This document shows, one piece after another, positions 1 to 64,000 of a DNA stretch of 64,000 nt. The stretch is from Nitrososphaeria archaeon (GTDB lineage Archaea; Thermoproteota; Nitrososphaeria; Nitrososphaerales; JAAOZN01), in NCBI GenBank assembly GCA_029775855.1, contig JARVJZ010000004.1, positions 68,901 through 132,900 of the forward strand, written 5' to 3'. How positions within the stretch are numbered: the stretch's first letter is position 1; each line of letters starts with the position of its first letter. The notes under the pieces are model-generated. The model had not been told where the DNA came from, ran no database searches, and worked only from the letters and a program-made list of their open reading frames with translations. The translations under genes and the position numbers were made by a program.

Positions 1-452
1 ATTTTATGCCTTGCTCGGTTTGAACCCTTTCAACAAACCCACCCTTCACAAGTTCGCTGAGTCTTGAGCTGACAGACTTTGGGTTTAATCCTGTTGCGGA
101 TTGAATTTCGCTTACTAGAAGCGAGTCCACTTGGGATTTGGCTGTTTGATATCCTATCTTTACAGCTACTAGCTGTAGCGCAACCCTTTCTTTATCACTT
201 AACTTGCCACCTTCAACCCAGACCCGAGGCCCTTCAGGCGTAATCTTAATCAACCTTTCAAACTTCTCTACAAGCTCTTTAGTAGAGTAGCTTAGATAGA
301 TACGCCTAGCCAAGTCGATGGTTGGTATCTGCTTGTGTAGAAACTCATCTACTTGAGCAGCGACAACTTCAGCTCTGCCTGAAAACTCAACTTTAACGTC
401 GCCGAAAGAAATAGCAACATTAATTGTAGGTTCCTCTGACAAATCCACCACA
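1..452 (-). CDS. HTH-domain protein, 3' end cut by window edge
   Basis: The reverse strand is open from a GTG near 449-452 to base 1, and the stop lies outside the window. About 150 residues are visible. The N-terminal ~75 residues are a mixed alpha/beta stretch with no recognised motif. The last ~45 visible residues (before the edge) read like a winged-helix DNA-binding unit: a helix with SEIQSATGL, then KSVSSRLSELVKGGFVER, which is the usual recognition helix and wing entry. I infer a small transcriptional regulator or a protein with a DNA-binding tail. The family is not recognised. It is the last gene of a minus-strand run after lplA and lplB, with a 40-nt gap, so it may be co-transcribed with them. 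Confidence 0.6.
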
Positions 453-494
453 TCATATCAAACAAAAGGTCTTCACAATTAAGCTTTGCGCATA

Positions 495-782
495 TCAACG
501 AAACTCGTTCTGAAGAGCTAACTTCACAGCAGACGCTAAATCGCCAACCGATACTCCTAGTAGCTGAGCACCAGCACGCATAACTGCATTAGCCAACACT
601 TGCTCTATATCCGAGGAAACATTAACACCGCTCAGAGATTCCTCGATCTGCTCTATCGCTTCTTCTGGATAAAGAAAAAAGTCTCCTGCTATCAAAGCTC
701 GTCTAATTACATTTTCTTCCACATCGAGTTTAACCTTGATCATCTTGCCGCCTTTTACCTTATATTCTGATGTAAGCAGCAT
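495..782 (-). CDS. lplB: Lipoate-protein ligase accessory subunit (LplB-type)
   Basis: This 95-residue protein matches the C-terminal domain of bacterial lipoate-protein ligase A: the SEYKVKGGKMIKVKLDVE strand pair followed by GDFFLYPEEAIEQIEESL are family signatures. In some archaea (known from Thermoplasma) LplA is split and this small subunit is needed for lipoyl-AMP formation and transfer. I place the start at ATG 782 because an AGAGGTGA ribosome-binding site sits five bases before it. A longer reading from 812 would overlap lplA and add residues with no family counterpart. It follows the catalytic subunit by 5 nt, so translation of the pair is probably coupled. It would serve lipoylation of 2-oxoacid dehydrogenase or glycine cleavage proteins, none of which are in the window. 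Confidence 0.85.
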   Translation of the reverse strand: MLLTSEYKVKGGKMIKVKLDVEENVIRRALIAGDFFLYPEEAIEQIEESLSGVNVSSDIEQVLANAVMRAGAQLLGVSVGDLASAVKLALQNEFR

Positions 783-787
783 ACGAT

Positions 788-1561
788 TCACCTCTTTGCG
801 ATCCAGCTCCAAGAAGCAAAGCGTTTACGGTATTCAGAAGCGAGCTCGAGCTCAGCTTGTGTTGGAGATGATGGTTCTATAGCGGTGTCAAAATATTCTG
901 AGAATCCTCTTCGCAGAGCCTCCTTGATGTCCTCTAAAGTTATGCTGCTTGATACTTCACGATATATCGTCGTAACTCTGTCTTCAACCGCCTTGATTGC
1001 CTTGTCACTTATCTTCTCTTTGCTCACCTTCAAAACTTTAAACATCGTAGGTATGTCTGTCCTCAGTAAGATGGTTCCGTGTTGTAGAATTACTCCTCTT
1101 CTGCGCGTTTGAGCATTACCAGAAATCTTCTTACCGTTAACTACAATATCATTTATAGGCTTGAATTCGGCACTTATGCCAATCTTCTTCAGCCCCTCAA
1201 CAACCGCTTCACAGATAACTCTATAGGAACCTTGTATATCCTCGAAGAACCTTTTAGATCTCAGTGTGTCTTCACTAACCACTAGGCTGTATGTCAATTC
1301 ACCTCCACACTCATGATAGACCGCGCCGCCTCCAGTAATTCTGCGAACAACATCTACACCCAAAGACTTGCACGCATCGAGGTCTACTTCTTGCTCCAAG
1401 CTCTGAAAATAGCCTATTGATACAGCAGAAGGCTTCCAAGTGTAGACCCTAAGAGTTTCAGGAACCCTCTTCTCAGTACGCAGCATAAGAATAGCTTCGT
1501 CGAGCGCCATATTCCAATACGCATCATTATACCCAGTATCCAAGAACCTCCACAAAGTCAT
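788..1561 (-). CDS. lplA: Lipoate-protein ligase A, catalytic subunit
   Basis: This 257-residue protein attaches lipoate to acceptor lysines through a lipoyl-adenylate. The fold signature RRITGGGAVYHE (lipoate-binding loop) and the adenylate-contacting segment with GKKISGNAQTRRRGVILQHGT are intact, as is the N-terminal LDTGYNDAYWNMALDEAI helix. It lacks the C-terminal accessory domain of bacterial LplA, which is supplied by the next gene. The start is ATG 1561, preceded by GAAGG at good spacing. Upstream in-frame CTG and TTG codons are less likely. Gene order lplA-lplB is the archaeal split arrangement. The presence of lplA implies scavenging of external lipoate, but says nothing about de novo synthesis. 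Confidence 0.92.
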   Translation of the reverse strand: MTLWRFLDTGYNDAYWNMALDEAILMLRTEKRVPETLRVYTWKPSAVSIGYFQSLEQEVDLDACKSLGVDVVRRITGGGAVYHECGGELTYSLVVSEDTLRSKRFFEDIQGSYRVICEAVVEGLKKIGISAEFKPINDIVVNGKKISGNAQTRRRGVILQHGTILLRTDIPTMFKVLKVSKEKISDKAIKAVEDRVTTIYREVSSSITLEDIKEALRRGFSEYFDTAIEPSSPTQAELELASEYRKRFASWSWIAKR

Positions 1562-1651
1562 CAGCAAGCCTTCAACGCATTTCTCTTAGTAAGCTTTTCC
1601 CTATCTGTAAGAGTTAATAGAAAGTCTAAGCATATATTCCTATGCAGGCTG

Positions 1652-2695
1652 GTGATAAGCTTGCCTAAACAAACACCAACTGCTCTCTACCCCGCTCTGT
1701 TAGGCGAAGCAGAAGAAGGAGGGCGGGTCAGATGTAGATTATGCGCTAGACTGTGCAGCCTGCCTGAAGGTAAAGTTGGATACTGCGGCGTAAGGATGAA
1801 CAGCGGAGGTAAACTCTACTCCCTAAACTATGGCAGACTAGTAGCGATGCATCCAGACCCTATAGAGAAGAAGCCTCTTAATCACTTTCATCCTGGCTCA
1901 TACGTGTTTTCAATAGCGACAGTAGGCTGCAACTTTGCCTGCCAATACTGCCAAAACTACGACATCAGCCAGAGAAGAGTTGTGCAGGAACCATACACAC
2001 CCATAGAGAAGGTCCTTGAACTTACGAGAGCGTATCAGTGCCAAGGTGTAACTGGAACATACAACGAGCCAACAATAGAAGCAGAATATCTTATCGACTT
2101 GATGAGAGAAGCTAAGAAAAGAGGTTACTTTACAACATGGGTCTCAAACGGTTACCTAACCCCAGAAGCGGTCGAACTAATAGCGCCTCATCTTGATGCA
2201 ATCACTGTAGACTTCAAAGGATCTGGTAACCGAGACTTCTACCGAAAATACATTCTTGTACCATCAGCCGAGCCTATCTTTGAGACACTTAAATTACTCA
2301 AAGCAAAAGGCGTCCATATAGAGATCACAGATCTTATCGTTCCGGTCCAAAGCGGAGCTGAAATCGAAGACATCAAGAAACTAGCTGAATGGATAGCCGC
2401 AAACCTAAGCGACGAAACACCATTCCACCTACTTAGATTCCACCCAGATTATAGAATGCTTGACACCCCTTACACACCAATCGAAACACTAACGAAAGGT
2501 TGGGCTGTGGCTAGAGAGGCGGGTTTAAAGCACGTCTACCTTGGGAATGTACCTGAAGGAGGTTATGAAGACACAATATGTCCTTCTTGTGGTGCAATAT
2601 GCATAGAGCGCCGCGGCTTCTGGCTAGTGAAGAACTTCTTAAAGAATGGAAACCAGTGCCCCTCTTGTGGCAGAAAGCTGAATATAGTGGACTAA
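1652..2695 (+). CDS. amrS: AmrS-type radical SAM protein (AmmeMemoRadiSam system)
   Basis: A 347-residue radical SAM enzyme related to pyruvate-formate-lyase activase. The [4Fe-4S] motif C93-x3-C97-x2-C100 (GCNFACQYCQNYDIS) and the TYNEPT motif after it are typical of the AmrS family, usually neighbours of AmmeMemo genes, although none is present here. The N-terminus has extra cysteines in a C-x2-C-x3-C pattern (CRLCARLC) and a later GYCGVR. The C-terminus carries a zinc-ribbon-like pair of C-x2-C motifs (from residue 310). Substrate and product are unknown. The start is GTG 1652; an in-frame TTG at 1661 is an alternative, since a TATA-like element near 1630 would put the transcript start close to it. 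It is divergent from lplA. Confidence 0.85.
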   Translation: MISLPKQTPTALYPALLGEAEEGGRVRCRLCARLCSLPEGKVGYCGVRMNSGGKLYSLNYGRLVAMHPDPIEKKPLNHFHPGSYVFSIATVGCNFACQYCQNYDISQRRVVQEPYTPIEKVLELTRAYQCQGVTGTYNEPTIEAEYLIDLMREAKKRGYFTTWVSNGYLTPEAVELIAPHLDAITVDFKGSGNRDFYRKYILVPSAEPIFETLKLLKAKGVHIEITDLIVPVQSGAEIEDIKKLAEWIAANLSDETPFHLLRFHPDYRMLDTPYTPIETLTKGWAVAREAGLKHVYLGNVPEGGYEDTICPSCGAICIERRGFWLVKNFLKNGNQCPSCGRKLNIVD

Positions 2696-2724
2696 AGCTC
2701 TTGGGATACTTTAGCGCATCTAGA

Positions 2725-3162
2725 TTATTCAACTCTTTCCCAGCTTTCAATTCCACCTTCAACAACCCTAAAGATAGGGTTCGGTTTGATGAATTTAGTA
2801 TTCAATCTTTTTAATTCCTCAAATCTTTTTACGTCCCGCTTCTTAAGTTTTTCAAGTAGGTGCTTAAACTCATACTTAAGTTGACCACAAGTAACACTTA
2901 CAGCTTTCGATATTGTAATACACCTTATTTTAGAGTAATCAAACAAATACCCTCTTTTCTCCGCCTCATAATATATTTGAGTAAGGTATGCATCTATCAG
3001 ATCAATAGGCTTATCATATAGTTTAAACCTTATAAGTTGAGGATGGTTTACATATCCTCTAGTCTTACCCTCTAAAACCCTCTTTGCCAGCAACCCCTCC
3101 CTCCAAAGAGCCACCAACCCACGGCTATCAAGATACTTAGGGTGAATAGACCAAAGTCTCAT
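2725..3162 (-). CDS. Pyrimidine-dimer DNA glycosylase (endonuclease V-like)
   Basis: A 145-residue protein starting MRLWSIHPKYLDSRGLVALW, the diagnostic N-terminus of the small Pyr_excise/T4 DenV-related family found in bacteria and archaea. Family members excise cyclobutane pyrimidine dimers and nick the abasic site using an N-terminal amine. The next recognisable block, GYVNHPQLIRFK, is also conserved in the family. It has no signal peptide or membrane segment and should act in the nucleoid. Its 3' end faces the end of amrS, 29 nt away. The function follows from family membership; activity of the archaeal branch is inferred. Confidence 0.75.
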   Translation of the reverse strand: MRLWSIHPKYLDSRGLVALWREGLLAKRVLEGKTRGYVNHPQLIRFKLYDKPIDLIDAYLTQIYYEAEKRGYLFDYSKIRCITISKAVSVTCGQLKYEFKHLLEKLKKRDVKRFEELKRLNTKFIKPNPIFRVVEGGIESWERVE

Positions 3163-3236
3163 CTAAAAGCCACACGGTAAATTGACAACATCTTACAACA
3201 TAAATATTACTTGATCAGATGCTAATTTGATTAAAA

Positions 3237-3899
3237 TTGAAGCATCTAATTATCTTTGGTCCACCAGGCTCTGGTAAGGGGACGGTCTCACAAGAGGTTG
3301 CTAAGGTCTACGGCATTCCTCACATATCTACAGGAGATCTGCTTCGAGAACACGTTTCTAAGAAAACAACATTTGGTTTAAAGGCTAAGGAGTATATGGA
3401 TAGGGGTGAACTTGTGCCTAACAGCTTGGTCAATGAACTTATGGAAGATGCTCTGGCAAAAAGTGAATGCAGAAAGGGCTTTATACTTGACGGATACCCT
3501 AGGACCGTAGAGCAAGCAGAGGAGCTAGAGAAGATTCTCAATAAGTTGAATCTACATATAGATTGGGTAATCAACTTGAATGTTTCTGACGAAGAGATAA
3601 TAAGAAGGCTTTCAACAAGAAGAGTATGCAAAGTATGCGGCGCGGTTTACAACACAGTAACTAATCCATCTAAGAAAGAAGGAGTCTGCGATGTCTGCGG
3701 TGGTCCTCTAATATTAAGAGATGACGATAAACCAGAGGTGGTTAAAAATAGGCTTCAAACTTATGCAAAGATGAGCGCGCCTGTATTGAGTTACTATATA
3801 TCTCGTCAAAAGGTGCTGAACATAGATGGCTCAGGGGATGTCGCCACAGTTAGAGCGAGAGTGCTTAACACTTTAGAAGAGAAGATGAGAGTAAAGTAA
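3237..3899 (+). CDS. adk: Adenylate kinase, zinc-LID bacterial type
   Basis: A 220-residue kinase that interconverts ATP + AMP and 2 ADP. The P-loop GPPGSGKGT is at residues 8-16, the AMP-binding STGDLLREH and LDGYPRT segments follow, and the LID domain has two C-x2-C pairs (CKVCGAVYN and CDVCGG) that would hold a structural zinc. This is the bacterial-type enzyme rather than the short trimeric archaeal form. I accept TTG 3237 as start because it gives the standard N-terminus with two residues before the beta strand. It is divergent from the glycosylase gene, with an AT-rich 74-nt promoter region between them. Confidence 0.92.
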   Translation: MKHLIIFGPPGSGKGTVSQEVAKVYGIPHISTGDLLREHVSKKTTFGLKAKEYMDRGELVPNSLVNELMEDALAKSECRKGFILDGYPRTVEQAEELEKILNKLNLHIDWVINLNVSDEEIIRRLSTRRVCKVCGAVYNTVTNPSKKEGVCDVCGGPLILRDDDKPEVVKNRLQTYAKMSAPVLSYYISRQKVLNIDGSGDVATVRARVLNTLEEKMRVK

Positions 3900-3902
3900 A
3901 AT

Positions 3903-4310
3903 TTAAGGCATTATCTGCTTCAGCTTAGCCTCTATTATCTGACGGGGAACAGCACCTATCAACCTATCCACAACTTCACCATTACGCGCAAAGAGTAGAG
4001 TAGGTATGCTCATAATTCCATATTGTGAAGCTACGGTCGGATTCTCATCTACATTAAGCTTCCCAAATACTACTCTACCAGCGTAATCTGAAGCTAGCGC
4101 ATCAATTACGGGTGAGAGTATTCTGCAAGGTCCACACCAAGGCGCCCAACAATCTATAACAACTACTGGATACTGTGTGATGAAGTTGTCGAAGGTCGCG
4201 TCTGAAACTTCTACTGGCCTGTTAGGGTAGTTCTTTTTAGCCTCTTGTTCCGCTGCTTTTCTCATAAGTTCAAACATCTTTCTTCTTTTTAGATCTTCTA
4301 AGTCGCTCAA
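3903..4310 (-). CDS. trxA: Thioredoxin
   Basis: A 135-residue thioredoxin with the active site WCGPC in the context VVIDCWAPWCGPCRILSPVIDAL and the cis-proline segment MSIPTLLF. The core fold starts around residue 35. The first ~30 residues are a charged helix (ELMRKAAEQEAKKNY) that the usual ~105-residue thioredoxin lacks, as in some archaeal homologues. The start is TTG 4310; an internal ATG at residue 12 is possible. It lies in a minus-strand group with a CoA-binding protein and a protein disulfide oxidoreductase. PDO-thioredoxin pairs handle cytosolic disulfides in thermophilic archaea. Confidence 0.92.
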   Translation of the reverse strand: MSDLEDLKRRKMFELMRKAAEQEAKKNYPNRPVEVSDATFDNFITQYPVVVIDCWAPWCGPCRILSPVIDALASDYAGRVVFGKLNVDENPTVASQYGIMSIPTLLFARNGEVVDRLIGAVPRQIIEAKLKQIMP

Positions 4311-4324
4311 GGCTCTTCTCCTAA

Positions 4325-4792
4325 CTAGCCCTCTGTGTCTGCTATTAAAGAGTTACTTAGTTTAAATGCAAGCATCTCTTCATGTTTGAGGCGCTCTTTC
4401 ATCATACATCTATCCATGATTACTATAAGACCGGCATTCGATGCGGCTTCAGCGGCTTCTTTGTTTACGATACCCTCCTGCATCCAGACCGCTTTAAGTC
4501 GGCCATATTTCCTCCGAATTTCTAAAGCTTCTTTAACGACAGAGGGTACATCTTCCGCTCTTCTAAATATGTCCACAACCTCTATGCTAGCTTTAAGATT
4601 CTCCGGCAGAGCTGATAGTGATGGATAGGCTTTCTCGCCAAGAACTTCTTCTGCAAAGGGATTTATGGGTATTATCTTGTATCCCTTTGACTTTAGAAAC
4701 TCTGCCACCTTGTAGCTTTCTTTGTTAGGATCTCTTGATAAACCAACTACCGCTACTATACGACACTTTAGAACCTCTTCAACCTCATCCAA
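4325..4792 (-). CDS. CoA-binding domain protein
   Basis: A 155-residue protein of the CoA_binding_2 family (related to the N-terminal Rossmann domain of succinyl-CoA synthetase alpha; YccU-like). The N-terminal strand-loop IVAVVGLSRDPNKESYKVAEFLKSKGY is the nucleotide-binding motif, and KAVWMQEGIVNKEAAEAASNAG is the second conserved block. These stand-alone proteins bind CoA but have no agreed reaction. The start is TTG 4792, which allows the usual short N-terminal helix. It lies 14 nt upstream of thioredoxin and 21 nt downstream of the disulfide oxidoreductase on the same strand, so a shared transcript and a link to CoA-thiol redox state are plausible inferences. Confidence 0.8.
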   Translation of the reverse strand: MDEVEEVLKCRIVAVVGLSRDPNKESYKVAEFLKSKGYKIIPINPFAEEVLGEKAYPSLSALPENLKASIEVVDIFRRAEDVPSVVKEALEIRRKYGRLKAVWMQEGIVNKEAAEAASNAGLIVIMDRCMMKERLKHEEMLAFKLSNSLIADTEG

Positions 4793-4813
4793 ATCTTTCT
4801 ACACACCATAAGA

Positions 4814-5455
4814 CTAAGCTCTGACAACAAAATCAATGAACTGCTCTTCCGGCAGCGCGCCAACGAACTCGAGCTTATCGTTAATTACTGTCTTAGGCAC
4901 AGCCATGACTGAGTAGCGGTTCGCGAGATGTGGAAACTCAACCGACTCAACCATATCAGCCACTATGTTAAGGTTTTCGATAGCGAGCTGATGTGCTGTG
5001 CGCACCGCTTTAGGGCAGTAAGGGCAAGTCGGTGTAACAAAGACTTGTATGTGGACCGGCTTACTTATGCTCTTCACTTTACTTACAAGCTCTGGTGGAA
5101 GTCTTGATCTACCTCTAGACACATCAACTATATCTTCAATTAATGAAGTGAATTCATAGCCTGAAGGTATACCGAAGTATCTGACCTTATATTCGTCTTT
5201 ACCAGTTATTATTGTGGCTGGTATCTTATCTACACCCAACGCCTTAGCAGTATTAGCTTCTGAGACAAAGTCGTAAACTTCTAGGTTAATCTTGTTCGAT
5301 AACGCAGCCAACTCCTCCAATAACATTCGAGTCTCCTTACAGAATTCGCATTCAAAGTCTTGTGTAAAGTAGCGTATCCTCACTTCTCCTTCGAGGTTTT
5401 GACTGAAGATTCTAGAGACCTTTCCTTTAATATCGTCCTTTAAGATAGCCATCAT
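4814..5455 (-). CDS. Protein disulfide oxidoreductase (PDO, glutaredoxin-like)
   Basis: A 213-residue protein with two tandem thioredoxin folds, the architecture of PDO from hyperthermophilic archaea. The first fold has the redox motif CEFC (CEFCKETRMLLEEL, about residue 36). The second has CPYC (TPTCPYCPKAVRTAHQLA, about residue 147). Both motifs are intact. PDO shuffles disulfides in cytosolic proteins and is reduced by a thioredoxin-reductase-like partner, not seen here. Two adjacent ATG codons (5455 and 5452) open the frame. It leads the minus-strand trio PDO, CoA-binding protein, thioredoxin. PDO is enriched in thermophiles, which supports a hot habitat. Confidence 0.88.
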   Translation of the reverse strand: MMAILKDDIKGKVSRIFSQNLEGEVRIRYFTQDFECEFCKETRMLLEELAALSNKINLEVYDFVSEANTAKALGVDKIPATIITGKDEYKVRYFGIPSGYEFTSLIEDIVDVSRGRSRLPPELVSKVKSISKPVHIQVFVTPTCPYCPKAVRTAHQLAIENLNIVADMVESVEFPHLANRYSVMAVPKTVINDKLEFVGALPEEQFIDFVVRA

Positions 5456-5509
5456 TTAATCCTACTATAGAATTCTTAATAAATTATTCTACTCAATAAG
5501 CTGTGTAGG

Positions 5510-5902
5510 ATGTCAAGCAGACAGTCTATAAGTGAGGAGGTTGATGCCCTAAAAGCTTTTCTTAAAAAGCTAGATGATGAGGCTAATGACGGGGCCATAG
5601 TTGTCGTTGAAGGATTGAGAGATGAGAGAGCGCTTCGCAGCCTAGGTTTCTCCGGCACTCTCTTTCTACTCTGCCAAGGCAAGGGTATTAATCATCTACT
5701 CACGGTATCGCCATCGTTTAAAAAAGCGATAATTTTAACCGACCTTGACCGTAAAGGCGGAATACTAGCAGCTAGGGTTGTGCAAACACTTCAGAGCAAG
5801 AATATTAAAGTTGACTTATTCTTTCGCAAAGAGCTAAAGAGCATCATGCGTGGTAAGATTCGTAGCATAGAGGATCTGAAGAAGTTCAGCGACTATTTCT
5901 GA
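5510..5902 (+). CDS. Small Toprim-domain protein
   Basis: A 130-residue protein with a Toprim nucleotidyl-transfer/hydrolase core like that of primases, topoisomerases and RNase M5. The catalytic glutamate is in VVVEGLRDERALRSLGFSG, and the metal-binding DxD is in IILTDLDRKGG. Archaeal stand-alone Toprim proteins of this size are widespread but have no proven role; maturation of RNA or small DNA repair tasks are proposed. The first 30 residues are helical. It is divergent from PDO and convergent with the inositol-phosphate synthase gene, which ends 3 nt away. Confidence 0.8.
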   Translation: MSSRQSISEEVDALKAFLKKLDDEANDGAIVVVEGLRDERALRSLGFSGTLFLLCQGKGINHLLTVSPSFKKAIILTDLDRKGGILAARVVQTLQSKNIKVDLFFRKELKSIMRGKIRSIEDLKKFSDYF

Positions 5903-5905
5903 GTG

Positions 5906-6994
5906 TTATCGGCTGTGCGCAGATATCCAATATTCAAGCATCCTTTTTGCTTCGCTATCGTCTATCTGCTTTGGTGGATGCTTCATGAGCCAAGCGCTTG
6001 CTTCAACTAATGCTCCTCCTAAACCTCTATCTAACGCTAGTTTACAGCACCTTATAGCGTCTACCGCAATACCCGCGGAGTTGGCTTTATCGTCAACCTC
6101 TAACCTTAACTCTATTGTAAAGGGTATGTTTGCGAACATCCTGCCTTGAATCTTTATGAAGGCTATCTTTGTGTTTCCCAGCTGAGGTATGAAGTCGCTT
6201 GGACCCACATAGATCTTATCTTCAGGTAGCCTTTTAGGAAGGACGCTTTGAACCGCTTCAGTCTTAGAAATCTTTTTTGACTCAAGTCTTTCAACTTCTT
6301 TCAAATTCAGAAAGTCTGTGTTGCCTCCTACATTAATCTGGTATGTTTGGTCTACAATAGTTCCCCTGTCTGCACAAAGCTTAGCTAAGGCTCTGTGCAC
6401 GATTGTTGCGCCGACGACAGCTTTTATGTCATCTCCTATGACTGGTATGCCTTTTTGAGCGAATCTTTCTGCCCAACTGTTGTTTGATGCTATGAATACT
6501 GGTATGCAGTTTACAAATCCGCAACCCGTTTCTAAGGCGATTTCAGCCCAGAACTCTGTTGCTAACTGGCTTCCGACTGGTAAATAGTTAATAAGAATCT
6601 CCGTGTTGCTTCTCTTTATTTCATCTATTATCTCGTTCTTAAGAATATTTATTGGGCGTTGGTTAGTTATTGGTTTGATTTTGTTTTCTACATATATACC
6701 TACACCATCTAAGATGGGGGATTCTTTAACTACTACATCACAGTTAGAAACCTTTGAGACCCATTTAACTAAATTTGGCTCTTCATATATAGCTTCTGAA
6801 AGCAGCTTCCCAACTTTGTTTTCTCCTACATCAAAGGCGCTAGTAAATGTAATATCTTCAAGCTTATACCCCCCGATTTCCTGGTGCATCAAGCCTATTT
6901 CAGATTCACCAGTTGTTTTGTAGAATTCGATGCCTTGAACTAGGGCGCTCGCGCAGTTACCTACCCCTATTATCCCAACTCTTATTTTGCCCAT
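5906..6994 (-). CDS. ino1: Inositol-1-phosphate synthase
   Basis: A 362-residue NAD-dependent enzyme that converts glucose-6-phosphate to L-myo-inositol-1-phosphate. The Rossmann motif VGIIGVGNCASALVQGIEFYK is at the N-terminus, and NYLPVGSQLATEFWAE, then PVIGDDIKAVVGATIVHRAL and GGNTDFLNL, are conserved MIPS blocks. Archaeal MIPS supplies the head group of inositol phospholipids and, in hyperthermophiles, the solute di-myo-inositol phosphate. The length is normal for the short archaeal/mycobacterial class. It begins with ATG 6994 downstream of a 259-nt intergenic region shared with the divergent regulator gene. Confidence 0.9.
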   Translation of the reverse strand: MGKIRVGIIGVGNCASALVQGIEFYKTTGESEIGLMHQEIGGYKLEDITFTSAFDVGENKVGKLLSEAIYEEPNLVKWVSKVSNCDVVVKESPILDGVGIYVENKIKPITNQRPINILKNEIIDEIKRSNTEILINYLPVGSQLATEFWAEIALETGCGFVNCIPVFIASNNSWAERFAQKGIPVIGDDIKAVVGATIVHRALAKLCADRGTIVDQTYQINVGGNTDFLNLKEVERLESKKISKTEAVQSVLPKRLPEDKIYVGPSDFIPQLGNTKIAFIKIQGRMFANIPFTIELRLEVDDKANSAGIAVDAIRCCKLALDRGLGGALVEASAWLMKHPPKQIDDSEAKRMLEYWISAHSR

Positions 6995-7167
6995 GCTCTA
7001 TGACGCTTCCTCTTGACTATATTTAAAATCTTACCATCAACATTCGCATCTTTGTTAACTTAGATGTGAACAATAGATTCAACATATACTCTGCTATTTG
7101 GTTGGAGGTGCGTGTCAACAAAGTCAAGATATGAGACAGTTGATTCTTATGTTTTTGCTAAAAACGA

Positions 7168-7174
7168 TATATAT
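7168..7174 (+). promoter_or_regulatory. TATA box of the ACS operon
   Basis: An alternating TATATAT run lies 26-32 nt before the palindrome that precedes the regulator gene. This spacing fits an archaeal TATA box with a transcription start near 7197-7200. It is the only strong TATA element in the 7000-7253 intergenic region facing this way. I infer that it drives the regulator and, through a 44-nt gap, the cdh genes. Confidence 0.5.
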
Positions 7175-7199
7175 CTTTACAACTTTTCAGCTATATTAG

Positions 7200-7219
7200 T
7201 ATGGTATATACATACCATA
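7200..7219. promoter_or_regulatory. Palindromic operator candidate upstream of the regulator/cdhC operon
   Basis: Perfect 8-bp inverted arms TATGGTAT (7200-7207) and ATACCATA (7212-7219) flank a 4-bp spacer. The site sits right at the expected transcription start, about 26 nt after the TATA box and 34 nt before the ATG of a winged-helix protein. That size and position suit a dimeric ArsR-type repressor blocking its own transcription. Autoregulation is inferred. Confidence 0.55.
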
Positions 7220-7253
7220 GGCTTAATAGTTATCTTTTTGTAATTACTGCAAA

Positions 7254-7589
7254 ATGAGCGCTGCAGAGGTCTTAGCCGAAATGCCTGAGAGTTTTATACC
7301 CAAGGTCTGTAGAGTCTTTAGCAATCCAACTCGATACAAAATACTTTTGCTACTAGACAAAGAGCCTAGAACATTCACAGCCCTAATGAAGATGCTTACA
7401 GTCAACCCTAAGGTCTTAAATGACCACCTTAACACGCTAATAGCAAACAAGCTTGCAGCCAAATCCTATGCATATAATGTATATACATTAACTCCGCTAG
7501 GTCGTTTGGTAAAGGAAGCGCTAGCTGAGATGAACAACAAATTAAAAGAACCTTTAAAAACCTTGGCTCAGTGGGAGGGATTAGGATGA
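7254..7589 (+). CDS. ArsR-like winged-helix regulator
   Basis: A 111-residue protein with one winged-helix domain: IPKVCRVFSNPTRYKILLLL (helix 1), the recognition helix in NPKVLNDHLNTLIANKL, and a beta wing (AYNVYTLTPLGRLVKEAL). The segment after residue 85 is a helical dimerisation tail. It has no cysteine cluster for metal sensing, so the signal is unknown. It follows a TATA box and a palindrome and precedes cdhC by only 44 nt in the same direction, so it is probably the first gene of the acetyl-CoA synthase operon and its regulator. Assignment to the ArsR fold is secure; the target is inferred from position. Confidence 0.8.
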   Translation: MSAAEVLAEMPESFIPKVCRVFSNPTRYKILLLLDKEPRTFTALMKMLTVNPKVLNDHLNTLIANKLAAKSYAYNVYTLTPLGRLVKEALAEMNNKLKEPLKTLAQWEGLG

Positions 7590-7633
7590 GGAAGCTAGAC
7601 CAAAGCAGCCTCACGATAAGGAGGGATTAGAAT

Positions 7634-9094
7634 ATGCTTCTTGAATGTGACCCAAGTAAACTTAGAATAGAAACAATAGGTGTTGAGAAGCCCAACTTCC
7701 CGATGGACATAGGCGAGATGTATGAAGGCGAACGCATACGCCGCCCAGATATGCAGGTGGAGTTTGGAGGCGTTGATGTACCAAAAAAGTGGGAAATCGT
7801 CCTCACAAGAAAACCAGAAGAAATAGAAGATGGCAGAGTGATACTAATCGGACCAGACCTAAATGAACTAAAGCAAGGCGGCACCTACCCGCTAGGAATC
7901 TTAGTAGAGGTTGCTGGTGAGAAGGTTGAAAAAGACTTAGAGGGTGTGCTGGAGAGAAGAATACACTACTTCCTTAACTACATAGAAGGCGTTATGCACC
8001 TAAATCAAAGATACGATATATGGATTAGAATAGGGAAGAAAGTCTATCAAAAAGGACTGAACTCGCTAGCTTGGCTAGGTAAAGCGCTGATATGGCTCTA
8101 TAAACAGAGCTTTCCAGTAATAGAAAAGATACAAGTGAGCCTAACAACCGACCAACAAACGATAGAAAAGTTCTACCCATATGCGCTAGAAGTGTGGGCT
8201 GCAAGGGACAAACGCGCCAGAGAACTAAAAGACGAAGATGTAGAAGAATTCTACGGCTGTGTTATGTGCCAATCATTTGCACCCACACACATGTGTGTGA
8301 TAACACCTAACCGCATAGCGTCTTGCGGCTCAATAAGCTGGTTCGATGCAAGGGCAGCGTCAAAAGTAGATCCGAAAGGACCCAACTTCCCCATTCCTAA
8401 AGGGGAGTGCATCGACCCTATCAAGGGCATCTACACAGGTGTAAACGAGATTATATCTAAAAAGTCCCTCGGAAGCATAAAGCAAGTCGCGCTTTACACA
8501 TCTTTTGAAACACCACACACATCCTGCGGCTGCTTTGAGGGTATAGCCTTCTACATACCTGAAGTAGATGGTATAGCGATAGTTCACAGAGACTTTAAAG
8601 GACCTACCGTAAACGGGCTGACTTTCTCGAATATGGCTGAGCATACTAGCGGCGGCACGCAAAACCCAGGCTTCAACGGAATAGCGATAGAGTACCTTAG
8701 GTCACCTAAGTTCCTACAAGCAGATGGGGGCTGGGAGAGAATAGTGTGGATACCTAAGGCGATAAAAGATAGAGTTGGAGACAGCATACCTCAACATATG
8801 AAAGATCTAATACCAACTGAGCAAGAAGTCAAAAATATAGAGGAGTTGAAGTCTTGGCTAAAGAGTAAGAATCATCCAGTCGTTAAACGCTGGAAGCAGG
8901 TTGCTGAAGAAAAGGCGCCTGAGGTGAGAAAGGAGGCATTTGTGGAAGCCGCACCTGCTGAACTTGTGCCAGCAACAGTAGTGCCTGAAGGCTTATCCGT
9001 CCCGATAGGCGGAGGCTTCATCATCATCTTCAAGAACGCTAAGATCGTGGCTGAAAAGGTCATAATAAAGCGTGCGGAGAAGGTAGGGAAATAG
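7634..9094 (+). CDS. cdhC: Acetyl-CoA synthase, CODH/ACS beta subunit (CdhC)
   Basis: A 486-residue archaeal acetyl-CoA synthase, which joins a methyl group, CO and CoA at the Ni-Ni-[4Fe-4S] A-cluster. All A-cluster cysteines are present: C209-x2-C212-x8-C221-x9-C231, then C298-G-C300. The spacing is identical to the family pattern (3, 9, 10 and 67 residues apart). As in other archaeal CdhC, the N-terminal CODH-docking domain of bacterial AcsB is absent. The C-terminal 40 residues (VPIGGGFIIIFKNAKI) are the conserved end of the family. An AAGGAGGG ribosome-binding site precedes ATG 7634. It is followed 1 nt later by cdhD. The CODH subunits that normally travel with it are absent from this cluster. 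Confidence 0.96.
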   Translation: MLLECDPSKLRIETIGVEKPNFPMDIGEMYEGERIRRPDMQVEFGGVDVPKKWEIVLTRKPEEIEDGRVILIGPDLNELKQGGTYPLGILVEVAGEKVEKDLEGVLERRIHYFLNYIEGVMHLNQRYDIWIRIGKKVYQKGLNSLAWLGKALIWLYKQSFPVIEKIQVSLTTDQQTIEKFYPYALEVWAARDKRARELKDEDVEEFYGCVMCQSFAPTHMCVITPNRIASCGSISWFDARAASKVDPKGPNFPIPKGECIDPIKGIYTGVNEIISKKSLGSIKQVALYTSFETPHTSCGCFEGIAFYIPEVDGIAIVHRDFKGPTVNGLTFSNMAEHTSGGTQNPGFNGIAIEYLRSPKFLQADGGWERIVWIPKAIKDRVGDSIPQHMKDLIPTEQEVKNIEELKSWLKSKNHPVVKRWKQVAEEKAPEVRKEAFVEAAPAELVPATVVPEGLSVPIGGGFIIIFKNAKIVAEKVIIKRAEKVGK

Positions 9095-9095
9095 G

Positions 9096-10295
9096 ATGGC
9101 TGGCGGGAATGATGATATTAATGAGCTAGTCAAGAAGGTAGCTGACCTCGTGCAAAAATTTGAAGAAATCGAAATAGAAAATGTGGAGCTGTCAACAGAA
9201 GAGCTACGCATTATAATCCAACCTCTTGTCCAAACCGCAATTAAACGCGCTGAAGCAGCATTAAAGGTTGAAGAAAAACCCCCTGAACTTATTAAAGCAA
9301 CATTTACACCCTACCTAGAAAAGTTCCACGGACAGATCGCTGAAGTTCAACTTGGTGCTACAAAATCTGAAGGCGGGACAAGAGGGAAGACGCTGAAAAT
9401 CGGTGGAGAGAAGACGATGCCCTTCTACAGCTTTGAAGCATCTAATCCGAATAAACCCGTCTTCGCTATGGATGTGTTCGATATGCCCATTACTTTAACC
9501 AAACCTGTTAAGCAGATGGTAGAGGATGTTATGCACGACCCTGCTGAGTGGGCTAAGAAGTGTGTAAATAAGTATGGTGCGCAAGTTGTTTCACTTAATT
9601 TGGTGAGCACAGATCCGCTCCTTGAGGACAGACCTATTCAGCAAGCTATGAAGAGCGTTGAAAATGTCCTTCAAGCGGTGGATGTGCCTATAATCATTGG
9701 AGGCTCAGGTAATCCTCAGAAGGATCCATTAGTGCTTTCTGCTGCTGCGGAAGTAGCACATGGAGAAAAGGTGGTGCTGAACTCAGTTACTATTGAGATG
9801 GATTATAAGAGGGTTGTGAAGGCTTGTAAGGAGCACGGTCATGCACTAGTTTCTTTTACACCAATGGATGTGAATAATCAGAAGCGGCTTAATCGCTTAC
9901 TGTTAGATGAGGGGCTACCGAAGAATCAGATAGTCCAAGATCCAACTACAGCTGCATTAGGGTATGGTTTAGAATACGCCTTCAGCTTAGAGGAGCGAAT
10001 AAAGCTCGCTGGGCTGATGGGTGATGAGGATCTGCAGATGCCGATTTTAGCTGCTGCAAGCAACGCATGGGGTGCTCGTGAATCATGGATGAAGGTTGAG
10101 GAGTGGGGGCCTCGTGAGATAAGAGGGCCGCTTTGGGAGACTGTAACTTGTGTAGCGCTTATGATGGCTGGTGCAGACTTATTTATGATAAGTCATCCTG
10201 CTACGATTAGGGTTGCTAAGAAGCTTGCGGACAGCCTCTTTGGCGAAGGTGTCTGTGAGCAGAAGATAGAAAATTGGATCACGAGCCTAAAGTAG
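9096..10295 (+). CDS. cdhD: Corrinoid iron-sulfur protein small subunit (CdhD)
   Basis: A 399-residue delta subunit of the CODH/ACS complex. Together with CdhE it carries the cobamide that shuttles the methyl group between tetrahydromethanopterin and acetyl-CoA synthase. It shows the TIM-barrel family blocks PFYSFEASNPNKPVFAMDVFD, IPIIIGGSGNPQKDP and VVLNSVTIEMDYKRV, and the C-terminal HPATIRVAKKLADSLF segment. The N-terminal ~100 residues form the archaeal-specific lead domain. The start ATG 9096 directly follows the cdhC stop, and an AGGAGGGT site near its end serves cdhE. No cobalamin-independent features are seen, so B12 is required. Confidence 0.95.
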   Translation: MAGGNDDINELVKKVADLVQKFEEIEIENVELSTEELRIIIQPLVQTAIKRAEAALKVEEKPPELIKATFTPYLEKFHGQIAEVQLGATKSEGGTRGKTLKIGGEKTMPFYSFEASNPNKPVFAMDVFDMPITLTKPVKQMVEDVMHDPAEWAKKCVNKYGAQVVSLNLVSTDPLLEDRPIQQAMKSVENVLQAVDVPIIIGGSGNPQKDPLVLSAAAEVAHGEKVVLNSVTIEMDYKRVVKACKEHGHALVSFTPMDVNNQKRLNRLLLDEGLPKNQIVQDPTTAALGYGLEYAFSLEERIKLAGLMGDEDLQMPILAAASNAWGARESWMKVEEWGPREIRGPLWETVTCVALMMAGADLFMISHPATIRVAKKLADSLFGEGVCEQKIENWITSLK

Positions 10296-10307
10296 GAGGG
10301 TAAGGGC

Positions 10308-11723
10308 TTGGCTAAGCCAACACTCCTAGATGTCTATAAGTATCTACCTCAAACAAACTGTGGTGAATGCGGAGAAGTAAACTGCATGTCGTTTGCGTCT
10401 AAGCTTCTCGAGAGGCGTTATAAGCCTTCAGACTGCCCACCACTGGTAAAAGAGTCAAAATACAAGGATAAGATGGCAGCGCTAACGAAGCTTGTCGCGC
10501 CACCAGTTAGGGCTGTGGTGATAGGTAAAGGCAAAAATGCTGTAACCATAGGTGGAAAGGAGGTTATGTATCGCCACGAACTAACACTACATAACCCCAC
10601 AGCTATAGCAGTAGATGTCTCAGATTTAGACCCACCAGAACTCATTGAAGAAAGGTGCAAGAAGATCGAAGGTTTCAAGGTTATAAGAATAGGAGATGAA
10701 CTTAAACTTAACCTAGTAGCTGTTAGAGCAGCTTCTGCGGATCCTAGCCGTTTTGAGAAAGCAGTCGAGATCGCCGCAAAGAGCTGCAGCTACCCCATGG
10801 TGTTGTGCTCTTTTGACCCCACGATTTTAGCAGCTGCATTGCGGAAGCCTGAGGTTGCTGACTCAAGACCTTTACTTTATGCAGCTACGAAGGATAATTG
10901 GAGGGAGATGGTTGTTCTAGCAAGGAAATATAACTGCCCTATTGTAGCGTTTGAACCTGGCGGATTGGATGAGTTAAAGTCTCTAGCCTTAACAATAAAG
11001 GCTAATGGTGTTGAAGATATTGTGCTAGACCCAGGAACTTATACTGACGGTGCTGGTTTAAGGGACACCCTTAACAAATTTGTTATGATTAGGCGCGCTG
11101 CCATAAAAGCGGGGGATGAAGGGTTAGGTTACCCTATCTTAGGCGTACCCGCTATCACATGGCTTGATGGAGGTGAAGACCCCGTTAAATCTTACGAGGA
11201 AGCCTATCTTGCTGCGGTTATGATGGCACGCTCAGCAGACATACTGATACTTCATACATTACAACCCTATGCTCTGCTAGCCTTAACAACACTTAGGCAG
11301 AACCTCTACTCAGACCCTAGAAAACCAGTTGCGGTCGAGCCGGGTTTAAGAACATTCGGTAGACCTAGCGAAGATTCTCCTGTACTTGTGACGACTAACT
11401 TTGCCCTAACATACTACACTGTGGCAAACGATATAGAGTCACAAGGGAACAACTGCTACTTGCTAGTTGCTAACACAGGCGGCTTGGCTGTAGAATGTAG
11501 TGTAGCTGGAGGTCAGTTCAACGCATCCGTTGTGAAAAATCTTATTGATGAGACTAAGATAGAGACTAAAGTTAAGCACCGCATTCTAATCATACCTCAG
11601 CTCGCCGCAAGGCTAAAGGGTGATATTGAAGATACTACCCAGTGGGAGGTAATTGTAGGCCCGAGAGACTCCTCACAGATAAGGGACTTCCTTAATAAGA
11701 ACTGGCCGCCACAAAAGAATTAG
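10308..11723 (+). CDS. cdhE: Corrinoid iron-sulfur protein large subunit (CdhE)
   Basis: A 471-residue gamma subunit. The N-terminal [4Fe-4S] domain has C18-x2-C21-x4-C26-x16-C43 (NCGECGEVNCMSFA and SDCPP), the low-potential cluster that reactivates Co(II). The TIM barrel follows, and the C-terminal cobamide-binding domain contains ESQGNNCYLLVANTGGLAV. It accepts the methyl group from methyl-tetrahydromethanopterin through CdhD/CdhE and passes it to CdhC. The start is TTG 10308 with AGGAGGG upstream; TTG is common in this genome. It lies 12 nt after cdhD and is followed after 29 nt by the ferredoxin gene. Confidence 0.95.
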   Translation: MAKPTLLDVYKYLPQTNCGECGEVNCMSFASKLLERRYKPSDCPPLVKESKYKDKMAALTKLVAPPVRAVVIGKGKNAVTIGGKEVMYRHELTLHNPTAIAVDVSDLDPPELIEERCKKIEGFKVIRIGDELKLNLVAVRAASADPSRFEKAVEIAAKSCSYPMVLCSFDPTILAAALRKPEVADSRPLLYAATKDNWREMVVLARKYNCPIVAFEPGGLDELKSLALTIKANGVEDIVLDPGTYTDGAGLRDTLNKFVMIRRAAIKAGDEGLGYPILGVPAITWLDGGEDPVKSYEEAYLAAVMMARSADILILHTLQPYALLALTTLRQNLYSDPRKPVAVEPGLRTFGRPSEDSPVLVTTNFALTYYTVANDIESQGNNCYLLVANTGGLAVECSVAGGQFNASVVKNLIDETKIETKVKHRILIIPQLAARLKGDIEDTTQWEVIVGPRDSSQIRDFLNKNWPPQKN

Positions 11724-11752
11724 GTGACACATTTACGAGCTTCCGGTATAGG

Positions 11753-12160
11753 GTGGAGATCAGAAACCCAGCGAGATGCATAGGATGCTACAGCTGTGTG
11801 TTCGCCTGCTCAAGACACCTATTTAATGTAGTAGACCCCACGCGCACAGCTGTCTTTGTGGAGCTGGATCGCAAAGGTGGAAGAGCTCCTAAGGTAAGTA
11901 TGTGTAGGTTCTGTAAGGAGCCTGAGTGTGCCTACGCTTGCCCTCACGGTGCTCTGCAACCCCTTCCAGAGGGGGGTATCACACTTACGCCTTCTAAATG
12001 TGCCCCTTGCACAACTTACGATTGTGTAGAAGCGTGTCAGTATAAGGTTCTTGTGCTCGATAGGGAGAAGAAGATACCTATACTGTGTGATAGATGTGGT
12101 GATTGCGCAAAGTATTGTCCTCACAATGTTTTTTGGTATACGGAGGCTCCTGGAATATGA
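11753..12160 (+). CDS. Four-cluster ferredoxin, AOR partner
   Basis: A 135-residue polyferredoxin of the HycB/AOR-associated type with four cysteine groups. These are CIGCYSCVFAC (residues 9-19), CRFCKEPECAYAC, CAPCTTYDCVEAC and CDRCGDCAKYC, enough for four [4Fe-4S] clusters. It should carry electrons to or from the tungstoenzyme encoded next. The start is GTG 11753, giving MEIRNPARC. Its stop overlaps the start of the AOR gene in an ATGA (12157-12160), a strong sign of translational coupling and a 1:1 complex. No membrane segment is present. A second, longer copy of this pair lies at 29277-31698. Confidence 0.9.
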   Translation: MEIRNPARCIGCYSCVFACSRHLFNVVDPTRTAVFVELDRKGGRAPKVSMCRFCKEPECAYACPHGALQPLPEGGITLTPSKCAPCTTYDCVEACQYKVLVLDREKKIPILCDRCGDCAKYCPHNVFWYTEAPGI

Positions 12161-13974
12161 ATAGTAGAGTTCTTTATGTTGATCTATCTGAATGCAAGAG
12201 TCGAGTTGAAGATAGGCGGGATCTATTCGAGAGTATGTTAGGTGGTGTAGGTGTTGCTTCACAAATACTTCTAGAAGAGAGCAAGCCACGCATAGACCCC
12301 TTCTCACCAGAAGCCCCAATAATATTTGCAACAGGACCTTTAACAGGCATATATCCGTGCATGGCTAAAGCGGTCGCGCTTTTTAAGTCTCCTCTTACTG
12401 GGAATTTGGGTGAAACGCATGCTGGTGGACACTTCGCAACCGCTTTAGCTACAGCAGGATACGGTGCACTTGTAATAAAAGGAAGCGCTCTACACCCTCA
12501 GGTACTTAAGATACGTGATGACAGGGTTGAGTTGAAGACAGCCTCCTCTCTTTGGGGGCTTGGGACAAGGGCGGTTGATGAAGCATTAGCTGAGCCGATT
12601 AAAACTGGTTTACAGAGCATAGCGGCCATAGGTCCGGCTGGCGAGCATATGGTACTCTATTCAAATGTTATAGTAGACCTTCACCACCATTTTGGAAGGT
12701 TAGGTTTAGGTGCGGTTTTAGGAGCTAAGAAGATTAAGGCTATTTCAATCATCGGCACCAAGAGCATTACACTAGAAAAACCTAACGCTGTAAAGGCGTT
12801 TTACGAGAAGATTGAGCACGAAGTTGTCGCTACAGATAAGATGTTGAAGTATCACAATTTAGGCACACCTAGTAACGTGCTTGAATTAAATGCGTTAGGC
12901 GCTTTACCTACTCGAAACTTTCGGGAAAGGAGATTTGAAGGCGCTGAAGAGATGTCTGGAGAAAGATTCGCTGAGACTGTGTTTAGGAGGAAGGTTACTT
13001 GCACTAACTGCCCAGTAGCATGCATACATCTAGGCGCATTTACAAAGAGTTTCGCACCGGAGCACGAGCGTGGTAGAAGTGAGATTATTAAGGAGGAGTT
13101 GGTTGTTGCATATAACTATGAACCTATGTTCGCACTAGGTTCAAACCTTGGAATAAGCGAACCAAGCCGTATACTTGAACTCATTGAGTTATGCGAAGAT
13201 CTGGGCTTAGACGCTATGATGACAGGCTCTGTTTTAGCGTGGGTGACTGAAGCTTGTGAGAGAGGGGTGTTAGACGAAAAAATTCTTGGAATTAAGCCAA
13301 AATGGGGTGATCCTGATAATATTTACCCGCAGATGATTAGAAGGATAGCCGAATCTAAAGACCCCTTCTATGCAAAGCTTGCCCAAGGTCTAGTCAAAGC
13401 TTCAGAGAGATATGGAGGTAATGAGTTTGCAGCCTCTCTAGGTGGGAACAGCCCAGCAGGCTACGCCACAGGCTATGGGCACATAGTGGGAACCCTTGTG
13501 GGAGCAAGGCATTCCCATCTCAGCAACTCAGGCTACTCCATAGATCAGCAGATAATATCAGGAAAAGCTAAGGTTGACGATATAGCAGAGTTTCTGGTGA
13601 GGCAAGAGAATTGGCTCTATGTGCTTTATTCTCTAGTAGCATGCTACTTTTCAAGGAGTGTGTATACTCCTGAGTATGTGGTAGAGGCTTTAACTACTGT
13701 AGGTATAAACACAACCAAGGAGGAGTTGGAGAAGCTGGGAATGAAGGTCTTTCATAATCTCTACAAGTTTAAGATGCAAGAAGGCTTCGACTTAGAGAAG
13801 CAGTATATACCTAAGCTTCTTAAAGAGCTCGATACACCAATCGGAAGATTAGAGCCACAAACGTTAAACAAGATAGTTAAGAGGTATATAGCTCTAAGGG
13901 AGAGAGAAGGGTTAAAAATAAGTAGAGAGGAGAAAACATTAGCAGACCTACTTCTCCCTTCAGATAAAGATTAG
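12157..13974 (+). CDS. Aldehyde ferredoxin oxidoreductase family tungstoenzyme
   Basis: A 605-residue member of the AOR family (tungsto-bispterin plus [4Fe-4S]; typically RCHO + H2O to RCOOH with ferredoxin reduction). The N-terminal domain reads RVLYVDLSECKS... then GPLTGIYPCMAKAVALFKSPLTGNLGET. The cluster motif CTNCPVAC is near residue 284, with a later cysteine in VACYFSR as the likely fourth ligand. The true start is ATG 12157, overlapping the ferredoxin stop; an upstream in-frame codon at 12103 would add residues that lie inside the ferredoxin gene. It sits between cdhE and the nickel-insertion genes of the same operon, an unusual place. Substrate unknown: aldehydes, or an electron-transfer role tied to acetyl-CoA chemistry, are possible. 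Confidence 0.9.
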   Translation: MNSRVLYVDLSECKSRVEDRRDLFESMLGGVGVASQILLEESKPRIDPFSPEAPIIFATGPLTGIYPCMAKAVALFKSPLTGNLGETHAGGHFATALATAGYGALVIKGSALHPQVLKIRDDRVELKTASSLWGLGTRAVDEALAEPIKTGLQSIAAIGPAGEHMVLYSNVIVDLHHHFGRLGLGAVLGAKKIKAISIIGTKSITLEKPNAVKAFYEKIEHEVVATDKMLKYHNLGTPSNVLELNALGALPTRNFRERRFEGAEEMSGERFAETVFRRKVTCTNCPVACIHLGAFTKSFAPEHERGRSEIIKEELVVAYNYEPMFALGSNLGISEPSRILELIELCEDLGLDAMMTGSVLAWVTEACERGVLDEKILGIKPKWGDPDNIYPQMIRRIAESKDPFYAKLAQGLVKASERYGGNEFAASLGGNSPAGYATGYGHIVGTLVGARHSHLSNSGYSIDQQIISGKAKVDDIAEFLVRQENWLYVLYSLVACYFSRSVYTPEYVVEALTTVGINTTKEELEKLGMKVFHNLYKFKMQEGFDLEKQYIPKLLKELDTPIGRLEPQTLNKIVKRYIALREREGLKISREEKTLADLLLPSDKD

Positions 13975-13975
13975 A

Positions 13976-13986
13976 GGAGGAGGTGA
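13976..13986 (+). promoter_or_regulatory. Ribosome binding site that decides the CooT start
   Basis: A strong purine-rich GGAGGAGGTGA element lies just after the AOR stop. If translation began at the GTG inside it (13983), the site would overlap its own start. The spacing of about 9 nt to TTG 13995 is normal and gives a protein starting Met-Cys, as CooT family proteins do. Confidence 0.55.
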
Positions 13987-13994
13987 AAAGAAAC

Positions 13995-14339
13995 TTGTGT
14001 GAACTTAAGGTGTCTTTAAAGGAGGACGGCAAGTCGGTAGAGGTTGCGCAAGATGTGATCTACGTTAAGCTATCTGAGCAAAATCTCATATTGAGAGATG
14101 TTTTAGGCAGCTCTAAGATCGTTGAAGGCGCGTTAGTTGAGGAGCTCGATATATCTAAAGAGAGCCTAATCCTCCTTAAATCGCCTCTGCTCACCAAGGT
14201 GGCAAGATTCCTTAGTATACTTAACGCATCTATTTCCACCAGAAGATATGACCAAAGCATCGAAGCAGCTTGGGAGGATGTTAAGGCTGAAGGCGATAGA
14301 TGCATCAGAGAAGCGTGGAAGATGGGTAGGAAAGGTTGA
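13995..14339 (+). CDS. cooT: CooT-like nickel-binding protein with C-terminal extension
   Basis: A 114-residue protein. The first ~62 residues follow the CooT pattern: Met-Cys-Glu at the N-terminus, then a small beta barrel (LKVSLKEDGKSVEVAQDVIYVKL ... LRDVLGSSKIVEGALVEELDI). CooT of Rhodospirillum binds Ni(II) through Cys2 and helps mature CO dehydrogenase. Starting at TTG 13995 restores that Cys2; a GTG at 13983 would place the cysteine sixth. The remaining ~50 residues are a helical tail (SILNASISTRRYDQSIEAAWEDVKAEGDRC...) that ordinary ~65-residue CooT proteins lack. It lies between AOR and cooC in the operon and overlaps the next start (TTGA). I infer that it delivers nickel to acetyl-CoA synthase. 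Confidence 0.6.
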   Translation: MCELKVSLKEDGKSVEVAQDVIYVKLSEQNLILRDVLGSSKIVEGALVEELDISKESLILLKSPLLTKVARFLSILNASISTRRYDQSIEAAWEDVKAEGDRCIREAWKMGRKG

Positions 14340-15127
14340 CTATTTCAATAGCAGTTACTGGGAAAGGTGGAGTGGGTAAGACTACCATAGCAGCCCTACT
14401 AGTCAAAACTATCCACGATAAAACTGGTGAAATAGTGTTAGCAGTCGACGCAGACCCAAACTCAAACCTACATGAGGCTCTAGGTGTAAAGGCGGGTAAG
14501 AGCATAGGGGATATACGCGAAGAACTGCTAAAACTAGGAGAACAAATACCCCCGGAGCAGGGAAAGGCAGATTATCTCGAAGGATTGATAGAAGGCGCTA
14601 CTGTAGAAGGCGAAGGTTTCGACTTAATCAGCATGGGTAGGCCAGAAGGACCAGGCTGCTACTGCTACGTTAACCATCTGCTTAGAAAGGTGCTTGATAA
14701 AGTTAGTGAAAGATATAAGTTTGTGGTTATAGATGCTGAGGCTGGATTAGAGCACTTCAGCAGACGCACTACTAGAGATGTTGATATTCTTATTGTGGTC
14801 TCAGACCCTACTGCACGTGGATTTATGACGGCTAAGAGGGTTAAGGAACTTGTGTCTGAGCTTAACACAAAGTTTGGAAAGATGTATATGGTGGTCAACC
14901 GAGTGCCTCAGAGCTTCGCTGACAAGGTTGCCGAAGAGGCTGCTAAAGTAGGAATAGAATGCATAGCACTTATACCTGAAGATGAATTAGTAGCGGAGTT
15001 CGACTTAGCGGGCAAACCTCTGACATCACTACCACCAGACTCTAAAGCATACCAAGCAATTCAAAAGATTGTCGAGAAGCTACCGCTTAAAGAAGCGGAG
15101 CAGACGCTCTGGTGGCAGAAGATTTGA
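14336..15127 (+). CDS. cooC: CooC/AcsF-type nickel-insertion ATPase (copy 1)
   Basis: A 263-residue MinD/ParA-family ATPase. The deviant Walker A motif is GKGGVGKTT (residues 9-17), the Walker B region is FVVIDAEAGLEHFSRR, and the CxC pair in GPGCYCYVNHLLR is the dimer-interface nickel site known from CooC. Such proteins load Ni into CO dehydrogenase or the ACS A-cluster using ATP. The start is TTG 14336, overlapping the CooT-like gene by 4 nt. It is followed by a second, clearly different CooC with a 16-nt overlap. Two copies with one nickel enzyme in the cluster suggest separate clients, or a heterodimer. Confidence 0.9.
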   Translation: MTISIAVTGKGGVGKTTIAALLVKTIHDKTGEIVLAVDADPNSNLHEALGVKAGKSIGDIREELLKLGEQIPPEQGKADYLEGLIEGATVEGEGFDLISMGRPEGPGCYCYVNHLLRKVLDKVSERYKFVVIDAEAGLEHFSRRTTRDVDILIVVSDPTARGFMTAKRVKELVSELNTKFGKMYMVVNRVPQSFADKVAEEAAKVGIECIALIPEDELVAEFDLAGKPLTSLPPDSKAYQAIQKIVEKLPLKEAEQTLWWQKI

Positions 15128-15918
15128 AGATAGCAGTAGCGGGTAAAGGTGGTGTAGGCAAGACCACAGTGAGCGGCGTATTAGCGAGGGCGATGGCACG
15201 CCGTGGGTATAAGGTTCTTGCAATAGATGCTGACCCCGCGATGAACCTATGGCTATCTTTAGGTGTGCCAAAGTCAGCCTTGACCAACATTACACCCTTA
15301 TCTGAAAATGATAACCTAATAGAAGAACGCACTGGTGCAAGACCCGGATCCATAGGTGGAGTCTTCAGCTTAACACCTAAAGTTAGTGACCTCACTGACA
15401 AATATGGTATCACGGGTCCTGATGGTGTTACCCTTCTGGTATTAGGTACGGTTAAGTCTGCTGGTGGAGGATGTATGTGCCCAGCTAACGCTCTTCTTAA
15501 AGCGCTTCTACGCCACCTTCTATTAGATAGAGAAGATGTTGTTGTGTTAGATATGGAGGCTGGGTTAGAGCATCTAGGTAGGGGTGTTGTAAAGGGTGTT
15601 GATGTACTTCTGGCTGTGGTTGAGCCTAGCTATAGATCTATTGAGACAGCCTTCAGAGTGAAGAAGTTGGCGCAAGACCTTGGTGTTAAGCGCGTTTATG
15701 TGATTGGTAATAAGATTAGTCGGGATGAAGAAGCCTTTTTTGTTAAGAGTGAGACAGAGAAGCTAGGGATGAATCTTTTAGCCAATATCCCCTTAGACCA
15801 AGCTATACCTGCTGCTGAAATGGCTGCGCTGTCACCCATAGACTACGCCCCAGCCTCACCGGCGGTAAAAGCGATTGAAGGTCTAACTCACCGTCTTAAG
15901 GAGATAATAGCTAGCTGA
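15112..15918 (+). CDS. cooC: CooC-type nickel-insertion ATPase (copy 2)
   Basis: A 268-residue paralogue of the preceding ATPase. It has Walker A GKGGVGKTT (residues 11-19), VVVLDMEAGLEHLGRG, and a CxC nickel motif in SAGGGCMCPANALLKALL. It contains an insert after the switch region (IEERTGARPGSIGGVFSLTPKVSDLTDKYG) that is typical of CooC proteins serving CO dehydrogenase and absent in copy 1. The start is GTG 15112, inside the end of copy 1. It is the last gene of the ACS operon. The presence of this CODH-like CooC hints that a CO dehydrogenase may be encoded elsewhere; that is an inference. Confidence 0.9.
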   Translation: MAEDLKIAVAGKGGVGKTTVSGVLARAMARRGYKVLAIDADPAMNLWLSLGVPKSALTNITPLSENDNLIEERTGARPGSIGGVFSLTPKVSDLTDKYGITGPDGVTLLVLGTVKSAGGGCMCPANALLKALLRHLLLDREDVVVLDMEAGLEHLGRGVVKGVDVLLAVVEPSYRSIETAFRVKKLAQDLGVKRVYVIGNKISRDEEAFFVKSETEKLGMNLLANIPLDQAIPAAEMAALSPIDYAPASPAVKAIEGLTHRLKEIIAS

Positions 15919-15920
15919 AC

Positions 15921-16946
15921 ATGCCTATGCAGCAAGCTAGGGAAGGAGACTTCATAGAACTCGACGAATACTCTATCTTCGAAGTAAAGGGTCTAAGCCA
16001 CCCATCTTATGGAGTGATAGCGTATCCACGCTACCTACCTAGCGAGAGAGGGGTGAGGATAAGATGTGGCAGAAGGTATCTGAGGCTTTACACCTTTGAA
16101 GAGAGGGAGAAGGTGCTTAAAGGGAGGTTCGCGCAATACTACACCTTTAACCCCTACTACAATAGACTGCTGCCTATAATACCTTGGGGCAGAGTTCAAA
16201 GACACTTCAAACCACAAGATATGGTTAGAGTGTTAAGAGCATCACACAATCTTGCTGGTTTAAGACTAAAGGTGCTGGAGTTCATCGAATATATCTCCAG
16301 AGAAGCGGATGTGCCAACAGATAACCTTGGTATATCAGGCTCCATTTTGCTTGGGTTAGAAGAAGAGAACTCTGACATAGACTTAATCGTGTACGGTCTG
16401 AAAGAATCAGCAAAGGTTAGGGAAGCAATCTTAAACGCTATGGCTGAAGGAAGCGTTTTACGGACTCTCACAGAAGAGAGGCTAAAAGAGCTCTATCTAT
16501 TCAGATCAAGGGATACGGCTATGCGCTATGAAGATTTTAAAAGGGTTGAGCAGAGGAAGAGCAACCAAGGTCTCTTTAAAGATACACTCTTCTTCGTCAG
16601 ATATCTTAGAGAGTGGAGCGAGGTAGAGGAGCGGTATGGTGAATATTCGATTCGAAGATTAGGATACGGTAAGATATATGCTAAAGTTGCTGACGCAAAT
16701 GAAGCACATATGTGCCCCGCAATCTACATCCTAAAAGATGTTACCTTGCTCTCAGGTCCGAGCTGGACAACTATAGATAGGCTAATTACGTGGCGAGGTA
16801 GGTTTGCTGAACAAGCATCTGAAGGCGAAGCTATCGTTGCGCAAGGATTTATGGAGGAAGTATTATTTAGAGATAGAGTGGTTAAGCAGATGGTGGTAGG
16901 TGAAGAGCGCTATGACACCATCCTACCAAAGTGGCGAGAATTATAA
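15921..16946 (+). CDS. Nucleotidyltransferase-domain protein
   Basis: A 341-residue protein with a polymerase-beta-like nucleotidyltransferase motif in its middle: GISGSILLGLEEENSDIDLIVYG (from about residue 136) has the G-S and D-x-D metal ligands. About 100 residues precede it, including a basic segment (YLRLYTFEEREKVLKGRF), and a C-terminal ~150-residue domain ends in a beta-rich tail. This architecture occurs in archaeal proteins of unknown function, possibly RNA- or protein-modifying. It starts 2 nt after cooC, so it may be read through from the ACS operon, but nothing ties it to nickel enzymes. Confidence 0.75.
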   Translation: MPMQQAREGDFIELDEYSIFEVKGLSHPSYGVIAYPRYLPSERGVRIRCGRRYLRLYTFEEREKVLKGRFAQYYTFNPYYNRLLPIIPWGRVQRHFKPQDMVRVLRASHNLAGLRLKVLEFIEYISREADVPTDNLGISGSILLGLEEENSDIDLIVYGLKESAKVREAILNAMAEGSVLRTLTEERLKELYLFRSRDTAMRYEDFKRVEQRKSNQGLFKDTLFFVRYLREWSEVEERYGEYSIRRLGYGKIYAKVADANEAHMCPAIYILKDVTLLSGPSWTTIDRLITWRGRFAEQASEGEAIVAQGFMEEVLFRDRVVKQMVVGEERYDTILPKWREL

Positions 16947-16949
16947 AGC

Positions 16950-18218
16950 CTAAATGTTTTTGAATGTTAATATGCGTTCATACAGATCTAAATTGTCTCT
17001 AACACCCCTCTCTAAGCTATAATGCTGTTCGTAAATAGCCCTTCCCCTTTCTCCTAACCTCCTTCTAAGAGCGTCGTTCGAAAGCAGTGTTAAAAGTGCT
17101 TCAGAAAGCTGCTTCACATCCCCGGGCTTAACAAGATAACCATTGACACCAGGCCAGATCTGCATCATTATACCTCCTGTAGCTGAGCCTATCACGGGTT
17201 TGCTAAAAGCCATCCCTTCGGTGACCGTTAATCCAAAGCCCTCTTTAAGTGAAGGTAGCACTACAACATCACATTCTTCGTATGCTTGCATCAATTCGCT
17301 TCTAGAAACGCTTCCAGCGAATATTACTGTGGAGTGTAAGCCCAACTCTTCTACGAGGTTTCTTAAATACTGCTCATAGACCTTCTTCTCGCTTGTCTTC
17401 AGAACATCCTTGGTCATGGAGCCGTTTCCGATAAATACACATTTAATCTTTGGAAAAGCTTTGACAACCTTTGGCAGTGCTCTTAGTAGCCTATCTTGAC
17501 CCTTTAAGGGGTCGATTCTTGCCACGCATAAAATGATCTTTTCATCTAAACCTATTCCATATTTCCTTCGAAAGTCATTTTTTTGAGGCTTCTCGACTGT
17601 CCCAAATGGATTTATGCATGTAATTTTGTTCCAAGATAAGCCGTGTTCAATAGCATTTGCCACATATGCCCTTGTAGAGAACACCACATTATCATATTCA
17701 GCCATATAGTTGATGACAAAATCCAACCAAACTTTAGGCGTCTCTTCTATAAAAGGGATATGCCAAGTGAAGATCTTAGGTACCTTAAGATCTTTTAACA
17801 ACCAAGCAAGTGGTAGCACCTGATAATCATGGACGTGTAAAATATCGAATGGCTCCTTAGCGTATACTTCTCTTACTCTTTCGGCAAAATGTAAGTTGAC
17901 TGTTAAGTATTCGTTGAATCCGTAGAGGTGTCTGTTTATCAACTTCTCCTCTGATTTCTCTACACCGTGGAAGACCTTTGAAATGAGATCTTTGAATCTT
18001 GTATAACCTTCCATAACCCTTTGCTCTAAATCCTCCTTTGGAGCGCGATAGACCTTTATAGATTCAATCTCATCCTCAATCGATACATCTTTTGGCCTAA
18101 GATGTATTACAGATAGCTTATGTCCTAATTCGTAGCATCGCCGACCAAGCCACAGAAGATAGTATGAAACTCCTCCAGTATAGGGGAAGAAAGATTGGCT
18201 AACCGTGCATATCTTCAT
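16950..18218 (-). CDS. GT4-family glycosyltransferase
   Basis: A 422-residue GT-B fold retaining glycosyltransferase. The N-terminal FPYTGGVSYYLLWLGRRCYELGH and DILHVHDYQVLPLAWLL are acceptor-domain motifs. The C-terminal domain has VARIDPLKGQDRLLRALPKV and the E-x7-E signature EGFGLTVTEGMAFSKPV that binds the sugar nucleotide. The overall layout resembles archaeal trehalose glycosyltransferring synthase (TreT) and other NDP-glucose enzymes, but the substrate cannot be read from sequence. It is soluble. It converges with the nucleotidyltransferase gene (3-nt gap) and follows the coiled-coil gene by 9 nt on the same strand. Confidence 0.85.
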   Translation of the reverse strand: MKICTVSQSFFPYTGGVSYYLLWLGRRCYELGHKLSVIHLRPKDVSIEDEIESIKVYRAPKEDLEQRVMEGYTRFKDLISKVFHGVEKSEEKLINRHLYGFNEYLTVNLHFAERVREVYAKEPFDILHVHDYQVLPLAWLLKDLKVPKIFTWHIPFIEETPKVWLDFVINYMAEYDNVVFSTRAYVANAIEHGLSWNKITCINPFGTVEKPQKNDFRRKYGIGLDEKIILCVARIDPLKGQDRLLRALPKVVKAFPKIKCVFIGNGSMTKDVLKTSEKKVYEQYLRNLVEELGLHSTVIFAGSVSRSELMQAYEECDVVVLPSLKEGFGLTVTEGMAFSKPVIGSATGGIMMQIWPGVNGYLVKPGDVKQLSEALLTLLSNDALRRRLGERGRAIYEQHYSLERGVRDNLDLYERILTFKNI

Positions 18219-18227
18219 CCCAAAGAT

Positions 18228-20162
18228 TCAACTCCGAATCTTAAGAGAGAAACTTTCATACCACTTCTTATCCGTCTTAGGTAAAATGAAGTCGGAGAGT
18301 ATAGCTATTACCTTATCTGCATCACGCGTAGAGAGCCAGCCGCGGAGCTTTAGTTGACCAAGTCCTTCTAAAAGGGTTGTAAGAAAATCGTGGTTTCTGA
18401 GCAGGTTGAGCCGAGCGCATGAGTTAAGCACCTCTTCTTCAAAAGAGTAGTTTTGCTTCATCACCTCATAGAGTCGCTCCTTCACTACTCGGTCAAAGCT
18501 CTTTAGCATTATCTCTAAAGATAACTTCTTTGACCAAGGTGTTTTGTAGACTTGTTTGACCTTTATGGGTGTGTATAGTGAATATCGACGCTCAGTTAAC
18601 GTCTCAAAGCATACCAAGTAGAGGGGGATCTGGATTAAAGTAGGTGCTTCAAGCTCAAGGCTCTTAGGAAGATATATTGCCGCGCCGTAGAAACTATGGA
18701 TGAAAGACCTTTTCAATTCGATTAGTCTTTCTACTTGCGCGGTAATCTCATTACTTCTCCATCTAATTTCATCAATTCTTCTTCTAAGCGCCTCAAGCCT
18801 AATTGCCATCTCAAGCTGTAGAGCAGCAATCTTTAATCTTACCTCATCAGACTTCAGCCTATACTCTCTATCAACCCTAAGGATCTCATCATGTCTCCTC
18901 TTTTTGAAATCCTCTATTTGATGAGGAATGCTTGCAAGCTGCGCCTTATTCTCTACAGTCGATGCATCAAGGTCTTTAATAGCCTTCTCTATATCAGAGA
19001 TCTGCTTGTTTAAGTTAACTATCTCTTCTTGAAGTCTTAAGCGTTTTTCATCCTCATCGCCAAGTTCCTTCTTCAATCTTAAGATAACTTCGTTAACCCT
19101 ATTTATCTCTAGGCTGAGCTTTGATAAGCGTTCTCTTGTCACGCTCAGCTCGGATGCAACGCCTTTTTGTTCCTCCGCTAACCCTTCTAAACGGATCTGC
19201 TCCATCTTTAAGTTTTCAAGTTTAAGCAATTGTTCTTCAATTTCGTTGGATATTTCGTTTCGTCTACTCTGTGGCGCATTCAGCTGTTTTAGTAAAGCTT
19301 CTCTCGACTGTTGTAGTGTTTTAAGCATTTTAAGACATTCGCTCCGCTTTTGTTGAAGCTGTTGTATTTCGCTTTGCAGCCTTTGCTGCTCGTTTAGCAG
19401 AGATTTAACCTCTTCATCCATCTTTTTCTCAAGCTCAGACACCTTCGATTGATACATCACCCTTAAGTCTTCTAGTTTAGCGGTTACTCTCGCTTCTTCT
19501 ATTAGCGTCTGATACTCTTTCTGAATCTTCTCAGATTCCTCCTTAAGCTTATTCACCCATTCGCTTGTTAAAGCTGTAAGTTTTTTCCTAACAGAGCCGA
19601 GAGCCTCGATCTCTGCTTCAGCCTCCCTTAACATCTTTACGAAGGTTGAGACTTGTTGCCAAGAAACTTTAGGGCTTAGCGAGAGTGCATTAACTACAGA
19701 TTCCTTCTTATAATGAAGGATGTATCTTTGCAGTTCGGAGACCAAATCTTTATTCGAAATAAGGCTGAGTATAAACGGTCTAGAAGCTTTAACACTAAAG
19801 AATGTAAAAGTATGCCTCCTTAAAGTATCAAGGTATTCTTCACCAGACCTCGACCTTTCAAGATCTTCGACAAAATCCTCAAAGCTTTGAAGTTCATCAT
19901 AACAGAACGCTTGAGGAAAGAGCTCAAGGGCATCAATAACCAGACCCTTTCCATCCTTCCAAGGAGTGATCCAAGCAGAGTAGTAGATTTTAGATACAAG
20001 GGCGATCTTTGAGGCGTATCTAGATTTCTTAAATAGACGTTTACACTCTTGCTCAAGGAAAAGGAAGAATAGAGCAGATTCTACGTCTTTTGTGAACCCT
20101 TTTATCCATCCCTTCTTATCTTCGTCAAGCGCATATGGTAGTATAATCGGTGTTTCCTCCAA
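18228..20162 (-). CDS. Large coiled-coil protein of unknown function
   Basis: A 644-residue protein. Residues ~1-185 are a globular alpha/beta region (KGWIKGFTKDVESALFFLFLEQECKR...). Residues ~190-480 are almost uninterrupted heptad-rich coiled coil (many EQLLKLENLKMEQIRLEGL-like runs, Q/E/K/L rich). The last ~160 residues form a globular C-terminus with YSLYTPIKVKQVYKTPWSKKLS. No Walker motif is present, so it is not an SMC/Rad50 ATPase, and no signal peptide or membrane helix is seen. The family is not recognised. It may be a scaffold or cytoskeletal protein. It is upstream of the glycosyltransferase in the same orientation. Confidence 0.75.
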   Translation of the reverse strand: MEETPIILPYALDEDKKGWIKGFTKDVESALFFLFLEQECKRLFKKSRYASKIALVSKIYYSAWITPWKDGKGLVIDALELFPQAFCYDELQSFEDFVEDLERSRSGEEYLDTLRRHTFTFFSVKASRPFILSLISNKDLVSELQRYILHYKKESVVNALSLSPKVSWQQVSTFVKMLREAEAEIEALGSVRKKLTALTSEWVNKLKEESEKIQKEYQTLIEEARVTAKLEDLRVMYQSKVSELEKKMDEEVKSLLNEQQRLQSEIQQLQQKRSECLKMLKTLQQSREALLKQLNAPQSRRNEISNEIEEQLLKLENLKMEQIRLEGLAEEQKGVASELSVTRERLSKLSLEINRVNEVILRLKKELGDEDEKRLRLQEEIVNLNKQISDIEKAIKDLDASTVENKAQLASIPHQIEDFKKRRHDEILRVDREYRLKSDEVRLKIAALQLEMAIRLEALRRRIDEIRWRSNEITAQVERLIELKRSFIHSFYGAAIYLPKSLELEAPTLIQIPLYLVCFETLTERRYSLYTPIKVKQVYKTPWSKKLSLEIMLKSFDRVVKERLYEVMKQNYSFEEEVLNSCARLNLLRNHDFLTTLLEGLGQLKLRGWLSTRDADKVIAILSDFILPKTDKKWYESFSLKIRS

Positions 20163-20335
20163 TACTAAAAGCCTCTATTTGCCTTCTTAGAAGGGCTGAG
20201 CTAATAAGGTTTTCCTGAACAATGTAAAGCTCTCTATAAAACTCATCATTGTTGTAAAGAGTCTACCTTAGGACACTCACACTTGATGAATGGAAAGCTT
20301 AAAGTTTAATAGCGGATTTTCGTAGCCTGAGGTAT

Positions 20336-20620
20336 ATGAGTGAAGAGGAGGCCGAAGAGAGCGTCTTCCACAAGAAGCTCAAGGTAAAGTTAAAGGCTAA
20401 AGGTAAGGAGGGGAAGATCATCTTCCTCAAAGAATATCTTGAGTTCCTCCTTAAAAACAACCGCACTCTACCACCAGACTTTCCTACCTTCTGCAGAGAA
20501 GTTATGGGGTTGGATGAGAGAAACGGCACCATTCACATAAAGATATGGAATGAAAGAAATGAGCTAGTAGAATTTGTGAGATCCATGAACTACGATTATA
20601 GGATAGATCAGTATGACTGA
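20336..20620 (+). CDS. Small basic protein, unknown, translationally coupled to fae-hps
   Basis: A 94-residue soluble protein, lysine-rich in the N-terminal half ([21 protein letters not shown]), then [39 protein letters not shown] and an acidic, tyrosine-rich end. The single cysteine gives no metal site. The family is not recognised. ATG 20336 follows a TATA-like TTTAATAG near 20305. Its last 8 nt overlap the start of fae-hps, which suggests coupled translation and a role linked to formaldehyde handling; that is inference from position only. Confidence 0.65.
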
Positions 20621-21797
20621 CTTTCTGGTAGGAGAAGCGTTAATAGGTGAAGAGCCTGAAGTAGCACATATAGACCTCATCATAGGTAGTAAGAACGGCC
20701 CAGCGGGTCAAGCCTTCGCAAACGCTCTAGCACAACCAAGGCTTGGACATACCCCCATACTCGCAGTGATCAGACCAAACCTACCTACTAAACCCTCAAC
20801 CCTCATAGTTCCAAAGGTTACCATAAGAGATCTTGAAGACGCTGAAAAGGTCTTTGGACCTGCACAGAGCGCAGTCGCTAAAGCTGTTGCTGACGCCGTT
20901 GAAGAGGGTATCATACCTAAGGAGCGAGCTGAAGATTATGTAGTTATAGTTTCTGTCTTCATTCACCCAAAAGGGAAGGACTATCAGCGAATTTACAGAT
21001 ATAATTACGCTGCAACTAAACTAGCACTCCAGAGGGCTTTGACAAACTTCCCAGATATAGATAAAGTTTTAGAGGAGAAGGATAAAGCGATACACGGCAT
21101 GGTGGGCTTTAGAATAAACAACCTTAAGAAGCCTCCTTACTTAGAAGTTGCTTTAGATATCCCAGATTGGAGGCGTGTTGAAGCTATAATCAAAGCGCTG
21201 CCTAGAAGCGATGCAATAGTTTTAGAGGCAGGTACACCATTAATCAAAAGATATGGTGTTGAAGTTATTCAAAAGATTCATCAGCTTAGACCCGAATCTG
21301 TTGTAATCGCTGATATGAAGACGCTTGATGTGGGAAATATTGAAGCAAGAATGGCTGGGGACGCTACCGCAGATGTCGTAGGTTTCTCAGCGCTCGCACC
21401 CATAAAGACGATAGAGCGGTTTATAGACGAATGCAAAAAGATCGGCACACTATCACTTATGGACACCATAAACGTTCCGAACCCAATAGAGGTACTCAAG
21501 AAGCTGAAGGTGAAGCCTGATATCGTCGAGATCCATAGGGCTATAGACGTCGAAGACGAAGCATACGCGTGGGGCAACATCAAAGAAATAAGAGAAGTCT
21601 GCGGCAAAGTATTGATAGCGGTTGCAGGTGGAATAAGGCTTGAAAGTGTAGAAGCGGCGTTAAAGGCTGGCGCGGACATCCTTGTAGTTGGCAGAGCGAT
21701 AACAGCAGCCAAAGATGTTACTGGTGCGGCAAGAGCGTTTCTCCAAAAGATGGGTGTCGAAGAAGTAGACCAATTCAGAGTTATGACAGACTTCTAA
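20613..21797 (+). CDS. fae-hps: Bifunctional formaldehyde-activating enzyme / 3-hexulose-6-phosphate synthase
   Basis: A 394-residue fusion. Residues ~1-165 are Fae, which condenses formaldehyde with tetrahydromethanopterin; the active-site histidine is in [15 protein letters not shown] (His19), and [21 protein letters not shown] follows. Residues ~172-394 are Hps ([52 protein letters not shown]), which makes or cleaves hexulose-6-phosphate. In archaea this fusion runs mainly backward, releasing formaldehyde from fructose-6-phosphate to make ribulose-5-phosphate, with Fae capturing it. It implies tetrahydromethanopterin in the cell, in line with the corrinoid protein and the Mer-like gene. 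It overlaps the small upstream gene by 8 nt. Confidence 0.94.
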
Positions 21798-21827
21798 ATC
21801 ACATCACTCATAACCGTTAAGCATCAT

Positions 21828-22028
21828 CTACTTTATTCGAGCCACTAATGTGATTAATCCTGACACTGCTAGCAAGGCTGAAATTAGGTAAAATGTAGAT
21901 GCTACAGAAGGATGAAGTGGAGTAGTTGCTGTAAGATATGCGGTCAACAGCCCCATAACTACGAAGATCAACGCAATCAGCTTAATTAATATATTCATTC
22001 TTGAGCGGTAGATCTCTTTCTTCTCCAT
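21828..22028 (-). CDS. Small two-helix membrane protein
   Basis: A 66-residue protein with two predicted transmembrane helices (IKLIALIFVVMGLLTAYLTA and TFYLISALLAVSGLITLVA) and a basic N-terminus MEKKEIYRSR. I use ATG 22028; the frame stays open further upstream, but that part would run into the promoter and start of the divergent gene. The family is not recognised. It is 30 nt from the end of fae-hps (convergent) and next to a cluster of other membrane proteins. Moderate confidence that it is expressed. Confidence 0.45.
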   Translation of the reverse strand: MEKKEIYRSRMNILIKLIALIFVVMGLLTAYLTATTPLHPSVASTFYLISALLAVSGLITLVARIK

Positions 22029-22140
22029 ATGCCGACTACACCCTATACTGATACTCTTCTTATTCCTTTCTATAATATTTAACTTTAGGCTGATTCGAAC
22101 TAAAAGCTTAAGATAGCCTCTAACCCAATATAATACTGAA

Positions 22141-22641
22141 ATGCCTAAAGATGGCTGGGCGGCTTTATACAGAAAATTATCTTTAGTAAATGCGGTAGTG
22201 GCATCAATATGGACGATAATACTTCTACTGCGGATTAAACCCTTCTCATATCTACTACCAATAATTGCTGATGGCGGGCCCGGTACTTGGCTTATACTTG
22301 GATACATTCTCTATGTAATAGTAGGGTTCTGCGGCTTTCTAGGGTTTTCAACGTTCTTTTCACATCTTGAAAGAGCGGGTTATGTGGTAAATGATAAGCT
22401 GACCACTTTTGGTGTTGTAGCGCTTTTTGTAGGCTCCACATCAGCCACAGTCCTCTTAGGGTTAGGCGGGGCTTTGGGTGGCTATGCTAGGACTGTGCAA
22501 CACCTACCTCTACATCAAATTCAAGCTATACTAGAGCCGTTCGTCGATGTCATAACCTCTTTCACCATTTTGACGGTTGTAGGTGTTTTAATTAATGTGG
22601 CAGTAATTGCCAGAGCGGAACGGACTCCTAAAGGCGACTAG
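22141..22641 (+). CDS. Four-helix membrane protein (paralogue of the gene at 23561)
   Basis: A 166-residue integral membrane protein with four hydrophobic helices. The block ADGGPGTWLILGYILYVIVG followed by FFSHLE is shared with the downstream minus-strand protein (AGGSAGTWFFVGYITYIVVG then FYHHIE), as is a later histidine before EP (LHQIQAILEP against VHPLIAGYVEP). Two conserved histidines in a small four-helix membrane protein could ligate heme, but this is inference. The family is not recognised by me. It is followed by the ectodomain protein with a 1-nt gap if that gene starts at 22643, suggesting a two-gene unit. Confidence 0.75.
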   Translation: MPKDGWAALYRKLSLVNAVVASIWTIILLLRIKPFSYLLPIIADGGPGTWLILGYILYVIVGFCGFLGFSTFFSHLERAGYVVNDKLTTFGVVALFVGSTSATVLLGLGGALGGYARTVQHLPLHQIQAILEPFVDVITSFTILTVVGVLINVAVIARAERTPKGD

Positions 22642-22642
22642 C

Positions 22643-23548
22643 GTGCACTTCATCTGTAAGAATCTATCTATTATTGCGGTGTTTGCACTTATTTCGCTAA
22701 CCTACTACAATGTGTATGCTGAGATTATCGCTAAAGGGGAGGAAGCTGAACCTTGGGTTGAAGTAAGGCTACCTTGGGCGCTTGGTGTTGTGTTCTCTGA
22801 CGGCACTCTGCTTGAAAATGGTGTTAGATTAGACTGGAGTAAAGTTTCAAATATAACATTAGTCGCAAAACTGCCTAACATAAGCTGGACTGACAACACT
22901 ATATATCTAATTCTCTCAGCAATGAACATATATGGTGAAGTTATACAAGTAGCGGCGGGTCTTAACCCTAATGAGCAGATGTGGCAAGTATACGCCTTCT
23001 ACATAAGCGACATTACACATTATCCTCAAACATATATTTGGATCGCAAACCGCTCTCTGCCGCAGATCATGCCTGGGGAAAGAGTTGCCCTTGCGCTGCA
23101 TCTAATCGAAGATGAGGGTTGGCGTTTTACTGCACAGAACCTTAACACGGGAGATGCATCTAACGGGTTATTTCCAGCCGGTAAAGTTAGACTTAAAAAC
23201 GGAGAGCATGAGGTCTTCGCATTAGAATCATACACCACAAACCCAATTGTGTTCAGGGAGATGGATGAAGCTGTTCTTGAAGGCATCTACGTAGATGGAT
23301 TTAAGATCGTAGGTGAAGGATATCTGCTTGGAGGCTGGGATCCTCTACATAAACCGCTTTTCTTAGTAGGTGGCGGAAACGTACCTGGCTTCATATCGGT
23401 AGTGAAGAGTTCGAACCAATATAAGTGGGTTTACAGCCAAGCCGAATCTTGGGAATCCTCTGTTGCACCGCTCTATGTAGGCTTAGCATATGCATCAGCT
23501 ATAATACTTGTCATAGTATTAGCGGTCGTATTTAAAAAAGAGAAGTGA
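22643..23548 (+). CDS. Membrane-anchored extracellular protein, unknown
   Basis: About 301 residues. An N-terminal hydrophobic segment (IIAVFALISLTYYNVYA) is a probable signal peptide or anchor. An all-beta ectodomain of ~240 residues, rich in aromatic residues and N-x-S/T sites, follows, and a C-terminal membrane helix (YVGLAYASAIILVIVLAVVF) ends in a positive tail KKEK, so the ectodomain faces outside. I prefer GTG 22643, one base after the stop of the preceding gene; a start at 22607 is possible. The segment LTLVAKLPNISW...IYLILSAMNIYG resembles carbohydrate- or heme-binding beta sandwiches in general shape only. It forms a locus with the two four-helix membrane proteins. Confidence 0.7.
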   Translation: MHFICKNLSIIAVFALISLTYYNVYAEIIAKGEEAEPWVEVRLPWALGVVFSDGTLLENGVRLDWSKVSNITLVAKLPNISWTDNTIYLILSAMNIYGEVIQVAAGLNPNEQMWQVYAFYISDITHYPQTYIWIANRSLPQIMPGERVALALHLIEDEGWRFTAQNLNTGDASNGLFPAGKVRLKNGEHEVFALESYTTNPIVFREMDEAVLEGIYVDGFKIVGEGYLLGGWDPLHKPLFLVGGGNVPGFISVVKSSNQYKWVYSQAESWESSVAPLYVGLAYASAIILVIVLAVVFKKEK

Positions 23549-23560
23549 TTGAAGCTTCAG

Positions 23561-24118
23561 CTACTTCTTTCTAAGGTAGGTAACTATGTAGCCAAATCCA
23601 CCTGCTAAGACGCCAATGCATAAAGCTATTATGAAGTAGCCGATAGGCTCCACATAGCCCGCTATAAGTGGATGCACTTGTCCTGGGTTTGTAATGCCTA
23701 AGCCTCCTAGCTGGGTTGGTTGGAGAGCTTTACCCCCGGTGTAGCCAGCTATCATCAGAAGCCAAGTTGCACCTGCGACCCCAACATTCATAAGTATAAA
23801 GTGAAGGCTTGCCAGCACGTTCCCTAGGCCTTTAAATGGCTTTTTCAAGTTGACTTCGATGTGATGATAGAATAGGCTTGTTACGGCAACGCCTATTACC
23901 CCGACAACGATGTATGTTATGTAGCCTACAAAGAACCATGTTCCAGCGCTGCCTCCAGCTATTATTCTCGATATAGGAGGTGTCACGAAAGGTGCTATGA
24001 TTAGTATTGTCCAAAATAAAGCTCCTGCGCCTTGAGCTACTGCCGCCCATATGAATCTATTTGCCCATTTACTTACGGTAGTTGCTTCGCTCATATATTT
24101 GGTAATGAACTCTATCAT
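23561..24118 (-). CDS. Four-helix membrane protein (paralogue of the gene at 22141)
   Basis: About 185 residues with four membrane helices (WAAVAQGAGALFWTILII, GTWFFVGYITYIVVGVIGVA, SLHFILMNVGVAGATWLL, YFIIALCIGVLAGGFGYIV). It shares the GG-x2-GTW-x3-GY-x2-Y-x-VVG and F-x-HHIE signatures with the upstream gene. The start is ATG 24118 or 24094; the reading frame extends to 24190 but an AT-rich TATA element at 24137-24162 marks the promoter. It converges on the ectodomain gene. The conserved histidines could be heme ligands. The function is not recognised. A role in electron transfer is a guess from residue pattern only. Confidence 0.75.
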   Translation of the reverse strand: MIEFITKYMSEATTVSKWANRFIWAAVAQGAGALFWTILIIAPFVTPPISRIIAGGSAGTWFFVGYITYIVVGVIGVAVTSLFYHHIEVNLKKPFKGLGNVLASLHFILMNVGVAGATWLLMIAGYTGGKALQPTQLGGLGITNPGQVHPLIAGYVEPIGYFIIALCIGVLAGGFGYIVTYLRKK

Positions 24119-24211
24119 GATATAAACATTACTACTATATTTTTTACAAAAATATATAGAATCCCTAAATTCAGGTGTTTCATCCACCAATACTAATTTC
24201 GTGAAATAATT

Positions 24212-24769
24212 TTATTGGATTGGAGACTTTTCTCCTTGAAGTGCAACAAAACCTTCAGCTCCACCTTCCCTTATAAGCCAGAGTTTGAAGGCGTAGCCGC
24301 ATCCACACCTAAGAAGTAGCTGACCTAAGTAGGTATCTTGAGGTGGTACACCAATATCAAGTTGCTTAAACGTCTCTTCTAAGAGTGGTAGCTTATAAGG
24401 TGAAGTTAGAGAAACGATTATCTTACCTCCTTGGTCTACGAGAGTTGAAAGCAGCTTAAAGAGATCGAGATCAACACCTTCAACCGTGAGATCAACTACT
24501 TCACCGCCTTCGAAGAAGATAAGGTAGCAGTAGTCTATATCAAAGTATGAAGGAAGATTTATTGATGCTCTACCTACGCTATAGAAGCCTTCTATCATCG
24601 AATTGATTGAGATCTTACCTTGTTTTAACCCTTTTAGCTGAAAATATCTGCATTCCTTCTCGCGGCCTTTTGGTCTAAGTATCGTAGGAACGGTCAGCTT
24701 GAGGTTTCCAATCTTCTTACCCTCTAAACTCCTTAACCTTTCTTCTGGGTCTTTATATGCTCTCAGCAA
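24212..24769 (-). CDS. DUF1122-like protein
   Basis: A 185-residue soluble protein. The C-terminal block GVPPQDTYLGQLLLRCGCGYAFKLW with the ending EGGAEGFVALQGEKS fits the pattern I recall for the DUF1122 family (GxPP-T-LG-LL ... EGG-EG-LQ-EK) of archaea and thermophilic bacteria. No enzymatic motif is visible. The central part holds beta strands (YCYLIFFEGGEVVDLTVEGV, GGKIIVSLTSPY). It lies 15 nt downstream of the AbrB-PhoU gene on the same strand, so it may be co-transcribed with it. The family call is from memory of the motif and would need a profile search. Confidence 0.6.
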   Translation of the reverse strand: MLRAYKDPEERLRSLEGKKIGNLKLTVPTILRPKGREKECRYFQLKGLKQGKISINSMIEGFYSVGRASINLPSYFDIDYCYLIFFEGGEVVDLTVEGVDLDLFKLLSTLVDQGGKIIVSLTSPYKLPLLEETFKQLDIGVPPQDTYLGQLLLRCGCGYAFKLWLIREGGAEGFVALQGEKSPIQ

Positions 24770-24784
24770 GTTAGACCCCTACGT

Positions 24785-25852
24785 CTAGCTGGTACTTGAA
24801 AGAATTTTATCAGCGGTTAGGTTCAACACAATCTCGGCTATATCTGTTGCATATTCCGCAGTTCGTTTAATGTCTTCTATTATGAGTCTAGCGATATATG
24901 TCTGCTCCTTGGAGCTTTCTGCATCTATAATCGTTAGAAGTTCCTTAACCATATTATCTACGACTTCTGCGTCAAGTATTAGCCTTTCAGCGGATTCATA
25001 ATCTCTTTTAAATAAAGCTTGGCTAGCTCTTTCTAAAAAGCTTACAGCGGTATCACTCAGATTCTTTATGTGGTCAAGTATTTCTGGTTTAAGTCTATTT
25101 TTGAGCTGTAGCACATTCTGCGCTATGCTTACCGCGTGGTCTGCAGTCCTCTCCACACTCTTCACTATAACCCGGTAGCCGAGGCAATCTTTTGGCGCTT
25201 CTAACCCGATCTTTTCAAGAATCCTTCCGTCTGAAACGGCTTGTTTAAGTTGGCGTATCGTATATAAGCTGAATCTATCTACTTCGTCATCAACTCGGAT
25301 GACACCCTTAGCTACTTCATAATCAAATTCGGTTAGAGCGGTAAGGGCATCTCTATGCATAGATGCTGCTATAAGGAACATTCTCCTTAGAGCGTTCTCA
25401 ACATTTAACTCAGGAACGCCTAGAAAGACTTGCAAGGTTATGTAGTTAGTTGACTCATCTACCACCTCAACACCAATAAGACTTTCACGTACGGTATCCT
25501 TAACAACTTCTTTATGCTGCAGATCAAATCTTCCATCCTTTGCCTTGACTTGAATTATGCGATATCCAAGTAGGTAGGCTGATATTATTCTCCTGATTAG
25601 TGAGTGGGGGTGTTCTTTGTTTGAAGTCTCGATAACCGCTTTATCCTTAAGCTGCGTTGGCATATGATCCCGGTGCGTAATAATTAACGCTTTAGGTCCA
25701 TATCTTGCGACGGTCAGTTCACTTCCTGCTTTGAGCTTCATCTCATCTACCCAACGTTTTGGGAGAGCTATAATATAGGATGATTTCCCTGAGAACTGGA
25801 TTCTTCTTGTCCAATAATTTAAGGGTTCATGCTCTTTTATTTCCTCAACCAT
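24785..25852 (-). CDS. phoU: Phosphate uptake regulator: AbrB-like domain fused to PhoU domains
   Basis: A 355-residue protein. Residues ~14-60 form a SpoVT/AbrB swapped-hairpin DNA-binding domain (RRIQFSGKSSYIIALPKRWVDEMKLKAGSELTV). The rest holds two PhoU-type three-helix bundles with the metal-binding E-x3-D pattern (VKSVERTADHAVSIAQNV and IEDIKRTAEYATDIAEIV). This is the archaeal arrangement in which a phosphate sensor is joined to a DNA-binding domain. It is divergent from pstC across a 90-nt promoter region, so it probably represses or modulates the pst operon and itself. A second, stand-alone PhoU closes the pst operon. Confidence 0.88.
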   Translation of the reverse strand: MVEEIKEHEPLNYWTRRIQFSGKSSYIIALPKRWVDEMKLKAGSELTVARYGPKALIITHRDHMPTQLKDKAVIETSNKEHPHSLIRRIISAYLLGYRIIQVKAKDGRFDLQHKEVVKDTVRESLIGVEVVDESTNYITLQVFLGVPELNVENALRRMFLIAASMHRDALTALTEFDYEVAKGVIRVDDEVDRFSLYTIRQLKQAVSDGRILEKIGLEAPKDCLGYRVIVKSVERTADHAVSIAQNVLQLKNRLKPEILDHIKNLSDTAVSFLERASQALFKRDYESAERLILDAEVVDNMVKELLTIIDAESSKEQTYIARLIIEDIKRTAEYATDIAEIVLNLTADKILSSTS

Positions 25853-25942
25853 ACATTTCTTCAGGATATATAGTTCAATAAGCCATATATGTTTTACTTG
25901 TCAACACCATATATACTCCATAATCACAAACTGTAGAAGAAT
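25853..25942. promoter_or_regulatory. Divergent promoter region between AbrB-PhoU and pstC
   Basis: This 90-nt, AT-rich intergenic region holds TATA-like elements in both directions (GGATATATAG at 25864 and CATATATACTCC at 25908). It also has an 8-nt direct repeat CCATATAT at 25883-25890 and 25907-25914, 24 nt apart. The repeats could be binding sites for the AbrB-type domain or simply two TATA boxes. Binding is inferred. Confidence 0.4.
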
Positions 25943-26956
25943 ATGCAGCACAACGACGCACAGTTATCACTAAACCAAAAGAAAAAATTTGTTACCACCT
26001 TCTTCTTTCTACAGCATCTAAAAAGAAGCATAAAGGGCGATAACCTCTTCATAGTCGTAACTGCTGCGGCATCATCTAGCATAATCATAATAATGGCTCT
26101 GATGATCTTTAAGATCTACGATGGGGCTGCACCCGTCTTTGAACGATTTGGGGTAAATTTCCTAACCGGTTTAGAATGGAATCCAGTAGAGGGAATGGAG
26201 GCTTATGGTGCTCTACCATACCTCTTAGGTACAATCACCACATCAGCCATAGCGCTTGTTGTTGGTGTTCCGATAAGTTTAGGTGTAGCCATCTTTTTGG
26301 CTGAGATCGCTCCGAGCAGCATTAGAGCGCCTCTATCATACATTATCGAGCTGTTAGCAGCCGTCCCAAGTGTTATCTATGGGCTCTGGGGAGTGTTTGT
26401 ATTCAGATTCTGGGTTAGGGATCTGATAGAAAAGCCGCTATCAACTTATTTAGGTTTCGTACCTATATTCAGCGGCACACCATATGGGTTAAGCATACTT
26501 AGCGGCGGGCTTATCCTATCCATTATGATAATTCCAACGGTTTCAGCGGTCTGCAGAGAGGTTCTTCTATCTGTGCCAGCTACACAAAGAGATGCAGCAT
26601 ATAGCTTAGGTGCAACGAGATGGGAAGCTATAAGAATTGGGGTGCTGAGTTATGCTCGAGCAGGCATAATAGGCGCAATAATCTTAGGTTTAGGTAGAGC
26701 GGTTGGAGAAACGATGGCTGTAACTATGGTTATAGGGAACGCTATTGGTCCTTCCGCGCTACCAACCTCGCTCCTAAAAGCTGGGCAAACCATGGCATCC
26801 CTTATTGCCAACGAGTTTAATGAAGCAGACCCAGTTTCTCTTCACCCATCAGCCCTTATAGGAGTAGGGTTCATACTACTACTTTCAGCTCTTTTGATAA
26901 ATGTTGCAGCTCAAATACTCATATATCGTGTGAGGATGAAGGGAGTTGTGGAGTAA
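25943..26956 (+). CDS. pstC: Phosphate ABC transporter permease PstC
   Basis: A 337-residue permease with about six membrane helices and a cytoplasmic N-terminus longer than usual (~40 residues, basic). Family motifs are present: FGVNFLTGLEWNPVEGMEAYGALPYLLGT, LAEIAPSSIRAPLSYIIELLAAVPSVIYG, and the ATPase-contacting EAA loop GATRWEAIRIGVLSYARAGIIGAIILGLGRAVGETMAVTMV. It pairs with PstA to move phosphate released by a binding protein. No pstS gene lies in this operon, although most pst operons begin with it. pstA begins 11 nt before its end. Confidence 0.93.
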   Translation: MQHNDAQLSLNQKKKFVTTFFFLQHLKRSIKGDNLFIVVTAAASSSIIIIMALMIFKIYDGAAPVFERFGVNFLTGLEWNPVEGMEAYGALPYLLGTITTSAIALVVGVPISLGVAIFLAEIAPSSIRAPLSYIIELLAAVPSVIYGLWGVFVFRFWVRDLIEKPLSTYLGFVPIFSGTPYGLSILSGGLILSIMIIPTVSAVCREVLLSVPATQRDAAYSLGATRWEAIRIGVLSYARAGIIGAIILGLGRAVGETMAVTMVIGNAIGPSALPTSLLKAGQTMASLIANEFNEADPVSLHPSALIGVGFILLLSALLINVAAQILIYRVRMKGVVE

Positions 26957-27806
26957 AACAAACTACAAGATAAGAAAGTTCAAAGATCGACTCATAATCA
27001 GCCTAACCGTTTTATGCGTAATTCTCGCGATTATTCCACTTACAAGCATATTGATTGAAGTCGTGGTGCGTGGACTACCCGCAATCTCAATAGAATTTCT
27101 AACATCCCCACCAGGTGTCATAGGACAAGCAGGAGGAGGGATCGCTAACGCCATTCAAGGAACACTCATTCTAATAGGGTTATCTTCCCTTATAGGTGTA
27201 CCCTTAGGAGTATTAGCTGGAGTTTATCTTGCTGAGTTTGGGGATAATCCATTTGGTAGAGTGATCCGCTTCTTCAACGACGTTTTGATGCAGATGCCAT
27301 CGATTGTGATTGGAATATTTGTGTATATTTTGGTTGTGCTTGCTCTAGGTCGGTTTTCTTCTCTTGCTGGCGCGGTAGCTCTATCCATCATAATGCTCCC
27401 AATTGTTGTGAAGACAACGGAAGAATCGATTAGGCTTGTCCCCAATCTTATACGTGAAGCTGCGTTGGGACTTGGTCTAAGAAGGTGGAGGGTAACCTTG
27501 AGCATAGTAGTTGTGGCTGCGAAAAGTGGAGTGATAACTGGTATCATGCTTGCAGTGGCAAGAATAGCTGGAGAGACTGCGCCACTCATAATGACTGTTC
27601 TGGGCAACCAATGGTTCGTTTCAAGCCTATTTGAACCAATAGACGCGATTCCCCTTAGAATATGGCGACTAGCGCTACTTCCCTACGATTACGCGCACCA
27701 ACAAGGCTGGGGTGCTGCATTGGTTTTAATAACTATTGTGTTAGTTCTGAATGTGGCTGTGAAGGCTTTAACTAGGACAAAATTTAGTGGTAGGGTGAGA
27801 GTTTGA
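26946..27806 (+). CDS. pstA: Phosphate ABC transporter permease PstA
   Basis: A 286-residue permease with six predicted helices. Characteristic blocks are [61 protein letters not shown] and the EAA loop [43 protein letters not shown]. It is the second membrane subunit of the high-affinity phosphate importer. The start is GTG 26946, overlapping pstC by 11 nt; the stop overlaps the pstB start by 4 nt. Confidence 0.93.
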
Positions 27807-28621
27807 CGCTTAGATTGATAGTTGAAGGTAAGGAGGATAAAAAACCACAACCAACACTTAAACCAGCGTATAAGATTGAGGCAATCGGTTTAAACGCTTG
27901 GTTTGGAAGCAACCATGTGCTTAAAGATATAAACCTAAAGATTAAACCGAATACTATAACCGCTGTAATAGGGCCTTCTGGCTGTGGGAAGTCAACACTC
28001 ATCAGATGCTTCAATCGAATGCACGAGCTTGTCCCTAATGCCAAAGTTTCAGGCAAAGTCTATCTTGATGGAGAAGATATCTACGCCCCAGGTGTAGATC
28101 CAGTCACCGTTAGAAGGAGAGTTGGCATGGTCTTCCAAAAGCCTAACCCCTTTCCAACGATGTCCGTCTACGACAATGTAGCCGTAGGTCTTAAGCTCGC
28201 TGGAGTTAGAAACAAACAGATTCTCGATAAGATTGTTAAAGAGAGCCTTGAAGCTGCATGGCTATGGGAAGAGGTGAAAGATGATCTTAATAAGTCTGGT
28301 GCGGCTCTCTCTGGCGGGCAGCAGCAAAGGCTCTGTATAGCACGCGCGCTTGCTGTTAAGCCTGAGGTTATACTGATGGATGAGCCTTGCTCTGCTTTAG
28401 ACCCGATAGCTACGGCTAAGATAGAGCAGCTTATGGTCAAGTTGAAGGATGAGTATACTGTTGTTATAGTTACACACAACATGCAGCAAGCTGCGCGTGT
28501 AGCAGATTATACTGCTTTCCTATACCTCGGTAGGCTGATAGAGTACGGAGAGACCGCTCAGATCTTTGAGAACCCGCGTGAGGAGTTGACTGAGAAGTAT
28601 ATAACCGGCAAGTTCGGGTAG
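27803..28621 (+). CDS. pstB: Phosphate ABC transporter ATP-binding protein PstB
   Basis: A 272-residue ATPase. It has Walker [11 protein letters not shown]-loop [24 protein letters not shown] (the KPNPFP signature is PstB-specific), signature [16 protein letters not shown], Walker [16 protein letters not shown] and H-loop [27 protein letters not shown]. It powers the PstC/PstA channel from the cytoplasmic side. It is followed by phoU after 9 nt, the standard order. Confidence 0.96.
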
Positions 28622-28630
28622 TGTTTAGAC

Positions 28631-29275
28631 TTGGTTAGACTACTTGACATAGGGTTAGAGCGGCTTAAGAATATGCTGATTGATATGGGTACCTTCTCAG
28701 AGAAGACCGTCACAACAGCCATCGACGCCTACACTCAAGGTAAGAACCTTGTGAATGAGGTATATACAGCTTCGGAGAGACTCAGGATGCTTGAGGAAGA
28801 GGTAAGTGAACTGGCCATAGAACTATTGGCGAGGTATCAACCTGTTGCGTCGGACCTCCGTTTTATAAAGTCTTGCCTCGAGATAGCATACGGCTTCACA
28901 AGATTCGGTAGATATGCTTACGATATAATGCAGGTTAGAAGCGTGTTTGGAGACCTCTCTAAATGTGATACCAAACCCATAGAGGAGGCGGGTAAGCACG
29001 CCAAAGAAATGATTCAACTCAGCATAAAGGCTTTTATAGAACGAGACATAACTATGTCTAAGAAACTCAAGGAGATGGATAGTATAATCGACAACCTATA
29101 CCTTCAGTATGTTAAGAACGCTGCTGAAAAGCGAGACCAAGACATCAGATGCACTATAGCCGCCACACTTATTCTGAGGTATCTAGAGAGGATATCTGAC
29201 CACGCTACATATATTGCAGATTCAGTCGCATACATAAAGTCAGGCACTAAAGCGTCAAGACGGGCTATTGGTTAA
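28631..29275 (+). CDS. phoU: PhoU phosphate transport regulator
   Basis: A 214-residue all-helical protein with two PhoU repeats. The Fe/Zn-binding pattern is visible in IAYGFTRFGRYAYDIM and YLERISDHATYIADSV. PhoU tunes the PstB ATPase and signalling at high phosphate. Unlike the divergent 355-residue protein it has no DNA-binding domain. Its start is TTG 28631. Its stop lies 1 nt from the end of the convergent aldehyde oxidoreductase gene. Confidence 0.9.
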   Translation: MVRLLDIGLERLKNMLIDMGTFSEKTVTTAIDAYTQGKNLVNEVYTASERLRMLEEEVSELAIELLARYQPVASDLRFIKSCLEIAYGFTRFGRYAYDIMQVRSVFGDLSKCDTKPIEEAGKHAKEMIQLSIKAFIERDITMSKKLKEMDSIIDNLYLQYVKNAAEKRDQDIRCTIAATLILRYLERISDHATYIADSVAYIKSGTKASRRAIG

Positions 29276-29276
29276 G

Positions 29277-31193
29277 TTAGTCAGCGAGTTTACCGTATGA
29301 GGCTAGATCGTCTGCAACATATTTTAAATCAAGGCGCTCCAAGGTGCTTCTTTTAGGTATTCCCGTTTTTTTATCCCAACCTCTAACCTCATAGTATTCA
29401 TCTAGCATAGGCTCTAACTCCACAATTGAGCCAGCTGATGGACCGCATTCTGGTGGTAATGGCTCTTTAAGGAAGCGTTCTGGTAGAGTATCATCTTTTC
29501 TTGTTATGCCCTCTCTTACGACGAAAGCGCGCTCTATGTTTATGATTCTCTCACCCATTTGTAGAACATCCCTAGGCGACATATCCCAGCCTACTGCAGC
29601 TTTAAGAAGCCTAGAGGCAACTTCTTCTAACTCATAATATCTTGGTGCACCATCTAGCATGGCGGATATGTTCTTACACATAGTTAGTGAGTCAGCTAAG
29701 GCTGCGCATTCCTCATAGTATTTGACTACTCTCCCCTTAGCCTTATACTCCAATCTAAAGGCTGCTTCTTTAGCTCCAAATCTCTTCACAGCCAATTCAG
29801 CATTATTTGAGAATTCAAACATCGGTTCTGCTCTTAGGTGATCAGCACCTCTGCTCGAGACCGCGTAAGTTAATGCGAAGGCTTTCATTCCTCTAGGTTC
29901 TCCCGCTATAATTTCAAGCCCTTTTACTTGAGCTGCGAGCTTGTCTGCACCCTGCCCTACAAATTCGCCGAACTTCTTTGCACCGTAAGCCATCTTCTCA
30001 CCTATTCCCTTTTTATATGCGATCATATCGATTAATGTCAGCACAGCTTCTGCATTACCCCAAGTTAAGTCCAGACCACCTAGCTGCTCTTTGGTAAGAA
30101 GACCTCGCTCATAACACTCCATAGCTAATGCTATCACCTCACCAGTCGTGATAGAGTCCATTCCATATCTGTTCAGTTTATCATTAGCCTTCAAGATGGC
30201 TTCAATATCATCTACACCACATCTCGAACCTATAGAGCCAAGCGTCTCGTATTCTGGGCCTTCACCAGCTAACCCAGCGAACCTTCCACTCTTTATGACG
30301 TAAAATCTGCTACATGGAAGCGGACATGAGCCACAAGCCTTAACCTTAACATTATAGTGGTCGCGTAAGGTTTCTCCGCTTATCTTATCTGCACCTTCAA
30401 ACACACCTGTCTTAAAGTGGTAAGATACTAAGAATCCTAGTTGATTAAGTGGGTTTACAAGCCTGGTGGAGCCCATGGTAGAGCGCCCAACATAGTCTGG
30501 TGAAGAGTAGATCTGCTCTTCGATTTCTTTTACGATCTTATCAAATTCGTCGTAATCAGCAACTTCAACTGGCTTCGTTCCCCTAACTACGATCGCCTTT
30601 AGGTTCTTAGAAGCCATTACTGTACCCATACCCGTCCTTGCAGCGATTCGGACTAAACTCGTGACCACTCCAGCGTATGATACGCCGTTTTCAGCAGCGG
30701 GGCCGATGCAAGCTACCTTAGCATCGCTATCGCCAACTTCCTCCTTCAGTAGCAGATCTGTTTCCCACACATCTTTTCCCCAGAGGTGGGATGCGTCTTT
30801 AATCTCTACAGTGCCGTCAAAGATCTTTAGGTAGATTGGTTTAGGTGCTCGCCCCTTTATTGCAATCTGGTCTAATCCAGCGTATTTGACTTCTGGTCCG
30901 AAGAAGCCTCCTGCGTTTGCATCTCCAAGTATGCCTGTGTGTGGTGACTTTGCTGATACTGTGAATCTGTTTGAACCTGAGCATATAGTTCCTGTTAGTG
31001 GCCCTACGCCTATTATCAGCACGTTTTCTGGGCTTAGTGGGTTTACATTAGGGTTTACTTCTTCAAAGAGCGTAGCTGAGTTAAGTCCTCTCCCGCCTAG
31101 GAACATTTTGAGCTGTGCTTCACTTATATCCTCTAAACAATAGTCTCCTCTAGATAGATCTACCCTTAGCCTCCTACCAGCATATGCCTTCAA
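29277..31193 (-). CDS. aor: Aldehyde ferredoxin oxidoreductase, tungsten-containing (copy 2)
   Basis: About 638 residues, a full-length AOR: RLRVDLSRGDYCLEDISEA, FLGGRGLNSATLFEEV, GPLTGTICSGSNRFTVSAKSPHTGILGDANAGG (pterin and Mg contacts), GMGTVMASKNLKAI, and the cluster motif CGSCPLPCSRFY. It oxidises aldehydes from amino-acid or sugar breakdown and reduces ferredoxin. TTG 31193 gives the usual short lead to LRVDLS; GTG 31217 would overlap the ferredoxin gene and add 8 residues. It pairs with the four-cluster ferredoxin just upstream, mirroring the pair in the ACS operon. This copy looks more like classical AOR than copy 1. Confidence 0.92.
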   Translation of the reverse strand: MKAYAGRRLRVDLSRGDYCLEDISEAQLKMFLGGRGLNSATLFEEVNPNVNPLSPENVLIIGVGPLTGTICSGSNRFTVSAKSPHTGILGDANAGGFFGPEVKYAGLDQIAIKGRAPKPIYLKIFDGTVEIKDASHLWGKDVWETDLLLKEEVGDSDAKVACIGPAAENGVSYAGVVTSLVRIAARTGMGTVMASKNLKAIVVRGTKPVEVADYDEFDKIVKEIEEQIYSSPDYVGRSTMGSTRLVNPLNQLGFLVSYHFKTGVFEGADKISGETLRDHYNVKVKACGSCPLPCSRFYVIKSGRFAGLAGEGPEYETLGSIGSRCGVDDIEAILKANDKLNRYGMDSITTGEVIALAMECYERGLLTKEQLGGLDLTWGNAEAVLTLIDMIAYKKGIGEKMAYGAKKFGEFVGQGADKLAAQVKGLEIIAGEPRGMKAFALTYAVSSRGADHLRAEPMFEFSNNAELAVKRFGAKEAAFRLEYKAKGRVVKYYEECAALADSLTMCKNISAMLDGAPRYYELEEVASRLLKAAVGWDMSPRDVLQMGERIINIERAFVVREGITRKDDTLPERFLKEPLPPECGPSAGSIVELEPMLDEYYEVRGWDKKTGIPKRSTLERLDLKYVADDLASYGKLAD

Positions 31194-31203
31194 GAATAAT
31201 CGC

Positions 31204-31698
31204 CTACTTCTTGACACCCCAGCTTCTTAAGATAGAGCGTGAAGCCGCTTCAGCTGACTGAGTTGATTTGGTTTTCGCTGCCTCCGTCAGAGTTATGTAT
31301 CTGATAGCCTCAGTTGGGCATCTAGCCACACAAGCAGGGTTGCCGGAGCAGAGATCACAGACAATTGGAAGCCTAGTCCTAGGGTGAAGCACAATAGCTC
31401 CAAATGGGCAAGCTTCTACACAAGCCCCACACATTATACATATCTCGGACTTTAGAAGCACAATATCAGAGCCTTGTGTGCGAAAGAGTGCACCGACTGG
31501 GCAAGCCTCGATGCAAGCTGCTTTACCGCAGAATCTGCAGACCGAAGGGTAATCTAACCCTATGGGTTCAACCTTGACTACCTTTATTCTTGATATGGCT
31601 GGGTCGAAGACTTGTTCGTGGGCTGCGCTACAAGCTACTTCACAGAGTCTACAGCCAGTGCACTTTCTTGGGTCTGCTACTATCCTTCCCTTCTCCAA
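31204..31698 (-). CDS. Four-cluster ferredoxin, AOR partner (copy 2)
   Basis: A 164-residue polyferredoxin. The cysteine groups are CTGCRLCEVACSAAH (residues 13-23), CRFCGKAACIEACPVGA, CIMCGACVEACPFGA and CDLCSGNPACVARCPTEA, sixteen ligands for four [4Fe-4S] clusters. A C-terminal ~30-residue Ala/Ser/Lys tail lacks cysteines. It has the same layout as the ferredoxin at 11753 and is likely the electron-transfer subunit of the adjacent AOR. It lies 7 nt downstream of the Mer-like gene. Confidence 0.9.
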   Translation of the reverse strand: MEKGRIVADPRKCTGCRLCEVACSAAHEQVFDPAISRIKVVKVEPIGLDYPSVCRFCGKAACIEACPVGALFRTQGSDIVLLKSEICIMCGACVEACPFGAIVLHPRTRLPIVCDLCSGNPACVARCPTEAIRYITLTEAAKTKSTQSAEAASRSILRSWGVKK

Positions 31699-31705
31699 AA
31701 TTACA

Positions 31706-32713
31706 TTACTTCTCCATTTCTCTAAAGTATGGGATTACATACTTACCGAGTAGCTTGACTGATTCTTCTGGGTCTGGCCCTAGGGGTGCACCTATTGAGA
31801 TGTGTTGTAGCCCCTTCTTCTGAAGCATCTCGATCTTTGCTATGCAGTCGTCTGGTGTTCCTCTTATGGCTAGATTAAGCATCTTATCAGTAACGAGTTT
31901 AGCTGCTGCATCTAAGCCTTCTTTACGCCAGACTTCTTGAATTGGTTCAAAGTCCTTGTGGCTTAGCCCTATAGTCGATAGACCTAGTTCTCCGAGCATG
32001 GGTCCGAAGTATGCGACTAGCTTGCGGAGAGGCTCTTCAGCTACTTCGCCCTTCTTTGATATGGAGAGCCATACACATCCTGCAACATCGACCTCTGAGA
32101 AGTCTCGCCCGACTTCTCTTGCACCAGCCTTCATACGCTCCATCGCTATATCTATGAATTCTGGTGGATATAATATGGGTAGGACGCCATCACCATATGC
32201 TCCACTATAAGCTAGTAGCTTTTCTCCTTGACCACCTATGTATATTGGTATCTTCTTCTTATATTGGTCGAAGCGCATATAGCATTCTGAGCTCCACTTG
32301 ATCTCCTTACCGTTATATGCAGCGTTTTCTCCAGCCCAAAGTTTTCTTAGAACCTCAACAGTCTCCTTAACTCTGGTTAATGGTCGCTCGTGTTCTATTC
32401 CAAGCCATCTAAGGTATTCTAAGGCGCCAGCGCTTAGCCCGCAGAGTGCTCTTCCCTTCGTGTATTCGTCGAGCGCGGAGAGATACATGGCTATTTCAGC
32501 TGGGTTGGTTGTGTATGGGTTTAGTATCGTGTTGCCTAGGTAGACTTTCTTCGTCTGCGCACCTATTATGGTCAGAGTGACCATAGAGCTTCTCATGAAG
32601 ATGTCGTGGCTCACCCAGACCGAGTCAAAACCATTCTTCTCAGCTAATACGCCTAGCCGAACCATATTCTCGACGCTGCCGAACCAATCACACATTCTTA
32701 AGCCGAACTTCAA
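31706..32713 (-). CDS. F420-dependent LLM oxidoreductase, Mer-like
   Basis: A 335-residue luciferase-like TIM-barrel enzyme. The N-terminus MKFGLRMCDWFGSVENMVRLGVLAEKNGFDSVWVSHD, the block IPIYIGGQGEKLLAYSGAYGDGVL and the C-terminus GTPDDCIAKIEMLQKKG...GAPLGPDPEESVKLLGKYVIPYF closely follow 5,10-methylene-tetrahydromethanopterin reductase (Mer). Mer uses F420H2 to make methyl-H4MPT, the methyl donor for the corrinoid protein. With Fae-Hps and cdhCDE in the window this role is plausible, but LLM proteins are diverse and a different F420 substrate cannot be excluded. It is transcribed with the ferredoxin and AOR that follow. Confidence 0.72.
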   Translation of the reverse strand: MKFGLRMCDWFGSVENMVRLGVLAEKNGFDSVWVSHDIFMRSSMVTLTIIGAQTKKVYLGNTILNPYTTNPAEIAMYLSALDEYTKGRALCGLSAGALEYLRWLGIEHERPLTRVKETVEVLRKLWAGENAAYNGKEIKWSSECYMRFDQYKKKIPIYIGGQGEKLLAYSGAYGDGVLPILYPPEFIDIAMERMKAGAREVGRDFSEVDVAGCVWLSISKKGEVAEEPLRKLVAYFGPMLGELGLSTIGLSHKDFEPIQEVWRKEGLDAAAKLVTDKMLNLAIRGTPDDCIAKIEMLQKKGLQHISIGAPLGPDPEESVKLLGKYVIPYFREMEK

Positions 32714-32803
32714 CCCTTATCCCTAACCTTATTTTTCACAACACTATTCTTAAATCTTATTATATTAAATATTTAGAAGCTGAAGATGGATGTAGAATCT
32801 TTA

Positions 32804-33532
32804 TTATTGGTTTTTCTTAACTACACCTAAGTAAATTCTAATAATTTCTTCGTTATTTAAGATATCGTTAGGCTTTCCCTCGTATGCAACCCTACCTTCA
32901 ACCAAAACCAAGCCTCTATCAGATATCGTAAGCGCCTTCCTAGCGTTTTGCTCAACTATCATAATAGTCACACCTAATTTCCTTATCTCAAGAATCTTGC
33001 TGAAGAGCTGATCCGCTAACTTAGGCGCTAGAGCAGCAGTAGGCTCGTCCAAAAGTAGAAGCCTAGGTTTAGCTATTAACGCTCTTGCCAAGGCTAGCAT
33101 CTGGCGCTCACCACCACTTAGAGAGCCCGCTTTCTGCCTTCTTCTCTCCTCAAGTATGGGAAAGATGTTGTAGATTTCAGCCAAGTTGACCTTTATCTCC
33201 TCTTTGCTTTCTAAAGGAACAGCGCCCATTTCAAGGTTCTCTTCAACGGTTAGCGCTGAAAAGACGTTGTTGATCTGCGGCACATATCCTATCCCTAATC
33301 TGGTAACGAGATCCGCTCTTGTCCTCGTTATATCTTTGCCCTCAAACATCACTTGCCCATCGAATATCGTTGTGAGGCCATAGATGGATTTGATGAAGGT
33401 GCTTTTACCGCTTCCGTTAGGTCCGATTATGGCAACGATCTCTCCTTTTCTCACCGATGTTGATATACCGTGCACTACTATCAGCTTGCCATACCCTGAA
33501 ACAAGGTTGCTTGTTTCTAATATTGTGCTCAA
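32804..33532 (-). CDS. livF: Branched-chain amino acid-type ABC transporter ATPase LivF (system 1)
   Basis: A 242-residue ATPase: Walker A GPNGSGKST, LSGGERQMLALARALIAKPRLLLLDEPTAALAP, and the LivF-type C-terminus (VLVEGRVAYEGKPNDILNNEEIIRIYLG). The LTVEENLEMGAV region is typical of LivF. It is the last gene of livH-livM-livG-livF, each separated by a few bases. The substrate is not necessarily a branched-chain amino acid: Liv-type importers also take amides, urea and short acids. Confidence 0.93.
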   Translation of the reverse strand: MSTILETSNLVSGYGKLIVVHGISTSVRKGEIVAIIGPNGSGKSTFIKSIYGLTTIFDGQVMFEGKDITRTRADLVTRLGIGYVPQINNVFSALTVEENLEMGAVPLESKEEIKVNLAEIYNIFPILEERRRQKAGSLSGGERQMLALARALIAKPRLLLLDEPTAALAPKLADQLFSKILEIRKLGVTIMIVEQNARKALTISDRGLVLVEGRVAYEGKPNDILNNEEIIRIYLGVVKKNQ

Positions 33533-33535
33533 CGT

Positions 33536-34309
33536 TCAACCACCGAGGTATACTTCGGCGACAACTTTGTTTTCAAGTATCTCTTCAGGCTTACCTTCTG
33601 CTAGAACCTTACCTCTATGCATCACATAAACATATTCAACGTAGTCGAAAAGGACTTCGAGCCTATGCTCTATTATAAATAAAGTTAGGTTAAACTCCTC
33701 TCTTAACGCTAACAGCCTCTCGAAGATATCTCTTGCAAGTTTAGGTGCGACACCAGCTGTAGGCTCATCTAGAAGAAGCATCTTCGGGTCAGCCATAAGT
33801 GTTCGACCCATCTCAAGAAGCTTCATCTGCCCACCAGAAATCTCAGCGGATAGTGTCTTATGTAAACCTTTTAGAAGCAGTCGACTGAGCAGATCTGAAG
33901 ATTTTTTAGCTAAACTGATCTCTTGAGCCCGCCAGCGTGAATGAATAGGCGCGTTCAATGGGTTCTCACCTATCTGACCCTTAGGTGGAACAAGTAAGTT
34001 ATCTAACACAGTCATGCCGAGAAAGAGCCTTGGATCTTGAAAACTCTTTACCAACCCCAGTGAAAAGATCTTATGCGGCGGAAGGTTGTCGATGCGTATA
34101 CCTCTAAACCAAATCTTACCCTCATCGGCTCTATCTAGACCAGAGATCACGTTGAAGAGTGTCGACTTGCCGCTTCCATTTGGCCCGATTAGTCCAGTTA
34201 CTGTTCCCTCTTTTATTGAGAGTGTGACGCCGTCTACTGCTCTTAAGCTCTCATAGCATTTTACTACCCCTTCTAACTTAAGTATTTCACTCAACTTTAA
34301 CCACCTCAT
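33536..34309 (-). CDS. livG: Branched-chain amino acid-type ABC transporter ATPase LivG (system 1)
   Basis: A 257-residue ATPase. Walker A GPNGSGKST, signature ISGGQMKLLEMGRTLMADPKMLLLDEPTAGVAP and the H-loop FIIEHRLEVLFDYVEYVYVMHRGKVLAEGKPEEIL are intact. The LivG-type insert before the signature (PLNAPIHSRWRAQEI) is present. Its first 23 nt overlap the end of livM, and livF follows after 3 nt. Confidence 0.93.
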   Translation of the reverse strand: MRWLKLSEILKLEGVVKCYESLRAVDGVTLSIKEGTVTGLIGPNGSGKSTLFNVISGLDRADEGKIWFRGIRIDNLPPHKIFSLGLVKSFQDPRLFLGMTVLDNLLVPPKGQIGENPLNAPIHSRWRAQEISLAKKSSDLLSRLLLKGLHKTLSAEISGGQMKLLEMGRTLMADPKMLLLDEPTAGVAPKLARDIFERLLALREEFNLTLFIIEHRLEVLFDYVEYVYVMHRGKVLAEGKPEEILENKVVAEVYLGG

Positions 34310-35318
34310 ATGCTGGCGTCTTCACGGGCTTCTCAGGAAGGATCCCTTTTTGCCTAAACATCAATATGGCGAGCATCAGTATGCCAACAATTATGTAGCG
34401 CAGATAGTTTAATTCCGCTATACCACCGAAGGTTTGGAGCTGTATTGCAAGTATCTGTGTGCCTCTGTCTATGGCTGTCATTATTGCCGCACCTAATAGC
34501 ACCCCTCTATTATTGGCTATACCGCCTAAAACGACCATAACCCAAACATCAAAAGTTCTTATAGGGATAAAGTCATCAGGATTCACATAGCCACTGTAGT
34601 AAGCATATAAAACACCAGCCAACCCAGCCAAAGCTGAGCCTAAGATAAGCACTTGCCCACGCACCTTCACAAGGTCTTTACCTAGACTCGTTGCAGCAAT
34701 CTGGTCGTCACGCATCGACTTAAGCAGCCTACCAAAAGGGGAGTTAACTAGCTTGTTGATGTAGATATAGACTCCTAAAGCAATCACAAGTATCAAAACC
34801 ATATATGCTAAGGAGACTTGATCAGCATCACCAAGCCATCTAAAAGGATTTGGGATTAACACTCCGTTGTAGCCATTAACGATAGGAGGGTAGCTTCTTA
34901 CAACAACCCGAAGTATTTCACCAGTAACCAACAGAACCATAGCTAAGAACCACTCCTCCCTAATCCTAATAGCCGGATAAGAGACAAGGTAGCCAAAAGC
35001 CCCCGAGATCAAAGCAGCTAATAAAAGCGCAATCAGAAATGTCAATAGGGCAGCATAAGGATTACTTTGTGTTATAGCAACCCTCTGCATCGTCCCCTCT
35101 GGGCTGAAAGGATCAAGTGGTGCTATACCTGCGATAAGAGGCATAAGGCGTGAAGCCACAACACCGGCTACAAAGGCGCCAGTCGCGTAAAAGGCAACCT
35201 TACCGAAGTTAGGCTGACCACCAAAACCGTATTCAAGATTAAGGCTAAGCGAGAGTATAGAGAAGATGCCAAAATAGCTTAAGAACGACACAGCAGCAGA
35301 GAATATCGGATCAGGCAA
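34287..35318 (-). CDS. livM: Branched-chain amino acid-type ABC transporter permease LivM (system 1)
   Basis: A 343-residue permease with about nine hydrophobic helices. The LivM signature NLEYGFGGQPNFGKVAFYATGAFVAGV is at the N-terminus, and GRLLKSMRDDQIAATSLGKDLVKVRGQVLILGSALAGLAGVLYA is the cytoplasmic coupling loop. The C-terminus ends in a charged tail KPVKTPAYEVVKVE. It pairs with LivH, 4 nt upstream. Confidence 0.93.
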   Translation of the reverse strand: MPDPIFSAAVSFLSYFGIFSILSLSLNLEYGFGGQPNFGKVAFYATGAFVAGVVASRLMPLIAGIAPLDPFSPEGTMQRVAITQSNPYAALLTFLIALLLAALISGAFGYLVSYPAIRIREEWFLAMVLLVTGEILRVVVRSYPPIVNGYNGVLIPNPFRWLGDADQVSLAYMVLILVIALGVYIYINKLVNSPFGRLLKSMRDDQIAATSLGKDLVKVRGQVLILGSALAGLAGVLYAYYSGYVNPDDFIPIRTFDVWVMVVLGGIANNRGVLLGAAIMTAIDRGTQILAIQLQTFGGIAELNYLRYIIVGILMLAILMFRQKGILPEKPVKTPAYEVVKVE

Positions 35319-35322
35319 CGCA

Positions 35323-36258
35323 TCAAACCTCCACTCTACTAGGAACTCTAGAAACTATTCTTGTTTTAGATAGAAGCCCTACAAGCCCCTTCGGTCTCAC
35401 CAGCAGCACCAATATGATTATTGCAAAAGGTATTACAGGTTTATAGGTGAACTCGACACCAAAGCTTCTATTCAAAACATCCATAACAAGGTTCTCAGAC
35501 AACCCGACTATGAAGCCTCCAGCTATGGTGCCTGAAAAACTGGTTAATCCGCCGAGAACCACAGCAGCGAAGACCGATAAGAGCGCGAACCAGCCAACAT
35601 AGGGGCTTGCGTAATATAAGATAGCCCAAAGCGCACCAGCAACACCAGCCAACCCACCGGCCAAAAGCCAAGATATGTCTTGAATCTTACCAACATTAAT
35701 ACCAGTAATCTGAGCCAAAGTGATATTATTAGCTACTGAACGCATCATCTTACCAATCTTCGTTCTACTCAAAAGTAGATGTAGGAGAAGAACAAGAATA
35801 AACGCAGTGGGCAAAGACCAGAGGAAAACATTAAGAATCACTGTTGTGCCGATTAGTCCAACAACTTGCTGAGGTATCAGAGGACGCACCTGCAGATACC
35901 CTGTAGGACTAGCCCAAAGCAATATAATGTATCGTAGAACTAAACCTAGGGCAAAAGAAGCCAAAACAAGCGTATACATCGTAGCACCCCGATTAGAGAG
36001 AGGTCTATACACTACACGATGGCAACTAAACGCTACTAAAGCTGTTATAACAAAGGCTAAGATCAACGCAAAAGATATGTCGCTGCTAATTAAGCTTGAC
36101 AAAACAGCCACATAAGCACCTATAGTTATGAGCTCAGCATGCGCAAAGTTAGGCAGCCTAACAACACCAAGAGTAAGAGTTAAACCGAGTGCCATAAGGG
36201 TATATATGCTTCCTATTAAGATTGAACGAAGCACGGAGCCAAGTAGCCAGTCGAACAA
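35323..36258 (-). CDS. livH: Branched-chain amino acid-type ABC transporter permease LivH (system 1)
   Basis: A 311-residue permease with about eight helices. LivH motifs are ALGLTLTLGVVRLPNFAHAELITIGAYVAV near the N-terminus, the coupling loop SRTKIGKMMRSVANNITLAQITGINVGKIQDISWLLAGGLAGVAGALWAI, and AAVVLGGLTSFSGTIAGGFIVGLSENLV. It is the first gene of the minus-strand transporter operon, divergent from the binding-protein gene across a 126-nt promoter region. Confidence 0.93.
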   Translation of the reverse strand: MFDWLLGSVLRSILIGSIYTLMALGLTLTLGVVRLPNFAHAELITIGAYVAVLSSLISSDISFALILAFVITALVAFSCHRVVYRPLSNRGATMYTLVLASFALGLVLRYIILLWASPTGYLQVRPLIPQQVVGLIGTTVILNVFLWSLPTAFILVLLLHLLLSRTKIGKMMRSVANNITLAQITGINVGKIQDISWLLAGGLAGVAGALWAILYYASPYVGWFALLSVFAAVVLGGLTSFSGTIAGGFIVGLSENLVMDVLNRSFGVEFTYKPVIPFAIIILVLLVRPKGLVGLLSKTRIVSRVPSRVEV

Positions 36259-36330
36259 CGGATACCAACAGCCTTCTAGTGCGTTGTATATTTTAATATT
36301 GCTTAGAGCTCTCTCATAGAGAATTCATAA

Positions 36331-36352
36331 TTTATATAGATAAAGATATATG
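36331..36352 (+). promoter_or_regulatory. TATA element of livK (system 1) in the divergent promoter region
   Basis: TTTATATA at 36331-36338, with a second AT-rich run to 36352, lies about 50 nt before ATG 36385. A start site about 25 nt after it would leave a short leader containing GTGAAGAG, a weak ribosome-binding site. It is within the 126 nt shared with livH. Confidence 0.4.
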
Positions 36353-36384
36353 CGACTTAACACACACTCATGAAGTGAAGAGTT

Positions 36385-37884
36385 ATGGTGAACAAAAAAA
36401 GATCTGGAGTAAGCACGGGTGTTGCAGCTGGACTTGCGGTGGTTCTTCTCATTATAGGCGTCGTGGGAGGATACTTCGCAGGCTCAGCTGTTCCACCAGT
36501 AACGAGCACCGTAACATCTATAAGAACCTCAACAGTCACTCAACCCACTACAGTCGTATCTACAACAACTGTAGCAGCCGGCACAGTCACTACAACAGTC
36601 ACCGCGGGCACAGCAACAACCACCGTCACACAACCCACAACCATCACACACACTGCAACCGCAACAGTGACAACAACCGCAACAGCAACACAACCACCAA
36701 CTACAATCACAACAACAGTAACAGCACCAGCTGCAGCGAGAACCTATGTAATAGGTGTACCATTACCTTTCAGCGGCCCGCTAGCGAGCTATGGGAAATC
36801 ATTTGCAGACGCTATAGCGATGGCAGTAGATGAGATCAACGCAATGCTGCAGAGTGCAGGCTCAGCTACAAGATTTGAGGTAGCGACAGCAGACACGGAA
36901 ACAACAGCAGCTGGCGCGTTAAAGGCGATGCAGAACCTCTATCAGACAAAAGCTATACAGGTATCTGTAGGTCCTCTTACTACAAGTGAAGTAATGGGTG
37001 TCAAGCAGTTTGTCGACCAAAACAAGATTGTTGTAATAGCGCCAGCGTCAACAGGCCTTGCGGCAGCAATACCTGATGACTACATCTTTAGAGTCGTAGA
37101 TCCTCCTGACAACTTCCAAGGCGCAGCGCTAGCGCAATATGTCAAGTCAAGAGGTATAACAAATGTTATAGTAGCCTACCGAGATGACACATTTGGACAA
37201 GGGATGTGGAACATATTTACAAAGCGCTTCACAGCTTTAGGCGGCAAGACAACACCCCTTAAATTCGCACCAGACCAACCCGACTACTCGAGTGAAGTGG
37301 CCAAGCTAACAACACTCGTAGCAGAAGCTAAAGCCTCAGGCCCTACGGGTGTTTTATGGGTCGCATGGGAAGGCGAAGCCCTTAAATGGTTACCTCTACT
37401 ACAAGGCAACCCTGTTCTAAGTTCGGTAGAATGGTTCGGAATCGACAACTTAAAGTCACCCAACCTACTACCACCAAAGGTTTCAAATGAGATAGGTGAC
37501 TTCCTTGTGAAGACGAAGTTTACCGTCACATCATTCTATACACCTGGAAACCCACTAACACCATCCTTCAAAGAAAACTTCGTCAAGAAGTATGGCAGAG
37601 AACCTCTACCTTACTCTGATGGAGCATATGACGCAGCATACATAGCAGCTTGGTCCATATTGATTGCAGGTAAATACGACGGAGAGGCGATAAAGAAGGT
37701 GGTCCCAACTGTAGCAAGCCGCTTCATAGGAGTTACCGTTCAGACATACTTAGATGAGAACGGTGATCAGGCTATCGCCTACTTTGGACTATATAGGCCA
37801 GAGGTTGTTCAAGGAGCCTATTCCTGGGTGGGTGTGGGTTACTACGACGGCTCAACCGATAAGGTGGTAATCGAAAAGCCTTAG
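36385..37884 (+). CDS. livK: Branched-chain amino acid-type substrate-binding protein LivK (system 1), Thr-rich stalk
   Basis: A 499-residue periplasmic-binding-fold protein. A basic start (MVNKKRSGVSTG) and one hydrophobic helix (VAAGLAVVLLIIGVVGGYFAG) form an uncleaved or lipid-type anchor. Residues ~38-115 are almost pure Thr/Val/Ala (TTTVTAGTATTTV-like repeats), a likely O-glycosylated stalk as in many archaeal binding proteins. The ligand-binding part starts at TYVIGVPLPFSGPLASYGKSF and keeps the ANF-receptor-like motifs (VGPLTTSEVMGVKQFV, IVVIAPASTGLAAAIPDDYIFRVVDPPD). It is divergent from livHMGF. The ligand is unknown. A hairpin plus T-run follows the stop. Confidence 0.92.
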   Translation: MVNKKRSGVSTGVAAGLAVVLLIIGVVGGYFAGSAVPPVTSTVTSIRTSTVTQPTTVVSTTTVAAGTVTTTVTAGTATTTVTQPTTITHTATATVTTTATATQPPTTITTTVTAPAAARTYVIGVPLPFSGPLASYGKSFADAIAMAVDEINAMLQSAGSATRFEVATADTETTAAGALKAMQNLYQTKAIQVSVGPLTTSEVMGVKQFVDQNKIVVIAPASTGLAAAIPDDYIFRVVDPPDNFQGAALAQYVKSRGITNVIVAYRDDTFGQGMWNIFTKRFTALGGKTTPLKFAPDQPDYSSEVAKLTTLVAEAKASGPTGVLWVAWEGEALKWLPLLQGNPVLSSVEWFGIDNLKSPNLLPPKVSNEIGDFLVKTKFTVTSFYTPGNPLTPSFKENFVKKYGREPLPYSDGAYDAAYIAAWSILIAGKYDGEAIKKVVPTVASRFIGVTVQTYLDENGDQAIAYFGLYRPEVVQGAYSWVGVGYYDGSTDKVVIEKP

Positions 37885-37887
37885 TTA

Positions 37888-37920
37888 TGGTGGTTTCTCC
37901 CACCACATCTTATTTTTATT
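37888..37920 (+). terminator. Hairpin and T-rich terminator after livK
   Basis: Perfect 6-bp arms TGGTGG (37888-37893) and CCACCA (37900-37905) with a 6-nt loop are followed by CATCTTATTTTTATT. This lies 4 nt after the livK stop. Archaeal termination depends mainly on the T tract; the hairpin may be incidental or stabilising. Confidence 0.5.
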
Positions 37921-38111
37921 AGCTTATATATCAAAATTTTGGAGGAATCGCAAAAATTAGCAGACGAATTATATATCACCGAATACTACAAAACAAATCT
38001 ATCAAGAATTATTGAGGTTTTTGGTAATTAAATTAATTCTTCAAGTCAAATTCTCAGATATGTATCGAAAATTTTTAAAGAGACTTTAGGTGCAGTTATA
38101 CACGATGGGAA

Positions 38112-39296
38112 TTGAATAAGTGGATCTATCCGCCAATCGGCTTCGTCATAAACATAGCCTTAGGCACCATTTACAGCTGGAGCGTATTTAGAGTACCTTT
38201 AGAAAAAATCTTTAGCTGGTCAAGTGTTGAGTCGAGCTTACCTTTTACCGTCTTTCTGGCTTTATTTGGGCTTACTATGCCTTTTGGTGGAAGAGCGATG
38301 TCCACTATTGGTCCAAGGAAGACCGCGCTCTTAGGTTCGATCTTGGTTGGTTTAGGTTGGGTGCTTGCTGGGTTTGCTGGTCAGGTTTCTTGGCCTCTCC
38401 CATACATGCTCATTGCTTACGGTGTGGTTGGCGGTATCGGCGTTGGCTTAGTCTACGGTGTTCCTATAGCTGTGTCGAGTAGATGGATACCTGAGCGTAA
38501 GGGGTTAGCCACAGGCATCACAATACTAGGCTTCGGTCTCTCTCCGCTAATCACAGCAGTAACATCAGCAGCCATGATTCAACTCTATGGTGTCCTTCAA
38601 ACCTTCCTCTACCTAGGAGTAATATTCGCCGTAATCTTGATCCTACTCTCTCTACCGCTTAAATTCCCACCAGCACAGACACCATCAACAACTACAGCTT
38701 CAGCTGCTAAAGGCATAGACATACAGCCTAGACAAATGGTTAAGACTAGACTATTCGCGGGACTCTGGCTCTCATATGTGCTTGGAACCACAGGAGGCTT
38801 TATAGCGATCTCTTTAGCGGCAAAATATGGGCAAGAGGTCTTAAAGCTCGAGCCAGCTATAGCAGCTGTTGCCACAGCCGTCTTCGCCATCTTCAACGGT
38901 GTTGGCAGACCATCTTTTGGATATCTATGCGACAAGATAGGCCCATATAATTCTGCTTGGATCTCCTTCATAATCATCCTCGCATCAGCCCTAGTCGCTA
39001 GCAGCGGCGCCACGCTACCCATTTACTTCGCAACCTTTGCACTACTCTGGTTCACATTCGGAGGCTGGCTAGCTATCGCCCCAGCTGCTACATCAACATA
39101 CTTCGGTGTTAAGAACATAGGTGCGAACTACGGCATCGTCTTCACAGCTTATGGTGTTGGTGCTATAGTTGGTCCCCAAGTTGCTTCATACCTCTACACA
39201 ACAACAGGCTCATACATCCTAGTCTTCACAACGACAGCTGTGCTCGCGGTTATTGGGTTAATTGTGGCGCTAACTACTTTAAAGCGTGGCAGCTAA
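38112..39296 (+). CDS. MFS transporter, oxalate/formate antiporter (OFA) family
   Basis: A 394-residue major facilitator with about twelve helices. The N-terminal WIYPPIGFVINIALGTIYSWSVFRVPLE is the hallmark of the OFA family, and GGRAMSTIGPRKTALLGSILVGLGW is the MFS loop motif after helix 2. A linker between helices 6 and 7 (PPAQTPSTTTASAAKG) splits the two halves. The family exchanges small carboxylates (oxalate, formate, lactate and others); the substrate cannot be read here. The start is TTG 38112, behind GATGGGA. An ATG at 38105 hits a stop after four codons. Confidence 0.85.
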   Translation: MNKWIYPPIGFVINIALGTIYSWSVFRVPLEKIFSWSSVESSLPFTVFLALFGLTMPFGGRAMSTIGPRKTALLGSILVGLGWVLAGFAGQVSWPLPYMLIAYGVVGGIGVGLVYGVPIAVSSRWIPERKGLATGITILGFGLSPLITAVTSAAMIQLYGVLQTFLYLGVIFAVILILLSLPLKFPPAQTPSTTTASAAKGIDIQPRQMVKTRLFAGLWLSYVLGTTGGFIAISLAAKYGQEVLKLEPAIAAVATAVFAIFNGVGRPSFGYLCDKIGPYNSAWISFIIILASALVASSGATLPIYFATFALLWFTFGGWLAIAPAATSTYFGVKNIGANYGIVFTAYGVGAIVGPQVASYLYTTTGSYILVFTTTAVLAVIGLIVALTTLKRGS

Positions 39297-39301
39297 GCAG
39301 C

Positions 39302-39703
39302 CTACAACATAATAGTTTTGTTTATGTAATGCTCAACAAGGTAGAGGGTGTGCTGATTTCTAGGTGAGCCTTCAACTCTAAGCTTAAAATCATCATACAC
39401 CTTGAGGATTGCTTCTTCAGACTGTGAGCATCGGTGTGTCAGAGCTCCTCCGGCTTGGACTTGGGTTAAAGACCACTCTATTTTATCTTGGTCTCTGCAT
39501 ATTAGAATCGCCCATCTGAAGCCTCTTTTAGCTTCTGTGAAGCCCAATTCTCTCGGCGCTTCAGTTTCACCCCAGCGTTTCTCCTCGCAGAAGATCTCCT
39601 TACATAGGTTGCACATCCAAACATCAACAGCACCTATAGCCCTTCTGCTATGCATAAGGTTGACTGCCCCCATATAGAGCACTTCATGCTTACAGTTCGT
39701 CAT
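39302..39703 (-). CDS. Small Cys/His-containing protein, unknown
   Basis: A 133-residue soluble protein. CKHE near the start and VWMCNLCKEIFCEEKRW (C-x2-C-x4-C) suggest a zinc site. The middle reads GFTEAKRGFRWAILICRDQDKIEWSLTQVQAGGAL, and the end is helical. The family is not recognised. It begins 9 nt after the stop of the TrmB gene on the same strand, so the two are probably co-transcribed, and it converges with the OFA transporter (5-nt gap). Confidence 0.6.
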   Translation of the reverse strand: MTNCKHEVLYMGAVNLMHSRRAIGAVDVWMCNLCKEIFCEEKRWGETEAPRELGFTEAKRGFRWAILICRDQDKIEWSLTQVQAGGALTHRCSQSEEAILKVYDDFKLRVEGSPRNQHTLYLVEHYINKTIML

Positions 39704-39712
39704 ATAGCCACC

Positions 39713-40492
39713 TTACCTAACATGCTCTTCTAGTGTAGTTGAGTCTGACCACAGGTAGTCGAAGTAGTTTTTCGCGAACTTCGCTAATCCGCTGTGATCT
39801 GACCATATGGCTAAATGTGACTCATTCTCTCCGCTTGCTCCAAGTATAAGTATAACTTGAGTAGCATCAGCTATTACTCCACCGCCAAACATCTGATCTC
39901 TTACTCTCACTTCGCCTAGTTTCGCCAAGGTTTGTAATATGTTTTGGCTTATGTTTGATGATAGAAGCACACGTACCTTAACATTTGAACCAAGCCTTGC
40001 AAATGTTGGTGTGATTAGGTTGGCTAATTTTGGTGATATGGATGGTATGGCTATGTTGAGCTCCTTTCTACAGGAGGATATGGTTTCTTTAACTTTACTT
40101 AGAATGTTATATTCTCCTCTTATGATCCAGATTTCAGGCCTCTCTCTTACATCCCTCTTCTCATATATTGGTGTGAGCTCCTCTATAACTCTACTTTCGT
40201 TTTCAGCCATCTCCTTCTCCAACCTCATCTTAGTAATCTCGACGCAGGTCGCGGGCGGCTTGGGGTAGAATCTACTCGGCCTAGAGCGCTCCACCTCAAC
40301 CCAACCCTTCTCCTCCAAGCTGTTCAGAACCTCGTAGATCTTCGAATATGGCACACCAGAGTTCCTGCTAAGGTCTGATGCTGTCTGCTCACCGTATTCA
40401 ATCAAAGTTGTGTAGGCCTTTATCTCATACTCAGTCAACCCAAGACCCTCCAACGCTTTTCGAGCACGCTCACTAATAGGCAGCAGAACCAC
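39713..40492 (-). CDS. TrmB-family transcriptional regulator
   Basis: A 259-residue protein. Residues ~13-80 form the TrmB winged helix (LGLTEYEIKAYTTLIEYGEQTASDLSRNSGVPYSKIYEVLNSLEEKGWVEV). The C-terminal half is the TrmB sensor-like domain (IWIIRGEYNILSKVKETISSCRKELNIAIPSISPKL, then GGGVIADATQVILILG). TrmB proteins regulate sugar and energy metabolism in archaea, often neighbouring transport genes. Its target here may be the OFA transporter or an unlinked operon. The start is at 40492 in front of a TATA-like region. Confidence 0.85.
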   Translation of the reverse strand: MVLLPISERARKALEGLGLTEYEIKAYTTLIEYGEQTASDLSRNSGVPYSKIYEVLNSLEEKGWVEVERSRPSRFYPKPPATCVEITKMRLEKEMAENESRVIEELTPIYEKRDVRERPEIWIIRGEYNILSKVKETISSCRKELNIAIPSISPKLANLITPTFARLGSNVKVRVLLSSNISQNILQTLAKLGEVRVRDQMFGGGVIADATQVILILGASGENESHLAIWSDHSGLAKFAKNYFDYLWSDSTTLEEHVR

Positions 40493-40579
40493 CTTCTACT
40501 ATTACGTATCCTTGCAACCCTTATTAACCTTCTACCCAAAGATAAATGGTATCTAAGATTCTATGCTGAGTGATTAGGC

Positions 40580-41674
40580 TTAGAATAGAGATTGAGTAAC
40601 AGTCCTAGCTATCCTTGCTATTTGATAACGTTGCTTATCACCAGGCTCTTTGGAAGTTGCTAAGGATGCTTCAAGCCTCGAAGCTCTAAGCATTAACTCT
40701 AACTTTTCAGATTCACGACCTTCTTGGATAGCTAGATATAGTAGTTTAACAAATTCTATTGCGTCATCAGCTTCGGTGCGTCTGATCTGTGTAGCTTTGC
40801 TTAGAGCAGCTCTTAATAATCTCTCCACAGAGTCTTCTTTATCTTTAAGTTTAGATAACGCTTTACCGCATCTAAGCCAGAGATCGGTCAAGTGAACCGT
40901 GACCGCTGAGATGGGCTTCATAGACTGACCAGGCTCTTCCACATCTATTACGAGTAGGTCTTCTGCTGAAGATGGTGGAAGCTTTAAGGCAAACCAGAGT
41001 ATCAGAGCCTCCTCTGGATTTAATCCTGGGATGGATGATACGTGGTCTCTGAGGTTAATGTATAGATCGTATTTTGAAACCTTTAGGTTAATAGGGAAGA
41101 TTAATGTAGTGAGCAATGAGCGAGCAATTCTTCTAGCCATATGTCTAGCTGCTAAGTATCCCGCTATGCAAATCATTGTTTGATGTATGTTAAGCTTAAA
41201 ATCAAATTTGTATTTGCTGTCGAAGAATGGTGCTCTAGTCAGAGCGTACAGATCTAGCAGAAAGACTTGGAATGGGATGAAATCTCCGTCTTCCCTAAAT
41301 GGGAATAAAGATTGAAAAATCTGCTGATGATATGAATTTAGGCTTTTTGAGTATTTCTCTAACGCTTCTAAGATAGACGCATTTGGTGGTAGAGATAAAG
41401 ATTTAAGTAAATTCGGCAAAAGTTTCTTTCTTTCGTTGTTTGTCACTGGGAATTCGCTACGAAAGCCTTTCTGATTATAGTTTTGGGATAATTCTATGGC
41501 TTTTTTAAATGCATCTTGCAAAACTGGTCTTATGTCCGGGCCTACAGCTTCCAGCTCCACACCACGGTCTATAAATGTTAATCGAGCTGCATCATAATCA
41601 ATTAACTTAAGGAATGCGAAGTAAAGGTGTCTCAGATAGGGTAAGCTGGGGAGACCTAATTTAATCTTCTTCAA
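40580..41674 (-). CDS. cas8a2: Type I-A CRISPR Cas8a2 (Csa4-like) large subunit
   Basis: A 364-residue protein at the end of a type I-A cas operon, in the position held by csa4/cas8a2 in Sulfolobales and other archaea. It has no strong sequence motif. The helical C-terminal part and length match Csa4 (~350 residues). Cas8a2 recognises the protospacer-adjacent motif and holds the Cascade together. The assignment rests on order (csa5-cas7-cas5-cas3'-cas3''-cas8a2) more than on sequence. It overlaps cas3'' by 14 nt. Confidence 0.7.
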   Translation of the reverse strand: MKKIKLGLPSLPYLRHLYFAFLKLIDYDAARLTFIDRGVELEAVGPDIRPVLQDAFKKAIELSQNYNQKGFRSEFPVTNNERKKLLPNLLKSLSLPPNASILEALEKYSKSLNSYHQQIFQSLFPFREDGDFIPFQVFLLDLYALTRAPFFDSKYKFDFKLNIHQTMICIAGYLAARHMARRIARSLLTTLIFPINLKVSKYDLYINLRDHVSSIPGLNPEEALILWFALKLPPSSAEDLLVIDVEEPGQSMKPISAVTVHLTDLWLRCGKALSKLKDKEDSVERLLRAALSKATQIRRTEADDAIEFVKLLYLAIQEGRESEKLELMLRASRLEASLATSKEPGDKQRYQIARIARTVTQSLF

Positions 41675-42341
41675 GGCTTATCAACTCTTCCACAAACCAT
41701 CGCCTATCAGCTGCTAAATCACCGCCTCTAGCTTTGTAAGCATCTAGGTTATCGCCAACAGAGAGTGGTGTAAGAAGCAACATGTAGAGTTTAAGCCCTT
41801 CCGCCTCCTTATTATTCTTAGAAATTTTATCGTTGATAGCGCAGCGCAGCGTCTCAAAATCACTATATGAAACGCAAATATCTACAGTAAGGTTAAAGTG
41901 TTTACAGATGAACTCCTTGACAGCATCACCATACATGTTGAAGCGCCAGGTTGTGATGAGTTTTGTAGGCGTTTGGCTCAGCCAGTCTCTAATAGCGCAC
42001 ATATGTTGAAGTACTACCATAAACACGATATCTTTGACCGCTGCTAGACGCAAAGCCTCACATATTCTAGAACTTATGACTGCAGATGGAATTTCGTGGA
42101 GATGGAAACTTAAGGGCAAATAGTTCTTTTGGTATCTATCATCAGCCTTTCCAATATCGTGTAGTAGGGATGAGATTCTTACAGCCTCTTCTAACATTTC
42201 ATGATCTATCTCTAACCCATATTTCTTAAATCGCTTGCAAACAACATCTTTGCCCATCTTATCCAAGGTACGTGAAGCTATCTTTTCAGTATTTTCTAGA
42301 TGCTCAAAGAGGTTATGATTAGGGTATGCATATGGAGCCAT
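41661..42341 (-). CDS. cas3'': Cas3'' HD nuclease, type I-A
   Basis: A 226-residue stand-alone HD nuclease. The motif ISSLLHDIGKADDRYQ is the HD metal site, HLHEIPSAVIS supplies a further histidine, and HNLFEHLENTEKIASRTL is the first histidine. It degrades single-stranded target DNA unwound by Cas3'. Separate Cas3' and Cas3'' genes are the rule in type I-A. It starts 1 nt after the helicase stop. Confidence 0.88.
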   Translation of the reverse strand: MAPYAYPNHNLFEHLENTEKIASRTLDKMGKDVVCKRFKKYGLEIDHEMLEEAVRISSLLHDIGKADDRYQKNYLPLSFHLHEIPSAVISSRICEALRLAAVKDIVFMVVLQHMCAIRDWLSQTPTKLITTWRFNMYGDAVKEFICKHFNLTVDICVSYSDFETLRCAINDKISKNNKEAEGLKLYMLLLTPLSVGDNLDAYKARGGDLAADRRWFVEELISLEED

Positions 42342-42342
42342 T

Positions 42343-43935
42343 TTAATTCAACCCTATCAAACTATCGTATGTGTTTGCGTCTATAACTACTCCTCTGTAT
42401 CCTTCTCTCAGTAGATATAGTGCTACTGAGGGCTTCATCATATAAATGGGCATATAATCGGTTTCTCCACTCTTAATATTCTTGAGAACCTTAAGCTTGC
42501 CACTTGTAGAAAGCTTTAAAACCTCTTTCTCACTTAGTGGAACTGCTTCTTTAGGGTTGTAAAAATCTTCCTTGTAGCCACTGATTATACCAGCTGAGTT
42601 TGTGAAACCCTGAAAGTATAGATAAGCATTCTTGGCGTCGATTAAACCAAATATTGGGCGAGAATCAATATTCTTAAGCGCGTCAAACATTTTTTGAGAA
42701 ACCCGAAGAGTACCGACACTGCTAAAAACTCGCTCTATTAACTCCTTACTCTTTACGTAAGTGAGATTATCGCCTTCCTTAAGGTAATTCCACGTTATAT
42801 CGACTAATTCTTTGTCATATGGGTGGTTATCGTCTAGTTTTAGAACCCATATCTCACCTTGGTCTTTATTCCTAGCTACCCTTCCCGCTCTTTGCACTAG
42901 TCTATCGGCTGGGCAGCATTCAGTAATCATCACATCGAAGTTTACATCAACACCAGCTTCTATTACTTGGGTCGCCACTACAAAATAGCTGCTTCTACTC
43001 CTAATATCAGTTAAAAACGACCGTCTTGACTCCGGAAGACGGCCATGCGCCAGAATCAAATCCTCGCGTATGGAATCCTCTTGCTTCAACCTCCTATAAC
43101 ACTCTACAGCTTTATCTACAGTATTAAATATCAACGCAACCTTTAACCCTCTAAACTTCAGCAAGTCTAAGTCGCTCAACGCAGTTAGCCGGTGAATTAA
43201 TCTTTGCTTCCTATTGATCTTCTCGTCAAAGCGTTGATCTTCACCAGGCGTATAAACAATCTTCTCTACACTGAAGTTATATTGGCTCAACTTATTCTCA
43301 ATCAAATCTAATATTGGTTTAGGAAGCGTAGCAGTCATTACGACAACTGAAATACCCGCCTTCAGCATGGATATTATAGCCGCCAAGACAGCGGTGATGC
43401 TCTTCATCTCTTCAGAAACAGACCCTAGACCGCTCAATAGATGAAATTCGTCAAGAACCACAATCGAAGTATAGATCATGGCTCTAGGATGCTCAAAATG
43501 TGCAACATTCCTATCAAAAGCTTTAGCAAGCTCGTAAGCAGGCAGCTTAAAAAAGTTCAAGATGAAGCTATCCAGCGTCGTAACTATACATCTTTTAAAA
43601 AATAGTGGCGAACCTGGGGTAAGCATATACTGTGCAGCAACATTCTTAGTTGCGCTAGCACCTAAGACATTTCCAACACATTCTCTTACCCTCATATATA
43701 GGTCATCTATGATACTCCTCATAGGTAATACGTGTATAACCCTGCTGAAGTATGGGTTACCTTCGATAGCTAATCTGGCTAAAACCGTTGTTGCTGTGGA
43801 CTTTCCATAGCCAGCTGGGAGATCCAGTATATACAACTTGGGTTCGTCGAGTTGTTCAAGGTTTAAAGCAAGTTCCTTAAAGAATTTGCTTAAGTAAAAT
43901 CTGTCTTCAAAACCTAACTTTTTAGTAGTCTCCAA
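42343..43935 (-). CDS. cas3': Cas3' helicase, type I-A
   Basis: A 530-residue SF2 helicase without an HD domain. Walker A is DLPAGYGKSTATTVLA, the DEAD-box variant is VVLDEFHLLSG, motif III is VVMTATLPKPI, and C-terminal motifs include VATQVIEAGVDVNFDVMITE and DRLVQRAGRVARN. It unwinds target DNA in the 3'-5' direction for Cas3''. It is in the operon between cas5 and cas3'', 14 nt after cas5. All catalytic motifs are intact, so the module appears functional. Confidence 0.93.
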   Translation of the reverse strand: METTKKLGFEDRFYLSKFFKELALNLEQLDEPKLYILDLPAGYGKSTATTVLARLAIEGNPYFSRVIHVLPMRSIIDDLYMRVRECVGNVLGASATKNVAAQYMLTPGSPLFFKRCIVTTLDSFILNFFKLPAYELAKAFDRNVAHFEHPRAMIYTSIVVLDEFHLLSGLGSVSEEMKSITAVLAAIISMLKAGISVVVMTATLPKPILDLIENKLSQYNFSVEKIVYTPGEDQRFDEKINRKQRLIHRLTALSDLDLLKFRGLKVALIFNTVDKAVECYRRLKQEDSIREDLILAHGRLPESRRSFLTDIRSRSSYFVVATQVIEAGVDVNFDVMITECCPADRLVQRAGRVARNKDQGEIWVLKLDDNHPYDKELVDITWNYLKEGDNLTYVKSKELIERVFSSVGTLRVSQKMFDALKNIDSRPIFGLIDAKNAYLYFQGFTNSAGIISGYKEDFYNPKEAVPLSEKEVLKLSTSGKLKVLKNIKSGETDYMPIYMMKPSVALYLLREGYRGVVIDANTYDSLIGLN

Positions 43936-43949
43936 GTAGGTTTCGAATA

Positions 43950-44801
43950 TCAGAAACAGAGCACCTCCTCATCCCTTAACATTATAACATACCCATCAAC
44001 TATCTTAAAGTTCGTAGGCTTAGTCGATATTGGCACCCTAGTTCCAGGTATTATATAGTCTTCGAATATCAGTTTATCTTTTCTTGACCAACCACCCCTC
44101 CAAAACTTCTCAATATAGAATTCTCTTGGCTCACTGCTTGCTTCTGCAAGCTTATATGGGAAGTAGCATTTGGTTCTAACCTCTAGAGGTGGTTTCAGTA
44201 CATTTAGATTAGGTAGTATTTCTGCTCTGCTTACGCTGACGATAGATTCCTTACTACCCACCCTAGTTATATTCGAAGCTGCTTTTAGAAAGCATTCTTC
44301 AGGGTTATCTACAAGTAATTTTCTTGCTTCATTAAGATCTATGATGTAGCAAGCTGTGCCCCTGCCGTTAGGCATTGAAACCTTACCTACACGCAACGCA
44401 CCCATTCGATATTGCGGGAGATACCTTCTTTTACCCAGAAGAGTACCTGTTTTCTCATCTTTTTCTGGAACTAATTGATGATAGTGGAGCGTTATATATT
44501 TATTTGTATCTTCGTAGGTGAAACCTGCTTGTTTCTCATTAAAGTAAAACGAAACTGCGGGTATGGCGCTATCAAGAATTGCCGCAGCGCTGCTAACACC
44601 TAAATCTGTTTTTACGACTTCACCTTTAACCCCATTTAATAAGCCAAAATGTATTAACGGCTCGGCTAAAGCGCCTATGAGTGTTGTAGGTGGCGGAATG
44701 GTGAGCGTCTCCTGGTATCTACTTGTAAACGGAGCCCTTACCCAGAAGCCCCAATGAAATGTGAGCTCAACCCGTAAACCTAAGAGTTGGCGGGTAGCCA
44801 A
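43950..44801 (-). CDS. cas5a: Cas5a, type I-A Cascade subunit
   Basis: A 283-residue RAMP protein. The N-terminal RRM-type strand LRVELTFHWGFWVRAPFTSRYQETLTIPPPTTLIGALAEPL contains the PPPTTLIGALAEP block typical of Cas5, and the C-terminal region is beta rich. It caps the 5' handle of the crRNA in the archaeal Cascade. It lies 13 nt after cas7 on the same strand. Confidence 0.88.
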   Translation of the reverse strand: MATRQLLGLRVELTFHWGFWVRAPFTSRYQETLTIPPPTTLIGALAEPLIHFGLLNGVKGEVVKTDLGVSSAAAILDSAIPAVSFYFNEKQAGFTYEDTNKYITLHYHQLVPEKDEKTGTLLGKRRYLPQYRMGALRVGKVSMPNGRGTACYIIDLNEARKLLVDNPEECFLKAASNITRVGSKESIVSVSRAEILPNLNVLKPPLEVRTKCYFPYKLAEASSEPREFYIEKFWRGGWSRKDKLIFEDYIIPGTRVPISTKPTNFKIVDGYVIMLRDEEVLCF

Positions 44802-44814
44802 TGCAGACTCTTGC

Positions 44815-45819
44815 TCAACTCTGCGCGAGACTTACTAGTTCTTTCAGAACTTCTTCAACAGAATTGAAAATAGGTATTTGGAGACCTTTCGCAGCACCTT
44901 CCTTGTCAAATGCCAGTATAGTCGCACTGCATTGTTCTTTACTCAACCTATTGATTGTGTTAATTAAAGCATCTTTTCTCTCTACAGTTGTTGGAATATA
45001 GTCTTTGCCGTTTCCAGGGGAGACGATGAACTTTAAACCTTTTGAATAGCTGGCTACAAGAGAAACCGGCTGCATATTCGGTAGAAATCTTGAACGCTTA
45101 GCGCCGAAAGAGAGGTAGCTAAATAACTTCACAACCGCGGATAAAGCGCCATTTATCCTTTCTACCCTAGAGCTACTCAACCGATCTTCATTATTCTTAT
45201 CGACATCACCAAACTGCGTTGATGGCACACCTATCCTTGATAAATCGATGTTAAATGTGAAGGTATAGAGAGCACTTCCCACTTCAACATTATAAGGCAT
45301 CTGAAGATTTTTGCTAGACGGTGCGAACCTGACATGGAACTGGCTCTCCAGCGCAGCAACTTCTTCCTCATTGATTGCTGGTATAGCGTAGCCTACTTGA
45401 AAACAAGAAGTTCGTTTAACTGGTATGTTACCTGCGTAGAGAAAGCCTCCAACATCTGCCACATAATCACTTAAAAGAATAGCAACTTCCGTCTTTCTAA
45501 TTTCATCCTCCTTTACAGGGGGAGAGAGCCCTTCCTCTTTTAGTATTTGATCATCGCTAAATTTAAGGAACTCAAACCTTCTGGAGTAGCTGCTTATAGG
45601 TAGGTCTCTTTGAATTGCTTCTTCAACCAATAACTCTTGATAAGCATGGGCTATCGACTCACCAGATAATACAGGAAGAAACCTTACGGTATAGCCATCC
45701 TTTGTTGGGATAACGATAGGTGCTGTCCTGTGGCGCGCCAAGTTTCCTACAGTCTCTACTCCACTTAGGCTTTCAAGATTTAGTAGAGCCCTCAAAGCTA
45801 TGCTTATGAAAGCCATCAT
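44815..45819 (-). CDS. cas7: Cas7 (Csa2/DevR), type I-A Cascade backbone
   Basis: A 334-residue RAMP protein. ISIALRALLNLESLSGVETVGNLARHRTAPIV and the block TVRFLPVLSGESIAHAYQELLVEEA match Csa2/DevR, and the later SFGAKRSRFLPNMQPVSLV is also typical. Multiple Cas7 copies coat the crRNA. It overlaps csa5 by 4 nt at its start and precedes cas5. Confidence 0.92.
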   Translation of the reverse strand: MMAFISIALRALLNLESLSGVETVGNLARHRTAPIVIPTKDGYTVRFLPVLSGESIAHAYQELLVEEAIQRDLPISSYSRRFEFLKFSDDQILKEEGLSPPVKEDEIRKTEVAILLSDYVADVGGFLYAGNIPVKRTSCFQVGYAIPAINEEEVAALESQFHVRFAPSSKNLQMPYNVEVGSALYTFTFNIDLSRIGVPSTQFGDVDKNNEDRLSSSRVERINGALSAVVKLFSYLSFGAKRSRFLPNMQPVSLVASYSKGLKFIVSPGNGKDYIPTTVERKDALINTINRLSKEQCSATILAFDKEGAAKGLQIPIFNSVEEVLKELVSLAQS

Positions 45820-46226
45820 TTCTCACCTTTTCTAACCGCTTCGGAAACCTTGCTTGCTACAAGTGTGGCTGCATAAGCAGCTGTTTGTCTTGCAACTTTT
45901 ATATCTTTAGAAGCGCTTGCCAGAAAGTTGTCATAAGCTTTGCAATCAGGAAGATTACCCTTAATAATGAAAGTTCTTTCCCCATCCCATTCGGCGTTTA
46001 CCCTAATGTTATCTCCTTCTTGCGTAATTGATTGACCTTGTTTTGGATTCCTCATTATAACTTCTAAGCCTCGTGCAAGTTCATATACGCCTTTGTTAAC
46101 AGCATCCACACTTATCGCGTTCGCCAACCTATCGAGAACAGTATAGCTCCTTGTAGCAAGAACTAGGGCTGCCAGAGCCCTAGCTACACCATAATTGATA
46201 TACCCTTCAGTCAATCCTATCAGCAA
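45816..46226 (-). CDS. csa5: Csa5 small subunit, type I-A
   Basis: A 136-residue helical protein leading the cas operon, as Csa5 does in type I-A systems. It has a helical N-terminus (YGVARALAALVLATRSYTVLDRLANAI) and a helical C-terminus (FLASASKDIKVARQTAAYAATLVASKVSEAV). Csa5 is the Cascade small subunit that stabilises the R-loop. The start codon at 46226 is TTG. A TATA-like CATTTATATGG on this strand lies at ~46242-46252, giving a very short or no leader. Confidence 0.72.
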   Translation of the reverse strand: MLIGLTEGYINYGVARALAALVLATRSYTVLDRLANAISVDAVNKGVYELARGLEVIMRNPKQGQSITQEGDNIRVNAEWDGERTFIIKGNLPDCKAYDNFLASASKDIKVARQTAAYAATLVASKVSEAVRKGEK

Positions 46227-46298
46227 TTACTCTACAGCATCTCCATATAAATGTTTCGTTTAGATGGAAAATTTTCTAAGAAGAAAAACTTAAGTATC

Positions 46299-46322
46299 AT
46301 TGTTCTATCTTGTTAGAACAAT
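46299..46322. promoter_or_regulatory. Perfect inverted repeat over the csa3 start
   Basis: Arms ATTGTTCTA (46299-46307) and TAGAACAAT (46314-46322) are perfect 9-bp inverts with a 6-bp spacer. The right arm includes the first two bases of the csa3 ATG. A TATA-like AACTTAAGTAT sits just before (46287-46297), so the message is probably leaderless and the palindrome covers its start site. Csa3 is a CARF-winged-helix dimer, so an autoregulatory operator is the natural reading. The cas operon promoter is 50 nt away. Confidence 0.55.
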
Positions 46323-46965
46323 GATAATCATCCTTACCTTAGGGTTTGACGAAAAATTTGCATTGAGAGCCGTGGCTAGAAGAGGCTTAACTCCTCAAGA
46401 CGAGGTGTTAGTGATCTTAGCAGAGCCTGTAGATGAGAGAGTTGAAAGAGCATATAGGCAACTCAAGGATCTTATAAAGAAGATCTACGACCAAGCTTGT
46501 GTAAACAGTGTTACAGTTGACGCTAAGAATTTTGACGCCGCATTGAATGTACTAGTTGAGGAGTTCTCCAAGCGGAGGAAATCAGAGTTTATAATTAATC
46601 TGAGCGGCGGTTTTAGAGCCCTAATACTAGAGGTTTTAGCAGCAGCTCTGCTAGCAGATGTTAAAGGCGAAGTAGAAAGTGAACTTGAAGACTTTACAAA
46701 AGTTATTACGTTTCCGCTTACGATCTTGAAACCTATTAATGTCGACAACACCGACTTAAGGATAATGAGTCTTTTAGGGGAAAGTGAACTCACTCTAAGC
46801 ACACTAACCACAAGAACAGGCCTTGGGAAAACCACTGTTTGGCGAAGGCTCAAAAGACTCGAAGAAGTAGGGTTGGCATCTCATCAGAGATTATATAAAC
46901 TTACAAGCTTGGGACTTCTCACCCTTAAAGTTAAAGGTATCCCTGATTATAAAAAAGAAAAATAA
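46321..46965 (+). CDS. csa3: Csa3 CRISPR-associated transcriptional regulator (CARF-wHTH)
   Basis: A 214-residue protein. Residues ~1-130 are a CARF Rossmann-like domain (ITLGFDEKFALRAVARRGLTPQDEVLVI, then INLSGGFRALILEVLAAALLA, the cyclic-oligoadenylate pocket motif). Residues ~145-205 form a winged helix (LRIMSLLGESELTLSTLTTRTGLGKTTVWRRLKRLEEVGLA). Csa3 proteins activate or repress cas genes and arrays. I take ATG 46321, not the upstream codon at 46300, because it lies right after the TATA-like element and gives the standard start of the CARF strand. It is divergent from csa5. Confidence 0.9.
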   Translation: MIIILTLGFDEKFALRAVARRGLTPQDEVLVILAEPVDERVERAYRQLKDLIKKIYDQACVNSVTVDAKNFDAALNVLVEEFSKRRKSEFIINLSGGFRALILEVLAAALLADVKGEVESELEDFTKVITFPLTILKPINVDNTDLRIMSLLGESELTLSTLTTRTGLGKTTVWRRLKRLEEVGLASHQRLYKLTSLGLLTLKVKGIPDYKKEK

Positions 46966-47010
46966 AAGGCTTAAGAAGGTTTATTTAAAGAAAAAACGTT
47001 AACATCTGGT

Positions 47011-47418
47011 ATGCCTACGGAGAAGGAGGAGAGTCTGCTAAGAGAGGAGCGTGTAGCCAGACTAGCAACATTCTCTAAGAACGGTAAAATCCACTTGATT
47101 CCAGTCTGCTATGCATATGACGGCAAGCACATCTATGTAGGCACCAGCCTAGATTCTCAGAAGGTTAAGAACCTAAAGAGAAACAGCAGCGTATCCTTAA
47201 TCGTAGACAGATACTATGAAGACTGGTCGAAGCTGAAGGGTGTAATGATACAAGGCAGTGCTGAGGTGATAGAGGGGGGTGAAGAGTTCGAGTCAGCGAA
47301 GAAGATGCTATACCAGAAGTATCCGCAGTATGAAGAGCAAGTACCCATAAGAGAGGGTGAGTCAGCCATCATAAAGATAACGGTTGAGAAGATACTTTCT
47401 TGGGACTACGAAGGTTAA
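47011..47418 (+). CDS. Pyridoxamine-5'-phosphate-oxidase-like F420/FMN-binding protein
   Basis: A 135-residue split-barrel protein of the PNPOx-like class. VARLATFSKNGKIHLIPVCYAYDGKHIYVGTSLDSQKVKNLKRN is the conserved cofactor-binding half, and a beta-rich second half ends in IKITVEKILSWDYEG. In archaea many such proteins bind F420 or flavin and reduce small molecules. The substrate is unknown. It is a single gene between csa3 and the amidohydrolase, on the same strand as both. Confidence 0.82.
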   Translation: MPTEKEESLLREERVARLATFSKNGKIHLIPVCYAYDGKHIYVGTSLDSQKVKNLKRNSSVSLIVDRYYEDWSKLKGVMIQGSAEVIEGGEEFESAKKMLYQKYPQYEEQVPIREGESAIIKITVEKILSWDYEG

Positions 47419-47521
47419 AAACTCGCTTAGCCAAGAAAGGATAACAGTCAGAGAAGATGCCAACATGCTTAGTGGAAAATAGGTGTATGGCTTAAATAAG
47501 AATATAGTCCATTTAAATAAT

Positions 47522-48895
47522 ATGTGTAGCATAAAGGTAGAAAGAGCTTCTTGGATAATAACACTTGACCAAAAACGGCGTATCATAAAGGACGGATCTA
47601 TCTACATCGAAGATGGAAGGATTGTAGCAGTCGAAAAAGCAGATAAACTAAAACTTGAAGGCGCTGACATAGTCATAGAAGGGTTAAACAAAGTCATCAC
47701 ACCCGGCTTCATAAATAATCATATGCACATCAGCTACGCTCACCCAGTTAGAGGCATCTTCCCAGATGACCTACCACTCATGACTTATCTGAACTACGTG
47801 TTCAAGCTGCAGTCCGCAATGAAGCCCCACGAAGAATATTACGCCACACTCTTGGCGGTGACTGAACTCCTGAAAAGCGGCTGCACCTGTTTCGCAGACC
47901 CAGGGAGCATAGGCAGCCTCGAATCTGGAGTTAAAGCCATTCTAGACGCTGGGATAAGGGCAGTAGTCGGTAGAGACGTGGTAGATAAGCCTAACCCGCT
48001 ACATCTTCCTGTTAGAGAAACTGAGGAGGCGGTTAAGATGTTGGAGGAGACGCTAAGAGCGTATTCCGATTTATCAAACGGTAGAGTAAAGGCGTGGGTT
48101 ACTGTCTTCTCACCAGACTACGCAAGCGACGAGCTGCTAATCAAAGCGAAGGAGCTTGCTGATAGATACCGTACCGTGCTCACGCTACACACATCTTTTA
48201 GCGAAGAGGGTGTTAAGAACTTTGAGGCAAATAGGGGTAGAAGACCAATAGAACACCTAGCACACTTAGGAGTCTTAGGTGAAAACGTGCTTCTCTCACA
48301 CGCGTTAGTGGTAAATGAGAGAGAGATCGGCTTACTGGCTAAAAGCGGAGCCAAAGTTGTGCATTGCCCTTCTGCGGCGGTCAGAGGATTTGGAGCAACC
48401 AAGTTCGGTAGGTTTCCAGAGATGTTAGATAAAGGTATACACGTAAGTCTGGGGAGCGATGCTGCAAACTCATCTTACTATCTAGACATGGTTAGGCTGA
48501 TGTATCTAGCCATGGTTCTCTACAAGGATGCGAAGTTGAATAAAGCTGTTATGCCACCTGAGGTAGCGCTAGAAATGGGAACTATTAACGGGGCTTGGGG
48601 GCTTGGGTTAAATGAAGAAGTAGGCTCAATAGAAGTCGGTAAGAAGGCTGATCTAGTAGTATTTGACACGAAGAGGGCTGAATGGAGGTCAATATTCTAT
48701 CCTGTAAACAACCTAATATATTCTGCTGACGGTAGAAGTGTTGATACAGTTATAGTTGATGGCAGAATAGTTGTTCAATCAGGCACACCCCGATACGTTA
48801 ACGAACAAGATTTGTGTGGAAGGGTGCAAGAGATCGGCGAAGACATCCTTAAGCGAACAAATGTATCATTCAACTACAGATGGCAAGTTGAGTAG
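47522..48895 (+). CDS. Amidohydrolase of the TRZ/ATZ (S-adenosylhomocysteine/guanine deaminase-like) family
   Basis: A 457-residue metal-dependent hydrolase. NNHMHISYAHPVRG has the HxH metal pair, TLHTSFSEEG and LSHALVVNEREIGLLA supply further histidines, and LGSDAANSSYYLDMVRL holds the catalytic aspartate. The C-terminal beta domain reads GSIEVGKKADLVVFD. Family members deaminate purines, adenosyl-homocysteine, cytosine or triazines. I start at ATG 47522, which is preceded by a TATA-like TTTAAATAA; an upstream start at 47483 adds 13 unconserved residues. It converges with the second Liv operon (8-nt gap). Confidence 0.85.
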   Translation: MCSIKVERASWIITLDQKRRIIKDGSIYIEDGRIVAVEKADKLKLEGADIVIEGLNKVITPGFINNHMHISYAHPVRGIFPDDLPLMTYLNYVFKLQSAMKPHEEYYATLLAVTELLKSGCTCFADPGSIGSLESGVKAILDAGIRAVVGRDVVDKPNPLHLPVRETEEAVKMLEETLRAYSDLSNGRVKAWVTVFSPDYASDELLIKAKELADRYRTVLTLHTSFSEEGVKNFEANRGRRPIEHLAHLGVLGENVLLSHALVVNEREIGLLAKSGAKVVHCPSAAVRGFGATKFGRFPEMLDKGIHVSLGSDAANSSYYLDMVRLMYLAMVLYKDAKLNKAVMPPEVALEMGTINGAWGLGLNEEVGSIEVGKKADLVVFDTKRAEWRSIFYPVNNLIYSADGRSVDTVIVDGRIVVQSGTPRYVNEQDLCGRVQEIGEDILKRTNVSFNYRWQVE

Positions 48896-48903
48896 AGATA
48901 CAG

Positions 48904-49818
48904 TCACTTAAGCAACAGTTTAATCTTATCTTGAAGAGCTCCGTAAACCCCTTTCCTGAATCTTAATACAACGGTAAGAGTTACGATGCCTAGAATAAGA
49001 GTTCTATATGGACCCAAGGCTCTCAAATATTCGTTAAAGAATGTTACAGTATAAGCCCCAATAAGCGGTCCCGGTAAAGTGCCCCATCCGCCGAGCAATA
49101 TCATTACCAAGGCTTGGAAGGTAAGGTCAAATGAGAGTACACCAGGCCCTACTACACCAAGGTAATGGGCATAGAGCGAACCCGCTAATCCGGTTAAGGT
49201 TGAGGATATCGTGAAAGCCAATATCTTGTATTTAACCACATTAACACCCATAGCCTCAGCGAGGTCTTCATCTTCCCTAATAAGTTTGAAGCCATACCCC
49301 AGCCTACTGCGCAGTATCAAGGTAAGTATAATTGTGGTTAGAAGTGCATAACTTACGAAGATGAAGTAGTTGAGGGAAGGCTCAGCAGAAACTTTAGGTA
49401 CGCCGGTTAAACCGTCTTCACCACCCGTAAATTCAGAGAAAGAGTATACTAGGTTGACTAAAACAAGGTTGCTAAGCGCGGTCACAAGCAGCAGAAACGG
49501 GCCTTTAGCCCTAAGCGTCAAGAATCCTAAGAGAAGCCCAGCTGCTGAAGAGATAAAGGTGGAGACTGGTATAGTTAAGGCTAAAGGTAAACCTATCATA
49601 GCGCTTAGATAGGCCGACACATACCCACCAGTTCCAAAGAAGATTGCGTGGCCTAGGTTTACTTGTCCGACATAGGCTGCAGTGAAGTTAAGTGTCGCAG
49701 CGTAAATGGCATAAGCTGAGCCGAAGATCATAATTGTTAGCAGATATCTATCTCCAGTAATCCCTATAACGTAAAGCAGTAAGACAGCACATAACACCGC
49801 TAAAACAGTTTTGTTCAA
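48904..49818 (-). CDS. livM: Branched-chain amino acid-type permease LivM (system 2)
   Basis: A 304-residue permease with eight to nine helices. The LivM motif LNFTAAYVGQVNLGHAIFFGTGGYVSAYLSA and the coupling loop GYGFKLIREDEDLAEAMGVNVVKYKILAFTISSTLTGLAGSLYAH are present. It is the last gene of the minus-strand operon livK-livG-livF-livH-livM. Its order differs from system 1, where permeases precede ATPases. Confidence 0.92.
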   Translation of the reverse strand: MNKTVLAVLCAVLLLYVIGITGDRYLLTIMIFGSAYAIYAATLNFTAAYVGQVNLGHAIFFGTGGYVSAYLSAMIGLPLALTIPVSTFISSAAGLLLGFLTLRAKGPFLLLVTALSNLVLVNLVYSFSEFTGGEDGLTGVPKVSAEPSLNYFIFVSYALLTTIILTLILRSRLGYGFKLIREDEDLAEAMGVNVVKYKILAFTISSTLTGLAGSLYAHYLGVVGPGVLSFDLTFQALVMILLGGWGTLPGPLIGAYTVTFFNEYLRALGPYRTLILGIVTLTVVLRFRKGVYGALQDKIKLLLK

Positions 49819-49820
49819 AT

Positions 49821-50693
49821 CTACTTCCTCCCTAAGATCCCATAAGGTCTGATCTGGATAGCTAAGATAGCGATGATCAACGGAATTATTCCTCTAAGCT
49901 GGCTTCCGAAAATGTAAATCGCTGCTGTTTCAGAATATCCTAGCAGCAGTCCAGCCAATATGGCTCCAGGTATACTTCCGAGACCTCCCAGTATCGTGAC
50001 TGTAAATATGGGCACAATCGGGTCTAGGATCGTTGTAGGCGTCACAACCTCAAGAGACACAAAGAGTACACCAGCCAGCGAAGCTAATGTAGATGAAATC
50101 ATCAGAGTTAGTAGATAGTACTTCTGAACACTTAAACCCAGCAACCTTAAAGCTAAAGAGTCTTGTGAAGCTGCTCTAATCGCTTTACCCGCTCTAGTCT
50201 TTCTAAGGAATATGTGAAGCAGCAGTAGTGCTAAGACTGATGTAGGAACGAGGATGAAGCGTTGAAGAACCATATTTACTCCAAATATTGATATATTACC
50301 CTCTACTATCGTAGGCACACCACGGGGCTGCGGAGAGAAGAGAAGCATAAAGACCTGTGTCATAGCTATCACGAGTAGGAATGTGGCTGTGATGGTGAGT
50401 TCGTGGTTTTCCATTATCGGCCTAATGAGAACGGTGAAGAGAGCAAGATCAACTAACACAGCGATAATTATTGCAAGCGGCAAAGCCAAAACTGCGCTCA
50501 ACCCTACAACCCTAACTAGATAATAAAACAAGTAGGCTGAGAGTGCGTATGAAAGACCGTATGCTACATTCACTATCTTAGTAACACCGTAGAGTAATGT
50601 GAAGCCAGAAGCTATAAGTATCCAAGTTGCACTTATCGACGCGCCGAAAAGCAGATACTCAGCCAACAAAGTTGACATATTAAACTCACCCAA
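49821..50693 (-). CDS. livH: Branched-chain amino acid-type permease LivH (system 2)
   Basis: A 290-residue permease. ASGFTLLYGVTKIVNVAYGLSYALSAYLFYYLV is the LivH N-terminal motif, RKTRAGKAIRAASQDSLALRLLGLSVQKYYLLTLMISSTLASLAGVLFV is the coupling loop, and FTVTILGGLGSIPGAILAGLLLGYSE follows. It overlaps livF by 8 nt and precedes livM by 2 nt. Confidence 0.92.
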   Translation of the reverse strand: MGEFNMSTLLAEYLLFGASISATWILIASGFTLLYGVTKIVNVAYGLSYALSAYLFYYLVRVVGLSAVLALPLAIIIAVLVDLALFTVLIRPIMENHELTITATFLLVIAMTQVFMLLFSPQPRGVPTIVEGNISIFGVNMVLQRFILVPTSVLALLLLHIFLRKTRAGKAIRAASQDSLALRLLGLSVQKYYLLTLMISSTLASLAGVLFVSLEVVTPTTILDPIVPIFTVTILGGLGSIPGAILAGLLLGYSETAAIYIFGSQLRGIIPLIIAILAIQIRPYGILGRK

Positions 50694-51402
50694 AATACTG
50701 GCTTATCAAGCTCTTTGAGAGCAGTATCTCACGTGATAAACCACTTAACGTAATTTCACCCCTAGTTATTAGGTAAGATCTATGGGAATGCTCTAATGCA
50801 GCATATGCATTCTGTTCAGTAAAAAGTATGGATACCCCGCTTTCGCTTAACGCCTCCATCGTTTTAAGTAGAGAAGAGACAAGTTTAGGGGAAAGACCGG
50901 TTGAAGGCTCATCTACAAGAAGAAACTTTGGCCTAGCCATTATACCCCTAGCTATAGCCAGCATCTGTTGTTCACCTCCGCTGAGTGCTTTCGCTAACTG
51001 CTTTCTCTTCTCTTTGAGCGCTGGGAAAAGATTGTAGACTACGTCAAGAGAATCTCTATATCTTCTCCTAGCTTCCTCTAAGTATGCACCTAACTCCAAA
51101 TTCTCTTCGCAGCTCATATTAGGGAATAGTCTACGATCATCTGGAACCAAAACCACTCCTAGTTGCGCGACTCTTTCAGGCTCTTTACGCGTGATATCTA
51201 TACTGTCGATAGATACCGTTCCCTCGAATATGTCTGCTATCCCTACGATACCCTTAAGTATGGTCGTTTTACCAGCCCCATTAGGGCCGACTAAACTCAC
51301 TATCTCCTGCCTTCCAACCTCTAAGGAAATGTTCTTAACAACTTTGAAGGGTTTGTAACCCGCTGTGAGGTTACTTAGCCTCAGCATATTTGACTTCGCC
51401 AA
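50686..51402 (-). CDS. livF: Branched-chain amino acid-type ATPase LivF (system 2)
   Basis: A 238-residue ATPase with Walker A GPNGAGKTT, signature ALSGGEQQMLAIARGIMARPKFLLVDEPSTGLSPK and H-loop ILFTEQNAYAALEHSHRSYLITRGEITLSG. It overlaps livG by 32 nt. It is more LivF-like than LivG-like because it lacks the long insert before the signature. Confidence 0.92.
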   Translation of the reverse strand: MAKSNMLRLSNLTAGYKPFKVVKNISLEVGRQEIVSLVGPNGAGKTTILKGIVGIADIFEGTVSIDSIDITRKEPERVAQLGVVLVPDDRRLFPNMSCEENLELGAYLEEARRRYRDSLDVVYNLFPALKEKRKQLAKALSGGEQQMLAIARGIMARPKFLLVDEPSTGLSPKLVSSLLKTMEALSESGVSILFTEQNAYAALEHSHRSYLITRGEITLSGLSREILLSKSLISQYFG

Positions 51403-52084
51403 TGTAAGATTCTATCACGTACCTATTACTTAGAACATCATTTGGGCTTCCGTCTGCTATAATCGCGCCCTTATTTAAGACGACAACGCGTGGGCAAAGA
51501 TTTATGATAGTTGGAAGGACGTGGTCTACTACAATTAGTGTCCTTTGTTTTGTGTGGAAGCTCCTTATTAGATTCAACATGTTTTCACGTTCATCATCAG
51601 ATAGACCAGCTGTAACCTCATCGAATAACGCTACTTTGGCGTCTGAGACAAGTATCCTAGCTAATTCGAGCTTCTTTAAACCGGCTGCAGGTAGCAAAGT
51701 TGGGTACTGATCAAGACGATCACCTAACCCGATCCGCTCAAGAACCTTTATGCATTTAGCTTTTGCTTTATTTAAATCTATGTTGGAGTCTTCGAATAGA
51801 AGTGAAACTAATACGTTTTCTAACACTGTGAGGTTTTTAGCAGGTTTAGGTATTTGGAAAGTTCTTGCGACGCCTAATCTGCGTATCATATGAGGCTTCA
51901 GCCTAAGGATATCAACCCCATCTAGTATCACTTTTCCAGCATCAGGCTTTAGGAAGCCTGAGACTATGTTTAGAAGGGTGGTTTTGCCTGCCCCGTTAGG
52001 TCCTATTATGCCTAAAATGTCCCCTTCGTTCAAGCTGAAGGAGACGTTATCAAGTACTTTGTTGCTACCGAAGCTTTTGTTCAC
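51371..52084 (-). CDS. livG: Branched-chain amino acid-type ATPase LivG (system 2)
   Basis: A 237-residue ATPase with Walker A GPNGAGKTT, MIRRLGVARTFQIPKPAKNLTVLENVLVSLL (LivG-type), a degenerate signature region LLPAAGLKKLELARILVSDAKVALFDEVTAGLSDDE, and H-loop VVDHVLPTIINLCPRVVVLNKG. The ABC signature LSGGQ is replaced by LPAAG, and Walker B DEP is DEV, both unusual. In-frame coding similarity continues upstream (PHLTVEGVNKSFG) with no ATG, GTG or TTG before GTG 52084, so it may start at a CTG near 52106 or be slightly truncated. The gene lies 58 nt after livK. Confidence 0.87.
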   Translation of the reverse strand: MNKSFGSNKVLDNVSFSLNEGDILGIIGPNGAGKTTLLNIVSGFLKPDAGKVILDGVDILRLKPHMIRRLGVARTFQIPKPAKNLTVLENVLVSLLFEDSNIDLNKAKAKCIKVLERIGLGDRLDQYPTLLPAAGLKKLELARILVSDAKVALFDEVTAGLSDDERENMLNLIRSFHTKQRTLIVVDHVLPTIINLCPRVVVLNKGAIIADGSPNDVLSNRYVIESYIGEVKYAEAK

Positions 52085-52142
52085 ACCTTCTACTGTGAGA
52101 TGTGGCAGTGTTGATGCACCTCGTTTCGGTAGGTTTAGTTGT

Positions 52143-53420
52143 TTATAGTTTTATCCAGCTTGGTAAAATCAGTTCTGCGGTCTTGAAGCGGTCTGGTGAT
52201 ACTGTCTCTAACCTATCTTTGTATCCGTATGCGGCGAGCTGCCACTGGTTTACGAAGGGGTAGAAGTTGGGGGGTTCCCTTACGACGTCGTGCCGTTGGT
52301 TATATCTGTATGTGCCTAACGCGCCTTCAACTTGTATTCCTTCTAAAGCTTTAACTATATCTTCGGCCTTTGTTGAACCCGCTTTCTCTATCGCAGCTGC
52401 AAGCACCATAAATGTATCGTATCCTTCAAATGAGCCTCGTGGTAGCCTACCGCCAGCTTTACTCAATATAGCATCTCTAACTTCTGGTGTCTTTCTTGTC
52501 ATATTGCTGTTGTAGTTGTAGTCTCCAACGAGGATCTCTGAGTGGCAAGCCCCTTCTGTCCACTTTGGGTAATCTGTGTCGCTACCAACCCAGTCTCCAA
52601 AACCTATTATGTAAGGCGGTTTGAGAGTTGACCACTGCTTGAGTATAGTAACGTTTTCAGCGACTATGTGATTGTTGAACATGAGCATCTGGGTAGCTGC
52701 TGAAGCAGCCTTAGAGAGTTCTACGGAGAAGTCTTTGGTCCCGATTGGGAAGATGCTTTCATAAACTATTTTGAAAGGTTCTTTGAGTTCGGAATTTATC
52801 CTTTTTATCCCCTCGGTGATCTGTTTCGCGTAAAGCTGGTCGCTAGTTAATATGGAAACATTATTCCAACTGGTCTTCTCTCTAATGAACTTGAGAGCCT
52901 CTACAACTAACTCAGAGTAGTGTGGTGTTGTTCCGATTCCTGTATGGAAGTAGTATTTGTATCTGTTGTAGTTCTTTTCAACATTATCTACAAGTGAATA
53001 GCTCGAAACGTAGGTGGAGAGGAAAGGAAGCTTGTTATCAGCCACTACTTCTTGAACCGGCAGCACAACTATTGTGCTTAAACCTCCGACCGCTGCTACT
53101 ACGCCTTCGTTTACAAGCCTCGTCATCGCGTTGACCCCTTCGGTTGCTTGATTCTTATCGTCTCCGTAGATTAGTTCTATAGGCCTGCCGAGTATGCCTC
53201 CCTTCTTCTCTAACTCTTCTTTTGCAACTTCAACGCCTATCTTAAGGGCTTCCCCTAATACAGCAATTGGTCCTGAGAAGTCTGCAAGCACACCTATTTT
53301 AACCGCCTCTTTCTTCTGTGTGGTGCCTAGATAAATGTAGGCAGCGTAGCCTGCTGCTGCAGCGGCAGCAATGCCAGCTGTGGCATAAATGAATCTTCTT
53401 CTACTCACTTTGCTGCTCAT
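52143..53420 (-). CDS. livK: Branched-chain amino acid-type substrate-binding protein (system 2), Tat signal
   Basis: A 425-residue periplasmic-type binding protein. SRRRFIYATAGIAAAAAAGYAAYIY at the N-terminus is a twin-arginine signal, suggesting folded export; no lipobox cysteine is seen and no Thr-rich stalk is present, unlike system 1. The ligand domain begins EAVKIGVLADFSGPIAVLGEALKIGVEVAKEEL and has VGGLSTIVVLPVQEVVADNKLPFLSTYVSS. It probably binds a small amide or amino acid. It is first in its operon after the LLM gene (21-nt gap). Confidence 0.9.
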   Translation of the reverse strand: MSSKVSRRRFIYATAGIAAAAAAGYAAYIYLGTTQKKEAVKIGVLADFSGPIAVLGEALKIGVEVAKEELEKKGGILGRPIELIYGDDKNQATEGVNAMTRLVNEGVVAAVGGLSTIVVLPVQEVVADNKLPFLSTYVSSYSLVDNVEKNYNRYKYYFHTGIGTTPHYSELVVEALKFIREKTSWNNVSILTSDQLYAKQITEGIKRINSELKEPFKIVYESIFPIGTKDFSVELSKAASAATQMLMFNNHIVAENVTILKQWSTLKPPYIIGFGDWVGSDTDYPKWTEGACHSEILVGDYNYNSNMTRKTPEVRDAILSKAGGRLPRGSFEGYDTFMVLAAAIEKAGSTKAEDIVKALEGIQVEGALGTYRYNQRHDVVREPPNFYPFVNQWQLAAYGYKDRLETVSPDRFKTAELILPSWIKL

Positions 53421-53441
53421 ATCGCTTATCCTCCTTTCTTA

Positions 53442-54434
53442 CTAGAAGCTGGGCAGTATCTCTTTAGCAACCTTTTCAACCATCTCCTTTTGCTTAGTAG
53501 TAGTCATTCTAAGTGTGATGACTTTTGCACCAGCATTTACGTACTCTTCTAGCCTCTTGATGCATTTTTCGCGGTTGCCTAGGGCTACCCAAGAGTTTAT
53601 TACTTGTGGGCCGAAGTTTGTCATGTAGTATCGGTCAAGGAAGTCTTTTGACTCTTTGAATGCCTTCTCCTCATCCTCTTCTAGATTTATGTTGTAGTAG
53701 AGTGACTTTTCTAACGTATTTGGGTCTTTACCTATCTTTAGAGCTTCCTCTTTTATTACTCCTAACCCGTGCTTGAATTGTTCTGGTGTTACGAGTGTGG
53801 TCATCCAGCCATCAGCTATTCGTGCTACTCTGTTGAGTCCTCTTCTGATCTGTGCATCTGGTGGGTTAAATGGGTATGGGTTGCTTACAAGCCATATCGG
53901 CGGCCTAGGCTTCTGATATGGCTTTGGCTCTAGGGTTGCATCCTTTAGCTTGTAGAATTTGCCATCGTAGTTTACTTTGTCTTTAGTCCATAGTGCCTTT
54001 ATGATTTCAATGTTCTCTTCAAGTATCTTAGCCCTCTTACCGTAATCAATACCTAAATTATTAAACTCGGTCTGGAAGTCGCCGCCAGCTTCCCTACTAC
54101 CACCACCCATGCACGCTACAAGAATCGTGCGCCCCTTAGAAATCTGGTCTAGTGTAGCCCAGGTGTAAGCTGTGAGAACTGGGTGCCTAAGGGGGAAGCT
54201 AGCCATGCAAGCAACACCTAACTTAACCACTTTCGTTCTCGACGCAACGGCTGCAAGCACTGTTGTAGATTCAAAGCGTGGCTTAGCCATTATGCTGTCA
54301 CCAACCCATACTGAGTCGAAGCCACCTTCCTCACCTATCTCCGCTAGGGTTATTAGAAGGTCTGGCGTTATTTTATCTGGGTATATTAGTGGACCTCTAT
54401 TTGGTAGTGTTAAGCCGAACTTTACTTTACTCAA
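53442..54434 (-). CDS. F420-dependent LLM-class oxidoreductase
   Basis: A 330-residue luciferase-like monooxygenase-fold enzyme: KVKFGLTLPNRGP, EEGGFDSVWVGDSIMAKPRFESTTVLAAVASRTKVVKLGVAC (cofactor pocket) and PPIWLVSNPYPFN. It is a generic LLM enzyme and lacks the Mer-like C-terminal pattern of the gene at 31706. It sits directly upstream of the second Liv-type operon and may act on what that importer brings in. The substrate is unknown. Confidence 0.82.
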   Translation of the reverse strand: MSKVKFGLTLPNRGPLIYPDKITPDLLITLAEIGEEGGFDSVWVGDSIMAKPRFESTTVLAAVASRTKVVKLGVACMASFPLRHPVLTAYTWATLDQISKGRTILVACMGGGSREAGGDFQTEFNNLGIDYGKRAKILEENIEIIKALWTKDKVNYDGKFYKLKDATLEPKPYQKPRPPIWLVSNPYPFNPPDAQIRRGLNRVARIADGWMTTLVTPEQFKHGLGVIKEEALKIGKDPNTLEKSLYYNINLEEDEEKAFKESKDFLDRYYMTNFGPQVINSWVALGNREKCIKRLEEYVNAGAKVITLRMTTTKQKEMVEKVAKEILPSF

Positions 54435-54550
54435 GTTAATAGCACTTATAATAACGCCGTTATATAAAGTTTATGCATCAAATATTAAGCTACACTAAAA
54501 CCAATCAACACTATCGCAACGTCGGTTTAAGCGACACAGAGCAGCTAAAC

Positions 54551-54560
54551 TTTATCTTAA
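54551..54560 (+). promoter_or_regulatory. TATA box of tRNA-Ser
   Basis: TTTATCTTAA is centred about 27 nt before the first base of the tRNA gene, the standard distance for an archaeal TATA box. AAACC and AATCGA follow. The position matches the tRNA start so well that I accept it. Confidence 0.6.
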
Positions 54561-54581
54561 ACCAAATCGAAGGGGAGAATA

Positions 54582-54670
54582 GCCGGGATCGCCTAGCCTG
54601 GTAGGGCGCAGGCCTGCTAAGTCTGTGACCCGTATGGGTCTCGTGGGTTCAAATCCCACTCCCGGCGCCA
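54582..54670 (+). tRNA. tRNA-Ser (anticodon GCT)
   Basis: Acceptor GCCGGGA (54582-54588) pairs with TCCCGGC (54660-54666). The anticodon loop CTGCTAA is closed by CAGGC/GTCTG. A long variable arm (GACCC/GGGTC) marks a class II tRNA, and the T arm is GTGGG-TTCAAAT-CCCAC. The discriminator is G, and a CCA end is encoded. It decodes AGC/AGU. No intron. Confidence 0.93.
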
Positions 54671-55214
54671 CCTCATATGATTTGGTTTAAGAAGCTGTTT
54701 AGTTTAGAAGATTTGATGTTTTGACCTCCGACTTTTCGGTTAACTATAGATCTTGACTGGTATCTGATTGGTGTCTGCTCTATTAGCATGAAGTTCAAGA
54801 TCTAGAAGGATAGCGCTGCAGGGTATGCTTAGTGCTTGGTGGGCTGGCTCTTATGGGGCTAGGTAGTGTTATGGTGCCTCCTTGCAACATTGAAGGCGAT
54901 CAAATTACTTATCTACTGCTCATCTGTGGTGACAGATGTTCCTGCAACTGCTTCACGCTTTGTCTACGGGACGGTATCGACTTCTAAGATTGGAGGCGGT
55001 GAATGAAGGCTTGTTCTTAGTAAAAGGTGACCCTATAGCTGCGCCATCAAATACTTCCTTTACCTTGAATCTCCTGAGTATGTGTTAACTGCTAGAAATG
55101 CGAATTCATCTCATTGACGATAATATCAAAGACCTCAAAGCCATTCATTTGATAAAGCTTAATGTCCTATCTATAGAGTTTATTTAACCCTTCGATCTAA
55201 TCTTTTCTAGCAGC
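54671..55214. other. Gene-free stretch with weak coding traces
   Basis: No full gene is visible. Around 54870-54985 one frame reads VPPCNIEGDQITYLLLICGD, then RCSCNCFTLCLRDG and a stop. The cysteine spacing and the YLLL-x-GDRC context recall a decayed radical SAM or iron-sulfur protein start. A neighbouring frame around 54990-55080 reads EAVNEGLFLVKGDPIAAP. No promoter, repeat or RNA gene is seen. Near 55170 the sequence turns AT-rich before the M48 gene. Confidence 0.3.
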
Positions 55215-56153
55215 TTGGAGCTAAAGTGTAGGGTCTGTGGAACCAGTTCTGACGAGGAGGACATATTTTGTAGAAGTTGTAGAGTTAGGCTTCTTCAAAG
55301 TAGAAGGTATGACGTTAACAGATTGGACTACGCTTACGCAGCTGATTTAGAGAAGCTTGCACTGCTCAAGGAGCTGGCTACCCCAGCTGCCTTAATCAAA
55401 GCTTTCTACCTTAAAAAGGCTGTCTCTATGCTCGTAAAGGAGGTCTCTGACAGAAGCGCCTTGGTTGAGCGAGGTTCTAAGCTTGGTTGGATGCTTATCA
55501 AATGTGCAGATACATTATGCCTAAAGTATCTGCCTGAGATGTATGTAGATGGTTATGTCGGCTTCAACGCATACTCTTTCGGCTTCGACGAAAAGCCTTA
55601 CGTTGTATTAGGGGAAAGGCTGCTTAAAGTTCTTACAGAAGAGGAGATGACCGCGTTAATAGCTCACGAGCTTGGGCATATAGGATGTGGGCATATGCTC
55701 TACCATACCTTAGCAGAGTTCATCGTTCAAGGCGTAGGCTGGTCAGCGTCAACAATAGGCATACCGCTCTTAGAGACGCCTCTTAGATTAGCGCTGCTCA
55801 GCTGGAGGCGTGAGTCTGAGGTCAGCGCTGATAGAGCCAGCCTACTAGTAGCTGGGAGTGTAGAGGCTGTTAAATCCCTTCTACTGAAGCTCACAACCCT
55901 TAACAAAGAAGTCAGCTGCGGTGATGGAGTTCTTGGGAGCTTGAGTGAGGTTGTTAGCAGCCATCCGCTTGTAGCCAGAAGAATAGCGTTGTTAGAAGAG
56001 TATTATAAAAGTGTTGGATACGCTAAGGCTAGGAGTAAGATCTCTAAAAGAAACTTGGTGCGCCGAGCCTTTGTGCCAATATGTAGGTTCTGTGGAGCAA
56101 AGAAGCCTCCTAGCTCACTCTTCTGTAGCAGCTGCGGTAGGAGCTGCGTGTGA
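55215..56153 (+). CDS. Zinc-ribbon M48-family metalloprotease
   Basis: A 312-residue HtpX-like protein. Residues 4-23 form a zinc ribbon (CRVCGTSSDEEDIFCRSC). The peptidase motif AHELGHIGCGHM (HExxH) sits near residue 156, and ESEVSADRASLLVAG supplies the third ligand. A second C-terminal ribbon reads CRFCGAKKPPSSLFCSSCG. Hydrophobic stretches between HExxH and the third ligand (FIVQGVGWSASTIGIPLL) may form a membrane contact. Two terminal ribbons flanking the protease is uncommon. The start is TTG 55215. It stands alone on its strand, 122 nt before tes. Confidence 0.82.
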   Translation: MELKCRVCGTSSDEEDIFCRSCRVRLLQSRRYDVNRLDYAYAADLEKLALLKELATPAALIKAFYLKKAVSMLVKEVSDRSALVERGSKLGWMLIKCADTLCLKYLPEMYVDGYVGFNAYSFGFDEKPYVVLGERLLKVLTEEEMTALIAHELGHIGCGHMLYHTLAEFIVQGVGWSASTIGIPLLETPLRLALLSWRRESEVSADRASLLVAGSVEAVKSLLLKLTTLNKEVSCGDGVLGSLSEVVSSHPLVARRIALLEEYYKSVGYAKARSKISKRNLVRRAFVPICRFCGAKKPPSSLFCSSCGRSCV

Positions 56154-56275
56154 GTGTAAATTGATTTGGCACTCTGGTTTAGGTATCAAAATAGGTTAAT
56201 GCGCTTAATGTAGTTCACTTTTCACCGTCGCATTTGTCTGATAATCTTTATAACCTATTAAACTTACCACTATAA

Positions 56276-57904
56276 GTGGTTAAGATGGCTCTAATAGAAA
56301 TTAAGGAAGCCGAAGCTAAGCTTCATGAAGAAATTATCAGAAGGACACAGAGCCTATGCCCAGAATGCAACCGTATACTAGACGCCGAAATCCTAGAGAG
56401 AGACTCAAAGATATATCTGCGGAAAATCTGCCCAGAGCACGGTGAAGTAGAAGAACTCTACTACGGCTCAGCCGAACTATACAAGAAGTTCAGCACCTAT
56501 TGGCGTGATGGAAAAGGGATACAAAATCCCAATGTTCCCGTGGACTCCTGTGCCTGCCCAATGAATTGCGGGCTATGCACAAACCACTTAAGCCACACAG
56601 GTTTAGCGAATATAATAATCACGAACAGATGTGACTTAACTTGCTGGTACTGCTTCTTCTACGTTAAGAAGGGGTTAGAGGGCGCATACGTGTATGAACC
56701 TACATTGGAGCAGATAAGATCTATGGTCAGAACCTTAAGGGCTGAAAGACCTGTCGCAGGTAACTCCATACAGTTAACCGGCGGAGAGCCGACGCTGAGG
56801 GACGACTTGATAGAGATCATCAAGATGATAAAGGAGGAGGGTGTAGATCACGTGCAGCTAAACACGAATGGAATAAACCTAGCTTTAGACCCTCAGCTCG
56901 CCTACAAGATCAAGGAGGCTGGTGTAAGCAACCTCTACATGAGCTTCGACGGTGTGACAGCAAGAACGAACCCTAAGAATCATTGGGAAGCACCTTACGC
57001 CATAGAGAACTGCAGAAGGGCTGGCGTCGGCGTAGTCTTAGTGCCTACTGTAATCAAGGGGATGAATGACCATGAGCTAGGAGCGATAATAAGATATGCT
57101 CAAAAAAACATTGATGTGGTTAGAGCGGTGAACTTCCAACCCGTCTCACTGACAGGTAGGATGGCTAAGCAAGACAGAGAGAAGTATAGGATAACGATAC
57201 CAGACTGCATAAAGGCTATCGAAGAACAGACTAACGGCGAAGTCCCAACAGAAGCTTGGTTCCCGGTGCCCAGCTGCTCACCATTAACCAACTTCATCGA
57301 GGTGTTGACAAATAAACCGAAGTATGAGTTATCGATACATTTTGCCTGCGGCGCAGGAACCTATGTCTTCACAGACGAAGAAGGGAGGCTTATACCGATA
57401 ACGAGCTTCGTAGATGTAAGGGGATTAATCGAATACTTGGAGGAGAAAACAGAGGAGTTAAAGAGCGGTGAAAACAGATACAAAGTGATGGCTCATATGC
57501 TTCTAAAGCTTGGGTCATTTATAGATAAAGCTAAGCAGCCTAAGGGACTCAACCTAACAAAGATGCTACTCAAAATCATCTTAAGGCACGACTACTCATC
57601 TGTTGGGGAGTGGCACAGGAGAAGCCTCTTCCTAGGTATGATGCACTTCCAGGACAAGTATAACCACGATGCTGAGAGGGTTCAGCGCTGTGACATACAT
57701 TACCTTACACCAGACTTGAGGATAATACCGTTCTGCTCATTCAACGTGATACCTGAGTGGTATAGAGACAGGATTCAGAAGAAGTACGGCATACCAGTAG
57801 AAGAATGGGAGAAGATACACGGTCAAAAAATAGAAGACAAGCTCTACAAAGGCACGCTACGAAAGGGTGAGAAAGCCGCATATAGCTGCGGCCAGTGCCT
57901 ATAA
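56276..57904 (+). CDS. tes: Tetraether-lipid-synthase-like radical SAM enzyme (Tes family)
   Basis: A 542-residue radical SAM protein. The N-terminal C28-x2-C31 ... C52PEHGEVEELYYG block, then C92-x-C94-x3-C98-x2-C101 (SCACPMNCGLC), the radical SAM motif C119-x3-C123-x2-C126 (CDLTCWYC), and a C-terminal cysteine pair (SCGQCL) give the multi-cluster layout of Tes, which joins archaeol tails into tetraethers. Typical Tes has CNLRCPICF; the CDLTCWYCFFYV variant marks a different subgroup, so the exact reaction (tetraether, H-bridge or other tail chemistry) is open. The start is GTG 56276 behind a TATA-like CTTTATAACC (leaderless); ATG 56285 is the alternative. The next gene follows or overlaps. 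Confidence 0.82.
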   Translation: MVKMALIEIKEAEAKLHEEIIRRTQSLCPECNRILDAEILERDSKIYLRKICPEHGEVEELYYGSAELYKKFSTYWRDGKGIQNPNVPVDSCACPMNCGLCTNHLSHTGLANIIITNRCDLTCWYCFFYVKKGLEGAYVYEPTLEQIRSMVRTLRAERPVAGNSIQLTGGEPTLRDDLIEIIKMIKEEGVDHVQLNTNGINLALDPQLAYKIKEAGVSNLYMSFDGVTARTNPKNHWEAPYAIENCRRAGVGVVLVPTVIKGMNDHELGAIIRYAQKNIDVVRAVNFQPVSLTGRMAKQDREKYRITIPDCIKAIEEQTNGEVPTEAWFPVPSCSPLTNFIEVLTNKPKYELSIHFACGAGTYVFTDEEGRLIPITSFVDVRGLIEYLEEKTEELKSGENRYKVMAHMLLKLGSFIDKAKQPKGLNLTKMLLKIILRHDYSSVGEWHRRSLFLGMMHFQDKYNHDAERVQRCDIHYLTPDLRIIPFCSFNVIPEWYRDRIQKKYGIPVEEWEKIHGQKIEDKLYKGTLRKGEKAAYSCGQCL

Positions 57905-57915
57905 CGTGGTCTAAT

Positions 57916-58482
57916 GTGAGCGTAATTAAGGTAAAAGAGGAAGGATGCAAAACTCGCATAGAGGGCTTAGGGTTAAAGCCTCAGAGCTCAGAAATATTGT
58001 TAGATGAGGTATTAAGGCTTAAAGTAAGCTACAGAATCGTTGGCGAGTTAAGAGATGTCTTAACCCAGAAGAGCATCGAAGAAGCATACAAAAAACACGA
58101 TGTGAACTTCAGACTCACGTCAACGGTCAACCTACTTAAGCAAACAGCGCCATTCATCTATAGGCGAGTCAAAGCGATTAAACTTGCTAGAAAGGCGATA
58201 TTTTACTGGAGCAGAGATAGTAGCGTGGAGAGCAGAATAAGGATTATGGTTGTGAATGAAAACGGCAACCCATCAATCGTAGAGCAGATAGAGCAGCTAA
58301 ATGAAAAACTGTTTGACTACACCATAAAAATAACCCTACTTGGAAGAGACTTGGGTATAGGAGAGCATAAATTAGCCGCTAAAGTAAGGGTTAAGTGGGG
58401 TTCTCACACCTTCATAAATAAAGGAAAAGCAGAATCAACCTCAGAAAAATTAAAGATCTTGATTAAACCCACGTCTCATTAA
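57916..58482 (+). CDS. Unknown protein following the Tes-like gene
   Basis: About 188 residues with no membrane segment. Beta-strand-rich ends (EILLDEVLRLKVSYRIVGEL and TIKITLLGRDLGIGEHKLAAKVRVKWG) enclose a helical middle. The C-terminal half looks like an immunoglobulin-like or C2-like sandwich. The family is not recognised. I use GTG 57916, 11 nt after the tes stop; GTG 57895 would overlap tes by 10 nt. Tight linkage suggests a partner of the Tes-like enzyme, for example in lipid presentation, but this is inference. Confidence 0.6.
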   Translation: MSVIKVKEEGCKTRIEGLGLKPQSSEILLDEVLRLKVSYRIVGELRDVLTQKSIEEAYKKHDVNFRLTSTVNLLKQTAPFIYRRVKAIKLARKAIFYWSRDSSVESRIRIMVVNENGNPSIVEQIEQLNEKLFDYTIKITLLGRDLGIGEHKLAAKVRVKWGSHTFINKGKAESTSEKLKILIKPTSH

Positions 58483-58509
58483 CATGTTGCTGTAGATGCA
58501 TGACTTCAA

Positions 58510-58693
58510 TCTACAGATCGATACTTTAATGTGATGGTTAGACAGTTTGTATACAAATCAAGTAAAATCGTCATAAACCAAAGGGATACGGGTTACAATT
58601 AGGCTTAAATCGGCAGACGTTACTCACGGATTCTACATAGCTGAGTTAGGTATCAATGAAACAGTCTCTTTTTGCGAAGAAACAACACAATAA
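58510..58693 (+). pseudogene. Decayed cytochrome-oxidase subunit II-like (cupredoxin) gene fragment
   Basis: Two adjacent frames together read like the CuA-type cupredoxin domain of archaeal oxidase subunit II. The first (from about 58510) is TDRYFNVMVRQFVYKSSKIV then INQRDTG. After one frameshift near 58590 comes KGIRVTIRLKSADVTHGFYI then AELGINETV (58580-58666), ending at TAA 58691. The SADVTHGFYI-ELGIN block, with its copper-ligand histidine, is a hallmark of the family. There is no N-terminal anchor, and the C-terminal C-x3-C copper motif is missing. The frame is broken, so I call it a relic. It lies between the tes pair and tRNA-Trp. Confidence 0.6.
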
Positions 58694-58876
58694 TGCTTGG
58701 ATATAGAAGACTGAAGCGTTTATCTGATCTGTGTGTTAAATCATATAGGCTTCGACTTTCTTTAGTGAAGCTTTGGTTGACGAGCTTTAAAACAAATGCT
58801 TTCCTACACGAGAAAAATATGTATAGTAGAAGTTAACTACCTTTAGTAAGAAGGCGAATGGTACAAAGTTGCCGCT
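58694..58876. other. Intergenic stretch before tRNA-Trp
   Basis: After the oxidase relic there is no open frame of note. A weak TATA-like CTTTAGTA at 58841-58848 lies about 32 nt before the tRNA and may be its promoter. No repeats are seen. Confidence 0.3.
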
Positions 58877-59042
58877 GGGGACGTAGTCTAGCAAGGTTCC
58901 TGTTGAGCCCTGGAGAGGTAGGACGACAGGCTCCAGAGGTTTAGTGCTATAGGTTCGCTGACAGTGTTGGATGATGTACCCTTTGGAGCTAGGGTGAGGG
59001 GGAACCTGTAGGCCGTGGGTTCAAGTCCCACCGTCCCCACCA
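58877..59042 (+). tRNA. tRNA-Trp (anticodon CCA) with two inserted segments
   Basis: Acceptor GGGGACG (58877-58883) pairs with CGTCCCC (59032-59038); the discriminator is A and CCA is encoded. The D stem is GTCT (58886-58889) with GGAC (58921-58924). The anticodon stem ACAGG (58926-58930) pairs with CCTGT (59005-59009). The loop starts C-T-CCA-G, so the anticodon is CCA (58933-58935). The T arm is GTGGG-TTCAAGT-CCCAC. A canonical-position intron (after nt 37) spans about 58937-59003 (67 nt). It gives a bulge-helix-bulge-like junction, with CTCC paired to GGGG and 3-nt bulges AGA and GAA; the helix on the intron side is weak. About 24 extra nt (58893-58916) interrupt the D loop and may be a second intron. 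Confidence 0.85.
58937..59003 (+). ncRNA. Candidate cis-acting box C/D guide RNA within the tRNA-Trp intron
   Basis: The intron contains CTGA (58958-58961, box D'-like) and ATGATGT (58971-58977, box C'-like, one mismatch), 9 nt apart. The 10 nt before CTGA (58948-58957) include an antisense to the 3' side of the anticodon stem (59002-59011), such that the fifth base before the box faces nucleotide 39. A second antisense (58980-58989) pairs over 10 bp with 58930-58939, covering nucleotide 34. Haloferax tRNA-Trp introns guide methylation of 34 and 39 in this way. The outer C and D boxes are degenerate here (AGTG and GTGA at best), so activity is uncertain. Confidence 0.5.
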
Positions 59043-59323
59043 ATTTTGTGGCAATAGTTTTATCGCCAAATCGTTAGTTCTGTAGATAGGCATCGAGATA
59101 TTCTTGAGTTTTCTATCATTTTCATTTCTTCTTGCAAAGTTCAGCTTATAAATCATTGCTTCATTTCCCTACTAGTATGGCTTAACAGGAGCCTATTTGG
59201 ATGCAGTCCTTATCTTTTGTTGTTAAAGGACTAATCAAGGTATATATGGTGGACGTAGGTTTATATCTCACAAACTAAATTAGGTTATTACCTTTAGTTC
59301 GACCATTCAAATTATGACTATGT

Positions 59324-60385
59324 TTACCTAAATAGTCTTGTATAGTAGTAGGTAGGATCGCCGAAAAAGAATTTTCTTAATATATCCTCCAAATATTGTT
59401 CAAGTTCTACAATTCTTGGTTTACTTTGTTCTTTATAAACCTTATAACCATCATAGAAACACTCATGCTCTTTACAATTTTTTAATCCGCACAAAGCAAA
59501 TTTCCAACGAAGTCTATCTTCGATGCCAAACATTGGAAATTTGTCACCAAATTTAATTTTATATTTTTCCACATGAAGACCATATATACTTTCAAATCGG
59601 TCATCCCAGCAGTCAGGGTGATAGAATGGCTTGTTCGTTGCAGGATGATAGAAAGTTTTGATGTATTCCTTTCTCTTATAATTCCCGACAATTAGATTGG
59701 TTACACCTATTCCAAAGCCAGCAACAGCTGTCCAATCAATGTTGGATATATGGGTGTGAACATACTCCATATTTTCACACGCTATCATATGCGCTTCATA
59801 GAATTTCTTGGCTACGCTTGCGTGTGTTTGTGTGATAATTTTAAATTCTTCAGGGTTAGAGCCCTTAATCGAAATTTCGATAACAACTTTGAAAGGCTTA
59901 TCTTTAAGAGGACTGAAGACAGCTTTTAATTCATCCTTATCGATGATGCCTAGAAGAATTCCGTTTGTTTGGATAAGTATAGAATTGTTAAACCTAGGCG
60001 AGATATCCTCTGGAATTTTCATTAGAAAGTATACATAATGTTCTAGCGATTTTTTGTTTAGAAAAGGTTCTCCACCAAGAATTCTAAACCAGTTATAAGA
60101 GGATTTGTTGCCCGGAATTGGAATTCTACTCATGAATGTTAGAAATTCGTCAACTAATCTATCTAGAGACACGCAGATAACTTTTTTATTCTTTTTAGCC
60201 TTTTCATGCCAAGAGTAATTATAAGCGAAACAAGGGATGCAACGGAGATTACAAAAAGCAGACCTTATTACAACCTCACCTGGTGGAGTTGGTCCACACT
60301 CAGCGTTTGTGACAATTTTTCCGTTATCTACTTTAAATTTTAGTGTTTTAGTGATTTCTTCTCCAAATAGTGAGAATTGTTTCAT
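59324..60385 (-). CDS. Orphan radical SAM protein, unknown
   Basis: A 353-residue radical SAM protein: GEVVIRSAFCNLRCIPCFAYN (C-x3-C-x2-C near residue 45), WFRILGGEPFLNKKSLEHYV (SAM-binding GGEP) and SILIQTNGILLG. Toward the C-terminus CGLKNCKEHECFYDGYKVYK gives a C-x4-C-x4-C group that may hold an auxiliary cluster. No precursor peptide or partner gene is next to it. The gene is visibly more AT-rich than its neighbours (many TTT/AAA codons), which suggests recent transfer. It converges on tRNA-Trp, 281 nt away. The product is not recognised. Confidence 0.75.
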   Translation of the reverse strand: MKQFSLFGEEITKTLKFKVDNGKIVTNAECGPTPPGEVVIRSAFCNLRCIPCFAYNYSWHEKAKKNKKVICVSLDRLVDEFLTFMSRIPIPGNKSSYNWFRILGGEPFLNKKSLEHYVYFLMKIPEDISPRFNNSILIQTNGILLGIIDKDELKAVFSPLKDKPFKVVIEISIKGSNPEEFKIITQTHASVAKKFYEAHMIACENMEYVHTHISNIDWTAVAGFGIGVTNLIVGNYKRKEYIKTFYHPATNKPFYHPDCWDDRFESIYGLHVEKYKIKFGDKFPMFGIEDRLRWKFALCGLKNCKEHECFYDGYKVYKEQSKPRIVELEQYLEDILRKFFFGDPTYYYTRLFR

Positions 60386-60553
60386 TGGGAAGTCTCTCCT
60401 CTAACTTCCGATAATTTATCTTACTAACTCATATTTAAAAGTGGTTTAAAGAATATTTCTATGCTTCTTTAGGCGCCTTCCTCTAGGTCATTCTCTTTAT
60501 ATTAATGTCACACCGTCCCTATCAACTACTACCTCAAGGTAATAAGACTAATC

Positions 60554-63500
60554 TTACTTGCCTTTGGTTATTCTTGACTTTTTTAGGAGTACTACTATTA
60601 TTGATACTGCTATGAGTAAAATAACTGAGACCAGTAAGGCTAGATTTAAGTTCTCTGGCGCTGAGACCGCAATTTGTGGAGTTGTAGAGGTAGGCGTTTC
60701 ACTTATTGCTTGGGAACTTTCGGTGAATACGCTTTTTTCTCTCTTGGTTTCTATAGTTGTTGTGGTTTCGGTCTTTTCGCTGGCTTGTGTTTTTATAACC
60801 TCTATAGAGCCGCTTGCCTTTAACTTTACGACCGCTAGAACGGGGTCTCCAGTACTCAGAGTAAGAACTATCTCCTTTTTGCCCTCATCGTAAACCCAGT
60901 TTCTTAGCAGTATATATTCTTCTTTCTGCGCAAGGTACTTGAAGATGCCTATTTCATCAGCTTTCTTAACGTCTAATTCACTTATTTTAACACTAACAGC
61001 TACAGATGCTTCATCTGCCTCGATTATATCTAGGAGTAAAAACTTGGCTTTTTCAGCTATTTCGATTACCTTTGACTCTTTGAATGGATTCTCTTGAAGT
61101 TGAGTTATCTGCACCACTATCTTACCCTTTGATTCGACTGTGACACCCAGATTTGAGTGAACTTGCCCTTGACCTACAACAGTTTCACTTTTAGATGTCA
61201 CGCTCCTGAGGGTCAAAACACCAGTAGTAGGCTTTGATAAGGCTACCCCAACAAGAGTAGCGCCGTCTAACCTTAACTCTCCAGATCTAACGACCTTCCC
61301 ATCTAATTCTGCTAAGAACCTAGGCTTCATAACTTCGTCAGACACTAGAACAAGAAAGTTTCTCACACCAGAAAGCTTAATCTTATCGTTTTCAACCTTT
61401 ATAGGCGCATCGGCCCAAACCTCCAACTTACCACCACTGCTATAGTATACTTCTCCACCTTTAGTATCTTCTAGTGAGATTACCGTGGCTGCTACAGTAT
61501 GTCCATCAGCATTCACCTGGAGTACTAAGTTTTCTTTGAGCAGATTTTGATCGACCTCAGCTTCGAAGCTGAATCGTTCTTGGCTTCTAGGCTTTACTTC
61601 TTTTTTATCGGATCTGATTTCGTTATGGCCGTTGGCTAATCCAATATAAACATTCGCTGGCTCATCTCCCAAGTTATGAACGGTAGCTTCGATGCGGGCT
61701 ACCCCTTCTTTTATGCTGATCTCAACATCTTCTTGTCTAAAAACTATCACTGCACGTAATTTCTCAGCATAGCTTCCTGGTTCAGCTCTGCTTACTATTT
61801 GTGCAGCGTCATGTAGCAGCCTAGCCATTTCATCTATGGTTAGTGAGATATAGTACGTGTCTTCGTATGAAAATCTTAATGATGGTGTTGAAACTATTAA
61901 GTTCAAAACGTCTAGGAGCTCTTGGCGAAGAGCCGAGAATAAAGTTAAGTTACCGGCTATTTCGTTTTGCAGCTCGGGTGTAAGAGCTTTTAAGGCTGCT
62001 CTCCTCAACATTAAGTCTGCTGAATTAACTACATCGATGATTAAGTTAAGGTCACTTATACTGTAGCTGACTTGTGATAAGGAAACTAAAAGCCTAGCTT
62101 TAACTTTATTTAATTGTGATGATAAGTCATTTAGGTCTTTGACGTCTTTGTTGTAGTCGGAAAAAAGAGTGGATGGGGAGCCAGTGTTTATCATAAATTT
62201 AGATGGGATGTAAGTCAAAGTTGATTCCAATGGTATAGGTCTAGGTGACTCAAATTGGTTGACAAATAGAGTAGTCTTAGGACTGGCTATACGTAATGTT
62301 ACTAGTGTTGATAGAATTGGTCCGAGAACTTGTGCTGTGTGTATAAGCGCGAAGACAAAAGCTTCAAATTTACTCTCTTGCCCGCCGACGAAAGCGTAGT
62401 ATAGGGTTGGGGTCCAAACCCCCTTTACCGCCATGTCAAACAAACTGCTTAAGATTAAAGCAAGGTAAAGCTTTGCTACTACATCTTTTAAGCCTACTTG
62501 CTTAGTTGTGGTGCCAGCCTTGAAGGTTAGAGGAATGTTCAAAGCCTTTAAGAGTTGGGGGCTTACGGATATGCTTGAACCCATCATCTTCTCGTGTATC
62601 CCATCAAGCCCTCTAGCTATTGACAGTAGGAGTGCTGCAATATTCTGCGCTTTGATTAACACGTCTGCTGTACCATAGAAGAGCTCTTCAGTGTAGCTGT
62701 AGAAGGATGCAGAGGATAATACGCCTTCACGTTCAACCCTACCACTCCACGTTTGAGAGGCTGGCTTTTTGCTTCGTAGAGAAGATAATGGTGAAGTTAG
62801 GCTTTCAAAATCGGCTAGCTCATTCGGATACTTTCCAAGGTTAGGCAGTGAAAGCAGGATTACGTTGTTGAGAGCAGGGATTAGAGGAGAAACTACAGAT
62901 AACACTGGCGTCCCTACAGGGAAATAGGTGTATTGGGAATCGAGCTCGTTCACTACTATTAACTGCATCATCACATTGTAGAGGTACATGAGAGTGTGTG
63001 CTATAAGTGTACTTAAAACTTGAAACATCAATTCAAAACTTAACTCACCTAAAAATTCTCCCATACCGATCAGCGAAGAGTAATAAAATCTTATTAATTT
63101 GAACGAAAAAGCTATAAAAGCAGTGGAGGCTTCTTTACTTCCAAGCATCTCATTAAGGGTTCTGGATATTAAGTCGTTTCCCAGTATATTCAGTAGTGAA
63201 AGTATAGTGCCTTCAGTTACTAGATACGCTATCTTCTTACTGCCTAATATGGTTGCTACTTCTTTTGGTGCGATGTTGGGATACTTCTTAGCGATCTGCG
63301 CAAAAATATTCTTCTGGTTCCAGAATTTAGTATAGCTGAAATATCCTTTAAAGGTCTCTAAGGTCATGGCTAGAGCGAGTATCTTAGAGGTTAGTAGAGT
63401 TGATAATTCAGCATAGAAATAGTTTCTAAGCATTAATCCTTGTAGGGCAACCAGTTTAGCTAGCTTATTCCAGTAGTTAGTTGGGACATCTATATCGGTA

Positions 63501-64000
63501 GGACTTAGCCTGAACTGTGGTAGACTAAGGTTCAGAGGATTATTGAAGACTTCCAGTTCAGTACCCCTAGTCTCTTCTGTGCCTATAGTTGGAAAGATTA
63601 CCCTTGGTCCTATGTACATTAGATCTTCTTGTCTTTTTAAGGTAGTTGCAAAAATTTCTTTAAGAATATTCTTTATGTCTGACTCGCCGCTGAAACGGTC
63701 TAAGGAATTTAAGAGATTTTGAGCAAATCGCAGCATCTGATTTACTATGGTATGGTCAGCAAGTACCATCTTGTAGTTTGGTTCTACAGCAAGTTTCTTT
63801 TGGTAATCAATATAGTATGTGAAAAGTGAGTATGGTAAGTAGAGTTTTACGTCGTAGACCGCAATTCCTTGAGTTTTTTCTTCTTTAGGTATTACAACTC
63901 TAACTCCCGCATCATTAACATTTAAAGTAGGGTATCCTTTAATACCATAAGAACCGAAATATATTGTATAAGATATTCGATAGACCGCATCTTCCTTAAT
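60554..64000 (-). CDS. Very large anchored surface protein, 5' end beyond the window
   Basis: The frame is open from the stop at 60554 to the right edge, at least 1148 residues, so ATG 63769 is not the true start: the 77 codons upstream of it are open and protein-like (YRISYTIYFGSYGIKGYPTL, then a tyrosine-rich segment). The body has long leucine/serine-rich helical stretches (residues ~100-640 of the visible part), then beta-rich repeats of ~90 residues with NLGDEPANVYIGL and hydrophobic cores. It ends in a Thr/Ser/Glu-rich spacer (TTTTIETKREKSVFTESSQA) and a membrane helix (NLALLVSVILLIAVSIIVVLL) with a basic tail. This is the layout of an archaeal cell-surface or S-layer-associated protein. 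The family is not recognised. Confidence 0.75.
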   Translation of the reverse strand: MKEDAVYRISYTIYFGSYGIKGYPTLNVNDAGVRVVIPKEEKTQGIAVYDVKLYLPYSLFTYYIDYQKKLAVEPNYKMVLADHTIVNQMLRFAQNLLNSLDRFSGESDIKNILKEIFATTLKRQEDLMYIGPRVIFPTIGTEETRGTELEVFNNPLNLSLPQFRLSPTDIDVPTNYWNKLAKLVALQGLMLRNYFYAELSTLLTSKILALAMTLETFKGYFSYTKFWNQKNIFAQIAKKYPNIAPKEVATILGSKKIAYLVTEGTILSLLNILGNDLISRTLNEMLGSKEASTAFIAFSFKLIRFYYSSLIGMGEFLGELSFELMFQVLSTLIAHTLMYLYNVMMQLIVVNELDSQYTYFPVGTPVLSVVSPLIPALNNVILLSLPNLGKYPNELADFESLTSPLSSLRSKKPASQTWSGRVEREGVLSSASFYSYTEELFYGTADVLIKAQNIAALLLSIARGLDGIHEKMMGSSISVSPQLLKALNIPLTFKAGTTTKQVGLKDVVAKLYLALILSSLFDMAVKGVWTPTLYYAFVGGQESKFEAFVFALIHTAQVLGPILSTLVTLRIASPKTTLFVNQFESPRPIPLESTLTYIPSKFMINTGSPSTLFSDYNKDVKDLNDLSSQLNKVKARLLVSLSQVSYSISDLNLIIDVVNSADLMLRRAALKALTPELQNEIAGNLTLFSALRQELLDVLNLIVSTPSLRFSYEDTYYISLTIDEMARLLHDAAQIVSRAEPGSYAEKLRAVIVFRQEDVEISIKEGVARIEATVHNLGDEPANVYIGLANGHNEIRSDKKEVKPRSQERFSFEAEVDQNLLKENLVLQVNADGHTVAATVISLEDTKGGEVYYSSGGKLEVWADAPIKVENDKIKLSGVRNFLVLVSDEVMKPRFLAELDGKVVRSGELRLDGATLVGVALSKPTTGVLTLRSVTSKSETVVGQGQVHSNLGVTVESKGKIVVQITQLQENPFKESKVIEIAEKAKFLLLDIIEADEASVAVSVKISELDVKKADEIGIFKYLAQKEEYILLRNWVYDEGKKEIVLTLSTGDPVLAVVKLKASGSIEVIKTQASEKTETTTTIETKREKSVFTESSQAISETPTSTTPQIAVSAPENLNLALLVSVILLIAVSIIVVLLKKSRITKGK

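Follow-up and report, generated by a model that had tools for sequence, protein, structure and literature searches.

Does the intron that interrupts the tRNA-Trp gene in the 64,000 nucleotides of archaeal DNA analysed here (the window) guide the 2'-O-methylation of the very tRNA that carries it? The original prediction proposed a cis-acting box C/D guide directed to nucleotides 34 and 39. Guide-like antisense elements to both nucleotides were found, but the box C/D architecture held only in part, as the intron contains an internal D'/C' motif and no terminal C/D motif. From the sequence comparisons described below, the intron is best read as a variant, with a single kink-turn (a "half-mer"), of the guide known from euryarchaeal tRNA-Trp introns.

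The tRNA-Trp gene and the elements of its 37/38 intron

The acceptor, D, anticodon and T stems of the tRNA-Trp were legible in the sequence and the 3' CCA was encoded in the gene. The tRNA was the sole credible match in an Rfam scan with a relaxed threshold, and an ARAGORN run did not call a tRNA-Trp at these positions. The anticodon corresponded to 58933-58935 and hence C34 and C39 to 58933 and 59005. The features of the locus are the following:

58877 to 59042, plus strand: tRNA-Trp(CCA) gene with two introns (Rfam RF00005, 45.1 bits; stems read from the sequence)
58894 to 58915, plus strand: D-loop intron of 22 nt with its own bulge-helix-bulge (BHB), helix CUAG 58888-58891 with CUGG 58910-58913
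58933, plus strand: C34, predicted target of the second antisense element, facing G58986
58937 to 59003, plus strand: canonical 37/38 intron of 67 nt, BHB read from the sequence
58947 to 58956, plus strand: C39 antisense, pairing with 59002-59011 (10 pairs, one G.U)
58958 to 58961, plus strand: box D' (CTGA), whose first base forms a covarying pair with the sixth of C'
58962 to 58970, plus strand: kink-turn loop and stem I between D' and C'; stem I pairs covary in relatives
58971 to 58977, plus strand: box C' (ATGATGT), forming the sheared GA/GA pairs
58980 to 58989, plus strand: C34 antisense, pairing with 58930-58939 (10 pairs, one G.U)
58998 to 59001, plus strand: intron strand of the BHB helix, read from the sequence and competing with 58980-58989 for C32-C35
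59005, plus strand: C39, predicted target of the D' guide, facing G58953

In the BHB of the 37/38 intron, C32U33C34C35 pairs with GGGG and the bulges are AG|A and GA|A. The helix of the D-loop intron is flanked on either side by 3-nt bulges and covaries among relatives (CUAG/CUGG to CCAG/CUGG), and excision of this intron leaves the D-loop AGCAAGGTA. The D-loop intron was also found outside the window's family (f1), in families f4, f5, f7, f12, f13, f16 and part of f11. In one tRNA-Trp of family f5 (L058), the D-loop and 37/38 introns were accompanied by an apparent third one, located around the variable loop and T-arm. Genome G017 bore two tRNA-Trp-like genes about 255 bases apart (L048, 1529-1601 and 1784-1858), each with a D'/C' kink-turn intron, the C39 antisense being poor in the second. 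Upstream of the window's tRNA gene, positions 56276-57904 hold an ORF for 542 aa in which a radical-SAM-like motif, CDLTCWYC, can be read.

Both boxes named in the original prediction were present where listed above. It had also placed the ten bases before CTGA opposite 59002-59011; ten pairs were indeed found, with C39 facing G58953, the fifth base upstream of the box, but the duplex is formed by 58947-58956 and G58957, which adjoins the box, is unpaired. The predicted 10-bp antisense covering nucleotide 34 was likewise found. The C39 duplex spans the 3' splice junction and the C34 duplex the 5' splice junction. The C34 helix belongs to the minimum-energy fold of the window's precursor arm, whose folding energy was ordinary (z -0.78), single-sequence folding being uninformative on significance.

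Since CUGA precedes AUGAUGU, the motif corresponds to an internal D'/C'. No box D was present in the window at the place where N+5 would put it for C34 (58991-58994 is AGGG), and no box C close to the intron start. The absence was general, as CTGA was found from +3 to +13 past the C34 partner in 0 of 100 Thermoproteota introns, and the best box C matches upstream of the D' guide in these introns were at the level of shuffled sequence. The N+5 rule is therefore inapplicable to C34, there being no box D to measure from. The C34 partner was instead the 8th base after C' in 90 of the 100 introns and the 9th or 10th in the other 10 (9th in the window); the 8th is where a 12-nt spacer would put it, the box D itself being absent. 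Three substitutes for the missing boxes were considered and rejected: GUGA at 58994-58997 as box D, whose register points to base 31, TGA occurring at no fitting fixed place; a terminal kink-turn concealed in the intron ends, where box C matches equalled those of shuffled sequence; and a circular intron forming a second C/D pair at its junction, the joined ends having no boxes. Set against a canonical archaeal box C/D sRNA, the intron has the internal kink-turn or K-loop and lacks the terminal C and D.

Covariation and distribution in Thermoproteota

A covariance model was built from 29 introns of Nitrososphaerales, in which covariation was already clear, and 101 introns (100 distinct, from 44 families) were then aligned to it. 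In the guide conformer, 250 cells were changed on both sides, compared with 79.6 ± 9.2 after shuffles that ignore relatedness, none of 500 shuffles being as high; the covariation score was 0.297 against 0.03-0.07 in slid structures. The first pair of the kink-turn boxes (D'1-C'6) was CG in 73 introns, AU in 15, UG in 4, UA in 2 and GU in 1.

In agreement with the N+5 rule claimed for nucleotide 39, the C39 antisense had 81.2% of its cells paired at this register and 21-44% at registers shifted by 1-6, and because the exon side of this duplex also pairs in the anticodon stem, the independent evidence lies in the guide-side and i-1/i-2 changes. All 8 of 8 pairs were formed in 57 of the 100 introns, the C39 pair was G-C in 85 and the register was exact across 33 families; with targets swapped between introns, 582 ± 6 pairs were formed instead of the 650 obtained with their own targets. 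The C34 duplex had 92.5% of its cells paired and kept 7-8 of 8 pairs in all 100 introns, and the sheared GA/GA pairs were kept in 99, retention that is partly due to the introns having been picked by a model of such introns, which does not apply to the compensatory changes seen at i1-i3. For the intron bases i1-i4 of this duplex, 263 pairs were formed compared with 213 ± 7 after exchange, the exon part being unable to vary. Both within and between families, the kink-turn, i1-i3 and i-1/i-2 are still undergoing compensatory change. Thus, the alignment of relatives' introns that had been proposed as a check showed the kink-turn, the C39 duplex and the intron part of the C34 duplex to be kept by compensation. 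The chance of a 10/10 match at one fixed register is about 7e-5; conservation together with compensatory change constitutes far stronger support than this figure. What the comparison demonstrates, at the level of sequence, is that both duplexes and the kink-turn exist, that the spacings are fixed and that the terminal boxes have been lost.

The anticodon stem and the BHB helix are also kept (90% paired in the 100 introns), implying that the precursor has to change from one fold to another. The position of both duplexes across splice junctions, and the covariation of i1-i3 and i-1/i-2 with the guides, suggest that the unspliced precursor is the substrate.

The host had been taken for a TACK archaeon, which was borne out. 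The intron recurs across Thermoproteota: within the class, the model matched 240 of 400 genomes, belonging to 60 of 82 genera, and within the phylum 185 of 398, belonging to 86 of 164 genera. The window's family consists of three genomes of one genus, all with the intron. Archaeal AmoA was found in several families of the order (f2, f3, f8 and f10) and in none of the window's family, from which we infer that the order is Nitrososphaerales and the window's lineage in it one without AmoA. The intron also occurs in Nitrosopumilaceae-like genomes and in Sulfolobaceae (family f42, loci L152 and L156), the latter identified by the Sac7d family in 8 of 8 tested members, with S. acidocaldarius as the only positive among controls. 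Neither a model match nor a short-intron tRNA-Trp match was found in five AmoA-bearing genomes of family f8 (G009, G023, G032, G040 and G055).

Comparison with euryarchaeal introns and stand-alone sRNAs

The euryarchaeal tRNA-Trp intron guides Cm34 and Um39, as established experimentally (PMC4090602 and the review PMC7994747). The original prediction had stated that haloarchaeal introns guide these same two positions; that review agrees, and the relation of the window's intron to them is supported by shared elements and spacing. For a control, GTDB genomes were scanned with a pattern in which D', C' and D had to follow one another at canonical spacing. Among the loci found, 103 were tRNA-Trp introns, nearly all on euryarchaeal contigs (Archaeoglobus L195, for example), with box D in all of them by the pattern and box C visible in most; C34 lay opposite the 8th base after C', a spacing fixed by the pattern, though the loci found fall in tRNA-Trp. 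The tRNA-Trp intron on one contig filed under Bathyarchaeota JdFR-04 (L241) is of the Archaeoglobus type, complete with C, D', C' and D, and the contig is possibly misbinned.

The euryarchaeal guide, known as sR50 in Pyrococcus and also from Haloferax volcanii, resides in the same tRNA and at the same intron site as the Thermoproteota intron. Introns of both groups have a D' guide for nucleotide 39, a downstream guide for C34 and a D'/C' motif, with the C34 partner 8 nt after C' and both duplexes over the splice junctions. They differ in that the euryarchaeal introns compared here possess a box D, and most of them a recognizable box C too, whereas the Thermoproteota introns have neither, and in that nucleotide 39 is C in the window and U in Haloferax. 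Judging from these sequences, the Thermoproteota intron appears to have kept the euryarchaeal geometry and lost the terminal boxes. It had been suggested that such an intron in a TACK archaeon would either widen the range of the device or show convergence; the range does extend to Thermoproteota, but the case is neither isolated nor, to all appearances, convergent, because gene, site, element order and spacings are shared, which makes common descent with the euryarchaeal intron likelier.

In Thermoproteota, the tRNA-Trp-like matches to the D-boxed pattern that were examined (about a dozen were left out) lie outside any tRNA and resemble stand-alone sRNAs. Stand-alone C'-guide34-D sRNAs were found in families f33, f50 and f82 and in one f35 genome; none of the genomes bearing them was among the intron-model matches, and several had a tRNA-Trp uninterrupted at 37/38. 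In one of these sRNAs (L326), the remaining guide agrees with C39 at N+5 as well. The pattern search found no stand-alone D-boxed guide for C34 in the window's genome and no substitute D-boxed guide in genomes carrying the intron. Stand-alone anticodon-34 sRNAs have been described in Pyrobaculum (Lui et al. 2018, as cited in the review PMC7994747); they have the same C34 antisense as the intron and differ from it in being separate genes that act in trans and contain a box D. Matches in family f45 (CACCTGGAGGGCTGA) were not counted as tRNA-Trp guides, since they look like a different C/D sRNA. The f45 genomes (L316-L323) have a conserved C/D-like sRNA of the form TGATGA...GGCTGTCGGGACA...GTGATGA..CACCTGGAGGGCTGA.

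A probable single-kink-turn guide and its alternatives

Taken together, the comparisons make it probable that pre-tRNA-Trp carries, in its 37/38 intron, a guide for 2'-O-methylation that relies on a single kink-turn. In the window's genome, the fibrillarin gene adjoins that of Nop5 and an L7Ae gene is also present. CUGA and AUGAUGU fold as a kink-turn to which L7Ae would bind, bringing Nop5 and fibrillarin. In the unspliced precursor, the bases upstream of D' would pair with the 3' exon-intron junction, placing C39 five bases from D', and the stretch after C' would pair with the 5' exon-intron junction, placing C34 eight bases from C' (nine in the window), as in a canonical 12-nt C'-to-D spacer whose box D is gone. 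Both nucleotides would thereby be methylated, and the precursor would then refold into the BHB form and be spliced. Cm34 has been found in the tRNA-Trp of S. acidocaldarius (PMC7668247), the sole Thermoproteota methylation record found for positions 34 and 39; the intron is present in the sampled Sulfolobaceae.

Several points speak against a guide: in Sulfolobus a protein enzyme could make Cm34, C34 has no box from which N+5 could be counted, the folding energy of the window's arm is ordinary, and archaeal guides are reported to require both motif pairs in a symmetric RNP (PMC8413462, and also titles cited by PMC3608112), whereas the intron has one. A half-mer box C/D RNP has been described (PMC3608112) with one kink-turn per RNA and guide strands on either side, as in the intron; it is a laboratory construct from structural work, while the intron would be a natural, phylum-wide RNA. 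We tentatively propose, at somewhat less than an even chance, a natural half-mer across Thermoproteota with one kink-turn and one L7Ae-Nop5-fibrillarin set, in which C34 would be measured from C' and not from box D. The RNP would then be asymmetric, or a Nop5 dimer would link two introns. The N. equitans tRNA-Met intron (PMC3491384), of similar length (66 nt) and with C/D-like elements, has been proposed as a C/D guide; it belongs to another tRNA. Our literature search returned no account of the intron in Thaumarchaeota or of terminal-box loss; the field's key original papers lay outside it and priority is uncertain.

Alternatively, the kink-turn and antisense elements could serve splicing or folding of the precursor and not methylation, L7Ae and the C34 duplex timing BHB formation. 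The two duplexes lie over splice junctions in competition with the BHB helix, the C34 helix is part of the minimum-energy fold and box D for C34 is missing in 100 of 100 introns, all as such a role would have it. Yet it would need neither the exact N+5 register of C39 in 33 families nor the fixed 8-nt distance from C' to C34, families lacking the intron encode a trans sRNA that is antisense to the same anticodon and has its box D in place, and the euryarchaeal homologue is a proven guide (PMC7994747), so that we consider this role unlikely.

The original prediction had named relatives lacking the antisense elements as evidence against itself, and for position 39 such relatives exist. The C39 antisense was lost (≤4 of 8 pairs) in 24 introns from eight of the 44 families, including 12 of 12 introns of the AmoA-bearing, Nitrosopumilaceae-like family f10, with C34 pairing and the kink-turn staying in nearly all (24/24 and 20/24, respectively). 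As no C39 guide is left in these introns, D'/C' would have just two remaining uses, the C34 side or protein binding in its own right; its retention in 20 of 24 suggests the former, and it is mainly because the kink-turn outlives the C39 guide that C34 may be served by a single-motif RNP. Most introns of family f11 (L052-L064) have their C39 antisense bracketed by GTCAAAC and GTTTGATGAC, which could form a competing hairpin.

These losses, together with the disappearance of terminal C and D boxes everywhere, could also be signs of a decaying euryarchaeal-type guide, a remnant whose methylations are now made by proteins or other sRNAs. A remnant is, however, hard to reconcile with compensatory change still under way at the kink-turn, i1-i3 and i-1/i-2, with the near invariance of C34 pairing and its spacing from C', and with the failure to find a substitute D-boxed guide in intron-bearing genomes, and we regard decay as highly improbable. 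Less credible again is an independent origin of the Thermoproteota guide, a matter of descent that is compatible with the single-kink-turn guide. Many archaeal tRNAs gain introns independently and the box complement differs between the two groups, but the tRNA, the 37/38 site, the order guide39-D'-C'-guide34 and the N+5 and 8-nt spacings are the same in both. That an ordinary tRNA intron matches by chance, a single 10-bp match being not negligible over many registers, is refuted by conservation with covariation in 86 of the 164 sampled genera of the phylum and has a very small probability.

Our verdict is that the intron is real, functional by comparison and apparently homologous to the known device, of which it would be a distinct single-kink-turn variant. 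A device described for Euryarchaeota is now extended to Thermoproteota, and the swapping of a cis guide for a separate guide gene is documented among families. Loss of the C39 antisense with C34 pairing kept predicts differing methylation patterns in the families named above. The accepted view is that an archaeal box C/D enzyme requires two protein sites in symmetry and that the methylated base is counted from D or D'; an intron with one site, and with C34 fixed from C' in most relatives, makes this symmetry rule directly testable in Sulfolobus. The half-mer reading, if true, would break the rule of two symmetric motifs for archaeal guides.
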